A stretch of DNA of 40,515 nucleotides, taken from positions 1 to 40,515 of IMG/VR virus record IMGVR_UViG_3300010396_000031, one strand, 5' to 3'. The notes under the pieces are model-generated. The model searched no databases, was not told where the DNA came from, and saw only the letters and a program-made list of their open reading frames with translations. Origin of the DNA: a virus. The stretch's first letter is position 1. Each line of letters opens with the position of its first letter. Position numbers and translations under genes: made by a program. Positions 1 to 40,515 of this stretch are shown in pieces.

Positions 1-123
1 CCGTAGCCTTGCGCGTCCGCCTTGCTGACCGGCAGCGTCATGCGCCCCTCGATCCATTCGCCGGACGAGTGCAGGAGCCGCGTGTCGAGTACGATTTCGT
101 CACGCTCGCTCGGGTCGGTCATC
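1..123. repeat. Terminal direct repeat, left copy
   Basis: These 123 bases are identical to the last 123 bases of the window. Position 1 corresponds to 40393. The recombinase reading frame continues in phase from one copy into the other. This is what a circular or circularly permuted molecule looks like after linear assembly. A true short terminal repeat of the packaged DNA is possible but less likely, because the repeat lies inside a gene. Confidence 0.95.
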
Positions 124-302
124 TGCACGACCGAGATACCGTTCGCCGACAACGCCTCACGGCAGGCGTCCCAACAGGAGGCGAGGTCCGCGTAACGCGA
201 GTTGAAGTGCGGGTTTTTGGCGTCCTTGCGGGCGCCCCCGATCTTGCCTTGCGCCAACGCGAGCGCGGGCGCGATGTTCGCAATGCTGTCACTCGTTTTC
301 AT
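1..302 (-). CDS. erf: ERF-family single-strand annealing protein (N-terminal part, continues at 40392)
   Basis: This is the start of a 207-residue protein whose remainder is read at 40392-40071. ERF proteins anneal complementary single strands during phage recombination or genome circularisation. ATG at 302-300 follows an AAGGAGA ribosome site at good spacing. Visible family features are KNPHFNSRYADL near residues 29-40 and, on the far side of the joint, GSALTYARRYGL (101-112) followed by an acidic DDDGN. The upstream 40-residue gene overlaps its start, and the next gene (YqaJ nuclease) overlaps its stop by ATGA. This gives an exonuclease plus annealase pair like lambda Red. The identification is strong. 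Only the split by the window ends is artificial. Confidence 0.93.
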   Translation of the reverse strand, partial: MKTSDSIANIAPALALAQGKIGGARKDAKNPHFNSRYADLASCWDACREALSANGISVVQMTDPSERDEIVLDTRLLHSSGEWIEGRMTLPVSKADAQGY

Positions 303-411
303 CGTCTCTCCTTGCGTCTAGCCACTGTTCCAGCCATTGCTCGTACTCAAGCGCGCATTGATGCGCGAGCGCGCCGCCGTCGTCATCCATCGGGATCGGG
401 TCGCGGCTCAT
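289..411 (-). CDS. Small acidic phage protein, 40 aa
   Basis: This is a 40-residue ORF (begins MSRDPIPMDDDGG, ends DARRDDENE) with no domain I recognise. Its ATG at 411-409 overlaps the stop of the preceding 75-aa gene as ATGA, and its own end overlaps the ERF start. Such tight coupling on both sides is the main reason to accept it. It contains a central Glu/Trp/Leu-rich stretch (LEYEQWLEQWLD) that could form one amphipathic helix. A longer in-frame start exists at 498 but would run through the upstream gene in another frame and gives Arg-rich nonsense. Function unknown. Confidence 0.6.
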   Translation of the reverse strand: MSRDPIPMDDDGGALAHQCALEYEQWLEQWLDARRDDENE

Positions 412-635
412 TGCTCTACCTCGCGCCCGCGCTCCGGCGCAGGGACGAAGCGTTGAATCGTCGGCTTCACTTTGCGAGGCGCGCGCTTGCGGACGCATAG
501 GACATCGGCGCGGGAGCCGTTGACGAGCTCGACGCGGATGTCGTACTCATTCGTAACCATGCTTCCCGCGTAGGCGATCAGCGCATCCTTGATCTGCTGT
601 TCGCCGAGTTGGAACATGAACGTGCGCTTTGCCAT
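408..635 (-). CDS. Hypothetical early protein, 75 aa
   Basis: A 75-residue protein begins MAKRTFMFQLGEQQ. Two ATGs stand side by side (638 and 635) behind AGGAGG. The second has the normal spacing and is chosen. The sequence mixes beta-like hydrophobic stretches (YDIRVELVNGSRADVLCV) with a basic C-terminus (RKRAPRKVKPTIQRF), suggesting a small nucleic-acid- or protein-binding fold, but no family is recognised. It sits in the leftward early operon between a 37-aa membrane peptide and the 40-aa gene, overlapping the latter by ATGA. Confidence 0.7.
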   Translation of the reverse strand: MAKRTFMFQLGEQQIKDALIAYAGSMVTNEYDIRVELVNGSRADVLCVRKRAPRKVKPTIQRFVPAPERGREVEQ

Positions 636-643
636 CATTCCTC

Positions 644-757
644 CTAGTAGCTCGCAATCGGCGAGCGCGTGAGCCACGCGACGACGAGCGCCAGCGCGAT
701 GACGATGAGCACCACGCGGTTGTAGCGCTTCAAGGCGTGGAGCGGGTCGCGGGTCAT
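644..757 (-). CDS. Single-pass membrane peptide, 37 aa
   Basis: A 37-codon ORF starts MTRDPLHALKRYNR and continues into one hydrophobic segment, VVLIVIALALVVAWL (about residues 15-29), with a short polar tail. Its ATG at 757 overlaps the stop of the J-domain gene (ATGA), so translation is probably coupled. Basic residues precede the helix, predicting N-terminus in. About 61 bp of it is duplicated, with four differences, inside the small ORF at 1326-1460, which keeps the N-terminus but loses the hydrophobic core. Function unknown. Small membrane peptides are common in early phage regions. Confidence 0.65.
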   Translation of the reverse strand: MTRDPLHALKRYNRVVLIVIALALVVAWLTRSPIASY

Positions 758-1329
758 GGCGCAGCCTCGCGCATAGCCTCGTCCCTCGCCGCATTGAGTT
801 CCGTCATCGCCTCGTGTGAGCCGCCGCGGTCCGGGTGATGCTTCGCCGCCAGTGCCCGATATGCCTTGTCGATGTCAGCGACCGAGGGTTGTAGGCTGCC
901 GAAGCCGAACACGTCGCGCCATCCACGTTTGCCGGGCGGCGCGGGCAGTGCGCGGAATCCGCGAAACGACGCCTTGACCAGCGCGAGCGTCCCGTGTCGC
1001 AATTCGACACGCCGCGCCTCGATGATGTAGTGGATCGCCTGCAAATTGGCCTCGACGCTTGTATAGCGATCCACGGGAATGCAGACCTGATCGCCATCCC
1101 AAATGAACCAAGCCGCGACGCCTGGATCGTCCGGCCGCGTCGCCCCAAGCGTGACATTGCTCGACAGCACGACGTCGGTCAGCTTCCTGTGGCTATCGCT
1201 GCCGAACAAACGCAATGAGCGGTCCACGTTGTCCAACGCAGCGGCAAGCGTGACCTTGAATCGGCCGCTCTCGCGCGAGCGATGCCGCGGGATGATGTCG
1301 GGCCAACAGAGCGGATGCGCTGGAATCAC
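754..1329 (-). CDS. Phage J-domain protein, 191 aa
   Basis: A 191-residue protein carries a C-terminal J-domain (about residues 138-187) with the diagnostic HPD at 165-167 (KHHPDRGG), the motif that stimulates Hsp70/DnaK ATPase. The N-terminal 130 residues match an arrangement I know from phages and plasmids: an MIPAHPLCWP start, a central LSSNVTLGATRPDDPGVAAW segment, then a short Pro-rich link before the J-domain. It therefore probably recruits host DnaK to a phage process. The partner cannot be named. The start is GTG at 1329, overlapping the previous stop as GTGA. A strong call for the domain, function inferred. Confidence 0.88.
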   Translation of the reverse strand: MIPAHPLCWPDIIPRHRSRESGRFKVTLAAALDNVDRSLRLFGSDSHRKLTDVVLSSNVTLGATRPDDPGVAAWFIWDGDQVCIPVDRYTSVEANLQAIHYIIEARRVELRHGTLALVKASFRGFRALPAPPGKRGWRDVFGFGSLQPSVADIDKAYRALAAKHHPDRGGSHEAMTELNAARDEAMREAAP

Positions 1330-1460
1330 GCCGCCTCCTGTTCCTGCACCGGCCGCGCGTTTTGCCGCTCGCTCCTGCGCGCCCGCTGCGCCAGCGCGAT
1401 CACGATGAGCACCACGCGGTTGTGGCGCTTGAGGGCGTGGAGCGGGTCAGGCGCGCGCAT
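1326..1460 (-). CDS. Chimeric small early protein, 44 aa
   Basis: A 44-codon ORF starts MRAPDPLHALKRHNR. Its first half is nearly the same as the membrane peptide at 644-757, but after IALA the hydrophobic core is replaced by an Arg/Glu-rich tail (QRARRSERQ) encoded by DNA identical to part of the gene at 1719-1880. ATG at 1460 overlaps the end of the 91-aa gene, and its stop overlaps the J-domain GTG start. It may be a functional peptide or a recombination scar kept open because it couples translation of its neighbours. Confidence 0.5.
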   Translation of the reverse strand: MRAPDPLHALKRHNRVVLIVIALAQRARRSERQNARPVQEQEAA

Positions 1461-1722
1461 CAGATTCTTCCGGGCGCGTCGCGTCGATCACGCCTACCGC
1501 AAACTCCGGCAGCCGATCTTGGAAGTGCGTGCCTTTCTCCCTGTAGCAATTTGGGACGCTCACTTTCGTGAATGCGCCCGATTGCGTAGGCGACGTCCAT
1601 GTTCCAATCGAGTATCTGGTGACGACCTTTGCATCGTCGAGCATCCAGCATTTCTTGACGCCGAGCGGATTGCGGTCGTTGTAGAAGTCGTCTATGCAAC
1701 CTCGGCAATGTTTATCGTTCAC
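1447..1722 (-). CDS. Cys-containing hypothetical early protein, 91 aa
   Basis: A 91-residue protein begins VNDKHCRGCIDDFYND. The CxxC pair at residues 6-9, with C26 and C59, suggests a small metal site or disulphides. GTG at 1722 is chosen because it overlaps the upstream stop (GTGA) and is preceded by GGGAGA. A longer in-frame reading to 2070 runs through the upstream genes and is Arg/Thr-rich noise. The composition (Tyr, Trp, Phe-rich centre) is that of a folded protein. No family recognised. Confidence 0.65.
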   Translation of the reverse strand: MNDKHCRGCIDDFYNDRNPLGVKKCWMLDDAKVVTRYSIGTWTSPTQSGAFTKVSVPNCYREKGTHFQDRLPEFAVGVIDATRPEESDARA

Positions 1723-1880
1723 GGGTTTATCTCCCTCGTCTCCCGTTGCCGCTCGCTCCTGCGCGCCCGCTGTGCCGCCTGTGCGCGCCGCTCCTGGCGC
1801 TTGCGAAACTCCCGCGAGTCGAACGTGTGCGAGTGCGCGGGCGCGTATTGCCACTTGCGATCGAGTAGGCGCGCGGTCAT
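1719..1880 (-). CDS. Basic small early protein, 53 aa
   Basis: A 53-residue, strongly basic protein begins MTARLLDRKWQYAPAHSHTF and has an Arg/Gln/Ala-rich second half with helix-forming heptads. The ATG at 1880 overlaps the previous stop (ATGA) and the stop overlaps the next GTG, so it is sealed into the operon. Its end carries the GGGAGA ribosome site of the next gene. A 27-bp stretch (1746-1772) is identical to 1362-1388. Possibly nucleic-acid binding by charge only. No family recognised. Confidence 0.55.
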   Translation of the reverse strand: MTARLLDRKWQYAPAHSHTFDSREFRKRQERRAQAAQRARRSERQRETREINP

Positions 1881-2146
1881 GGCTTGTTCCGAACGAGGTA
1901 GTCGCGGCAGGCTTCCACCGCGTCATACAGTTCCATATCGTCATCCCACGCATTGACCAATCGCCGCAGCAAACCATAGGCTTCGTCCTCCGCTGACGGT
2001 GGTTGATACGTCGCCCTCGGGCACACCCTGAAACGCGCTCCGATAGGTCGGTCATCCGCAAAATCGGCAAGATGATGACTATCGATCGGTTGGCCGCAGT
2101 TTCGGCATGGCGGTATGAACACTGGCATTTTCACTCCGTCACTCAT
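1877..2146 (-). CDS. Small Cys/His-containing early protein, 89 aa
   Basis: An 89-residue protein begins MSDGVKMPVFIPPCRNCGQP. CxxC at residues 14-17, histidines at 24-25 and a later Cys (42) could form a zinc knuckle. The C-terminal half is an acidic helix (EAYGLLRRLVNAWDDDMELYDAVEACRDYL has the pattern, split here by Asp run). ATG at 2146 follows GGAGG, and both ends overlap neighbours by four bases. No named family. Role in the early leftward operon unknown. Confidence 0.68.
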   Translation of the reverse strand: MSDGVKMPVFIPPCRNCGQPIDSHHLADFADDRPIGARFRVCPRATYQPPSAEDEAYGLLRRLVNAWDDDMELYDAVEACRDYLVRNKP

Positions 2147-2379
2147 ACCGCCTCCGTCGTCGGTCGCGTGCTGAAATCCCACCAGCGCTCGCCGCATCCG
2201 CACACGAACAGCGGTATGCCGCACGCCGTCTCGCGCGTGATCCCCTGCGTCGCGTGGCAGACCGGGCACTCGTCGCCATCGTCCACGCGTTGCACGTAGC
2301 GTTCGTATGCCTCGTCCGCGTCTGGCTCGTAGCGCGGCTCCGGCGGGTCGAGCGGCGGCTCGGGGTATGCGTAGCTCAT
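2143..2379 (-). CDS. Zinc-ribbon-like early protein, 78 aa
   Basis: A 78-residue protein has a Pro/Asp/Tyr-rich N-terminus (MSYAYPEPPLDPPEP) and a C-terminal zinc-ribbon-like core: CPVC at residues 38-41 and CGCG near residue 62, followed by ERWWDF. Overlapping ATGA junctions lie on both sides. Four suitably spaced cysteines support metal binding. Whether it binds nucleic acid or protein is not visible. Confidence 0.7.
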   Translation of the reverse strand: MSYAYPEPPLDPPEPRYEPDADEAYERYVQRVDDGDECPVCHATQGITRETACGIPLFVCGCGERWWDFSTRPTTEAV

Positions 2380-3182
2380 TCGGCCTCCACAAATTCGCCG
2401 TCGTCGCCGAGCGAGTACCAGACGTCGGCCTTGATGCCGTCGCCGACCTTCGCCGCTCGGATGTGGCGGATGTTTCCCTGGGCACCGCGATTGACGAGTA
2501 CGATCGCGCCGCCGACTCCGGCGCGTGCTTTGCTCGCGGCGCCCGTAGCGATTGCGACAGAGGCAGTACCGGATACCTCAGCCGCGGACCGGTTGCCCGT
2601 GTTGATCGCCGCGGACTGCTCGCCCGTGTTGATCGCCGCGGACTGGTGGCCCATGTTGGTCGCCGCGGACCGGTAGCCCATGTTGGTCGCCACGGACCGG
2701 TTGCCCATGTTGGTCGCCGCGGACCGGTAGCCCATGTTGATCGCTGCGGACTGGTCGCCCGTGTTGGATTCTTTTTTCGTGCTGTCTACGCGGGCGAGGA
2801 TCCACTCCTCCGTGCGCGAGACGATGTCGGGAATCCGCAACTCGGCGACGATCTCCAGTGATGCGGTAGCGAATTTCGTGTCGGACTCATCGCCGCGGTC
2901 GATGGAACCGCTCGCCCTCACCATTGCGTAGCGGCTATCGCTCGGCGGGTAATAGCTGAACACGTCGAGCGGAAACTCGCAGGCGTGGAATCCGCCGGAC
3001 GCACAGCGCACGACCGCGCCATCGTGCGTATAGGTCTTGCCCACCTCGTACTGGAAGCCGCGACACTGGAAGTTCGCGTCGAACCCCTTGAACGCGACGA
3101 TCGGCGCGGCGCCGCCGGGCGCGCATTCGACTGCCGCCGGATCCTCCTTCGCGGCCGCCTTCGCCGCACCACGCTTTGCCAT
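2376..3182 (-). CDS. DUF7666-like protein with 9-residue repeats, 268 aa
   Basis: First gene of the leftward operon: a 268-residue protein. Residues about 20-140 resemble the DUF7666 phage domain (KGFDANFQCRGFQYEVGK, then GFHACEFPLDVFSYY). The C-terminal third holds seven tandem 9-residue units of type N-x-G-x-R/Q-S-A-A-x plus two degenerate ones, likely a repetitive beta-helix rod. The chosen ATG at 3182 follows AAGGAGA. A longer frame to 3266 would cross the promoter. It ends with an acidic GDDGEFVEAE tail. Function is not known for the family as far as I can recall. Position directly behind the early promoter suggests abundant expression on infection. Confidence 0.78.
   Translation of the reverse strand: MAKRGAAKAAAKEDPAAVECAPGGAAPIVAFKGFDANFQCRGFQYEVGKTYTHDGAVVRCASGGFHACEFPLDVFSYYPPSDSRYAMVRASGSIDRGDESDTKFATASLEIVAELRIPDIVSRTEEWILARVDSTKKESNTGDQSAAINMGYRSAATNMGNRSVATNMGYRSAATNMGHQSAAINTGEQSAAINTGNRSAAEVSGTASVAIATGAASKARAGVGGAIVLVNRGAQGNIRHIRAAKVGDGIKADVWYSLGDDGEFVEAE
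2577..2765 (-). repeat. Seven 27-bp tandem repeats inside the DUF7666-like gene
   Basis: Seven in-frame units of 27 bp encode NTGDQSAAI, NMGYRSAAT, NMGNRSVAT, NMGYRSAAT, NMGHQSAAI, NTGEQSAAI and NTGNRSAAE. The second and fourth units encode identical peptides. The positions that vary are mainly the residues after Gly (D/Y/N/H/E), as expected for a solenoid with exposed variable sites. Copy number could change by slippage without breaking the frame. Confidence 0.9.
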
Positions 3183-3233
3183 CTCGTCTCTCCTTGTCGT
3201 CGGCTCAGGCCAGCCCGAGGACCGATGAAATGG

Positions 3234-3262
3234 ATCGTACGCATATCGGCGGCATATGTCAA
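3234..3262 (-). promoter_or_regulatory. Leftward early promoter (pL-like)
   Basis: On the minus strand TTGACA (3262-3257) is followed after exactly 17 bases by TACGAT (3239-3234), a near-consensus sigma70 promoter. The first gene starts about 45 nt downstream with a good ribosome site. The spacer contains a 17-bp interrupted palindrome with arms CATAT and ATATG (3242-3258), a candidate operator. The rest of 3183-3324 holds no other gene I can see. Confidence 0.85.
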
Positions 3263-3324
3263 GCACATTCTTTGGGCCGCACGTCGGCCTGTTGCGCCAA
3301 TGGCCTACCGGCGCGCGGGTCTAG

Positions 3325-3531
3325 CTAGGGATGCGTCTGACGCGGGGGGGGGGCGGTCGGGCACGGCTCGAGCGAGCCGCACTTCTCGCAGCGCTGCGGC
3401 TTAGGGCCGAGGCTTTCGCGACGCAGGACGATCCGCTGATGCGAGAACCGGCTGTTGGCGATGAGATGGGCGAGGAGGCAACAGGCTTCCTCGCTCGCGC
3501 GTTGTTCCAGACCGGGCTGTCTTTTCGACAT
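3325..3531 (-). CDS. Hypothetical immunity-region protein, 68 aa
   Basis: A 68-residue frame begins MSKRQPGLEQRASEEACC and ends with a CEKCGSLEPC cluster and a Pro-rich tail. It overlaps the last 131 bp of the repressor frame. Its composition (helical LLAHLIANSRF, CxxC) looks more protein-like than the repressor tail read over the same bases. It lies where lambda has rex genes, between the repressor and pL. A run of ten G on the plus strand (3344-3353) lies in its 3' end and could shift its C-terminus. A weak ribosome site lowers confidence. Confidence 0.5.
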   Translation of the reverse strand: MSKRQPGLEQRASEEACCLLAHLIANSRFSHQRIVLRRESLGPKPQRCEKCGSLEPCPTAPPPRQTHP

Positions 3532-3874
3532 GCGCGTTGCTCATTGCCTCGCGCAATTTCTCCCGCTGCCGCAGCTCATGCAGTTCGAGCGCAGCGGCCG
3601 GCGTCATCGCCTCGGGTAGAAATTGTGGGTGGAACTCAGGGTGTAACAATTGCCAAGGCTCGCATCCTAGCGCAACCGCCAGCCGAAAAAAAGTGTCGCC
3701 CATGAATCCCTGCGCGCCACTCTCCAGCCGGGAGATCCCGCCCTGGTCCGATCCGCACGCGCCGCCGAGCTCCGCCTGCGACATGTCCCGACGCTCGCGC
3801 CGACGCTTGATGTTGCGCCCGACCAGCCGTAGCCATTCGCTGTAGTCCACGGCTCCGACATTAGCCGGACGCAT
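3401..3874 (-). CDS. Putative CI-like repressor (XRE helix-turn-helix)
   Basis: A 157-residue protein has an XRE/lambda-repressor-type helix-turn-helix at about residues 15-70 (RRRERRDMSQAELGGACGS, then ISRLESGAQGF). It is transcribed leftward and divergent from the Cro-like gene, the classic repressor position. The C-terminus after about residue 115 is short and Arg/Pro/Ser-rich. There is no S24 peptidase domain, so cleavage-dependent induction as in lambda is unlikely. The start is uncertain: ATG 3874 is chosen, ATG 3934 is possible, and neither has a good ribosome site. The last 44 codons may be out of frame with the true ending. Confidence 0.72.
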   Translation of the reverse strand: MRPANVGAVDYSEWLRLVGRNIKRRRERRDMSQAELGGACGSDQGGISRLESGAQGFMGDTFFRLAVALGCEPWQLLHPEFHPQFLPEAMTPAAALELHELRQREKLREAMSNAHVEKTARSGTTRERGSLLPPRPSHRQQPVLASADRPASRKPRP

Positions 3875-3910
3875 GCTGCGCTGCAACGTGCGGGAAGCAT
3901 TCGAGCCCTC

Positions 3911-3939
3911 TTGACAAAAATATGTGACACCCATAGACT
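3911..3939 (+). promoter_or_regulatory. Rightward early promoter (pR-like)
   Basis: TTGACA at 3911-3916 and TAGACT at 3934-3939 are 17 bp apart. Between them is an interrupted palindrome TATG-N7-CATA (3921-3935). Predicted initiation at about 3945-3947 falls on the GTG start of the Cro-like gene. No clear promoter for the divergent repressor gene was found, so it may need activation by a bound regulator. Confidence 0.75.
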
Positions 3940-3946
3940 GAGCGCC

Positions 3947-4189
3947 GTGATCGAAACGCCACTCCGCCGGCTCCGGATCTCGCGCGGTATCTCGCAAGCC
4001 GAGGTCGGCGCCGCGATCGGTACGGATCAAGGGTACGTCTCGCGCGTCGAGCGCGGGGAGCAGGGCATCTCGCCCGAAATGGCCGCGCGCATCGTGACGT
4101 TCTTCGGGCGCGACGAGATTACCGAGATGCAGATTCTGTACCCCGAGCGGTACGTAGCTGCCGTCCATAGCGCGGCCTCCGGTGATTGA
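3947..4189 (+). CDS. Cro-like XRE regulator, 80 aa
   Basis: An 80-residue protein is almost wholly one XRE helix-turn-helix: LRRLRISRGISQAEVGAAIG then QGYVSRVERGEQGIS. First gene of the rightward early operon and divergent from the repressor, so a Cro role is inferred by position. The GTG at 3947 is preferred because the HTH begins immediately. The upstream in-frame extension would lie inside the promoter. The transcript would have almost no leader. Its end overlaps the CII-like gene. Confidence 0.82.
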   Translation: MIETPLRRLRISRGISQAEVGAAIGTDQGYVSRVERGEQGISPEMAARIVTFFGRDEITEMQILYPERYVAAVHSAASGD

Positions 4190-4499
4190 AGTGGCCGAAC
4201 CCTACGCCGCGCCGCCCGAGCGGGCACGCAAGAATCTTTCCCTTATCTTGCAACGGCTTGCGAGCGCCGGTCAGAAGGCGGTCGGCGAAGAGATCGGCAA
4301 GAGCGAAAGTTGGGTTTCCCGCTGGAAGGCCGACGACGCCGAGACGTTCGCGTGCCTCTTGGCCGCGCTCAGGCTGAAAGTCGTCGACGCGGACGCCAAG
4401 TGCTACGCGGCGGACTACATCGACCACCTGGCGTACTTCGCCCGGCGCGGCATGGACGGTGCGCCCCCGGCGCTCGAATGGGACGACGGCGGCGAATGA
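4182..4499 (+). CDS. CII-like transcriptional activator, 105 aa
   Basis: A 105-residue protein resembles lambda CII: an N-terminal helical region (ARKNLSLILQRLASAG) followed by the helix-turn-helix QKAVGEEIGKSESWVSRWK (about residues 31-49) and FACLLAALRLKVVD. CII activates establishment of lysogeny and integration in lambda. The same is inferred here from sequence and the cro-cII order. GTG at 4182 overlaps the Cro-like stop. A second GTG at 4191 is an alternative. It lacks the paired cysteines of zinc proteins. Confidence 0.78.
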   Translation: MIEVAEPYAAPPERARKNLSLILQRLASAGQKAVGEEIGKSESWVSRWKADDAETFACLLAALRLKVVDADAKCYAADYIDHLAYFARRGMDGAPPALEWDDGGE

Positions 4500-4756
4500 C
4501 CCTTTTTTCACTGCTCGGCAGCGCGCCGGGTCAGGGCTCTCGCCCGCCATTGTCCGAACGACGCGCGCCCAGCGTCCGTACGGGACCGAACACAACTCCG
4601 CCGCGCGGCCACAACAGCACTCGACAGCCGGTCGAGGGTCGCGCGGAATTTTCTTCGTATCACGGCGACGACACGATGCGCGGGCTCGTCTACCTGCTGA
4701 TCGTCGCGATCTGCGCGTACGGCGCGCTGGCGTGGCTGCTGTGGCCGACGCGGTGA
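4496..4756 (+). CDS. Small membrane protein, 86 aa
   Basis: ATG at 4496 overlaps the CII-like stop (ATGA). The first 60 residues are Arg/Pro/Gly-rich and low in structure. The last 26 (MRGLVYLLIVAICAYGALAW...) form a single hydrophobic helix. It is possible that only the terminal part, starting at ATG 4676, is the true gene and that the segment before it is leader or intergenic sequence. The end overlaps the next GTG. No family recognised. Confidence 0.45.
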   Translation: MTLFSLLGSAPGQGSRPPLSERRAPSVRTGPNTTPPRGHNSTRQPVEGRAEFSSYHGDDTMRGLVYLLIVAICAYGALAWLLWPTR

Positions 4757-5064
4757 CCGACCTCGACACCGAGATCGCGCGGCTCGAACGCGAGCTCTAC
4801 CGGCTCAAGGCGCAGCGCACGGAGATCCATCGAGCCGAGCACTGCCGGCGCATCCACGCCGATCCGGCGGTGCGCGCCAAGCAGGCGGCGTCGATGAAGG
4901 CCACGTGGAGCGATCCCGAGAAGCGCGCGCGCATGGTCGCGGCGATGAACACGGCGGCGGGACATGCAAAGCGATCCGCCGCCGCGCGCGCTGCGGCGAA
5001 GAAACGGCACCGCAAGGGCGAGCCGCCGCCGATCCCGACGCTGGCTGAACTGGTTGGCGCATGA
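4753..5064 (+). CDS. Basic coiled-coil protein with NUMOD-like repeats, 103 aa
   Basis: A 103-residue basic protein starts VTDLDTEIARLERELYRLK, a short coiled coil. Two segments of the type RRIHADPAVRAKQAASMKA and TWSDPEKRARMVAAMNTA resemble the helical DNA-binding repeats next to homing endonuclease domains, but no HNH or GIY-YIG nuclease follows. A small DNA-binding protein is plausible. The GTG start overlaps the preceding stop. Confidence 0.62.
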   Translation: MTDLDTEIARLERELYRLKAQRTEIHRAEHCRRIHADPAVRAKQAASMKATWSDPEKRARMVAAMNTAAGHAKRSAAARAAAKKRHRKGEPPPIPTLAELVGA

Positions 5065-5147
5065 GCCTCGGCCACGTCGTGTACGTCGTCTGCGCCGTCG
5101 TCTTCGTGCTCCTGATCGTGTGGGGCATGCGAGAGGACGACGAATGA
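5061..5147 (+). CDS. Tiny membrane peptide, 28 aa
   Basis: A 28-codon ORF begins MSLGHVVYVVCAVVFVLLIV and ends WGMREDDE: one transmembrane helix with an acidic tail. It overlaps its neighbours by four bases at both ends (ATGA), which supports it being translated. Function unknown. Confidence 0.55.
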   Translation: MSLGHVVYVVCAVVFVLLIVWGMREDDE

Positions 5148-5593
5148 CCCGCGCCGGATCGCTGCGCTGGACCGAGGACGAGTGGCGCGAGCACTGTCTG
5201 CGGAAGCATGCGGATGTCAATTCCGTGGCTGCACCGCGCCGTCAGCCGCGCGGGGGCATCGTCGAGCGCGTCTACGAGCGCGACGTGCTCAAGGGCGTGC
5301 TGCGGGCGCTGGAGCTGCATCCGCGGGTCGCGTGGGCGGCGCGCATGAACGTCGTGGCGCAGAAGATCGACGATCGCTTCGTGCGCGCCGGCTTCCCCGG
5401 TCTATCAGACGTGGTCGGCATGCTACGGGACGGACGCTTCCTCGCCGTCGAAGTGAAACGCCCCGGCGGTCAGCCCACGACGGCGCAGGTTGAGTTTCTC
5501 GGGCTCGTCTCGCGCAGCGGCGGCGTCGCGTTCGTCGCGCGATCGGTCGAGGACGTGATGCGCGGGCTGGCGGACGAGCCGAGGGCCGCATGA
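5144..5593 (+). CDS. VRR-NUC domain nuclease, 149 aa
   Basis: A 149-residue protein has a VRR-NUC (PD-(D/E)xK) core in its second half. GFPGLSDVVGML supplies the Asp, FLAVEVKRPGG supplies the E-x-K, and TTAQVEFLGLVSRSGGVAFV the C-terminal helix-strand. Phage enzymes of this type are structure-specific nucleases, possibly Holliday-junction resolvases. The N-terminal 70 residues are basic (RRQPRGGIVERVYERD) and may bind DNA. ATG at 5144 overlaps the preceding stop. The placement just before replication genes fits a recombination or replication role. Confidence 0.85.
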   Translation: MTRAGSLRWTEDEWREHCLRKHADVNSVAAPRRQPRGGIVERVYERDVLKGVLRALELHPRVAWAARMNVVAQKIDDRFVRAGFPGLSDVVGMLRDGRFLAVEVKRPGGQPTTAQVEFLGLVSRSGGVAFVARSVEDVMRGLADEPRAA

Positions 5594-5898
5594 GGACCGC
5601 CGTCGCCGACACGTCCTTGCTGGCCTACGACCGCCTGCGCGAAAGCCCACGGCTATCCGCTCAGGAGCGCAAGGTGATGCGCGCGCTGAGCACGGCGCCA
5701 TCTGTGGGTCTGACTCGCGCCGAAATCGCCGTGCGCGCCGGGATTCGCCACTCGTCGGCATGCGGGCGCGTCCGCGCGCTGCTCGACGCTGGCCTGCTGA
5801 TCCAAGAGCCGCGTCGCCGCTGCAACGTCACGTTCGAGAGCTCGCACCCGCTACGGCTCGCGCCGACGCAGGCCGAGCTCGAATTGGTCGCGGCGTGA
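5590..5898 (+). CDS. Winged-helix DNA-binding protein, 102 aa
   Basis: A 102-residue protein has a winged-helix pattern: LSAQERKVMRALSTAPSVGL, TRAEIAVRAGIRHSSACGRV, then ALLDAGLLIQEP (about residues 22-85). This MarR/IclR-like fold suggests sequence-specific DNA binding. A role in early regulation or in priming replication is inferred from its neighbours only. Four-base overlaps lie on both sides. Confidence 0.65.
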   Translation: MRTAVADTSLLAYDRLRESPRLSAQERKVMRALSTAPSVGLTRAEIAVRAGIRHSSACGRVRALLDAGLLIQEPRRRCNVTFESSHPLRLAPTQAELELVAA

Positions 5899-6107
5899 CA
5901 TGCGCGTGCTGCGCCAGCGGCTTCCGCTACTACTTCGATCGCGCGTGCTTGCGCTGCCGGGCCCGGCATTACGTGTGGGTCGGGCTCGCCAGAAACCGCG
6001 CGGCCGAGAGCCGGCTGATCCGGGGTGAGTTGACCGAGGCAGAGCAGGCGGAGTTTCAGCGGTACGTGGAAGAGGAACGGGCGGAACGTGAGCGACGACG
6101 ATCGTAA
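5895..6107 (+). CDS. Small zinc-finger-like protein, 70 aa
   Basis: A 70-residue protein starts VTCACCASGFRYYFDRACLRC: cysteines at residues 3, 5, 6, 18 and 21 form a probable zinc site. The C-terminal half is a charged helix (TEAEQAEFQRYVEEERAERE). GTG at 5895 overlaps the preceding stop, and its end overlaps the replication gene by 20 bp. Function unknown. Confidence 0.6.
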   Translation: MTCACCASGFRYYFDRACLRCRARHYVWVGLARNRAAESRLIRGELTEAEQAEFQRYVEEERAERERRRS

Positions 6108-6891
6108 ACCGTGGATGAAGTGGTATCCCGCCGACTGGCGCGCCGATCCCAAGCTGCGCATGTGCTCGCTCGCCGCGCGCGGGCTGTGGGTCGAGATCAT
6201 CGGCTACTGCCACGAAGCCGAGCCGTACGGGCATCTGGTTATCGCCGGATGCGCGCCATCGCTGCAAGAGCTCGCCAACCTGGTGGGCGTCAGGGAATCA
6301 GCGGTGCGCGCCGCACTCGACGAGCTCGAGGCCAAGCAAGTCTGCTCGCGCGACAGCGACGGCCGCATCTACTCGCGACGCATGCTTCGGGATAAGGCCA
6401 AAGCGGAGGCCGACAAGCTCAACGGTAAACGCGGCGGTAATCCCAAGCTGCGAACCGAGGAAAAGGTTGAGGTTAACCCCCCCGTTAAAGCCCATATGCC
6501 AGAGGCCAGAAGCCAGATTGAAAACCTAACCCCATTGTCGAGTTCGCCGGAAACCCCGCCGGCTGCACTCGACGTGGTTCCGCTCGGCGTAGACCCTGCG
6601 AAACCCTCCCGGCTGACCAGCGAGGCCGTCGAGGTGTTGGCGTTCCTGAACGGCAAGACGCGACGGCATTTCCGGCCGTCCGAGACGACGCTGAAGCCGA
6701 TCCGGGCGCGGCTGAAGGAGGGCTTCACCGTCGCCGAGTGCCGAGCCGTGATTGCCCGCAAGTTCAGGGCGTGGAGCGGCGATCCGAAGATGGCCGAGTT
6801 CCTGCGGCCGTCGACGCTGTTCGGGGCAGAGAAATTCGCGCAGTACGTCGGCGAAGTGCCGCCACCGGAGGAACTTTCGAATGCCTCGTGA
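6088..6891 (+). CDS. Phage replication initiator / replisome organiser, 267 aa
   Basis: A 267-residue protein. Residues 1-110 form a winged-helix region of the DUF1376/replication type (PWMKWYPADWRADPKLRMC, then LANLVGVRESAVRAALDEL). The C-terminus (about 180-255) matches the conserved phage Phg_2220_C domain (VLAFLNGKTRRHFRPSE, FLRPSTLFGAEKFAQYV). Such proteins bind the phage origin and bring in host helicase, like lambda O. No phage helicase or polymerase is present in the window, so replication depends on host enzymes. The linker (about residues 112-150) is encoded by more AT-rich DNA with short repeats that could contain the origin. The start is GTG 6088. Confidence 0.85.
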   Translation: MSDDDRKPWMKWYPADWRADPKLRMCSLAARGLWVEIIGYCHEAEPYGHLVIAGCAPSLQELANLVGVRESAVRAALDELEAKQVCSRDSDGRIYSRRMLRDKAKAEADKLNGKRGGNPKLRTEEKVEVNPPVKAHMPEARSQIENLTPLSSSPETPPAALDVVPLGVDPAKPSRLTSEAVEVLAFLNGKTRRHFRPSETTLKPIRARLKEGFTVAECRAVIARKFRAWSGDPKMAEFLRPSTLFGAEKFAQYVGEVPPPEELSNAS

Positions 6892-7261
6892 CTGCCCCGA
6901 GTGCGGCAATCCGTTGCCGCCGAAGGCGACGCAATGCGCTGGCTGCGGCTACTCCGCGAGCGGCAAATCCGGCGGCGTCGTCGACCACAGCCGGATGCGC
7001 TGCGAGTGGATGTCCGCGGGCGAGCGCTGCCGCTACGCTGGCTCGATCAGCCCGGCGACGCTCGGTAGCGGCCCCTGGTACTGCCGCGAACACTTCGGCT
7101 GCCCGGACATGACCGAGGGCGCGGCGATCGTTGCGCGTTCGACGGCAGCCATCACGTCCGGCGCCTCGTACTCCGGCGAAGCGATCCGCGACGCCGCGCG
7201 GCGGGCGTTCGTCGCGTCACGGCAGGCGCCCGCGCTCGAGCGCCAGCCCGGCGACGACTGA
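6881..7261 (+). CDS. Zinc-ribbon protein, 126 aa
   Basis: A 126-residue protein begins MPRDCPECGNPLPPKATQC with a CxxC...CxxC zinc ribbon (residues 5-8 and 19-22). Further cysteines and a His (CEW, CRY, YCREHFGC) suggest a second site in the middle. ATG at 6881 has GGAGGAA upstream and overlaps the replication gene by 11 bp. Likely a DNA- or protein-binding accessory of replication. Unnamed family. Confidence 0.7.
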   Translation: MPRDCPECGNPLPPKATQCAGCGYSASGKSGGVVDHSRMRCEWMSAGERCRYAGSISPATLGSGPWYCREHFGCPDMTEGAAIVARSTAAITSGASYSGEAIRDAARRAFVASRQAPALERQPGDD

Positions 7262-7309
7262 CGCCTGCCGATGCTCTCCCTCCGCGAAACCGATGATCGC
7301 TGCCTGCGC

Positions 7310-7684
7310 ATGACCGACCGGCCCGACTATGGACACTCGCCTCGCATGAGCGAGCCCCGCCTCGACTGGCATCTGTGGAACTGGGAGCAGTGGCAACTGC
7401 GCAGCCACTTCGGCTCGCTGCGCGCGCACTGGTACCCGGCGGTGGGCGCAGAAGGGCCGGGTGCGGGGACGCTCAATGACTTCGACGACATGGTGAGCGC
7501 CGTCGACGGCCGTTGTGCGCAGGCCGTGGAAAGCGCGCTGGAGGGCTGCACGGTCGCCGAGCGCGCCGCCGTGCACCACAAGCACCTGCACGCCGTCTAC
7601 CGCCTGCGCGAGCCGCTGGAGGACTGCTACGCCCGCGCCCGCTCCGTCATTCGCGCAACACTCGATCGCCGCGGCATCGTCTGA
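7310..7684 (+). CDS. Putative late-gene regulator (Q-like position), 124 aa
   Basis: A protein of about 124 residues. After WHLWNWEQWQLRSHFGS it has an all-helical C-terminal half (DDMVSAVDGRCAQAVESAL, then CYARARSVIRATLDRRGIV) reminiscent of the sigma-region-4-like or antiterminator Q proteins of proteobacterial phages. The last gene before the late promoter-terminator pair at 7689-7781, exactly where Q lies in lambdoid phages, so a late switch role is inferred. The similarity itself is weak. Start uncertain: 7271, 7310 and 7346 are all in frame and none has a strong ribosome site. Confidence 0.6.
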   Translation: MTDRPDYGHSPRMSEPRLDWHLWNWEQWQLRSHFGSLRAHWYPAVGAEGPGAGTLNDFDDMVSAVDGRCAQAVESALEGCTVAERAAVHHKHLHAVYRLREPLEDCYARARSVIRATLDRRGIV

Positions 7685-7688
7685 GGGC

Positions 7689-7716
7689 TTGACAACCGTG
7701 CGGCGCCGCGTATCAT
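7689..7716 (+). promoter_or_regulatory. Late promoter (pR'-like)
   Basis: TTGACA at 7689-7694 and TATCAT at 7711-7716, with a 16-bp spacer, lie five bases after the putative late regulator gene and upstream of all virion genes. Predicted initiation near 7723 leaves a leader of about 35 nt before the terminator hairpin. It is the third CTTGACA promoter in the window. Confidence 0.8.
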
Positions 7717-7756
7717 TTTCGGCAGTTGGGGGCGGCGCTCGCCCTCAAGAAACGTG

Positions 7757-7781
7757 AAACCGCCGACCGGCGGTTTTTTTT
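7757..7781 (+). terminator. Intrinsic terminator in the late leader (tR'-like)
   Basis: An eight-pair stem AAACCGCC (7757-7764) and GGCGGTTT (7769-7776) with loop GACC is followed by T to 7781. It lies between the late promoter and the first late gene, so late expression should require read-through. This is the hallmark of antiterminator control. Confidence 0.85.
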
Positions 7782-7804
7782 CGTCCCACGTTCAGGAGTT
7801 CGTC

Positions 7805-8026
7805 ATGGCTCGTCTGACCGCGCGCCAGCGCAGGGCATTGCCCGCCAAAGACTTCGCCGGCCCCGACCGTAGCTTTCCGGTGGAGAACAAGCCGCACGCC
7901 ATCGCGGCCAAGTCGATGGTCGCGCGCTACGGCTCACCGGCGCTGAAAAAGCGGGTTGACGCCCGCGCCGATCGCGTCATCGACCGCTCGCCGCCACGCA
8001 AGGGGCGCGGGCTGCTCGGCGTCTAG
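7805..8026 (+). CDS. Small conserved late protein, 73 aa
   Basis: A 73-residue basic protein begins MARLTARQRRALPAKDFAG and continues FPVENKPHAIAAKSM. The LPxxDFAGPDRSFP pattern is a type I have seen upstream of terminase genes in phages, but no function is assigned that I know. ATG at 7805 has AGGAG at seven bases. A longer frame from 7754 would start inside the terminator. First gene of the late operon. Confidence 0.72.
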   Translation: MARLTARQRRALPAKDFAGPDRSFPVENKPHAIAAKSMVARYGSPALKKRVDARADRVIDRSPPRKGRGLLGV

Positions 8027-8047
8027 TGTTGCTATCAGGCGACAACA

Positions 8048-8305
8048 ATGCCTTTCAAGCGCGGCCAGTCCGGCAATCCCAGCGGCCGCCCCAAGGAGTT
8101 CGCGCACATCAAGGCGCTGGCGCGCGAGCATACCGAAGCCGCGATCGCCGCGCTGGTCGCTGGCCTTGACGATCCTAACGGTCGCACGCGCATTGCCGCT
8201 GCCGAGGCGCTGCTCGATCGCGGGTACGGCAAGCCGACGCAAGGCATCGACGTAAGCGGCTCGATCGGGCTCGCCCAACTGCTGAGTGAGCCTCGCAAGG
8301 GTTGA
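8048..8305 (+). CDS. Terminase small subunit-like protein (DUF5681), 85 aa
   Basis: An 85-residue protein opens MPFKRGQSGNPSGRPKEF, the signature of the DUF5681 N-terminal segment, and continues with helices (ALAREHTEAAIAALVAGL, RIAAAEALLDRGYGKP). It sits directly before and overlaps the large terminase, so DNA recognition for packaging is inferred. It is shorter than usual small terminases (about 140-180 aa). The ribosome site is weak. Confidence 0.72.
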   Translation: MPFKRGQSGNPSGRPKEFAHIKALAREHTEAAIAALVAGLDDPNGRTRIAAAEALLDRGYGKPTQGIDVSGSIGLAQLLSEPRKG

Positions 8306-9644
8306 CGCCTGGCGGGCCGAGGGGCCGGCCGGGTTCGCCGCCGACGCGCTCGGCGCGCAACCGACGGAGCAGCAGTGGGAGGCGAGTCGCGCGCTCGTCG
8401 CTGGGCGGCGCGTGTCGATCCGCTCGGGTCACGGCTGCGGCAAGACGGCGTTCATGTCCTGGGCGGTGCTGTGGTTCATGTGCACGCGCTTCCCGGCGAA
8501 GGTCGGCTGCACGGCCCCGTCGTCGGCGCAGATCGACGTGGCGCTCTGGCCGGAGCTGGCGCTCTGGCATCGCCGGCTGTGCGAGCGCATGCCTCCGCTG
8601 GGTGCCGAGTTCGCGTGGAACAAAAGCACCTTCGAGATGATCTCGGCGCCGCAGGAATCGTTCGCGGTCGCGCGCACCTCACGGCCGGAGCAACCGGAAG
8701 CGCTGCAGGGATTGCACTCGGAGAACGTGCTGTTCCTGCTCGACGAGGCGTCGGGCATTCCCGACGGCGTGTTCCAGCCGGTGGAGGGCTCGCTCTCTAC
8801 GCCCGGCGCGTACGTGCTGATGGCTGGCAACCCCACGCGGATGGCCGGCTATTTCTACGACTCGCATCATTCGCTGCGCGACCACTGGGCGGCGCTGCAC
8901 TGGGACGGCGAGGAAAGCCCGCTCGTTAGCCGCGAGTTCATCGACCACGAGCGCGCCGTCTACGGCGCCGATAGCGCGGTCTACCGGATTCGCGTCAAGG
9001 GCGAGTTCGCGGGCTCGCTCGATGGCGTCATCCCGCTGGAACTGATCGAGTCGGCCTACGCGCGTGACGTGCGCGTGTTCGGGCCGATCCGCTGGGGCTT
9101 GGACGTCGCGCGCTTCGGCGACGATCGCACGGCGCTGTGCAAGCGCCACGGCAACGCGCTGCTCGAGCCGGTGCAGACCTGGCGCGGGCGCGACACCATG
9201 CAGGTTGCTGGGCTCGTCGTCAACGAGTACGCGGACGCCGAGAAGAAGCCGGAGGCGATTTGCGTGGATGTGATCGGCCTAGGCGCTGGCGTCGTCGACC
9301 GGCTCGCCGAGGAAGGCTTGCCGGTGGTCGGCGTGAACGTGGCCGAATCGCCAGCGGTGACGCAGCACTACGCACGCCTGCGCGACGAACTGTGGTTCGA
9401 GGCGCGGGCGTGGTTCGAGGGTCGGGACGTGCGCATGTGTCGTGACGAGGCGCTGGTCGCCGAGCTCACGGCGCCCAATTTCAAGCTACTCAGCACGGGG
9501 AAGAAACAGGTCGAGCCGAAGGATGAGACGAAGAAGCGCATCAGCCGCAGCCCGGACATCGCCGACGCGTTCGTGCTCACCTTCGCCCGCGGCATCGCCT
9601 CGCACCGGGGCGCGCTCAAATACCCGGCGATGAGCTATGCCTAG
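8286..9644 (+). CDS. terL: Terminase large subunit, 452 aa
   Basis: A 452-residue packaging motor. The ATPase has Walker A SGHGCGKT (residues 47-54) and Walker B VLFLLDE (148-154). MAGNPTR (179-185) is the coupling motif. The RNase H-like nuclease domain shows D273 (GLDVARFGDDRT), D328 (VDVIGLGAG) and the SPDIADA segment (422-428). Length fits the family. GTG at 8286 overlaps the small subunit gene by 20 bp, giving translational coupling. No cos-like ends are visible, and with the circular permutation a headful mechanism is likely. Confidence 0.95.
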   Translation: MSLARVDAWRAEGPAGFAADALGAQPTEQQWEASRALVAGRRVSIRSGHGCGKTAFMSWAVLWFMCTRFPAKVGCTAPSSAQIDVALWPELALWHRRLCERMPPLGAEFAWNKSTFEMISAPQESFAVARTSRPEQPEALQGLHSENVLFLLDEASGIPDGVFQPVEGSLSTPGAYVLMAGNPTRMAGYFYDSHHSLRDHWAALHWDGEESPLVSREFIDHERAVYGADSAVYRIRVKGEFAGSLDGVIPLELIESAYARDVRVFGPIRWGLDVARFGDDRTALCKRHGNALLEPVQTWRGRDTMQVAGLVVNEYADAEKKPEAICVDVIGLGAGVVDRLAEEGLPVVGVNVAESPAVTQHYARLRDELWFEARAWFEGRDVRMCRDEALVAELTAPNFKLLSTGKKQVEPKDETKKRISRSPDIADAFVLTFARGIASHRGALKYPAMSYA

Positions 9645-12054
9645 CGGCCAGCGCATCGACGAAAACGGCCTCAAGGCCCTGATCGACGACGAGGTCAACA
9701 TCGCCCTCGGCTACGTCGGCAAGCTCTCGGCGCAGCGGCAGAAGGCGCTCTATTACTACTTCGGCGAGGCGAAGTACGAACTGCTGCCGCCCGAGGTCGA
9801 CGGCCGCTCGTCGGTAGTCTCGAACGATGTCTGCGATGTCGTCGAGTGGATGCTGCCGGGGCTGCTCAAGGTGTTCTGCGGCAGCGATGAGGCGGTGCAG
9901 TGCGAGCCCGAGACGGAGGCCGACATTCCCGCGGCCGAGCAGGCGACGAGCTACGCGAATTACGTGTTCTACCGCCAGAATCCGGGCTTCCAGATCATGC
10001 ACAACTGGATCAAGGACGCCCTGATCGAGAAGGCGGGGATCGTCAAGGTCTGGTGGGACACCCGCGAGGACGTGGCGCGGGAGGAATACGAAGGGCTGAC
10101 GCTCGCCGAATTGAGCGACATCCTGCGCGATAAGGCGGTTGAGGTCGTCGACCAGCGCGAGTATCCGGATCCCGACTGGCAGGCGCCGCAGATGGCGCCC
10201 TCGGCGCCCGGAATGGCCCCGCCAGCGCCTGCGGCACAAGGGATGGCACCTGCGATGCCACCGATGCCGCCGGGCGCGCCACAGGCTGTTTCTGCGCCTC
10301 CGGGCGGCATGCCGCAGCCGGGGATGGTGCCGATGGAGCCCCCGCAGCCGCCGATGCTCTACGACGTGACGCTGCGGCGCACCAAGCGTTCGCAGAAAGT
10401 CTGCGTCGAGAACGTGCCGCCGGAGGAATTCCTGATCTCGCGCCGCGCGCGGACGATTCAGGAACCGTACTTCATCGGGCAGCGGGTGCGGCGCTCGGCG
10501 TCGGACCTGATTGCGATGGGTTACTCGCAGAAGCAGGTGGACGCCATCGGCTATGACGATCTCGGCGCCGAGTGGAACCAGGAGCGGATCGAGCGCCTGT
10601 CCTATGACGACGAGTGGCCCGGCTTCCGGCAGGAGACGGGCGGCGATCCGTCGCGGCGCGAGATGTGGCTGATCGAAGGCTATCTCAACGTCGACTACGA
10701 CGGCGACGGGATCGCCGAACTCCGGCGCGTGGTCAAGGCGGGGGATCAACTGCTCGAGAACGAGGCGATCGACGAGCACCCGTTCTGCCTGATTACGCCG
10801 TTCCTGATGCCGCACCGGGTGATCGGCCGTTCGCTCGCCGACGTGACGTTCGACATTCAGCGGATCAACACGGTGCTCCTGCGCCAGTATCTCGACGCCA
10901 CGTACCTGGCGACCAATCCGCGCATGTACGTCGACACGACGCAGGGGGTCAATCTCGACGACCTGTTGACCGTGCGGCCGGGCGGGATCGTGCGCGGCAA
11001 GGGGCCGAACGCGGTCACGCCGTTGCAGATCCCGGACGTGGGCGCGGTCGCCTTGCAGGGCCTGCAGTTCATGCAGGAGCTGCGCGAGAACCGCACCGGC
11101 GTCACCAAGCAGACGCAGGGGATCGACCCGGACGCACTGCAGCGCACGGCAACCGGCGTCAACGCCATGCTCGGTGCCAGCAACCAGCGCATGGAGCTGA
11201 TCGCGCGCAACTTCGCCGAAACCGGCGTGCGCGACCTGTTCCGCAAGATCCTCAAGCTCGGCGCGCAGTACGCGCAGCAGCCGGTGATGCTGCGGCTGAA
11301 TGGCAAGTTCGTGCCGGTCGATCCGCGCGAGTGGAAGACGCAGTTCGACATCACAATCAACGTCGGCCTCGGGACCGGGACGAAGGATCAGCAGATGCAG
11401 CACCTGATGCTGATCCTGCAGGCGCAGCAGCAGGCGATTCAACTCGGCGTAGCGACGCCGGAGAACGTCTACGAGGCGTTGAGCGAGCTTACCAAGGCGG
11501 CGGGCTTCAAGGAAGTGTCGAAGTTCTGGACTGATCCGAAGACGGTCCCGCCGCAGCCGCCGCAGCCGCCGTTGCCGCTGATGGTCGAACAGATGAAGGC
11601 GCAATACGCATTGCAGGCCGATCAGGCGAAGGCGCAGGGGCAGGCGCAGGCCGATACCGCGCGTGCGCAGGCGGATCAACAGATTCAGCTGGCGAAGGTG
11701 CAGTCGGACGCGGCGCTCGACAAAGCGAAGACCGAGATGCAGCTGCAACTCGACGACGTGCGCCACAGTCGCGAGCAGGACACGGAGATTCGGCTGGCGA
11801 GCATCAGGGCGGCCGCGCAGGTCGCGGCGGCACGTATCGCGGCGGGGATCGACGACGGCTCGGCGGTGCTCCATGCCGAGCTGATGGGCGCGGGTGAGGC
11901 GACGGCGGCATCGCAGCTGCATGGGCGCGTCGATGCGCTGACCGCGCATGTCGGGGCGCTGGCGCAGGCGGTGCAGGCGGCGCAGCAGCCGAAGCGGTTT
12001 CGGATCGTGCGTGACGCCACGGGGCGCGCGCAGGGCGTGGAGACGGTGCAATGA
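9637..12054 (+). CDS. Portal protein (P22-like), 805 aa
   Basis: An 805-residue portal is recognised by the podoviral type sequences ADIPAAEQATSYANYVFY, FISRRA-type clip region (PPEEFLISRRARTI), VRRSASDLIAMGYS and TGVTKQTQGIDPDALQRTATG. It forms the dodecameric channel at the packaging vertex. Two unusual parts: a Pro/Ala/Met/Gln-rich insertion at about residues 183-243, and a long Gln/Ala coiled-coil C-terminus (about 645-740) as in the P22 barrel. The start overlaps the terminase gene by eight bases. Very long for a portal, mainly because of these two parts. Confidence 0.92.
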   Translation: MPSGQRIDENGLKALIDDEVNIALGYVGKLSAQRQKALYYYFGEAKYELLPPEVDGRSSVVSNDVCDVVEWMLPGLLKVFCGSDEAVQCEPETEADIPAAEQATSYANYVFYRQNPGFQIMHNWIKDALIEKAGIVKVWWDTREDVAREEYEGLTLAELSDILRDKAVEVVDQREYPDPDWQAPQMAPSAPGMAPPAPAAQGMAPAMPPMPPGAPQAVSAPPGGMPQPGMVPMEPPQPPMLYDVTLRRTKRSQKVCVENVPPEEFLISRRARTIQEPYFIGQRVRRSASDLIAMGYSQKQVDAIGYDDLGAEWNQERIERLSYDDEWPGFRQETGGDPSRREMWLIEGYLNVDYDGDGIAELRRVVKAGDQLLENEAIDEHPFCLITPFLMPHRVIGRSLADVTFDIQRINTVLLRQYLDATYLATNPRMYVDTTQGVNLDDLLTVRPGGIVRGKGPNAVTPLQIPDVGAVALQGLQFMQELRENRTGVTKQTQGIDPDALQRTATGVNAMLGASNQRMELIARNFAETGVRDLFRKILKLGAQYAQQPVMLRLNGKFVPVDPREWKTQFDITINVGLGTGTKDQQMQHLMLILQAQQQAIQLGVATPENVYEALSELTKAAGFKEVSKFWTDPKTVPPQPPQPPLPLMVEQMKAQYALQADQAKAQGQAQADTARAQADQQIQLAKVQSDAALDKAKTEMQLQLDDVRHSREQDTEIRLASIRAAAQVAAARIAAGIDDGSAVLHAELMGAGEATAASQLHGRVDALTAHVGALAQAVQAAQQPKRFRIVRDATGRAQGVETVQ

Positions 12055-12251
12055 CGCGAATGGTGGATACGACGAAGGGGCCGATTGCATTCGATCGGCT
12101 GGTCATCAAAGAGGTGCACGCGAGCGGCGACAACGACGAGTCGATCGCGCGCGAGTGGTATCTCGACGGCGAGCTGGTCCGTCGCGATGCGTGGGTGACG
12201 CTGCTGCGGGGCAACCCGACGCGGGCCGAACAAGGGGCAATCAATGGCTAA
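12051..12251 (+). CDS. Small protein after portal, 66 aa
   Basis: A 66-residue protein (MTRMVDTTKGPIAFDRLV) overlaps the portal stop by four bases and the next gene by eight. It has a beta-strand-rich look (REWYLDGELVRRDAWVTLL). No family recognised. Could be a minor structural or assembly factor by position. Confidence 0.65.
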   Translation: MTRMVDTTKGPIAFDRLVIKEVHASGDNDESIAREWYLDGELVRRDAWVTLLRGNPTRAEQGAING

Positions 12252-12699
12252 CAGCGCGGCGGTCTGCGTCAGCTTCAAGACCGAACTCCTGCAGGCGTAT
12301 CACAACTTCGGGACGACGGTCACGCGCGCGGGTACGGGCGCCGACACGTTCAAGGCCGCGCTCTACCTCGCCAGCGCGTCGCTCGGCTCGGGCACGACCG
12401 CGTACTCCGCGACCGGCGAGATCACGGGCACGAACTACACGGCCGGCGGCAGCACGGTGACGAACGCGACGGCGCCGACCAGTTCTGGCACGACGGCGTA
12501 CTGGACGCCGAGCGCGAATCTGTCATGGGCGAACCTGACGCAGTCGACGGCGTTCGACACGGCGCTGCTCTACAACTCGACGCAGAGCAATCGCGCGGTC
12601 GCCGTCTACACCTTCGGCTCGCAGACGGTCACGGCCGGCACGTTCACGCTGACCATGCCGACCAATGACGCGACGCACGCGCTATTGCAACTGAACTAG
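12244..12699 (+). CDS. Structural protein of unknown type, 151 aa
   Basis: A 151-residue Thr/Ser/Ala-rich protein (MANSAAVCVSFKTELLQAYH) has alternating strands typical of a beta-sandwich decoration or fibre-related protein (GTTAYWTPSANLSWANLTQS, AVYTFGSQTVTAGTFTLTM). It contains no membrane segment. The first gene of a 6-kb block of fibre-like genes placed between portal and scaffold. Confidence 0.65.
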   Translation: MANSAAVCVSFKTELLQAYHNFGTTVTRAGTGADTFKAALYLASASLGSGTTAYSATGEITGTNYTAGGSTVTNATAPTSSGTTAYWTPSANLSWANLTQSTAFDTALLYNSTQSNRAVAVYTFGSQTVTAGTFTLTMPTNDATHALLQLN

Positions 12700-12710
12700 G
12701 AGCACATGAC

Positions 12711-12944
12711 ATGGCTGACATCACGACGGTAATTGCGGACATTCAGAAGGCGCAGGACGACGCGTACGCGACGCCGGAAGCGGTTGCGGCGAACGTCGGT
12801 CCGTCGCCGGCGCAGCAGATCGCTACGCTGACGGCCGCGAACGCGACGCTCACGACCGAACTCGCGACCGCCAACGGCACGATTGCGACGTTGCAGGCGG
12901 AAATCGCGAAGGTCAAAACGGACGTGGCCGCGGATTTACCATGA
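12711..12944 (+). CDS. Anchor plus coiled-coil protein, 77 aa
   Basis: A 77-residue protein begins ITTVIADIQKAQDDA at residues 4-18, an anchor-like segment shared with the next two genes, then a Thr/Ala coiled coil (IATLTAANATLTTELATANG). It looks like the connector part of a fibre without any receptor domain. TAGGAG precedes the ATG. Its end overlaps the next ATG. Probably a trimeric or oligomeric adaptor for the following fibre proteins. Confidence 0.65.
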   Translation: MADITTVIADIQKAQDDAYATPEAVAANVGPSPAQQIATLTAANATLTTELATANGTIATLQAEIAKVKTDVAADLP

Positions 12945-14161
12945 CGGTTGCCGCGGTCCTCGCGGACCTGCAATCTGCGCTGGCGGACGCGCAAGCGGTC
13001 GCTGCATCTGCGACCACCGCGACGACCACGACGACCACAACCGGCGCGACTGGCACAACCGCGGGTCCCGCGCCGAGCGCGGACGCGAACGCCGATTGGC
13101 TCCGCCGTTCGACCGCCGCGGGAGTCGTCATCGCAGTCGGTTTCGACTCGATAGACGATTGGGCGAAATACAACTGGGACAAGGATAGCTGCCTGACCGC
13201 CTATCAGGTCGTGGTGAATGGCGTCAAGTGCGGGTGCCGAGCGAACGCATGGGATTCGAACGTACGGGCGTCGGGCAACGGTTCCGTGCGCTTCGACATT
13301 CTCTCGCAGAGCAATCAGGGCGGCGGCGGCAATATCGTCATCCCGTTTGGGGATTACATGACTCAGCAGTTCGGCGCTGGCGATGATATGTGGGTGTCGT
13401 GGCGGCAGCGCATGGATGCGCGTTTCATTGAGGGGTACGCGGCGACCGGCGGCGGCTTCGCCAACGCCAAGCAGATCATCATCGGGCAGGGGGACATGCC
13501 CGGCATTCTGGCCGGCGCGTGCAGCGAAGCGGAACTGGTCATCGTCGGTTCCAACCCTTCCTATCCGCCGACGTATCCCATCGGCTACCTAGAATGTGGC
13601 AATTACTCTGCGTTTCAGACCGCGCCGAAGCCAGGACAATACGCGGGGAGCGCCGGCGGCAGTACCGTCCTCACCGAGCAGAACGCGCGCATTGATTCCG
13701 CGGGGCTCTATAGCTGCATCAGTTGGCCCAAGACGCTCGACGTTAGCGGCTGTTTCACCTATGTCGCAGACGAATGGATCACTTACATGGTCCATGTGCA
13801 GATGGGTCCGGTCGGGAGTGCCGTGAGTTCGGTCACGAACACGACGAAGCCCGGTTTCATCGACTCGACGTACGAGTTCTATGCCGCGTATCCGGGTGAG
13901 GATTTCCAACTCCTGCACCGGCAGACCGGCGTCGTGATCCCGCGCGGGCAGCATTACATCGGGGGCGACCCGGCGTTAAACACGTCGTACAGCGGCGGCT
14001 GGAATGCTGGCACCGGGCATCCGCAGGCCAAGTACGGAAAGCTTTGGTTGCTGCCGTACATGACGAACAAAGACCCGACGCAGGTCACGCCGACCGCTTC
14101 GACCTGGTACGACGAGGTCATCGTCTCGCGCCAGAAAATCTCCGCGCCGGGGTTCGCATGA
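12941..14161 (+). CDS. Putative fibre/spike protein with lectin-like domain, 406 aa
   Basis: A 406-residue protein: N-terminal anchor VAAVLADLQSALADAQ (residues 3-18), a Thr-rich linker (residues 25-45, including seven Thr in a row), then a beta-rich domain with WVSWRQRMDARF, GGFANAKQIIIGQ and YDEVIVS near the end. This pattern resembles concanavalin-type polysaccharide-binding or lyase domains of phage tail fibres. No catalytic residues can be assigned. The anchor is shared with neighbours at 12711 and 14158. Codon use is less GC-biased than in the terminase or capsid genes, as expected for exchanged receptor-binding modules. Confidence 0.68.
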   Translation: MTVAAVLADLQSALADAQAVAASATTATTTTTTTGATGTTAGPAPSADANADWLRRSTAAGVVIAVGFDSIDDWAKYNWDKDSCLTAYQVVVNGVKCGCRANAWDSNVRASGNGSVRFDILSQSNQGGGGNIVIPFGDYMTQQFGAGDDMWVSWRQRMDARFIEGYAATGGGFANAKQIIIGQGDMPGILAGACSEAELVIVGSNPSYPPTYPIGYLECGNYSAFQTAPKPGQYAGSAGGSTVLTEQNARIDSAGLYSCISWPKTLDVSGCFTYVADEWITYMVHVQMGPVGSAVSSVTNTTKPGFIDSTYEFYAAYPGEDFQLLHRQTGVVIPRGQHYIGGDPALNTSYSGGWNAGTGHPQAKYGKLWLLPYMTNKDPTQVTPTASTWYDEVIVSRQKISAPGFA

Positions 14162-15402
14162 TCGACATCAACACGGTAATCGCCGATCTCCAGAAGGCAA
14201 TCGCTGACGCGCAGAGCATAGGAACGCAACCGATGACGTACACGTTTTCGCAGGTAGGCTCGCCACTCGCGCCGTTGGTCGACGCAACGTCATGGCAGGC
14301 GCACGTCGGAGGCGTTGCGTCGACGCGTATCGCCGACATTACGAACGCATGGAATGGAGCCGCGTTCGACTACGCGACCGCAACGATGCACCTTGTCGGT
14401 CCTGGAGGCCATTCGGATAGCTGGGTCAATCAGTGCTTCGCGTGCGACGTAACCACGGGCACTTGGAGAGTGACTGGCACACAAACGCCGTGGCCGCCGG
14501 ATCAGCACGTTCCTGGGTATGCGCCGACGGAGATCGACGGTGTAACGCCGACGGCCGGGAATGGTTATGAGTCGAATGGCACGACGCCGGTGACGCCCTT
14601 CGTGAATAAGGGAATCGTCTATTTCGACGGCAAGCGATCAAGCCGTCACAACTATGGCGGGACGGTCTACCTGCCGACGCAGAAACAGGTGCTCGGGATC
14701 TCCGGATCGAGTTGGAACAACGGGGACGGTGACCTCTACTGCGGATGGTTTGATCCGGTCGCAGGAAACTGGACACGCAAGGGAAATTTGCCGGGGAGCT
14801 ATGACGGCATTTCCAGCGCCTACGATTCGGTGCGCCATCTCGTTTACTGGAACCGCAGCGGGACAGAATTCGTCACCGCCTATGACCCGGCTGCCGACAC
14901 GCACACGCGGATCGGCACGACATCGCCTGACAGGCTGAATGCGGACTACGGCCCGTATTTGCAGATGTGTTGCGATGGCCCTTGCGATTATGTGTACGCA
15001 ACGCTCATGGGTGGATGGATAAAAAAGAATCCTAACCTCCCTGCGGCCTACGCGAACGCCATCATTCGTATGCCGCTTGGCAAATCGACCTTGCAGGTTT
15101 GGCAGCCGGTGACGGTGACAGGCGACACGTCGATCATGTACGCGAATTGCCCCGGCTTCGAGTACGACCCGGACCTCAACGCATTCGTGTTTTGGTCGCC
15201 GGCAACGCCAGCATCGCTCTCGATTCTCGATCTCTCGACGTTCGCGATCACGACGGTTCCGATCGCAGGAACGGTGCCGACGACGGCGCAACTTGCCGAC
15301 TGCGCGCATGGAACGTGGGGGCGCTTCCGACGTGTGTCGAAGGGGCTGTATTGCGTGATGGTCAGCGCCAACGCGCCGATGTATCTGATTACCGCGTCTT
15401 GA
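14158..15402 (+). CDS. Putative fibre protein with beta-propeller-like repeats, 414 aa
   Basis: A 414-residue protein: the anchor INTVIADLQKAIADAQ (residues 4-19) is followed by about six blade-like segments with motifs such as MHLVGPGGHSDSW, CGWFDPVAGNWTRKG, YWNRSGTEFVTAYDP and FVFWSPATPASLSILD. The pattern suggests a kelch/galactose-oxidase type propeller used for glycan binding. ATG at 14158 overlaps the previous stop. A longer reading from 14044 would lie inside the previous gene. Confidence 0.66.
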   Translation: MIDINTVIADLQKAIADAQSIGTQPMTYTFSQVGSPLAPLVDATSWQAHVGGVASTRIADITNAWNGAAFDYATATMHLVGPGGHSDSWVNQCFACDVTTGTWRVTGTQTPWPPDQHVPGYAPTEIDGVTPTAGNGYESNGTTPVTPFVNKGIVYFDGKRSSRHNYGGTVYLPTQKQVLGISGSSWNNGDGDLYCGWFDPVAGNWTRKGNLPGSYDGISSAYDSVRHLVYWNRSGTEFVTAYDPAADTHTRIGTTSPDRLNADYGPYLQMCCDGPCDYVYATLMGGWIKKNPNLPAAYANAIIRMPLGKSTLQVWQPVTVTGDTSIMYANCPGFEYDPDLNAFVFWSPATPASLSILDLSTFAITTVPIAGTVPTTAQLADCAHGTWGRFRRVSKGLYCVMVSANAPMYLITAS

Positions 15403-15403
15403 C

Positions 15404-16747
15404 GTGACGACTTATTACGTCGACAGCGCGGCCGGGTCGAACACGTCGCCTTACGATACTTGGGCGAAGGCCGCGACGAGCTTAGCGACGATTGCGGCAA
15501 TTGATGCTGCGGGCGACACCATAAACGTCGCAACGACGCACAGCGAGACAGGACTGGCGTCGAATCCGAATTACGCATGGGCCGGCACGGCAGCCGCGCC
15601 GACGCGAATCATCTGCGTCGACAAGGGTACCAACATCGCTTCTACGGGCGCAACGATTGCCACTGCCGCCGGCGTCTCGCTGACCTTCGCATCCACTGGC
15701 GTTGTGTACGTGAACGGGATGACGCTGATCTCCGGCACCGGAACGTCGGCATCATCGACGCTTACCCCTTGCTTTGCTGCGACGGGGGCGACGTTCGAAA
15801 ACTGCACGTTCAACATCAGTAGCACCGCCGCCGGCGCGGCTATCTCGTTCGCCATCGCTGGAGGCTTTTTTGCCTGCCAGAACTGCACGTATATTTTCGG
15901 AAATGTATCGCAGCGCATCAACTTAGCCGCGAACGGCCCGACGCTCATCATCGAGGGTGGCAAGATCGACGCGACGAGCGCGGCTATAACCGTGCTCTTC
16001 TCGGTATCGGGCGGCGTCAACATCGAGGCGTTCGGCTTCGACTTTTCCAACGCGGCGACCGGCTTGAATATCCTCTCGGACACGCATGCGAACGTCTCAG
16101 TGAAGATGTGGGAATGCCTGCCGCCCGCATCATGGTCGGGAAGCCCGAACGGGTCGACGCCGGGCATCGGCTCGCGTGCGTCGCTCACGCTGACCGATAC
16201 GGGTGCGACGAATTACGTGCTCAACGTCGTCGATGCCGCGGGCACGATCAACCAAAACACGACGGTCGTGATGACCGGGGGCGCCACGAACGGGACGACG
16301 CCGATTTCATGGACGCTGGCGACGAACTCGCAAGCAGGCTGGCCGTACATGATCCTTCAAAGCGAATGGCGCGCGGTATGGGTCGACACTACGACGAGCA
16401 AGACGCTTACTTGGAATTATGTTGCGGACAGCGCCGTCACGGCAGGGCAAGGCAGCGGCACGTCGCACGCCTTCCAGAGCGACGAGGTATACATCGAGGC
16501 GGTCTACCTCGGATCGGCGTCGAATCCGCTCGGCACCATCGTTTCGAGTGCTCCAGCCTACGGCGCGACGGCGAGCGACAACGCGGCCGGGTCCGCCAGT
16601 TGGACGACGACCGGGCTGACGACGCCGAAGATCGGCTGCTGCACGCTCACGTTCACCACCGGCATGAAGGGGCCGATGCTGGCGCGCATCTGCGTCGCTC
16701 CTGCGAGCAAGACGATTTACGCTGATCCTGACCCGTCGTTCGCGTAG
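15404..16747 (+). CDS. Putative right-handed beta-helix spike protein, 447 aa
   Basis: A 447-residue protein opens TTYYVDSAAGSNTSPYDTWA, the common start of parallel beta-helix proteins, and has rungs such as VSLTFASTGVVYVNGMTLIS, ATFENCTFNISS and FACQNCTYIFGNVSQRINL. Beta-helix tailspikes bind or cleave surface polysaccharide. The C-terminal 200 residues look like a different beta-domain. It lacks the anchor of the two preceding genes, so attachment must differ. The start is GTG two bases after the previous stop. Confidence 0.7.
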   Translation: MTTYYVDSAAGSNTSPYDTWAKAATSLATIAAIDAAGDTINVATTHSETGLASNPNYAWAGTAAAPTRIICVDKGTNIASTGATIATAAGVSLTFASTGVVYVNGMTLISGTGTSASSTLTPCFAATGATFENCTFNISSTAAGAAISFAIAGGFFACQNCTYIFGNVSQRINLAANGPTLIIEGGKIDATSAAITVLFSVSGGVNIEAFGFDFSNAATGLNILSDTHANVSVKMWECLPPASWSGSPNGSTPGIGSRASLTLTDTGATNYVLNVVDAAGTINQNTTVVMTGGATNGTTPISWTLATNSQAGWPYMILQSEWRAVWVDTTTSKTLTWNYVADSAVTAGQGSGTSHAFQSDEVYIEAVYLGSASNPLGTIVSSAPAYGATASDNAAGSASWTTTGLTTPKIGCCTLTFTTGMKGPMLARICVAPASKTIYADPDPSFA

Positions 16748-16750
16748 GCG

Positions 16751-17662
16751 ATGAGCCGCAGTTACCAGATCCCCGGCGGCTGGTACGTCACCGAGACGGG
16801 GTCGCGCAGCTACCAGATTCCCGGCGCCGGCTACCTCAACGAGACGGTCAGCGGCGGGGGCGGCGGCGATGTCACGGTCGCGCTGACCGGGCAATCGGCC
16901 ACGCTGGCCGAAGGCAGCTTCGCACCGGCCGCGGCGGTCGCGATGAGCGGGCAGGCCGCTGCGCTGACGGAGGGCGCCCTGGCGCCGAGCGTTGCGCTGG
17001 CGCTCTCGGGGCAGGCGCTGACGCTCTCCGAGGGCACGCTGACCGCCCAGGCCGGCGGCAACGTGACGGTCGCGCTGTCGGGTCTGTCGGCGGCGCTCAC
17101 GCAGGGCGCGCTCGCCCCGAGCATCGCACTCGCGTTGTCGGGCGATGGGCTGACGCTCTCGCGGGGCGCGCTGGTCAACGCGCTTGCAGTCGGGCTGCCT
17201 GGACAGTCGGTCGATGTCGCGCAAGGCACGGTCACCGAGAGCGGCGGCACGCCGGCGAGCACCGGCGCGGGCTATTACCCGCCGCGCAGGCAGAAACGCC
17301 GCATCTTGATCGGCGGCCATCGCTACGACGTCAAGGACGATTTCGAGCTTGAGTATCTGCTGCACACGCTGCTTGACCGCGAGCCCGAGGAAGTCGAGCG
17401 CTCGCCGAAGGAACTGCGCAAGGTCGCCCGCGAGCCGGTTGCGCGCGTGGTGGTTCCGCAGGGTCATCAGGCGGCGCCTCCCCGGCCCGGCGCCGAGGCC
17501 ACCTACACGCGGCTTGACGCGCAGGCGCAGGCGCAGGACGCCGACGTATTCAACGCCCTCCAGCGCGTCTGGTTCGCCCGCTTGGCCGCCCAGCGCGCGT
17601 GGGAAGCCGAGGACGAGCGCGACGTTGAAATGCTGATGCAGGCGATTCTGACCACTCACTGA
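16751..17662 (+). CDS. Repeat-bearing virion protein, 303 aa
   Basis: A 303-residue modular protein. Residues 2-33 are two copies of a 16-residue unit (SRSYQIPGGWYVTETG, SRSYQIPGAGYLNETV). A Gly linker leads to six units of about 20 residues of the type VALSGQ-x-x-x-x-x-EG-x-x-x-P (residues 40-164), a beta-roll-like array known from phage structural proteins. After GYYPPRRQKRR comes a helical, charged C-terminus (residues 185-303). Likely a fibre or capsid-surface protein. Confidence 0.68.
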   Translation: MSRSYQIPGGWYVTETGSRSYQIPGAGYLNETVSGGGGGDVTVALTGQSATLAEGSFAPAAAVAMSGQAAALTEGALAPSVALALSGQALTLSEGTLTAQAGGNVTVALSGLSAALTQGALAPSIALALSGDGLTLSRGALVNALAVGLPGQSVDVAQGTVTESGGTPASTGAGYYPPRRQKRRILIGGHRYDVKDDFELEYLLHTLLDREPEEVERSPKELRKVAREPVARVVVPQGHQAAPPRPGAEATYTRLDAQAQAQDADVFNALQRVWFARLAAQRAWEAEDERDVEMLMQAILTTH

Positions 17663-17671
17663 GGGCGACGC

Positions 17672-18031
17672 ATGGCAGCCACGGCGACCATCAACATCAA
17701 CGGCACGATCAGCGGCGAGCCGACGGGATCACGCACCGTTGGTCCGATCGCGCTCACCTCGGCCGCGGCAGTCGGCCAGGTGACGGATGTCGCGCTCGCG
17801 TCGGGTGCGAACACGATCACCGTGCCGGCGAATTCGACCGGCTGCCTGATCCAGTTGCCGGCGACGAACGCGGCGGTCGTCACGCTGAAGGGCGTTACCG
17901 GCGATACCGGGATCGCGCTCGGCAAGACCTCGACGCAGCTACTGACGTGGGATCCGGCGGCGGCGCCAGCGAGCTTCGTGTTGAGCTCGGCTGCCGCGCA
18001 GACCTTGCTCACGGAAATCCTGTTCTTCTGA
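17672..18031 (+). CDS. Small beta-rich structural protein, 119 aa
   Basis: A 119-residue protein (MAATATININGTISGEPTGS) has regular strands and no charge clusters, like a head decoration or fibre head. GAGGG lies before the ATG at 17672. It ends the fibre-like block and is followed by an intrinsic terminator. No family recognised. Confidence 0.62.
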   Translation: MAATATININGTISGEPTGSRTVGPIALTSAAAVGQVTDVALASGANTITVPANSTGCLIQLPATNAAVVTLKGVTGDTGIALGKTSTQLLTWDPAAAPASFVLSSAAAQTLLTEILFF

Positions 18032-18062
18032 CGGCGCGCTAGGCGTCGGTAGCACCTTCGAG

Positions 18063-18086
18063 AAAGGCCCCTTCGGGGGCCTTTTT
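18063..18086 (+). terminator. Intrinsic terminator after the fibre-like block
   Basis: AAAGGCCCC (18063-18071), loop TTCG, GGGGCC and a run of T to 18086 form a strong hairpin with a stable UUCG tetraloop. It separates the fibre block from scaffold and capsid genes. In a Q-modified late transcript it would be read through, so it may act to reduce early or leaky transcripts. Confidence 0.85.
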
Positions 18087-18099
18087 CATTTGGAGCGCG

Positions 18100-18414
18100 A
18101 TGGACGAACAACAGCAACTCGAGAACGAACGCCAGCGCGGTCGCTGGGCGGCCGAATTACTCGACAACGAGGTATTCAAGGACATATGGACGAACTTCGA
18201 GCAGCAGATCGTGGAGCAGTTGAAGGCGTCGAGTCCGCGCGACGCAGAGGGGCGCGAGAAAGCGGTACTGATGCTGCAAATCCTCGCCAAGCTGAAGGGA
18301 ATGGTCGAGCAGTCGGCGGCGAGCGGGCAGATGGCGCAGATCCAGCTGGAACGCAAGGAGAGCCGCTTGCGGCAGGCGATGGGCTGGATTGGTCGCGATG
18401 GCTTGACCGCGTAG
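18100..18414 (+). CDS. Helical protein upstream of scaffold, 104 aa
   Basis: A 104-residue, highly charged helical protein (MDEQQQLENERQRGRWAAELL) with heptad-like organisation and a TTGGAG ribosome site. Its place before the scaffold gene suggests a head-assembly role, which is inference only. Confidence 0.68.
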   Translation: MDEQQQLENERQRGRWAAELLDNEVFKDIWTNFEQQIVEQLKASSPRDAEGREKAVLMLQILAKLKGMVEQSAASGQMAQIQLERKESRLRQAMGWIGRDGLTA

Positions 18415-18482
18415 ACGCGCTACAGCTCGCCCATCGCGATCTGCGCGTCGTCTGCGTACGCATTCCCGGCGGCCTGCCGAAA

Positions 18483-18638
18483 GTGGCATGGAACGTCGAC
18501 AACCCGAACGCCGTGGGTTTTCGCGGCACCTCCGACGAGCCGTGCATCCCGCACATGCGTATGGGCGTGATGAGTAACTACCGCGTCGAGGCTGGGCCGT
18601 TCGAGGTGCGCTTCAACAACGGGACGATCGTCAAATGA
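18483..18638 (+). CDS. Small protein with unclear start, 51 aa
   Basis: The reading frame ending at 18638 looks coding back to about 18400 (LQLAHRDLRVVCVRIPGGLP, then HMRMGVMSNYRVEAGPFEVRF), but there is no ATG, GTG or TTG between 18090 and the GTG at 18483. Either translation starts at 18483, or an unusual start or a frameshift from the preceding 104-aa gene is used. Its stop overlaps the scaffold ATG (ATGA). Confidence 0.4.
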   Translation: MAWNVDNPNAVGFRGTSDEPCIPHMRMGVMSNYRVEAGPFEVRFNNGTIVK

Positions 18639-19645
18639 GTATCGAACTGGAAACGCCCGAGGCGCCCGTCGAATTGCCAGACCCCGATTTGAGCGTCGGC
18701 GATTTCGAGAAGCTGACCGCGCTGATGGATGACAACGGCGCGTTGCCGGATCACAGCGACGCGACGATCCAACGTGAGCAAGAGGAACCGGAGACGGTTC
18801 CGAGTAAGGAGCCGGTGAGTGGGAAACAAGCCGACGCCAGCAAGGAAGGCGATGCGCCGAAGCCTGCGGAAACGCAACAAGCCGAGGCCGTCGAGGTGGA
18901 GTACGAAGGCAGGAAATACACCGTACCGACCGAGCTGAAGGACGCACTTCTCCGACATTCCGACTACACCCGCAAGGTCCAAGAGGTCGCCGTCGAGCGG
19001 CAGTCCGTCCAGCAGGAGCGCCAGGCAACGCAGGCGTTCGTGCAGGAGGCGCAGCAGATGGTGGGCGTCTACGCCGCGCTGCAACAGATCGACGCGCAGA
19101 TGCAACAACTGCCGGCGCTCTATCAGCAGGCGATGGCCGCGGGGCAGGAACTGCGAGCAGTGGAGTTGCGACAAACCGCCTCCGAGTTGGCGCAGACGAG
19201 AGGAATGCTCGTCGGTCAGCTGGAGCAGGCCCGCAGCGCGCGCACGCAGGCGGAAATGCAGGCGTTCGCCCAGGCCGCTGAAGCCGGGCACAAGGCGCTG
19301 GCAACCGAGATCAAGGACTGGGGAGCCGAGAAGCAGCGCGCACTGGCGGATCTCGCGCATGGCTTGGGCTACCGTCCCGAAGAACTTTCGCGCGTCGTCG
19401 ATCCTCGCGGCGTGCGGATGCTCAACATGATTTACGAACTGCAGCGCGAGAACGCGGGCCTCAAGGGCCAGCAGACCGCGGCGCAGAAGCAGATCCGCCA
19501 AGCACCGCCGAAGCCGGTGCGCGCGTCGTCCGTGCAAGAGCCGGCCGACGACCTCCCTTCGGCATCCAAGGAACTGGCGCGCCTGCGCCGCTCGGGCAGC
19601 GACGATGACGCGCTGGCCGCGCTGCGGGCGCTCGGCATCGAATAG
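18635..19645 (+). CDS. Capsid scaffolding protein, 336 aa
   Basis: A 336-residue protein of scaffold type: acidic N-terminus, VEYEGRKYTVPTELKDALLR (about 89-108) followed by HSDYTRKVQEVAVERQ, a long Gln/Ala coiled coil, then a basic C-terminus. This order is typical of phage scaffolds that precede an SU10-type capsid gene. It acts inside the procapsid and is expelled or degraded on maturation. The major capsid gene follows after 11 bases. Confidence 0.85.
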   Translation: MSIELETPEAPVELPDPDLSVGDFEKLTALMDDNGALPDHSDATIQREQEEPETVPSKEPVSGKQADASKEGDAPKPAETQQAEAVEVEYEGRKYTVPTELKDALLRHSDYTRKVQEVAVERQSVQQERQATQAFVQEAQQMVGVYAALQQIDAQMQQLPALYQQAMAAGQELRAVELRQTASELAQTRGMLVGQLEQARSARTQAEMQAFAQAAEAGHKALATEIKDWGAEKQRALADLAHGLGYRPEELSRVVDPRGVRMLNMIYELQRENAGLKGQQTAAQKQIRQAPPKPVRASSVQEPADDLPSASKELARLRRSGSDDDALAALRALGIE

Positions 19646-19656
19646 GAGCAGCGAAC

Positions 19657-20598
19657 ATGGCGATTGTCGCCAACACCTTCACGACCTTCTCGGCCATCGG
19701 TATCCGCGAGCAGTTGGCCGACATCATCTTCAACATCGCGCCGACGCAGACGCCGTTCATGTCGGGCTGCAAGAAGGGTGTCGCCACGAACACCAAGTTC
19801 GAGTGGCAGAAAGACACCCTCGCCTCCGCGGCGAACAATGCGCAGCTGGAAGGCGACGACATCACCAGCTTTACCGCCGTCACGCCGACCGTGCGTACCA
19901 GCAACATCTGCCAAATCAGCTACAAGAACTTCGTGACCTCGGGCACGGAACAGGCGGTCAAGAAAGCCGGCCGCAAGGACGAGGTCGCGTATCAGGTCAT
20001 GCTGAACGGCAAGGCGCTGAAACGCGACATGGAAACCGCGCTGACGCAGAACACGACCAGCGTCACCGGCAGCACCACGGTCGCCCGGCAGACGCGCGGC
20101 CTCGAAGGCTGGGCCGGGGGCACCAACGCTTCGCTCGGTACCAGCGGCGTCGCCGCCAACGGCTACACGAACACGGCGCCGACCGACGGCACGCAGCGCA
20201 CCTTCACGGAATCGCTGCTGAAGAACGTTGCCCAGCTGTGCTTCACCGCCGGCGGCATGCCGAACTGCCTGATGGTCGGGCCGAGTCAGAAGCAGACGGT
20301 ATCGACCTTCACGGGCAATGCGACTCGCATGGACCGCGCCGAGGACGCCAAGCTCTACGCCGCGATCTCGGTCTACGTGTCGGATTTCGGCGAGATCAAG
20401 GTTGTGCCGAACCGCTTCCAGCGCGCACGCACGGCGTTCCTGCTGCAGTCCGACATGTGGACGGTGAATTACCTGCGGCAGTTCCAGGTGAAGCCGCTGG
20501 CCGAAACCGGCGACGCGCAAAAGCGTTTGCTGGTGGTCGAGTACGGCCTGCAGTCGAACGAAGAAGCCGCCTCGGGCGCGATCCGCGACATCCTGTAA
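19657..20598 (+). CDS. Major capsid protein (SU10/DUF5309 type), 313 aa
   Basis: A 313-residue HK97-fold capsid protein of the SU10/DUF5309 family, recognised by the N-terminal ANTFTTFSAIGIREQLADII, APTQTPFMSGCKKG, TSFTAVTPTVRTSNICQIS, the VKKAGRKDEVAYQVMLNGKA helix, and the C-terminal VNYLRQFQVKPLAETGDAQK. GC-rich codons and a strong AGGAG site fit high expression. A terminator follows at once, as often seen after capsid genes. Confidence 0.92.
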   Translation: MAIVANTFTTFSAIGIREQLADIIFNIAPTQTPFMSGCKKGVATNTKFEWQKDTLASAANNAQLEGDDITSFTAVTPTVRTSNICQISYKNFVTSGTEQAVKKAGRKDEVAYQVMLNGKALKRDMETALTQNTTSVTGSTTVARQTRGLEGWAGGTNASLGTSGVAANGYTNTAPTDGTQRTFTESLLKNVAQLCFTAGGMPNCLMVGPSQKQTVSTFTGNATRMDRAEDAKLYAAISVYVSDFGEIKVVPNRFQRARTAFLLQSDMWTVNYLRQFQVKPLAETGDAQKRLLVVEYGLQSNEEAASGAIRDIL

Positions 20599-20617
20599 GC
20601 CAACCGCTGACCACGAG

Positions 20618-20645
20618 AAGGGCGCTTTCGGGCGCCCTTTTCTTT
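20618..20645 (+). terminator. Intrinsic terminator after major capsid gene
   Basis: AAGGGCGC (20618-20625) pairs with GCGCCCTT (20632-20639) across a six-base loop, followed by TTCTTTT. It lies between capsid and downstream head genes and could raise capsid dosage relative to later genes. Confidence 0.82.
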
Positions 20646-20658
20646 TCTGGAGACTTCG

Positions 20659-21078
20659 ATGGGCGTTGAAATCGTACAGACCGCGACCGGCGGCTTGCAG
20701 ACGTGGGACGACAACTCGGGCGCGCAGGGTGCGGTCGAGCAAGTCATTGCCGGCGCCGTCGCGCGTGGCGCAACCAACACCGTGATCATCGGCACGTTGC
20801 CGCCGAACGCGATCATTCACGAAATCGACATTACCGTTCCAGTGGTCTGCAACGCCGGTACCACGGCGAACGTGTCGATCGGCCTGTCGGGCGGCAGCGC
20901 GACCTACTTCTCGTCCGCGCAGGACGTGAAGACGGCGGTCGGGAACTTCTCGCAGGCGCCGACCGCGCACTGGGTAAGTTCCGCGTCGGCGCAAGTGCTG
21001 ACGGCGACGTACACGGAAACCGGAACGGCCTCGAGCGCGGGGACCGTCTACTACGCGATCAGCTACGTGGTGAACTGA
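20659..21078 (+). CDS. Head-associated beta protein, 139 aa
   Basis: A 139-residue protein (MGVEIVQTATGGLQTWDDNS) has an immunoglobulin-like or jelly-roll strand pattern (IIHEIDITVPVVCNAGTTAN, SASAQVLTATYTETGTAS). It directly follows the capsid gene, where decoration or head-fibre proteins are usual. A weak family signal only. TGGAGA precedes the ATG. Confidence 0.66.
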   Translation: MGVEIVQTATGGLQTWDDNSGAQGAVEQVIAGAVARGATNTVIIGTLPPNAIIHEIDITVPVVCNAGTTANVSIGLSGGSATYFSSAQDVKTAVGNFSQAPTAHWVSSASAQVLTATYTETGTASSAGTVYYAISYVVN

Positions 21079-21383
21079 TGGGGCCGGTCAGCGGGGTCGC
21101 GGTCTTCGCGTTTCCCGGCGCGAGCATCACCACCAGCGGCACCAGCGCGTCGGCGACTATCCCGAATGCGCAGGACGGCAACGCGCCGAAGTACGTCTAC
21201 GTCGTCGCCACGGCGGCGGCGTGGGTGCGCTTCGGCAAGGGCGCGCAGACGGCGGTCGCCGGCGATCTTCTGGTGCAGCCGGGTGACGCGGTGATCGCCG
21301 CGATCGGGGGCGCCGACACGGTCGCCGCGCTGCAGGTCGCTGCCGCGGGCGTCGTTGGCATCTCTGCGGTGGAAAGCGCGTGA
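21078..21383 (+). CDS. Small beta-rich head protein, 101 aa
   Basis: A 101-residue protein (MGPVSGVAVFAFPGASITTS) is rich in Ala, Val and Gly with about eight predicted strands (YVYVVATAAAWVRFGKGAQT). Overlaps the upstream stop by one base (TGATG). Possibly decoration. No named family. Confidence 0.6.
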   Translation: MGPVSGVAVFAFPGASITTSGTSASATIPNAQDGNAPKYVYVVATAAAWVRFGKGAQTAVAGDLLVQPGDAVIAAIGGADTVAALQVAAAGVVGISAVESA

Positions 21384-21748
21384 ACGACGCCGCAGCCGCG
21401 GACGAGGTGCCCGAACCGCTGGAGGCGCCGTCCGCGCCAGAGGTGGTACGCACGCGCTTCGTGCCCGACGAAGACGGCAACGTGACCGTCGAGCTCGCGC
21501 AGGACGTCGAGCCGATCCTTGACTACGCGAAGGAGCGCGCGGCCAGCGGCGCCGGGCGCTCGCCGTCGAACGAGATGCACGAACTGGCGCACTTCCCGTC
21601 CGTGCTGGTCGAGCGCTATTGCCGTGAGCGCGGCGTCAGCTTCTACGAGTTCATGGCGAATCCGGAGCACGTGCAGGCCATGCTCGCTGATCCGGCGCTG
21701 GCGTACTTCCGGGTGCTCGGCAACAACCCGCACGGATTGATGCGCTGA
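21380..21748 (+). CDS. Hypothetical virion-assembly protein, 122 aa
   Basis: A 122-residue protein has an acidic Pro-rich N-terminus (EVPEPLEAPSAPEVV) and a helical C-terminus (MHELAHFPSVLVERYCRERG, FYEFMANPEHVQAML). The HELAH at about residue 66 recalls a metalloprotease HExxH by chance only: it is HELAH without the required second Glu context. GTG start overlapping the previous stop. Between capsid and adaptor genes. Confidence 0.6.
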   Translation: MNDAAAADEVPEPLEAPSAPEVVRTRFVPDEDGNVTVELAQDVEPILDYAKERAASGAGRSPSNEMHELAHFPSVLVERYCRERGVSFYEFMANPEHVQAMLADPALAYFRVLGNNPHGLMR

Positions 21749-22374
21749 TGGCCGGCATCGTCGACTACGCGTCGCTGAAGACGGAACTTGCGAACTTCAC
21801 ACACCGCAGCGATCAGTCGTCGGAACTCGACACACTGATCCAGTTCGCGGAAGCCGAGTTCAACCGCAAGCTGCGCTTTCGGCAGATGCTGACGACGATC
21901 CAGCCGGTGAACTCGGGCAACGTGATCGCGCTGCCGTCGGACTTCCTCGAGCTGCGCAACGTCGAGTTGCAGGGCGATCCGCTGGTGACGCTTAAGTTCG
22001 TCACGACCGAGCAAAAGGACTTCTACGACAGCGGCGTGACGACCGGGCAGCCGCGCCTATACAGCATCGTCGGCAGCAACATCTATCTGTACCCGACGCC
22101 GGATCAGGTCTACACGGCGAACCTGCAGTATTTCCAGACGCTGCCGACGCTGGTTGGCGGCGTGAACACGACGAATTGGCTGCTCGGGCTGTATCCGGAC
22201 CTCTACCTGTTCGGCGCGTTGGTGCGCGCCGGCCTCTACATCGGCCTCGATCCGCGCCTACCCGAGTGGAGCGGCTTTTACACCGCAGCGCTGGCCGACG
22301 CGATGCAAGCGGCAGCCGATTCCATGTACTCGGGAGACACGATCACCATGCAGCCCGATGTGAGCGTCTGGTAA
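21748..22374 (+). CDS. Head-tail adaptor (P22 gp4-like), 208 aa
   Basis: A 208-residue protein matches the podoviral adaptor type: DYASLKTELANFTHRSDQSS, LIQFAEAEFNRKLRFRQMLT, ALPSDFLELRNVEL, YSIVGSNIYLYPTP and a helical C-terminus. It would form the ring that extends the portal and receives the tail. In P22 gp4 a lysozyme activity has been reported. No such site is evident here. Confidence 0.8.
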   Translation: MAGIVDYASLKTELANFTHRSDQSSELDTLIQFAEAEFNRKLRFRQMLTTIQPVNSGNVIALPSDFLELRNVELQGDPLVTLKFVTTEQKDFYDSGVTTGQPRLYSIVGSNIYLYPTPDQVYTANLQYFQTLPTLVGGVNTTNWLLGLYPDLYLFGALVRAGLYIGLDPRLPEWSGFYTAALADAMQAAADSMYSGDTITMQPDVSVW

Positions 22375-23831
22375 TGGCCTTCCCACGTTACCGCGTGCTC
22401 GGCTTCGCGCCGGACGCCGATCCGACCACGCCGGGCGCGCTGCCGGTGACTGTCCAGTGTTTGCCGACGCCGCGCGGGATCGGTAACGGGCACTCGATCA
22501 CCTTCAAGGCGAATACGCTGCTCAACCATGCGTCGCTCGGCGGTTGCGTGGTCACGCAGACCACGGGCACGCAACGCGCGTTCACCGGCGACCAGACGGA
22601 TATTCAGGAGATCACCGGCTTTACCGTGACGATCCGCAGTACGGCGGGCTTCCACGCGACGACGACGGACGCATGGTCGTTCGCGCAGTTCGGCGATGTA
22701 ACGCTGGCGGTCAACAAGCAGGACACGCTGCAGGAACTCAACGCCGGGACGGACTTCGCCGCCGTCTCCGGCGCGCCGAAAGCGTCCATCGTGATCGCGC
22801 CGTCGTTGCCGAACGCGCAGTTCGCCATGCTGTTCGATTACAACGACGGCACCAACAACTATCAGGACGGCATCTTCTGGTCGGCGCTCGGCGACTACAC
22901 CGGCTGGACGCCGAGCATCGCCACGCAGTGCGGAAACATTCGCCTGACCGACCTCGGCGGCATCTTCACCGCGGCGATTCCCTATCGTGACGGCGTCGTC
23001 GCGTTCAAGAACCGCGGCATGTATCTCGGTCAGTACGTCGGCGGCTCAACGATGTGGGAGTGGACGCGCGTCTCTGCCGACGTGGGCTGCATCGGCAAGA
23101 ACGCCGTCGTCGAGGCGGATGACGTGCTCTATTTCGCCGACGCCTACGGCCTGTGGATGTACGACGGCAGCTTCCCACGGCGCATGCGCGGCCAGTTGCA
23201 TAACTGGTGGGCGGCGCAGGCGGGCCAGTTCGCTGGCAACAAACCGGCGACGAACTTCATCCGCGCGACGTGGGACAAGCCGAACCATCGGCTGTATTTC
23301 AGCTACGGCGGCACGCAGGGCAATTCCAGCGACTACATCGTGTTCAACGTGCTGAGCCAGCTATGGACGTGGCACGGCCTGATCGGCACGGCCCCCAGCG
23401 GCGGCGGCGAGTCGGTATGCGAACTGCTCGACGGCACCTATGCGACTTCCACCACCGGCGGTCGCCTGGTGCAGCCGTCTACCTCCGGCGGGGCCGCGTC
23501 GGCGGCGCTGATCGGGATGCACACGCTGGGCGACGCGCAGAACATGACGGTCCTGCAGTCGGTGCGCCCGGAGTGGTTCACGAGCGGCGCGGAATCGTCA
23601 ACGACGTGGGCGGGGCTCGCGCTCAAATCCGGCGCGCAGATCAAGGACGCCGCGGCGGACTTCACCGACACGCCGACGACAACCGGCGTCGATGGCAGTG
23701 GCTTTCTGCGCGGACCGAACGTGACGCCGACGGCCGCACGCTACATCACGCCGGAAATCGGCATCGCCGCCAGCACCGCATGGGAGTTCGGCACGGTGAC
23801 GGTCGAAGCCGATAAGGGCGGTGCGTACTGA
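22374..23831 (+). CDS. Tail nozzle / stopper (P22 gp10-like), 485 aa
   Basis: A 485-residue beta-rich protein shows the propeller-like pattern of podoviral tail hubs: FSAVSGAP-type (FAAVSGAPKASIVI), FWSALGDYTGWTPS, GGIFTAAIPYRDGVVAFKNR, SADVGCIGKNAVVEADDVLY, FFADAYGLW, NHRLYFSYGG. This family (gp10, or nozzle) plugs the channel below the adaptor and carries the tail appendages. It starts TAATG on the adaptor stop. Confidence 0.82.
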   Translation: MAFPRYRVLGFAPDADPTTPGALPVTVQCLPTPRGIGNGHSITFKANTLLNHASLGGCVVTQTTGTQRAFTGDQTDIQEITGFTVTIRSTAGFHATTTDAWSFAQFGDVTLAVNKQDTLQELNAGTDFAAVSGAPKASIVIAPSLPNAQFAMLFDYNDGTNNYQDGIFWSALGDYTGWTPSIATQCGNIRLTDLGGIFTAAIPYRDGVVAFKNRGMYLGQYVGGSTMWEWTRVSADVGCIGKNAVVEADDVLYFADAYGLWMYDGSFPRRMRGQLHNWWAAQAGQFAGNKPATNFIRATWDKPNHRLYFSYGGTQGNSSDYIVFNVLSQLWTWHGLIGTAPSGGGESVCELLDGTYATSTTGGRLVQPSTSGGAASAALIGMHTLGDAQNMTVLQSVRPEWFTSGAESSTTWAGLALKSGAQIKDAAADFTDTPTTTGVDGSGFLRGPNVTPTAARYITPEIGIAASTAWEFGTVTVEADKGGAY

Positions 23832-24436
23832 TGACCACGCCGACGGTGCCGCGGCGGCATCGGCTGCCGCTGTTGCCGCGCGAGAACGATCCGGCGACAC
23901 CGGGAGGCGCCTACCGCGCGGACCTGCATCGGGCGCTCTCCGATTGGCACCGGGAATACTCGCTCGGCGTACGCACGCTCGACGCGCGGCCGTGCCTGAC
24001 CGTCGCACGGATCACCAGCGGGCAGAGCCTGACGGTGAACACGCTCACGACGGTGCAGTTCAACAGCACGGTTTTCGACACGCACGGCTGGTGGAACGCA
24101 TCGACCTATGCGTACACGCCGAAGGAGCCGGGCTTCTACCGCTGTAGCTGGTCGATCGACTTTCACGACACGGCGGCGATTGCGGCATCGACCTACGGCT
24201 ACGCGCAATTGAATGTCGGCAGCGGCACGCCGTATCGGTTCCTGCAATACGGCAACGGTTCGGCGCTGGACATCATGGTCACCGGCGCGGCGGTCGTCGA
24301 GTGCCCGGACGGCGCCACGGCTTTGAGCGTGAGCGCGCTCATCGACGCCGGCACGGCACCGACGATCTTCGAGGAAACGGCCTACCGCTCGTGGTTCTCG
24401 GTCGATTACATCGGCCGACGTTTCGTTGCGACCTAG
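23831..24436 (+). CDS. C1q-like tail protein, 201 aa
   Basis: A 201-residue protein. Residues 60-195 fit a C1q-type jelly roll (SLTVNTLTTVQFNSTVFDTH, YTPKEPGFYRCSWSIDF, FLQYGNGSALDIMVTGAAVV, SVSALIDAGTAP). C1q domains end many phage fibres and may bind receptors or hold trimers. A short Pro-rich N-terminus (RRHRLPLLPREND) could attach to the nozzle. Confidence 0.75.
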   Translation: MTTPTVPRRHRLPLLPRENDPATPGGAYRADLHRALSDWHREYSLGVRTLDARPCLTVARITSGQSLTVNTLTTVQFNSTVFDTHGWWNASTYAYTPKEPGFYRCSWSIDFHDTAAIAASTYGYAQLNVGSGTPYRFLQYGNGSALDIMVTGAAVVECPDGATALSVSALIDAGTAPTIFEETAYRSWFSVDYIGRRFVAT

Positions 24437-24454
24437 TCTCGGGATAGGAAACGA

Positions 24455-25345
24455 ATGAGCCTCTTTTCCAGCACCACGCCGGCGCAGACCACCACGCAGA
24501 CGCAGGGATGGCTGCAGCCGTACTGGCAGCAGTACGTCAACAACATGCAGGGGCTCACGTCGAGCCCGATCCCGGTCTACAACGGCCCGCAGGTTGCGCC
24601 GTGGAATCCGGGACAGTCGACGGCGCTCGGCCTCGCGTACCAGCAGGCGACGCAGGGCACCCCAGCGTGGAACGCCGCGCAGTCGCAGATCGTGCGGCAG
24701 GCGAGCGGGATGCCGATGGATCCCTACTCGACGCAACTCAACCCGTACATGGGGACGGACCCGTACACGCAGAGCGTGATCGGCAGCACGAATCAGCAGA
24801 TGGCCGACGCCTACGCGCGCGGCACCAGCGCGCAGACGATGGGCGCGGCGGCGCAGCAGGGGGCGTATGGCGGCTCCGGCTATCAGGAGCAGCAGGCGGC
24901 GAACAACAAGGCGTTCGGCGAAGCGCTCGGGCAGACCGATTCGAGCCTCCTGAACCAGAATTACTACAACAGCTCGCAGCTCGCGCAACAGGCGATCCAG
25001 AACGCGATGCAGGGCTACCAGAACACGCAGCAGAACGCGCTGCAAGGCGCGGGCCTCGGCCTGCAATCGCAGTACGGCAATATCTACGGGATCAACAACC
25101 TCGCCAATCTCGCGGGCGGACTCAACGGCTATCAGCAGAACCTGCTGAACAGCGGCACCAACTACTTCGGCCAGAACGTGTCGGCGCCGTTCACGACGCA
25201 GCAACTGTACGGCAACGCGCTGGCGATGCCCGGCGGCGGCGTCAGCACGACCTCGGTTCCGGGCGCGTCGCCGTGGGGCGTAGCGGCCGGCCTTGGCACG
25301 CTCGGACTGGCGACCAACTGGTTCGGGCTCGGCAACGGCGGCTGA
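24455..25345 (+). CDS. Gln/Asn-rich virion protein, 296 aa
   Basis: A 296-residue, strikingly Gln/Asn/Tyr/Gly-rich protein (WLQPYWQQYVNNMQGLTSSP, QQAIQNAMQGYQNTQQNALQ) with a hydrophobic, Gly-rich C-terminus (WGVAAGLGTLGLATNWFGLG). Such proteins lie upstream of ejection proteins in podoviruses and are probably internal or tail components delivered with DNA. An AGGAAA site precedes the ATG. No named family. Confidence 0.65.
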   Translation: MSLFSSTTPAQTTTQTQGWLQPYWQQYVNNMQGLTSSPIPVYNGPQVAPWNPGQSTALGLAYQQATQGTPAWNAAQSQIVRQASGMPMDPYSTQLNPYMGTDPYTQSVIGSTNQQMADAYARGTSAQTMGAAAQQGAYGGSGYQEQQAANNKAFGEALGQTDSSLLNQNYYNSSQLAQQAIQNAMQGYQNTQQNALQGAGLGLQSQYGNIYGINNLANLAGGLNGYQQNLLNSGTNYFGQNVSAPFTTQQLYGNALAMPGGGVSTTSVPGASPWGVAAGLGTLGLATNWFGLGNGG

Positions 25346-25346
25346 C

Positions 25347-26405
25347 ATGGCGAGCGGCGCTCCGGTTTCTGCCCCGCTGACGAATCTCAGCTACTGGAAC
25401 AGCGGCTTCGTCTCGCCCGACGAGGCGAACGGTGCCGGCGGTCAGGCGTTCCTTGCGGCGCTCAGGAAGTACGACCCGAACGCGGCGTTCGTCTCGGCCG
25501 GACTGAACTCGACGGAGGGCGGCGGCAACAACTATCTGGCGCTCAACTTCGATCCGTCGAAGCTGCCGGGGATGAGCGGCGCCGGACAGCTTTCGAGCGG
25601 ACCGAGTGCGGCGCCGGGACAGATCGGCCGGACGTTCGCGCCGAACTTTTCGTCGGTCGTGAATCCCGACCAGGTCAAGAGCGCGGGCGACATCGTCAAC
25701 TCGCCGACGTACGGCAATGTCGCGCTGAACACGAATTTCAAGCCGCAGAACAACGGCATGTTCGATCTACTCGCGCTCCTGCCGCTCGGCCTCGGCGTCG
25801 CCGGCATGGCCGGTCTGCTGCCGACCTTCGGCGCGACCGGCGCGGATGCCGCTGCGGGGGCGGCGGGATCGGGCGCTGCGGGCACCGCGGGACTTGGCGG
25901 CTACGTCGGTCCGGACGTGAGCGGCGCGCTCCCTGCGGCGGATCTCTCGACCTTCGGCGCGACCACGCCGACGGTGGGCGCCGGCGCGGACGCGATCGGC
26001 GCGGCCGGTGCGGGGGCAGCCGGTGCGGCGGCACCGATCGTCGACGAGAGCACGCAGGCGCCGCTGTGGGAATCGGTCGCCGCGCGTCTCGGCATTCCGG
26101 TTGGCAACAGCGCGCTGTCGACGCTGGGAAGCGCTGCAAGCCTGTTCGGGCACGCTCTGCAAGCCGGCAACGCCGTCAGCGGTTTGTTCGGCGGCTCGCC
26201 ACTTACCGGCGCGACGGGGGGGGGCGCAGGGGGCGGAGGGGGCGCAATCAATCTCGGCGGTTCGCGCCAGATCGCCGACGCGGGGTCGCTGCTGCGCGCG
26301 TTCTACGCGCCGCGCGTCAAGGGCTCGGGGCAGGGCAGTGAAGCGCTCGACCCGAACAATCCGATGTCGCTTCTTCCACTTCGCATGATGGGACTACTCT
26401 CGTGA
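25347..26405 (+). CDS. Ala/Gly-rich virion protein, 352 aa
   Basis: A 352-residue protein. The first 130 residues are soluble (LSYWNSGFVSPDEANGAGGQ). Residues 145-160 are hydrophobic (LLALLPLGLGVAGMAGLLP), followed by a long Ala/Gly low-complexity part. A membrane-inserting ejected protein is plausible. ATG at 25347 begins one base after the preceding stop. A plus-strand G-run near 26217-26225 encodes Gly and may be slippage-prone. Confidence 0.62.
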   Translation: MASGAPVSAPLTNLSYWNSGFVSPDEANGAGGQAFLAALRKYDPNAAFVSAGLNSTEGGGNNYLALNFDPSKLPGMSGAGQLSSGPSAAPGQIGRTFAPNFSSVVNPDQVKSAGDIVNSPTYGNVALNTNFKPQNNGMFDLLALLPLGLGVAGMAGLLPTFGATGADAAAGAAGSGAAGTAGLGGYVGPDVSGALPAADLSTFGATTPTVGAGADAIGAAGAGAAGAAAPIVDESTQAPLWESVAARLGIPVGNSALSTLGSAASLFGHALQAGNAVSGLFGGSPLTGATGGGAGGGGGAINLGGSRQIADAGSLLRAFYAPRVKGSGQGSEALDPNNPMSLLPLRMMGLLS

Positions 26406-27370
26406 CCACTCCGACCATGACGCCGCCGTCGCCGCTGACCTCGTTTCCGAATTACGGCGGCTTCTTTCCCTCGTTCCCGTTCCAGGGCCTCAACAGCCAG
26501 TTCGGTGCGTCGCAGGCGCCGTTCGGCGGTGGCTACGGCGCGTGGGGCATGCCCGGCATGGGCGGCATGGGCATGGGTTATCCGTCGCTGTTCGGTGGCG
26601 GCTTCATGCCGCAGCAGTACGGCAATCCGGGCGCGGGGATGGGCGGCATGCCGGGCGCGGGAATGGGCGGCATGATGGGGGCCGGGACCGCCTATCCGGG
26701 CGGCTCCGCGACCTTCAACGAGAACCCCGGTTTTCCATTCGGCTCCGGTACGGGGATGCCGGGAGGAGGCGCCGCGTCCCCGCCGATGCAGCAACTCGGG
26801 GCGATGGGGTCTGGGACAACCGGGATGCAGGCGCCTGGCAATCCGGGCGCGGCGTTGCAGCAGTTCCCGAACGGTGCGATGACGCCGCCGGGGGCCGCGA
26901 ACGGCGCCTCGCCGGCGCCGCAAGCTCCGAGCGCTGCCAACTTCGGCGCGCCGCCGTCCTTCAACGCCACGCAACTCGCGCAGGCGAACGGCGTGAGCCC
27001 AGGCCTCGCCGACTTCATGCTCAATCACAACCAGGGCAATCCGAGCGCGAATCAGCAGTTCGAGCAGGCCGCGGGGTTCACGAATCCCGCGGGCAGTCAG
27101 ACGGCGCTCAATCAGGCCGGCCGCAATTGGATCATGAACAACGAGCAATCGTACGGCAACATCAACGCCGACGCCGGGCAGGCATCGCCGCACGGCCACA
27201 TGGGCTACGGCATGGACGGGAACACGCCGTACTCGTACTCGCTCGGGCAGGCAGCGACCAATCCGGCGCTCCAGCAATGGCTGCTGCGCGCGCGCAGCGG
27301 CCTCAACGCGGGACCGCCCCCGACCGGCGCGAACCTGTACGGCCAGTTCGCTGGCGGCTCGGGAGGCTAG
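26402..27370 (+). CDS. Gly/Met-rich virion protein, 322 aa
   Basis: A 322-residue protein has an extreme Gly/Met/Pro/Phe low-complexity N-terminal half (WGMPGMGGMGMGYPSLFGGG, GAGMGGMPGAGMGGMMGAG) and a helical C-terminus with a repeated NQGNPSANQQFEQAAGF-type segment. GTG start overlapping the preceding stop by four. Flexible or phase-separating parts are suggested by composition. Role as ejection protein is inferred from its position. Confidence 0.62.
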   Translation: MTTPTMTPPSPLTSFPNYGGFFPSFPFQGLNSQFGASQAPFGGGYGAWGMPGMGGMGMGYPSLFGGGFMPQQYGNPGAGMGGMPGAGMGGMMGAGTAYPGGSATFNENPGFPFGSGTGMPGGGAASPPMQQLGAMGSGTTGMQAPGNPGAALQQFPNGAMTPPGAANGASPAPQAPSAANFGAPPSFNATQLAQANGVSPGLADFMLNHNQGNPSANQQFEQAAGFTNPAGSQTALNQAGRNWIMNNEQSYGNINADAGQASPHGHMGYGMDGNTPYSYSLGQAATNPALQQWLLRARSGLNAGPPPTGANLYGQFAGGSGG

Positions 27371-27373
27371 GCG

Positions 27374-29149
27374 ATGGCCGACGCGGTCGCGTTCGATCCG
27401 ACGCAGGCATTGAACGGCCTGCAGGGGCTGCTCGGCCAGTTCGGGCCGTCGCAGGCAGACATCGCGGCGGCGAACAAGGCGCGGCTGATGGACATCGCCG
27501 CCGGCTTGCTCGGCGCACGCCGCGGCTTCGAGTTCTCGGCGCTCGGGCAGGGGCTCGAGAAAGGTCAGGCCGACTACGCGAACATGCTGAAGACGCTGCC
27601 AGCGATTCGGGCGACGAATCTGCAATCGCTGTTGCCGCTCGCGCAGATGAACATGCGGATGCAGATGCTCAACAACTTCACCGGCGCGCTCAACGCCGCG
27701 CAGCAGCCGACGACGGTTCCCGGCCCGGATGCGACGTTCCAGAGCGGCCCGCGCACGGCAGCCGACGCCTTCACCGGCAACGCGCCGCCGCCCGTGAACC
27801 TGCCGACGCAGCAGCAGGTGCCGGCTGGATCGGTCGATCCGTCGCTCCGTCAGCGGCTGGCGCAGGCGAACCTCGGGCTGTCGATGTTCGGCGTCAACGC
27901 GACGCCAGCGCTGCAGTTCATGTTCCCGCAGCCGGTGCGCGTGAATCAGGGCGGCGGCGTCTATGATCCGGCGCATGGCACGTTCAACGTGATCCCGAAG
28001 GCGCCCGAGGGCGCGCAGCCGGTGCAGGGGCCGGACGGCCAATGGCACATCGAAGTCGTACCCGGCGCGCTCGGCGCGGAAGGGGCGGTTTCCGGCACAC
28101 GCGCGGGGGCATCGGCGGTAGGCGCTGCGATGGGAAAACTCCCGCACCCGCTGGTCGACAACCAGACCGGCCGCGACTTCCTGCCGAGCGGTGCGCTCTA
28201 CAGTCAGCTTTACCCGCGCGGCGATCCGTTCGGGATCGGCATGGGCGCGAACGTTGCGCCGGCTGCAACGGCCGCTGCCGTGGCACCGGGAGCGGCGAAC
28301 GCTGCCGCTGCGCCGGCGCCGCAAGGGGCTGCCCCGCAGGGACCGACCGCCGCGCCCTCGCCGGGGGCAACGACCGAGCTCTCGCCCGAGCAAGAGGAAA
28401 CGTTCAAGAACGCGGCCGAGTTCGAGAAGGCGGCGCACGTCGCCGCAGACGCGGCCTCGACGCAAGAGGGGCGCTTGAACGAGATGCGCCAACTGCTCAC
28501 CTACTTCAAGCCGTCGCCGTGGCTGCCGCTGGAAGCGAAGGCCGGCGGCTATCTGCAGGCGATCCCTGGAATCGGCAACCGGCTGGCGAGCGCGTTCGTC
28601 CCCAACGCGGCGACGGCGCTTCCCGCCATCCAGGCGTTCACCAAGAACACGATCCAGTTCGCCGCCGATCAGTCGCGCGTGCTCGGCTCGCGCGAAGCCG
28701 CGCAGATCGTGCAGATGCTGCGCGATGCCAACCCGAACATCGGCATGGTGCCGGGCGCGCCGCAGACCGTCATGGCGTTCATGAGTGGCATGAACAGGTA
28801 CGTGCTCGACACCGAGCAGAACATGATGAAGTGGAAGCAGGCCAACGGGACCGTGAATGGCTTCAAGGAGGCGTGGCACGCGTCGCACCCGATGACTTCC
28901 TACCTGCCGCCGCTGTCGGCGCTGCAGAACATCGCGCAGGGGAAACCGCCGGGCATTGACCTCACCAGCGGCGCACCCTCGGGCGCCGCGCCGGATGCCG
29001 CCCCGCAAGGCACCGCGTCCACCCCGATGCCCGCGTTCACGCTGACCGACAAGGGGCGCGCCAATCCGACGTTGCAGGCGCTCTTGAAGCGCGAGACGCC
29101 GAACGCGCAGCAGTTGCAGATCCTGCGGCTTAACGGCCTCGTGCAGTAG
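27374..29149 (+). CDS. Large internal virion / ejection protein, 591 aa
   Basis: A 591-residue protein. Residues 1-120 are helical (ALNGLQGLLGQFGPSQADIA, MNMRMQMLNNFTGALNAAQ), a Pro/Ala/Gly linker follows (about 300-335), then a helical region (EEETFKNAAEFEKAAHVAA) and an extended domain with IQFAADQSRVLGSREAAQIV. No enzymatic motif found. Podoviruses place DNA-ejection proteins here, so this role is inferred. Confidence 0.66.
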   Translation: MADAVAFDPTQALNGLQGLLGQFGPSQADIAAANKARLMDIAAGLLGARRGFEFSALGQGLEKGQADYANMLKTLPAIRATNLQSLLPLAQMNMRMQMLNNFTGALNAAQQPTTVPGPDATFQSGPRTAADAFTGNAPPPVNLPTQQQVPAGSVDPSLRQRLAQANLGLSMFGVNATPALQFMFPQPVRVNQGGGVYDPAHGTFNVIPKAPEGAQPVQGPDGQWHIEVVPGALGAEGAVSGTRAGASAVGAAMGKLPHPLVDNQTGRDFLPSGALYSQLYPRGDPFGIGMGANVAPAATAAAVAPGAANAAAAPAPQGAAPQGPTAAPSPGATTELSPEQEETFKNAAEFEKAAHVAADAASTQEGRLNEMRQLLTYFKPSPWLPLEAKAGGYLQAIPGIGNRLASAFVPNAATALPAIQAFTKNTIQFAADQSRVLGSREAAQIVQMLRDANPNIGMVPGAPQTVMAFMSGMNRYVLDTEQNMMKWKQANGTVNGFKEAWHASHPMTSYLPPLSALQNIAQGKPPGIDLTSGAPSGAAPDAAPQGTASTPMPAFTLTDKGRANPTLQALLKRETPNAQQLQILRLNGLVQ

Positions 29150-30996
29150 TGGACAACTACGGCTTCCCCGTGAGCGCGGGGCCAGTGCCGAATCCGCGCG
29201 TGCCATTGAGCGCGCAGGCGGCGATCCTGCAGAACGAGTACGCGAAGGTGCTGGCGCAGCCGGACTCGCCGCAGCGCGCGCAGAACCTGCAGGCGCTCAC
29301 GACGGAAATGCAGCGCTATCGCGTGGCACCGGTGCCGGCGAGCCTCGACGCGTTCACGGCTGCGCTGCCAACGCAGGCGCCCGCAGCGAACGCGACTGCC
29401 GCGCCGGGCGATCTCGCGTCCTTCACGAGCGCGCTGCCCATGCAGGGCGACGCAGGCGCAGCCGCGACGGACGCGAGTTCACGGTCGTCTTCCGTCGGTC
29501 CCGCGCTCGGCACACTGGCGCGGCGCCTGGTCACGATGGGACCGGCCGGCGTCCTTGCGGACGTTGGTGTCGGTGCTATCAAGGGCCTCGGCTCGCTCGC
29601 TGAGATTGGCGGCGCTGCGATCGGCGAACGCGCTCCGGTGCAAGCCGCGGAACGCTGGTTCGCGAATAAAGCGGCGCAGAAATTCGGCACGCTCCCCGGC
29701 TCGGCGTTCGCGCAGTCCGTCGGCCAGTCGCTGCCAGCGCTCGCCGTCCCCGGACTCGGCGAAGGCGTGCTTGCAACTGCGCTGCGCGGAGGCATGCAGG
29801 GCCTGCTCGCCAACGCGGCGACGCCATCCTACGACGTGCCAGATGCCTCGTACTGGCAGACGAAAGCCGCGCAAGCAAACGAGGGCGCGGAAATGGGGGG
29901 CGCGATGGCCGGCGGCTTCGGGCTGCTCGGCAAGCTTGCCGGCCCGACCGCGCCTGCTGCGTCCCTCATCAAGCAGGGCATCACGCCGACCATTGGCCAG
30001 ACGATCGGGGGTGCTGCGAAGGCGCTGGAGGAAAAGCTGTCGTCGGTGCCGATCCTGGGCGACGCGATCAAGTCTGCACAGGCATCCGGGCTCGACGACT
30101 TCAATCGCGCGATCTACAACCGCGTGCTCGCGCCATTGGGCCAGAACTACAGCGGTCCGGTCGGGCAGCCCGCGCTGGCGAGTCTCAGGAACTCCCTCGG
30201 CAACGCCTACGAAACCACGCTCGCACGCATGAGCCCATCGCCGCTGACGAACGAGTTTACGAGCGGCATCGACTCACTGCGCTCGATGCTCGCGTCGCGG
30301 CCGGCCGCGCTGCAGACGTTCGATAACGCGATCAACGGCGATCTCTGGCCGCGCTTCACCGAGGCGAATACGCTCACGCCGTCCGCGCTCAAGGACGCCG
30401 ACAGTGCGCTTGGCTCGACCGTGCGCGACTACATCGGCAGCAACGACGCAGACCAGCGGGCTGCGGCTCGCGCGCTCGCGCAGGCACAAAGCGGCCTGCG
30501 CCAGATGGCGGCGCAAGCGAACCCCGAGCAGGCGCCCGTGCTCAATGCGATCAACAACGGGTACGGCCAGCTCGTGCAACTGCAGAACGCCGCGAAAACG
30601 GTCAAGGTCGCGCGAAACGAGGGCGTCGTGACGCCGGCGGACTACCTGCGGGGTATCAAAAGCGGCGACAACAGCGTGCGCGACAACGTGTTCAGCAGCG
30701 GTGGCGCGCGCAATCAGGACTTCGCGCAGACGGCGGACAGAGTGCTGTCGAGCGTCTATCCTGACTCGGGAACGGCGGGGCGCGGTCTAATGGCGGCGGC
30801 GTTGACCGCCGGGTTAGCGCACGAACTGCCGACGAACCTGCTGCTCGGTGCGGGCGCGGCGACGCTACCTTACCTGCCGCTGCTCCGGCGGGCGGCCGTC
30901 ATGCTTCCGCGGACGATCGGCGCGACCGCCGCTCTCGCACCTTACGCGGCGCTAGGTTCTCCCGCTGCCGCTGGGCTGCTTGCTCCGCGCCCGTAG
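29149..30996 (+). CDS. Large Ala-rich ejection-type protein, 615 aa
   Basis: A 615-residue protein begins with GTG overlapping the preceding TAG. Residues 115-160 and 235-265 are Gly/Ala-rich amphipathic or membrane-active stretches (GPAGVLADVGVGAIKGLGSL, GGAMAGGFGLLGKLAG), and the C-terminus holds further hydrophobic segments (LPTNLLLGAGAATLPYLPL). The pattern resembles proteins that form a conduit in the cell envelope. The last virion gene before the lysis module. Confidence 0.66.
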   Translation: MDNYGFPVSAGPVPNPRVPLSAQAAILQNEYAKVLAQPDSPQRAQNLQALTTEMQRYRVAPVPASLDAFTAALPTQAPAANATAAPGDLASFTSALPMQGDAGAAATDASSRSSSVGPALGTLARRLVTMGPAGVLADVGVGAIKGLGSLAEIGGAAIGERAPVQAAERWFANKAAQKFGTLPGSAFAQSVGQSLPALAVPGLGEGVLATALRGGMQGLLANAATPSYDVPDASYWQTKAAQANEGAEMGGAMAGGFGLLGKLAGPTAPAASLIKQGITPTIGQTIGGAAKALEEKLSSVPILGDAIKSAQASGLDDFNRAIYNRVLAPLGQNYSGPVGQPALASLRNSLGNAYETTLARMSPSPLTNEFTSGIDSLRSMLASRPAALQTFDNAINGDLWPRFTEANTLTPSALKDADSALGSTVRDYIGSNDADQRAAARALAQAQSGLRQMAAQANPEQAPVLNAINNGYGQLVQLQNAAKTVKVARNEGVVTPADYLRGIKSGDNSVRDNVFSSGGARNQDFAQTADRVLSSVYPDSGTAGRGLMAAALTAGLAHELPTNLLLGAGAATLPYLPLLRRAAVMLPRTIGATAALAPYAALGSPAAAGLLAPRP

Positions 30997-31093
30997 GGTC
31001 GGTCTTCCGCAGCCGCTTGATCTCGCGTGACGTGCTGGGGACGGCCCCCAGCGCGGCAACGAGTGCGATTCCGATGGCGACGGCCCATTGCAT
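30899..31093 (-). CDS. Antisense small membrane protein (moron candidate), 64 aa
   Basis: A 64-residue minus-strand ORF in the only large gap of the late region: MQWAVAIGIALVAALGAV is a transmembrane or signal-like helix, then a charged tail (REIKRLRKTDPTGAEQAAQR). GAGGGGG lies just upstream of the ATG, and TTGCAC-16-TAAGAT 32 bases before it is a plausible promoter. It overlaps the 3' end of the ejection-protein gene by 98 bp. Independently promoted, inverted genes in late regions are often expressed in lysogens. Function unknown. Confidence 0.5.
   Translation of the reverse strand: MQWAVAIGIALVAALGAVPSTSREIKRLRKTDPTGAEQAAQRQRENLAPRKVRERRSRRSSAEA
31034..31052. other. GC-rich hairpin in the late intergenic gap
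   Basis: GCTGGGG (31034-31040) and CCCCAGC (31046-31052) form a seven-pair stem with a five-base loop and no T run. It lies in the 3' gap after the last virion gene, inside the antisense ORF. It could stabilise or process the late transcript. Confidence 0.4.
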
Positions 31094-31124
31094 CGCGCCC
31101 CCTCAGTCAGACCCGACGGCTCGC

Positions 31125-31152
31125 ATCTTACGCCGCCCGGCCGCCAGTGCAA
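31125..31152 (-). promoter_or_regulatory. Candidate promoter of the antisense gene
   Basis: Minus strand: TTGCAC (31152-31147), 16-bp spacer, TAAGAT (31130-31125), each matching four of six consensus positions. Predicted initiation at about 31118 gives a 25-nt leader to the ATG at 31093. Moderate match only. Confidence 0.4.
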
Positions 31153-31188
31153 TTCCATCCGTCGCCAACCCCGTAGGAGCCCTATGAG

Positions 31189-31545
31189 ATGCCCGAGGAC
31201 GAGCCGTCCGCCGTGCAGCGGCTGCGCGAGTACGTCGATCGAATGGCCGCCGCGCGCGATCTGGAACTCAACAGCCTGCGGGACTCGCTGGCCGTGAATA
31301 CCGCGCTCACCACGGAAATCAAACTCGATCTGGCGTCGCTGCGCGCCTCAACTCAGCCGGTGCTCGACGCGATGGAGACGATGGAAGCGGGGATTCGCAT
31401 GATGGGGCGGCTCGGCCGCTTCGGCGAGAAGTTCGGCCGGTTCGTCATGTTCGTCGTGGCGCTCGGCGTGATCGTCAAGTTCGTGATCGGGGGCGCGAGC
31501 TGGTCCGACGAGGCGCACGCCTTCGCTCGCGCGATGGGAAAGTGA
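31189..31545 (+). CDS. Holin candidate, 118 aa
   Basis: A 118-residue protein: coiled-coil-like N-terminus (VQRLREYVDRMAAARDLELN), then one transmembrane segment FGRFVMFVVALGVIVKFVIG (about residues 82-101) and a short tail. The start of the lysis cassette, directly before the lysozyme and overlapping it, so a holin or pinholin-type role is likely. GGAG lies before the ATG. Confidence 0.65.
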   Translation: MPEDEPSAVQRLREYVDRMAAARDLELNSLRDSLAVNTALTTEIKLDLASLRASTQPVLDAMETMEAGIRMMGRLGRFGEKFGRFVMFVVALGVIVKFVIGGASWSDEAHAFARAMGK

Positions 31546-32036
31546 TGGAACCCGATCAGATGTTGGCCGAGCAGCGGGTCTCCGACAACGGCCGCGCGTT
31601 CATCGAGGCATGGGAGGGCTGCCGGCTCACGCCGTACCTCGATCAGCGCAATTACTGGACAGTCGGGTACGGCCACAAGCTACAGAACGACGACAAGCCG
31701 ACGACGATCACGCTGGCGCAGGCTGACACGCTGCTCGACTTCGACCTCCAATACTTCGCCGACCGCGTCGACGTGCTCGTCTCGGCCGCGCTCTCGCAGC
31801 CGCAGTTCGATGCGGTGTGCAGCCTCGCCTTCAACATCGGCGCCGGCAATTTCGCGACCTCGCATCTACGCATCTACCTGAATCAAGGATGGATCGCGCT
31901 GGTGCCGCGCGCGTTCATCGCGTGGAACAAGATCACGCTGCCGAGCGGCGAGCAGGTAGTCGACGAAGGTCTGGACAAGCGGCGGCACGCGGAAGCGGCG
32001 CTGTTCTCGAATGGCGACTACTCCGGGCGTCCCTGA
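31545..32036 (+). CDS. Endolysin, GH24 lysozyme, 163 aa
   Basis: A 163-residue T4/P22-type muramidase with the catalytic arrangement E-8x-D-5x-T: E24 (FIEAWEG), D33 (YLDQRN) and T39 (WTVGYGH). Downstream LSQPQFDAVCSLAFNIGAGN and FIAWNK are family motifs. It cleaves the glycan of peptidoglycan. No signal peptide or SAR helix is visible, so export needs the holin. It begins at ATG 31545, or GTG 31542, overlapping the upstream stop. Confidence 0.93.
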   Translation: MEPDQMLAEQRVSDNGRAFIEAWEGCRLTPYLDQRNYWTVGYGHKLQNDDKPTTITLAQADTLLDFDLQYFADRVDVLVSAALSQPQFDAVCSLAFNIGAGNFATSHLRIYLNQGWIALVPRAFIAWNKITLPSGEQVVDEGLDKRRHAEAALFSNGDYSGRP

Positions 32037-32313
32037 TGGCAACTGGCTGCGCGGCGCCGCCACGGACGAGCGCGGGCTTTGGGACGCGGCCTATATCTCG
32101 GTGCTCGCGCTCGCGGGGCTCGTCGTGCTGACCGTCGTCGTCGAGATCGCGCTCGTCGTCGTGGCATGGCACACGGGCAAGCCATACGACCCGCAGCCGT
32201 TGGGCGTTGCCGTCGCAGCGGTCTGCGGCGGATTCGCCACGGCGATCGGGGGCCTCGCTGGATACATGGCGGCGACGCGCCCGCATGGAGGATCGAGCGA
32301 TGGGACTAACTGA
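32011..32313 (+). CDS. Two-helix membrane protein, second holin or antiholin candidate, 100 aa
   Basis: A 100-residue protein has two transmembrane helices, VLALAGLVVLTVVVEIALVV (about 31-50) and VAVAAVCGGFATAIGGLAGY (about 66-85), and short charged termini. Between lysozyme and Rz, with 26-bp overlap on the lysozyme gene, it fits a class II holin. Either this or the preceding protein is the holin and the other an antiholin. Confidence 0.68.
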   Translation: MATTPGVPDGNWLRGAATDERGLWDAAYISVLALAGLVVLTVVVEIALVVVAWHTGKPYDPQPLGVAVAAVCGGFATAIGGLAGYMAATRPHGGSSDGTN

Positions 32314-32899
32314 CGGACTCATCAAATGGGCTATCTACGGCTTGATTGCCGCCGCCGCGCTGGCGTCCGTCACCCTGGCTTGGGAGCACTTCGTGATCGC
32401 GCCAGCGGAGGCGCGGGGAGCGGCCCGGCAGCAGGCGAAGGATGCGCCGGTCATCGCGCAACTGAACAAGGCGCTGTCGGACGCGCGGCAGGCGTTGGCG
32501 CAAGCGCAGGCGAAAGCGGATGCGAAGGCGCGGGCGTATCAGGCCCAGCAGGAGGCGGCGCAGGCCGCGGCACAGCAGGCAAAGGAGGCAAATGATGCAC
32601 GGATCGCAACGCTCGATGCGCAGGTGGCAAAGCTGTCTGACGACAAGCGGATTGTTCTCTCTGCTTACGCTCGCGTCGTGCTCGACGACGCCACTCGTAC
32701 CGCCAACAGCGGTAGTCGAACTGCCGCCGCTGGCCCCGGAGATCACGCGGCCGCGGGTGCCGTTTCCAGCGCCCCCGTGGGAATCAGCGAGCGCGACCTC
32801 GGCAGGTACGCCGACCAAGCCAGCGCCGCCTACCTCGACGCCTGGACCGGCTGGAACGCCTGCGTCACCGATTACAACCGAATGAGGAGCAAGCAATGA
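32300..32899 (+). CDS. Rz: Inner-membrane spanin subunit (Rz-like), 199 aa
   Basis: A 199-residue protein: N-terminal membrane helix (WAIYGLIAAAALASVTLAW, residues 10-28) and long periplasmic Ala/Gln/Lys coiled coil (LSDARQALAQAQAKADAKAR). This is the Rz topology. An out-of-frame lipoprotein gene is embedded in its 3' half. Together they fuse inner and outer membranes in the last step of lysis. GGAGG lies eight bases before the ATG. Confidence 0.86.
   Translation: MGLTDGLIKWAIYGLIAAAALASVTLAWEHFVIAPAEARGAARQQAKDAPVIAQLNKALSDARQALAQAQAKADAKARAYQAQQEAAQAAAQQAKEANDARIATLDAQVAKLSDDKRIVLSAYARVVLDDATRTANSGSRTAAAGPGDHAAAGAVSSAPVGISERDLGRYADQASAAYLDAWTGWNACVTDYNRMRSKQ
32595..32885 (+). CDS. Rz1: Outer-membrane spanin lipoprotein (Rz1-like), nested in Rz
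   Basis: A 96-residue ORF wholly inside Rz in another frame. The signal peptide ends in lipobox LASC, with the lipidated Cys at residue 29. The mature part is Pro-rich (PLVPPTAVVELPPLAPEI), as in Rz1. Strong AAAGGAGG site inside Rz coding sequence. Two adjacent ATGs, 32592 and 32595; the second has better spacing. The nested arrangement is the lambda type. Confidence 0.88.
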   Translation: MHGSQRSMRRWQSCLTTSGLFSLLTLASCSTTPLVPPTAVVELPPLAPEITRPRVPFPAPPWESASATSAGTPTKPAPPTSTPGPAGTPASPITTE

Positions 32900-33648
32900 G
32901 CGCAACCGGAACCTACGAACTCGTCGTCCTGATCGTCGTCTGTCTCGCTGGCGCCGCGTACCTGTACGTCAAGCATCGCAAGGCCGCGAGCACGGCTGCC
33001 GCGACCACGCTCGACGCTGCGGTCAACGATCTCAAGAACCACGTCGAGGCGACAGTTGCGAGCGCGGCCGAGTCGATCAAGACCCGCGTCGCCACCGTCG
33101 GCGCGGCAACCGTTTCGAAGATCACCGGGCAGCCGGTCGGCGTCCCCATCATCGGCACCGCCAACGCACCCGCTCCCGCACCGGTCGCTCAACCGGCCGC
33201 ATCCCCTCCCGCTGCCCCGGCGCCGTCCGTGGCGGCCGAACCTCCTCCGACGACCGTCGTGCCTGCCGCTCCTCCTGCGGCCCCGGCACCGTCCGCCGGT
33301 GGCAGCGGGACCACGCCAGCGCCTGACCCGGCCGCGCACGCGAGCGACCAGTTCTACGCCGCCGCGCTCGCCGCTCGGGCCGCGCAGCAGCAGAACGAGG
33401 CATACAACGGCCCGATCCCCGCGGCGTCGCTGCAGGAGGCGGATTGGCGCTTCCTCTGGTGGGCGACGATCAATCCGGCGACGCCGAAGATGCACAACTG
33501 GGAGTACACGGTCCTCTCGGGAACGCGCGCGGAGATCCAGCAGGGGTTGGCGCACATCGGCAACGACGTTGCCCGGATGCGCGGGTACGACGCGACCAAG
33601 TACACCGGCGTGCTCCGCAGCCACTACGATGAGGCCGTGAAGGCGTGA
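32896..33648 (+). CDS. Membrane-anchored Pro/Ala-rich protein, 250 aa
   Basis: A 250-residue protein: N-terminal helix LVVLIVVCLAGAAYLYV (residues 9-25), Ala-rich helix, a long Pro/Ala linker (about 90-150), then a soluble domain (WRFLWWATINPATPKMHNWE). Probably exposed on the periplasmic side or part of a virion. Overlaps the Rz stop by four bases. No known family. Confidence 0.66.
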   Translation: MSATGTYELVVLIVVCLAGAAYLYVKHRKAASTAAATTLDAAVNDLKNHVEATVASAAESIKTRVATVGAATVSKITGQPVGVPIIGTANAPAPAPVAQPAASPPAAPAPSVAAEPPPTTVVPAAPPAAPAPSAGGSGTTPAPDPAAHASDQFYAAALAARAAQQQNEAYNGPIPAASLQEADWRFLWWATINPATPKMHNWEYTVLSGTRAEIQQGLAHIGNDVARMRGYDATKYTGVLRSHYDEAVKA

Positions 33649-33941
33649 GCACGCCGTACTGGCTGCGCGTGCTGATCGCCTTCGACCAGCTATTGCAGGT
33701 CTGCTGGCGCGGCGGCAAGCCGGGCGTGACCATGTCGGCGCGCATCGGCACCGCAGCAGCGCACGGACATCCGTGGGGACTGGCGGCCCGATGGCTGCTC
33801 GAGCAGTCGATGCCGCTGCGCTGGTTCTTCGGTCCCGGTCACTGCGCGGCGGCGGTCCGGCACGACATCGCGCGCAATCAGGATGCGATCGTTGAGCTCT
33901 CCGATCCCGTCGTGGTCGCCTGGGAACGGGCCAACGAGTGA
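33645..33941 (+). CDS. Hypothetical post-lysis protein, 98 aa
   Basis: A 98-residue protein (MSTPYWLRVLIAFDQLLQVC) is rich in Trp and His, with GTG start overlapping the previous stop. Central TMSARIGTAAAHGHPWGLAA and FFGPGHCAAAVRHD suggest a compact helical fold. Similar small genes often follow lysis cassettes. No function known to me. Confidence 0.62.
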   Translation: MSTPYWLRVLIAFDQLLQVCWRGGKPGVTMSARIGTAAAHGHPWGLAARWLLEQSMPLRWFFGPGHCAAAVRHDIARNQDAIVELSDPVVVAWERANE

Positions 33942-34219
33942 CCGTCCGCACGGTCGCTACGCCTCACGGGACGGTAACGATCGAAGCCTTCGCGCATGTC
34001 ATCCGCTACCACGAGGTTGGCGAGTACGGCGACCCCTACACATTCGCCTGCGCGATGACCACGCACGGCGATGAGGCGACGCTGTTTGCGGCCCTCGGCA
34101 CGGTCAAGCCGCGTATCCGGCGCGCGCTCGCCCAGGCGCTGCGCGAAATGGGAATCGCCCGCGTGCGCTACGAACGGCGCAACGCCGGGGGCCCGCGGGA
34201 AATCGAGGTCGACCGATGA
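33938..34219 (+). CDS. Hypothetical protein, 93 aa
   Basis: A 93-residue alpha/beta protein (VTIEAFAHVIRYHEVGEYGD, then IRRALAQALREMGIARVRYE). The end vaguely recalls a GNAT helix-strand, but the acetyl-CoA motif is absent. GTG start with a four-base overlap on both sides. Function unknown. Confidence 0.6.
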   Translation: MTVRTVATPHGTVTIEAFAHVIRYHEVGEYGDPYTFACAMTTHGDEATLFAALGTVKPRIRRALAQALREMGIARVRYERRNAGGPREIEVDR

Positions 34220-34404
34220 CGCACGCCTACCGGGATCAGCTGCTCGCCGCTCAGCAGGCGCTCGAGGAATCGCTGCTGCGCTCCGTGCAGGAGTTCGAGA
34301 AGATGACCGGCATGGTCGTCAAGTCTGTGAAGATTTACCCCGGCCACTGGCACGACGGCCTGCCGATCACCCGCGCGATCGAGGTCGGGGCGCAGTTGAG
34401 GTAG
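34216..34404 (+). CDS. Hypothetical small protein, 62 aa
   Basis: A 62-residue protein, largely one amphipathic helix (YRDQLLAAQQALEESLLRSV) followed by two strands (VVKSVKIYPGHWHDGLPI). ATG overlaps the previous stop. No family. Confidence 0.58.
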   Translation: MTHAYRDQLLAAQQALEESLLRSVQEFEKMTGMVVKSVKIYPGHWHDGLPITRAIEVGAQLR

Positions 34405-34408
34405 GGCC

Positions 34409-34675
34409 ATGGACGACGCCGAGCTCGCGCCCGTTGTATCGCTGTGCTCGCGCGCGATCTACACATGGGCCGGTCATCGCGGCTTCGGCCTGCCGGACCT
34501 GCTGAGCCGCCTGCCCTCGCTGGCCGCGCTGGACCCGGCCGCGCAGTTCCGCGTGTGCGTGCTGCTCGCCCGCTCGTCGTTCCTCGCCGCCGATGCGCCG
34601 TGCGGGGTCTGGCGCTTTTGGGCTCGGCACCATGCGCCGCCCGAGGCGTTCCATGCTGCGGATGCCTCGAAATGA
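34409..34675 (+). CDS. Hypothetical protein before attP, 88 aa
   Basis: An 88-residue helical protein (LAPVVSLCSRAIYTWAGHRG, LDPAAQFRVCVLLARSSFLA). Last plus-strand gene. After it come 182 bp without a clear gene, which hold the palindromes, the parS-like site and the tRNA-like attP. Confidence 0.58.
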   Translation: MDDAELAPVVSLCSRAIYTWAGHRGFGLPDLLSRLPSLAALDPAAQFRVCVLLARSSFLAADAPCGVWRFWARHHAPPEAFHAADASK

Positions 34676-34728
34676 CACGTTGTCACCGACGATGAACCGG
34701 CGGTGTGTCGGCATGTGCTCGGTCTCGT

Positions 34729-34745
34729 CCCGGTTGTGCCCGGTT
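34729..34745. repeat. Short direct repeats near attP
   Basis: CCCGGTT occurs at 34729-34735 and again at 34739-34745, a 10-bp period, with a related inverted AACCGG at 34695-34700. Spacing by one helical turn beside attP makes them candidate arm-type integrase or excisionase sites. Evidence is only pattern. Confidence 0.35.
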
Positions 34746-34757
34746 TTGGCCTGATTT

Positions 34758-34773
34758 CGTTCCACGTGAAACG
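34758..34773. promoter_or_regulatory. parS-like palindrome next to attP
   Basis: CGTTCCACGTGAAACG contains the 14-bp core GTTCCACGTGAAAC. The widespread chromosomal parS consensus is TGTT-C/T-CACGTG-A/G-AACA. The core matches with only the outermost bases different, and the outer pair is still self-complementary. No parA or parB gene is in the window, so host ParB would be the reader. About 30 bp from the tRNA half. Confidence 0.55.
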
Positions 34774-34802
34774 TTGCAAATCAGCGGCCTAGAATATCGC
34801 TG

Positions 34803-34846
34803 CCGGATTTCAAGTCCGGTGCATTCAACCGCTCTGCCACCCATCC
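34803..34846 (-). other. attP: Probable attP: 5' half of a tRNA-Ser(UGA) gene
   Basis: The minus strand from 34846 starts GGATGGGTGGCAGAGCGGTT, a tRNA-Ser acceptor strand and D-arm, and runs to the anticodon stem CCGGA/TCCGG with loop CTTGAAA (anticodon TGA at 34812-34810). After the anticodon arm the tRNA pattern breaks down: a hairpin resembling the long variable arm follows (CAGCG...CGCTG), but no T-loop GTTCGA at the right place. A partial tRNA beside the integrase gene is the usual mark of a phage attachment core. Confidence 0.78.
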
Positions 34847-34857
34847 TTTTCGCTCTA

Positions 34858-35895
34858 TCACGCGGCCCGGTCTGCCCTCCCGCCAACTTCCCGTTCGTAC
34901 CGATCCTGTACCGATCCGACGTTCCCCGCGTAGGCGGCGACGTGCGAGGGCGCCAGGTGGCTGTAGCGCATGACCATCGCCAGCGAGCGCCAGCCGCCGA
35001 GCTCCTGTAGCACCGCCAGCGGCGTCCCGGCCTGCACGTGCCACGACGCCCACGTGTGGCGCAGATCGTGGAACGTGAACTTGGCCGGCAGCCCCGCGGC
35101 CTTGCACGCCCGCCGCCATGCCGGCTTGCCGTAGCTCTCCACCGGATGCCCGCGGTAGCAGAACACGGCCCGGCGATGCTTGCCCCGCTGCGCCCGCAGG
35201 ATTTCGAGAGCGGCATCGTTGAGCGGGATCGTCAGCGTCCGCTTGCCCTTCGCCTGCGCGCTGGGAATCCACGCCGAGCGCTGCTTCATGTCCACGCGCT
35301 CCCAGCGCAGGCCGGCGACGTTCGCCCAGCGCAGCCCCGTGGCGAGCGAGAATGCGGCCATCGCCGCAAGGTGCGGGGGCAGCTTCGCCAACAGCTTCCC
35401 CGCCTGCTTCTGCGTGGCCCAACGGATCGCCGGATCGTCCTCGTGGCGGCGCGGGACGCGCGGCTGGCTATCGATCCACTGTCGGTTGGCAGCGTAGCCC
35501 AGGACGGCTGAAATCGACGCCAGATAGCGGTTGGCGGTGGCCGCACTCGATCCTTCCCCGAGCTTGATGCGCGCCAGGCGATCGAGTTCGGCGCGGTTGA
35601 TCGACGCGACCGGCTTCCCGGCAAGGTGCGTGGTCGCCCAGCGCAGATGATCCTTGCGATCGGAGAGCGCCCGCAGGTGCCCCTTCTCTTGCAGCCACGC
35701 GAGCACGGCTACTTCCCAGGCAACAGGCGCACGTTCGCCGAAGCGGTCGGCACGCCAGAGGTCGGCCTGGACGCGGGCGGCGTACTCCTGCGCGGCTTCG
35801 CGGTCGGTCGTGCCAGCGCTGCGTCTAATCGGCTTGCCGCGGTGATGGAAGGCAAACCAATAGGAACCGCCGGGGCGTCGCTGGTAGATTCGCAT
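34858..35895 (-). CDS. int: Tyrosine integrase, 345 aa
   Basis: A 345-residue site-specific recombinase. The N-terminal arm-binding/SAM-like part (YQRRPGGSYWFAFHHRGKP) precedes the catalytic domain with R189 (TGLRWANV), a Lys near 216-218, H276-x-x-R279 (HDLRH), W302 replacing the second His, and nucleophile Y311 (VMRYSHL). The active set is complete. Convergent to the late genes, with attP 12 bp from its stop. Its start overlaps the excisionase frame by 187 bp, so both genes share DNA. Confidence 0.95.
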   Translation of the reverse strand: MRIYQRRPGGSYWFAFHHRGKPIRRSAGTTDREAAQEYAARVQADLWRADRFGERAPVAWEVAVLAWLQEKGHLRALSDRKDHLRWATTHLAGKPVASINRAELDRLARIKLGEGSSAATANRYLASISAVLGYAANRQWIDSQPRVPRRHEDDPAIRWATQKQAGKLLAKLPPHLAAMAAFSLATGLRWANVAGLRWERVDMKQRSAWIPSAQAKGKRTLTIPLNDAALEILRAQRGKHRRAVFCYRGHPVESYGKPAWRRACKAAGLPAKFTFHDLRHTWASWHVQAGTPLAVLQELGGWRSLAMVMRYSHLAPSHVAAYAGNVGSVQDRYEREVGGRADRAA

Positions 35896-36068
35896 TCGTC
35901 ATTCGCGGGATAGCGCGCCCGCAGCCATCCGATCACGTCCTCGTCGACCAGGACCCAGGCGCGGCCGACCTTCGCGGCGGGCAGGCCTTCGCGGCGGATC
36001 ATAGCCGATACCGTCTCCCGCGTGGTCCGCAGGAGTAGCGCGGCTTCGTCGAGCCCGAGCGTCTGCAC
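35709..36068 (-). CDS. xis: Excisionase-type helix-turn-helix protein, 119 aa
   Basis: A protein with a MerR-like excisionase HTH at residues 3-55 (LGLDEAALLLRTTRETVSAM, then LPAAKVGRAWVLVDEDVIGW). The frame stays open for 60 further residues of low-complexity Ala/Pro/Ser sequence that overlaps the integrase start. No ATG is available: the GTG at 36068 follows a seven-codon leader ORF that has the good ribosome site. Xis role is inferred from family and from its place beside int. Confidence 0.72.
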   Translation of the reverse strand: MQTLGLDEAALLLRTTRETVSAMIRREGLPAAKVGRAWVLVDEDVIGWLRARYPANDECESTSDAPAVPIGLPSITAASRLDAALARPTAKPRRSTPPASRPTSGVPTASANVRLLPGK

Positions 36069-36070
36069 GG

Positions 36071-36094
36071 TCAGCGGTCCCGCGGGGCGGTCAT
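36071..36094 (-). CDS. Seven-codon leader ORF before excisionase
   Basis: ATG 36094 stands behind GGAGGAAGGGAAACAC and overlaps the upstream stop (ATGA), but the frame reads MTAPRDR and stops at 36071, two bases before the GTG of the excisionase frame. Either a translational coupling leader, or the original N-terminus of the excisionase separated from it by a frameshift (one inserted base would rejoin them). Confidence 0.45.
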   Translation of the reverse strand: MTAPRDR

Positions 36095-36414
36095 GTGTTT
36101 CCCTTCCTCCATTGTTCCCAACTCGGGTCGAGCGCCTTGTGTTGGACCCACTCGGGCAGATCCGGCGTTGGCTTGTACGGGCGTCGCCTGTTTTTGCAGC
36201 GATCGCAGAGCTGCGGCAACCGCTCGGAATGGACCAAATGCCGCTCGCAGAAATAGAGTCCGCACCCGCGCTCGCCGCCGTACGGCTCGCCGCCGCACAC
36301 GTAGGAAAGCCCACGGTCGATGCGCTCCCCGCAGCCCGGATAGTCACAGGTCGCGGGTACCCCGTAGCCGATGTCACGCTGCCATCTGCCGTCGAAGCCG
36401 ACGCTCCAGCTCAC
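36091..36414 (-). CDS. Cys/His-rich zinc protein, 107 aa
   Basis: A 107-residue protein with about ten cysteines and histidines: CDYPGCGERI, SYVCGGEPYGG, CGLYFCERHL, LCDRCKNRRR. This pattern of paired metal ligands suggests two zinc sites. It lies just before the excisionase with a four-base overlap. Such small phage zinc proteins are common but unnamed. Confidence 0.75.
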   Translation of the reverse strand: MSWSVGFDGRWQRDIGYGVPATCDYPGCGERIDRGLSYVCGGEPYGGERGCGLYFCERHLVHSERLPQLCDRCKNRRRPYKPTPDLPEWVQHKALDPSWEQWRKGNT

Positions 36415-36638
36415 GCCTCGCGCTCCTTCCTGCGTAACCGGAGAACTTCGCTATCGCTTGCCACGCCCGGACGTGTGTGACCGCATTTCGGGCACATGGC
36501 GCGCTTCGCCAGCTCGGCCATTAGGCTCAGTGCGATGGGCGCGTAGCCGATTATCCACGCATGGCCGCACGAGACGCACTTCGCTCCAAGCGCATCAACG
36601 CGCTGCGGCCCTAGCAGCACATCCGTGTCATCCGTCAT
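36411..36638 (-). CDS. Zinc-ribbon-like protein, 75 aa
   Basis: A 75-residue protein with CVSCGHAW (residues 21-28) and CPKCGHTRPG (about 48-57), a typical zinc ribbon, with a hydrophobic segment (IIGYAPIALSLMAELA) between. ATG at 36638 has AAGGAG. A longer frame upstream lies in the next gene. Four-base overlaps on both sides. Function unknown. Confidence 0.7.
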   Translation of the reverse strand: MTDDTDVLLGPQRVDALGAKCVSCGHAWIIGYAPIALSLMAELAKRAMCPKCGHTRPGVASDSEVLRLRRKEREA

Positions 36639-37168
36639 GTGCGCTCCTTCGCCAGCGCGCGGATGGCTATGGCGCAGTCGTGAGTTCCCTCGCACACGCC
36701 ATAAGCCATCGCCTCTCCATATTCGCGCGTCGTCGGATGCTCCTTGAGCCAGCCAGCGGCTTCGTCGTACACCTTGTCGCACACCTTCGCCGCCCGCTCA
36801 TACGCCTCCCGCTCGCGCGCTTCGGCGGCGGCGAGTGCGCGTTCTAGCTCGGCGATGCGGGCGTTCGCAGCGATAAGCCGCTCATTGAGACGCGCCATTT
36901 CCGGCTCTAATGGCTGCGTCGCCGACGCCAATTGCTCGCGCAAATCGCCAACCTGTTGCTGCGCCGCTGATAACAGTCCGTCCTGCGCCCGGTGATAGGC
37001 AATTTCCTGCTCGTAGGCGCCGATCGTTTCGGCGATGCCGTCGTACACCGAATGGAAGATGATGAAATTGCATAGGGTGTCGTCTCCCTTATCCTTCCAG
37101 TGATCGAACAGCAGCCTGCGGCAATCCTCAATCGGCCGCTCAACCAGCGCCTTCGTATACTCGCTCAT
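36635..37168 (-). CDS. Coiled-coil early protein, 177 aa
   Basis: A 177-residue protein: N-terminal domain with aromatic residues (CRRLLFDHWKDKGDDTLCNF, FHSVYDGIAETI), then a long coiled coil (VGDLREQLASATQ, RLIAANARIAELERALAAAE) and a small C-terminal Cys/His part (YGVCEGTHDCAIAI). GGGAG precedes ATG 37168. An oligomeric accessory protein of unknown role. Confidence 0.7.
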   Translation of the reverse strand: MSEYTKALVERPIEDCRRLLFDHWKDKGDDTLCNFIIFHSVYDGIAETIGAYEQEIAYHRAQDGLLSAAQQQVGDLREQLASATQPLEPEMARLNERLIAANARIAELERALAAAEAREREAYERAAKVCDKVYDEAAGWLKEHPTTREYGEAMAYGVCEGTHDCAIAIRALAKERT

Positions 37169-37482
37169 CGCTCCCCCTCTGCCGCGATCATCGCGTCGGC
37201 CCATTTAAAGCATTCGCGCGCTATCTCATGGATGGATCGGATCGTCCATCCGCCGCTATCTCTAACGATGCCCTGCATCGCCGCCATCGCATACCGCTGC
37301 CTGAGCGTCGGCTCGCTCGGCGCTGGCGCGGGCGCAAGGTCGGGCGCGGCGTCGAAGGCGGCGATGAGGGCCATTCGCATATCGCTCGCAACGTCCGCCG
37401 ACATGCACGTTAGGTAGGCATTCGCGGCCGCTTGGACCATCTTCTCCGTCGGCTCGCGCGCGATCAACTTCGTGTCGGTCAT
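37165..37482 (-). CDS. Conserved-looking early protein, 105 aa
   Basis: A 105-residue protein (MTDTKLIAREPTEKMVQAAA) with the frequent phage pattern PTEKMVQAAANAY, a Pro/Ala linker, and a helical C-terminus with WTIRSIHEIARECFKWADAM. I have seen this PTxxMIxAA type in many phages without assigned function. Overlaps the methyltransferase stop and the coiled-coil gene start by four bases. Confidence 0.7.
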   Translation of the reverse strand: MTDTKLIAREPTEKMVQAAANAYLTCMSADVASDMRMALIAAFDAAPDLAPAPAPSEPTLRQRYAMAAMQGIVRDSGGWTIRSIHEIARECFKWADAMIAAEGER

Positions 37483-38660
37483 TGTGTTGCCTCCTTGTAT
37501 GCCTCGATGAACGCTCGCGCCTGCTCGGCGACGATGGCGTTGCCGTAGCCTCGGAGCCGCATCACGCGCGCCTCCGCCGTGTCGTCAACCTCCGGTGCGC
37601 CGCAATCGCCGCCTCGTCCCATTCTTTCGGCAGCGCCATCAACCAACGGGAGAGCGCCGGGTTTAACTGCCCGCGCCTTGCCGTCGCGGCAGGGGAGCCA
37701 GATGGCGTCGCGCCAGAATCCGTTAGCAGCGCCTGGCGACCGAGCAGCGCATTCACAGGCACCGCCTTGAGACTGCACGCGCCGTCCTTGTGATCGCGGC
37801 TCGTCGGCGTCGCCCATGACGCCGCGTCCGTCAGCGTCGCCCCCGCGTGATGCTGCGATTCTGGATTGGAGCGCGTCGCCGTCGCGTTCGCTGCGCTCGC
37901 GCCATCGGCTTTCGTCGGAGTCGGCCACGGTGACAGGCTCGCCGCCATGCCGAGCGCCATCCCGAAGCCGTTGCCGTTGATGCCCTTCGCCTTCACTTCC
38001 TCGCGGCGCGCTTCCCAATTCGAGTCCGTGTCGTTCTGCGGACCCGCGTTCGGACTCGGCCACGGCGCGAGCGTCGCCTGATCCTGCAAGTTCAGCGCGT
38101 GGCCTGCCGCGATCCGTTCGTCCGCATCCTGGCCGCCGCGCTCCGCGTTCTGCGCTGCTGGACTGCGCCACGAAGTAAACGCGCTGTCGGATGTGCGGTG
38201 CGCCGATGCTCGCAGCCGGAAAATCGACCGCCCCGACGGCGTAACCAAGCGACTCAAGCGATAGGCAAACATCGTCGAGCCATCCAGTTCGCACCGCTGC
38301 ATCAACCTGCTCGCCAAAGACTGTTGCAGGGCGGCACTCGCGGATGAGCCGGTGCCAGTGCGGCCATAGGTGGCGCTCGTCCGCGTAGCCGTCGCCTTTT
38401 CCAGCGGCGCTGAACGGCTGGCAGGGGCACGAGCCTGTCCAAACAGGTCGGTCGTCATCCCATCCGGCGAGCCGGAGCGCGTAGGACCAGACGCCGATTC
38501 CGGCGAAGAAATGGCATTGCGCGTATCCGCGCATGTCGTCGGCTCGCACGTCGGCGATGCTTCGCTCATCCACGTCTCCGGGCGCGATCAGGTCGCGGCG
38601 GATCAGCTCGCGCAACCACTCTGCGGCCTTCGGGTCGATCTCGTTGTAGTACGCTGCCAT
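37479..38660 (-). CDS. DNA (cytosine-5) methyltransferase, 393 aa
   Basis: A 393-residue C5-cytosine methyltransferase of the phage group that begins MAAYYNEIDPKAAEWLREL. Motif I FFAGIGVWSY (51-60), catalytic PCQPFS (79-84, Cys80), motif GEQV (116-119) in place of ENV, motif VIII RQRVYFVA (158-165), then a long variable target-recognition region (about 170-300) and the C-terminal FWRDAIWLPCRDGKARAVKP and RLRGYGNAIVAEQARAF. It would protect phage DNA against restriction or regulate. Third-position GC is high at the N-terminus but low in the variable region, where a second frame (37562-38569) looks better. Confidence 0.9.
   Translation of the reverse strand: MAAYYNEIDPKAAEWLRELIRRDLIAPGDVDERSIADVRADDMRGYAQCHFFAGIGVWSYALRLAGWDDDRPVWTGSCPCQPFSAAGKGDGYADERHLWPHWHRLIRECRPATVFGEQVDAAVRTGWLDDVCLSLESLGYAVGAVDFPAASIGAPHIRQRVYFVAQSSSAERGARRPGCGRTDRGRPRAELAGSGDARAVAESERGSAERHGLELGSAPRGSEGEGHQRQRLRDGARHGGEPVTVADSDESRWRERSERDGDALQSRIAASRGGDADGRGVMGDADEPRSQGRRVQSQGGACECAARSPGAANGFWRDAIWLPCRDGKARAVKPGALPLVDGAAERMGRGGDCGAPEVDDTAEARVMRLRGYGNAIVAEQARAFIEAYKEATQ
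37562..38569 (-). CDS. 335-codon ORF nested in the methyltransferase gene (+1 frame)
   Basis: Wholly inside the methyltransferase gene, on the same strand, runs an open frame of 335 codons. It has a recognisable repetitive pattern: TDLFGQARAPASRSAP, SSASAALQQSLASRLMQRC, VTPSGRSIFRLRASAHRTSD, repeated W-x-S/T-P elements (WPSPNAG, WPTPTKAD, WATPTSRDHKDG) and LNPALSRWLMALPKEWDEA. I recall phage proteins with this same sequence order, usually called hypothetical. In the variable part its third-position GC (16 of 19 in a sampled piece) exceeds that of the enzyme frame (10 of 24). Start uncertain (38569 or ATG 38458). It may be an overprinted gene, or a family of false predictions caused by the conserved enzyme. 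Confidence 0.5.
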   Translation of the reverse strand: MSEASPTCEPTTCADTRNAISSPESASGPTRSGSPDGMTTDLFGQARAPASRSAPLEKATATRTSATYGRTGTGSSASAALQQSLASRLMQRCELDGSTMFAYRLSRLVTPSGRSIFRLRASAHRTSDSAFTSWRSPAAQNAERGGQDADERIAAGHALNLQDQATLAPWPSPNAGPQNDTDSNWEARREEVKAKGINGNGFGMALGMAASLSPWPTPTKADGASAANATATRSNPESQHHAGATLTDAASWATPTSRDHKDGACSLKAVPVNALLGRQALLTDSGATPSGSPAATARRGQLNPALSRWLMALPKEWDEAAIAAHRRLTTRRRRA

Positions 38661-38996
38661 TCACGCCGCCCGCTCCTGTGGCTCGCGAAACTCGACGCCG
38701 TGCTCGACGCCGAATGCGGCGATCAGCTCCATCAGCTCGGACAACTCGCCGACCGTCATCTGCGACGTACTCGCGCCGAGCACGACGAAGCCGCCTTCCA
38801 GTCCGGGCACCACGCGCTGCCGTTTGAGTGCCGCGGTAAACATTTCCTTCCAGTCCTCCTTCGACAACCGCTGTCCGTGCCATTCCACCTGGCGCGCTAC
38901 GTCAGTCAACATTGCCCACAAGCGCGAGTTCTGATCCAGCGACCGGCGGATGCCACGGCCGCAGGTGGGGCAGCGTGCGCGCTGTGCAATCGCCAT
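38661..38996 (-). CDS. ninB: NinB-like recombination protein, 111 aa
   Basis: A 111-residue protein. CPTCGRGIRRSLDQNSRLWA at the start, then LTDVARQVEWHGQRLSKEDW, FTAALKRQRVVPGLEGGFVV and STSQMTVGELSELMELIAAF match the NinB/Orf family, which binds single-stranded DNA and acts as a recombination mediator in lambda. An extra N-terminal CxxC is unusual compared with lambda NinB. Next to ERF, YqaJ and an SSB-like protein, this completes a recombination cassette. Confidence 0.88.
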   Translation of the reverse strand: MAIAQRARCPTCGRGIRRSLDQNSRLWAMLTDVARQVEWHGQRLSKEDWKEMFTAALKRQRVVPGLEGGFVVLGASTSQMTVGELSELMELIAAFGVEHGVEFREPQERAA

Positions 38997-39238
38997 CAGA
39001 AGGGAATATCCTCGTCAGGATCGGCACCAGTAGGCCGCGCGGGCTTCGGAGCGTCGCTGCGCTCCTTCGGCTCGTAGAACGAGAGCCACGAATCCCAATC
39101 ACGCAGCGGCAGCGCGTCGAGCTGTAGACGGATGCCTTTCTCGCCCTCGAACGCGGTGCCGCACCGGAGATATTGCTTTCCTTCGCTGCCATCCTTCTTC
39201 ACATAGCGCAGTTGCGCGACAACATCCCAGCGTTTCAC
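38996..39238 (-). CDS. SSB-like protein with acidic DIPF tip, 80 aa
   Basis: An 80-residue protein with a beta-rich core (VKRWDVVAQLRYVKKDGSEG, QYLRCGTAFEGEKGIRLQLD) and a C-terminus that ends DPDEDIPF, the same kind of tip by which bacterial SSB recruits recombination and repair proteins. Core fold assignment is tentative. GTG at 39238 has GGAGG seven bases upstream and overlaps the preceding stop. It lies between YqaJ exonuclease and NinB. Confidence 0.72.
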   Translation of the reverse strand: MKRWDVVAQLRYVKKDGSEGKQYLRCGTAFEGEKGIRLQLDALPLRDWDSWLSFYEPKERSDAPKPARPTGADPDEDIPF

Positions 39239-40074
39239 TTCGACACCTCCTCGACGCGCCACGATGACGACGGCGCTTTGCGATACGGTTCCAAGTCGAT
39301 GCCCCTGAGTTCGGGCACCTTCGCGTAATCGACCGCACCCTTGCGCTCGATCCGCTGCACGCGCAGCCCGGCCCCGGTTTCGCAGTCACCGCTGGTGATC
39401 CCGACCAGTTCATCGCGGGCCGCGTCCAACTCCTGCGCCGCACGCTCGGCGCGCAGCTTGGCGCTCCTGTAGGCTTGGGCGGCGACGCGCCATGCCTCGT
39501 CGTCGCGCTCGGGCGGCTTGCCGGCCAGCACGTCCTGCCAGAGCATGTCCCAGGCGTTACGCAGTTCCGTCTGCTTCGCCTCGTCCGGCTCGATCCACAG
39601 GTGCAGCGCCGCGCCGGGCGTCCATACGACGTACAGCGCGCGCTCGCAGCCCGTGACCATCAGTTGATGCTGTACCTGCCAAGCGTAGCCGCCGGCCGAG
39701 TGATAGCGCGCGATCTGCTCCCATATCGGCGACTCCTGCCCGCGATAGGGCGCCTTGCATTCGGTCAGCACCTTCTCGTCGAACGTCAGGCCGTCGAGCG
39801 ACGCGCCGTAGGGGCCGTCCTCGACGCAGACCGGCGTCAGCATTTCGCCGAGCGTCTTGGCCGCATAGGCGCGGGCGTCGGCTTCGTGCGCGTGGCCGTA
39901 GGCCGTGGCGGCATTGCCGGCGAACGTCTTGCCGTCGCGGTAGAAGGCGACCACGTCGCGCGGCGATTGGTGCGTCGATGCGCGCATGACGGCCGGCGAG
40001 TACGACGCCTGCCGGCGCGTGCGTCGCCACGCCATCCACGCATCGGTGTTCTGTTCGTGCTCGACGACGTTCAT
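39235..40074 (-). CDS. YqaJ-type phage exonuclease, 279 aa
   Basis: A 279-residue PD-(D/E)xK exonuclease of the YqaJ/lambda Exo superfamily: GHAHEADA with E64, ASLDGL with D94, LTECKAP with E105-x-K107, and YAWQVQHQLMV at 130-140. It would make 3' tails for the ERF annealing protein encoded just upstream. ATG at 40074 overlaps the ERF stop by four bases (ATGA). The residues after about 190 form a helical extension (YRSAKLRAERAAQELDAARD). Confidence 0.92.
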   Translation of the reverse strand: MNVVEHEQNTDAWMAWRRTRRQASYSPAVMRASTHQSPRDVVAFYRDGKTFAGNAATAYGHAHEADARAYAAKTLGEMLTPVCVEDGPYGASLDGLTFDEKVLTECKAPYRGQESPIWEQIARYHSAGGYAWQVQHQLMVTGCERALYVVWTPGAALHLWIEPDEAKQTELRNAWDMLWQDVLAGKPPERDDEAWRVAAQAYRSAKLRAERAAQELDAARDELVGITSGDCETGAGLRVQRIERKGAVDYAKVPELRGIDLEPYRKAPSSSWRVEEVSK

Positions 40075-40515
40075 GCTGGCTCCGCAGCTTCGTTCTTGGT
40101 CGCCGCGATCTTGATGCTCGCGAGCTCGGCCTTCTTCGCCTTCCGCAGATGCGCTTGCAGCTTGGGCCGCAGCCCTTCCATCGCCGCCTGCACGGCTGCC
40201 ATGCCTTCGGTCGCTTCCTCGGCGAGAAGCATCAGCGCGTCCGAGACCTCCTGATCGGTGATCGGCGGCTCGGCCGGAACGGCCGGGCGTAGGGGGGGCG
40301 CCGCTGCGCTCGCTGCGTTGCCGTCGTCGTCCTCGGGTGCGATCCCGACTGCCGCGCAGAGCCCGTAGCGGCGTGCGTAGGTCAGTGCGGACCCGTAGCC
40401 TTGCGCGTCCGCCTTGCTGACCGGCAGCGTCATGCGCCCCTCGATCCATTCGCCGGACGAGTGCAGGAGCCGCGTGTCGAGTACGATTTCGTCACGCTCG
40501 CTCGGGTCGGTCATC
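40071..40515 (-). CDS. erf: ERF-family annealing protein (C-terminal part, begins at 302)
   Basis: Continuation of the gene that starts at 302. It contains the conserved ERF part GSALTYARRYGLCAAVGIAP with the acidic EDDDGN and a Lys/Ala helical tail. On the linear map the frame runs off the window at 40515, and the last 123 bases duplicate 1-123. Joined, it is 207 residues with no interruption. Confidence 0.93.
   Translation of the reverse strand, partial: MTDPSERDEIVLDTRLLHSSGEWIEGRMTLPVSKADAQGYGSALTYARRYGLCAAVGIAPEDDDGNAASAAAPPLRPAVPAEPPITDQEVSDALMLLAEEATEGMAAVQAAMEGLRPKLQAHLRKAKKAELASIKIAATKNEAAEPA
40393..40515. repeat. Terminal direct repeat, right copy
   Basis: Identical to 1-123. It should be counted once when the genome is closed into a circle. 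Confidence 0.95.

Follow-up and report, generated by a model that had tools for sequence, protein, structure and literature searches.

The analysed DNA, hereinafter designated the window, is the whole of a 40.5-kb virus contig (IMG/VR record IMGVR_UViG_3300010396_000031, 40,515 nt). Two overlapping genes lie on its minus strand. The longer gene (37479-38660, 393 aa), hereinafter designated frame 0, encodes a predicted C5-cytosine methyltransferase catalytic subunit, namely the large domain with motifs I, IV, VI, VIII, and X, and matches PF00145 (E 3.4e-16) and phrog_363 (E 1.8e-81). The shorter gene (37562-38569, minus strand, 335 aa) starts with ATG, is nested in the +1 frame of the longer one, and matches phrog_1008 (E 3.5e-21); its product is a proposed target-recognition subunit with a hairpin region, four WPTP units, and motif IX. 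Nearby genes encode NinB, YqaJ recombinase, and ERF. Both ORFs and their frame relationship are as described in the original prediction, which had also correctly read frame-0 VADSDE as nested PWPTPT and frame-0 GAPHIRQRVYFVA as nested ASAHRTSDSAFTSW.

The original prediction had further proposed that third-position GC content (GC3) alternates between the two frames. The alternation is confirmed, but the hand counts were slightly off. Specifically, enzyme-frame and nested-frame GC3 are 21/25 and 17/25 at 38360-38435, 9/19 and 14/19 at 38281-38340, and 8/21 and 17/20 at 37977-38040. Over the whole variable region (37712-38170) they are 91/152 and 123/153, and the enzyme frame reaches 27/30 ahead of the nested ATG. 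Elsewhere in the window, two very long minus-strand ORFs (9616-12090 and 26303-29206) are antisense to long plus-strand ORFs and are probably GC-rich shadow ORFs.

All the PF00145 hallmarks I, IV, VI, VIII, and X are present in the frame-0 chain. On the minus strand, motif I (FFAGIG) lies at 38493-38510, motif IV with the catalytic Cys (GSCPCQPFSAAG) at 38400-38435, motif VI (VFGEQV) at 38304-38321, motif VIII (GAPHIRQRVYFVA) at 38166-38204, and motif X (RGYGNAIVAEQ) at 37521-37553, at and past the nested stop. The PCQ of motif IV is invariant in 94 relatives, and the Glu of motif VI is also invariant among relatives. The target-recognition region and motif IX are absent from this chain, and both are located in the nested frame. 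Consistent with this division, AlphaFold predicts residues 1-171 and about 370-393 (the motif X end) of the frame-0 protein confidently as the large domain, while residues 172-361 are mostly unstructured and of low confidence, where the small domain should sit. A Foldseek search with the frame-0 model gave M.HhaI as the top match (E 3.2e-9).

The nested protein contains a conserved hairpin (GSTMFAYRLSRLVTPSGRSIFRLRAS; consensus GSTxxxLTWKxxxTPxGR) at 38204-38281, where frame 0 passes from motif VI to motif VIII. Four putative recognition units follow on the same strand: unit 1 (WRSPAAQ...) at 38063-38170, unit 2 (WPSPNAGPQND..., unit family 15) at 37928-38062, unit 3 (WPTPTKADG...) at 37817-37927, and unit 4 (WATPTSRDHKDG..., unit family 0) at 37712-37816. 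The strongest conserved nested motif, LNPxFxxWLMGxPxEW (QLNPALSRWLMALPKEWD in the window, 37616-37669, minus strand), resembles C5-methyltransferase motif IX, and it reads as motif IX from its sequence pattern, its position, and its homology to single-chain relatives, in which it aligns with RLAPAFSEWMMGWPAGW ahead of motif X. AlphaFold models the nested protein alone poorly (pLDDT 61), except for one helix, the hairpin (strands 101-109 and 115-123, pLDDT about 85-91), and the IX end, as might be expected of a subunit that depends on a partner. A fold search with the nested model gave no significant match, and the nested alignment profile had no match among solved structures. When a single-chain actinophage enzyme was compared with solved structures by phmmer, only motifs I-VIII aligned.

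Against synonymous-codon shuffles of the window by itself, an open +1 run of 341 codons stands out only slightly (P=0.037). Among relatives, by comparison, the nested frame is kept open. Of 80 IMG/VR loci gathered by the enzyme alone, all 80 have a nested-frame match and 78 have an unbroken +1 frame; the other two (L017 and L025) have a nested-frame stop inside the variable region. For the stop test, codons were shuffled among synonymous positions within each gene, which preserves the enzyme. In 109 non-redundant genes from enzyme, nested-protein, and LNP-pattern scans, +1 stops number 1 against about 168 expected over motifs IV-VIII, 0 against 123 in the variable region, and 0 against 33 in the IX-like motif (the latter two regions together, 0 against 157), with no depletion outside the nested gene (209 against 164 upstream, 127 against 79 downstream). 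A second set, picked with the nested protein in bacterial genomes, comprises 66 genes, being those of 80 bacterial loci with frame 0 open and motifs detected by script; the other 14 mostly have frame 0 open on inspection. The corresponding +1 stops are 0/0/0 against 86/66/19 expected (total 0 against 171), and the +2 frame, used as a control, shows no depletion (681 stops against 613). The nested ORF is a genuine coding sequence and no shadow of the methyltransferase frame.

Frame 0 is likewise kept open. Between motifs VIII and IX, the 109 genes have 0 frame-0 stops against 357 in nested-preserving shuffles, in a set partly chosen for frame-0 openness, and the 66 genes, selected with frame 0 open, have 0 against 223 expected. 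Among 93 loci picked by the nested motif alone, frame 0 is open in 88. In none of the 80 bacterial loci does a nested gene occur on its own, separate from a methyltransferase frame.

Several loci depart from the common pattern. In L038, L039, L042, and L043, frame 0 stops at enzyme codon 58, which in L038 is TAG where its relative L048 has Trp; the nested frame of L038 is still open, and a Thr/Asn codon repeat is of unequal length in L038 and L048. In L164 (about 9793-9900, reverse complement), the recognition region contains a GAGAGA microsatellite that displaces both frames together, possibly reflecting phase variation or an assembly error. Frame 0 of a Dokdonella MAG locus (L370:1736-3606) has a seemingly intein-like insertion at the motif IV cysteine (CPCFPAGTLV...), and its nested frame is open solely downstream of this insertion.

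The frame under selection changes along the gene. In 22 disjoint gene pairs chosen by nucleotide similarity, pN/pS at the gene start is 0.19 for the enzyme frame and 1.86 for the nested frame, and over motifs IV-VIII the values are 0.26-0.34 and 1.20-0.79. The relation is reversed in the variable region (1.24 and 0.64 for the enzyme frame, 0.32 and 0.53 for the nested frame) and in the IX-like motif (1.04 and 0.19), and it reverts from motif X onwards to the stop (0.23 and 1.58). Codon-position counts in 46 pairs behave in the same way: the most variable enzyme position is the third (72%) before the nested gene and the first (46%) in the variable region, which is the nested third position. Because both measures switch frames by region, the order of constrained frames is 0, +1, 0. 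Motifs I-VIII and X are under constraint in frame 0; in the variable region and the last motif, the constrained frame is the nested one.

A separate start site serves the nested gene. A GGAG ribosome-binding core, a 6-base spacer, and the nested ATG (GGAGACGTGGATG; GGAGacgtggATG) occupy 38567-38579 on the minus strand. Among 108 genes, a nested ATG lies 41 codons ahead of motif IV in 47, against 20.9 expected, with further peaks at −47 and −51 codons. A Shine-Dalgarno core precedes an ATG in the start region in 71 of these 108 genes (21.1 ± 3.9 in shuffles) and in 53 of the 66 genes of the second set (14.6 ± 3.3 expected), with AAAGGAGcattgaagATG as a frequent form. MTDLFG was considered as a conserved nested start and rejected, since it occurs in only a minority of relatives; what is conserved is an ATG some 41-51 codons ahead of motif IV.

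Other phages carry, in frame, recognition repeats homologous to the nested units. Mycobacterium phage Rita gp76 is a single chain with motifs I-VIII, LLPTP repeats, RLAPAFSEWMMGWPAGW, and motif X. Gordonia phage Upyo divides these elements between gp54 (motifs I-VIII) and gp53 (the repeats, IX, and X). The nested profile matches the C-terminal parts of actinophage enzymes, which hold the target-recognition domain (TRD) and motif IX, with a probability of 97.7 and E 1.7e-12. Individual nested units match in-frame repeats at identities reaching 78% (37 residues, E 7e-14), and the comparison gave 42 matches below 1e-4, against none for shuffled units. Unit 3 of the window shares 53% identity across 34 aa with a recognition repeat from a tandem-type actinophage locus (L268). 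The actinophage loci fall into two classes, one with a single frame (L227-L241) and one with two ORFs in which units, IX, and X are in +1 (L243-L272); a further locus, L154, is a two-ORF intermediate. A natural series is thus seen: a single frame; two ORFs with TRD, IX, and X in +1; tandem genes, as in Upyo gp54/gp53; and the nested arrangement. The N-terminal half of the nested protein has no counterpart in the single-chain relatives examined. In Komagataeibacter phage phiKX1 (L095), a long frame-0 insertion lies between the nested IX region and motif X, and its other frame reads as zinc-finger- or HNH-type-endonuclease-like.

The unit array is modular. Nested arrays contain 1-6 WPTP units per gene (four in the window), each of about 35 aa, with an inner-unit median of 35 residues. 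Average linkage was used for clustering in place of single linkage, which put 258 of 424 units in one family; it gave 42 unit families with three or more members. There are 121 distinct unit arrangements in 139 genes. Up to motif VIII, 49 gene pairs share at least 93% identity; the arrays differ in 28 of these pairs, one of which has identical 5' halves and arrays differing by one inserted unit. The family of window unit 2 (family 15) also occurs in L002, L081, and L007-L009, in first or second position and with different neighbours, while that of window unit 4 (family 0) occupies array positions 1-4 in 16 different arrangements. Such differences between near-identical genes are what exchange of recognition units would be expected to look like. 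Tandem recognition domains between motifs VIII and IX, as in multispecific phage C5 methyltransferases, are present here.

The original prediction had left two branches, a real overprinted protein or a large family of false proteins. On the second reading, GC content and conservation of the enzyme would alone hold the nested frame open, and databases would have filled with spurious entries. The mildly unusual run in the window, the abundance of GC-rich shadow ORFs there, and a nested 5' end with no amino-acid constraint (pN/pS 1.86) fit false proteins, but the missing +1 stops in both gene sets beside an undepleted +2 frame, the conserved SD and ATG, nested pN/pS of 0.19-0.53 where frame 0 is 0.64-1.24, and homologous units in another reading context do not. 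The substitution, stop, and start-site tests rule out a spurious ORF at the family level, and we give this explanation almost no weight. The overprinted-protein branch is borne out by stop depletion, purifying selection in the nested frame, and homologues outside the overlap, found in frame in single-chain actinophage methyltransferases and in Upyo gp53. The accompanying proposal that the enzyme's recognition region and a second protein are constrained together has to be revised, as frame 0 has little or no constraint of its own in the variable region. Rather, the recognition region appears to be none other than the nested protein, so that the two products probably make up a single enzyme, each forming one half.

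Two other explanations accept the nested frame as coding. A double ribosomal frameshift, from 0 to +1 after motif VIII and back to 0 before motif X, would yield a single-chain enzyme, and the selected frame runs 0, +1, 0 in exactly the required order. Such shifting is disfavoured because both frames stay open where it needs neither: the nested frame over motifs IV-VIII, ahead of any point at which a shift would be of use, and frame 0 through the whole recognition region. The nested gene also has its own SD and ATG, and we regard the double frameshift as very improbable. Alternatively, the nested product could be a separate protein with a non-methylation function, e.g., anti-restriction or regulatory, descended from a methyltransferase recognition domain. 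The N-terminal half without a counterpart is in its favour. Against it, frame 0 is predicted to lack a small domain and would be left with no motif IX or TRD, the nested protein keeps both, and the nested gene never stands alone among the 80 bacterial loci; a separate function is very unlikely.

The best explanation, which we hold to be highly probable, is a two-subunit C5 methyltransferase with the recognition subunit overprinted on the catalytic subunit. The analysis shows coding in both frames, an independent start for the nested gene, a domain-by-domain change of the selected frame, and homology between the units and in-frame repeats. A single stretch of DNA would then give rise, by separate translation, to the two polypeptides of one C5-cytosine DNA methyltransferase. 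Specifically, frame 0 would supply the catalytic subunit, with motifs I-VIII and X, the large domain, and a disordered spacer in mid-chain, while the +1 frame, from its own Shine-Dalgarno sequence and ATG, would supply the recognition subunit, whose hairpin, WPTP unit array, and motif IX would form the small domain. The two subunits would assemble into the active enzyme, probably as a heterodimer, which would methylate phage DNA and presumably shield it against host restriction. The unit array would set the methylated site or sites, perhaps with one target per unit.

In M.EcoHK31I, as Lee, Kam and Shaw reportedly described in 1995, the gene for the small subunit lies inside that of the large one in another frame. 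The split architecture is not without precedent because M.EcoHK31I (YGGCCR) divides its motifs likewise, with I-VIII and X on the large polypeptide and IX on the small one (PMC3404938). However, the predicted TRD of M.EcoHK31I is assigned to the large subunit (PMC3404938), whereas here the recognition units, 1-6 and exchangeable, are in the nested frame, and the nested arrangement is spread through many phages, epsilon15 being one example. M.AquI is a C5 enzyme with a natural break after motif VIII, ahead of motif IX (PMC3404938); it differs from the window in having motif X on the small subunit and a divided variable region, and the actinophage tandem type (Upyo, L243-L272) is closer to it than the window is. 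Multispecific Bacillus phage C5 methyltransferases (M.SPRI, M.H2I, and relatives) have several tandem target-recognition domains (PMC8936443), but they are single chains in one frame, whereas the array of the window is a separate nested-frame polypeptide. Rita gp76 and Upyo gp54/gp53 have recognition repeats and a motif IX homologous to the nested protein, in a single frame and in a tandem gene pair whose second member carries motif X, respectively, whereas the window has the nested form.

The nested and frame-0 families, phrog_1008 and phrog_363, are separate 'DNA methyltransferase' families whose mutual overlap is unstated in the fields shown. No phage report of this overlap was found in the literature searched, with most subscription papers outside its reach, and REBASE curators may be aware of part of the arrangement. 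What is new here is the family-scale dual coding, its spread through phages, the placement of the recognition units in the +1 frame, the homology of these units with in-frame repeats elsewhere, and unit shuffling.

A common and misleading annotation pair, 'DNA methyltransferase' and an overlapping 'hypothetical protein', would thus become one enzyme, and the locus type represents a long same-strand overlap selected in both frames at the scale of a family. Frame 0 cloned alone is predicted to yield an enzyme without specificity. There is perhaps an even chance that these loci represent a large, unrecognised class of phage methyltransferases, in which an overprinted specificity subunit carries interchangeable units of about 35 aa, each reading its own target and shuffled between phages with both frames left open, so that swaps would change which restriction systems are escaped. 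If each unit reads a target, the arrays would amount to a naturally occurring catalogue of parts for methylation specificity and would show directly how phages keep pace with host restriction.
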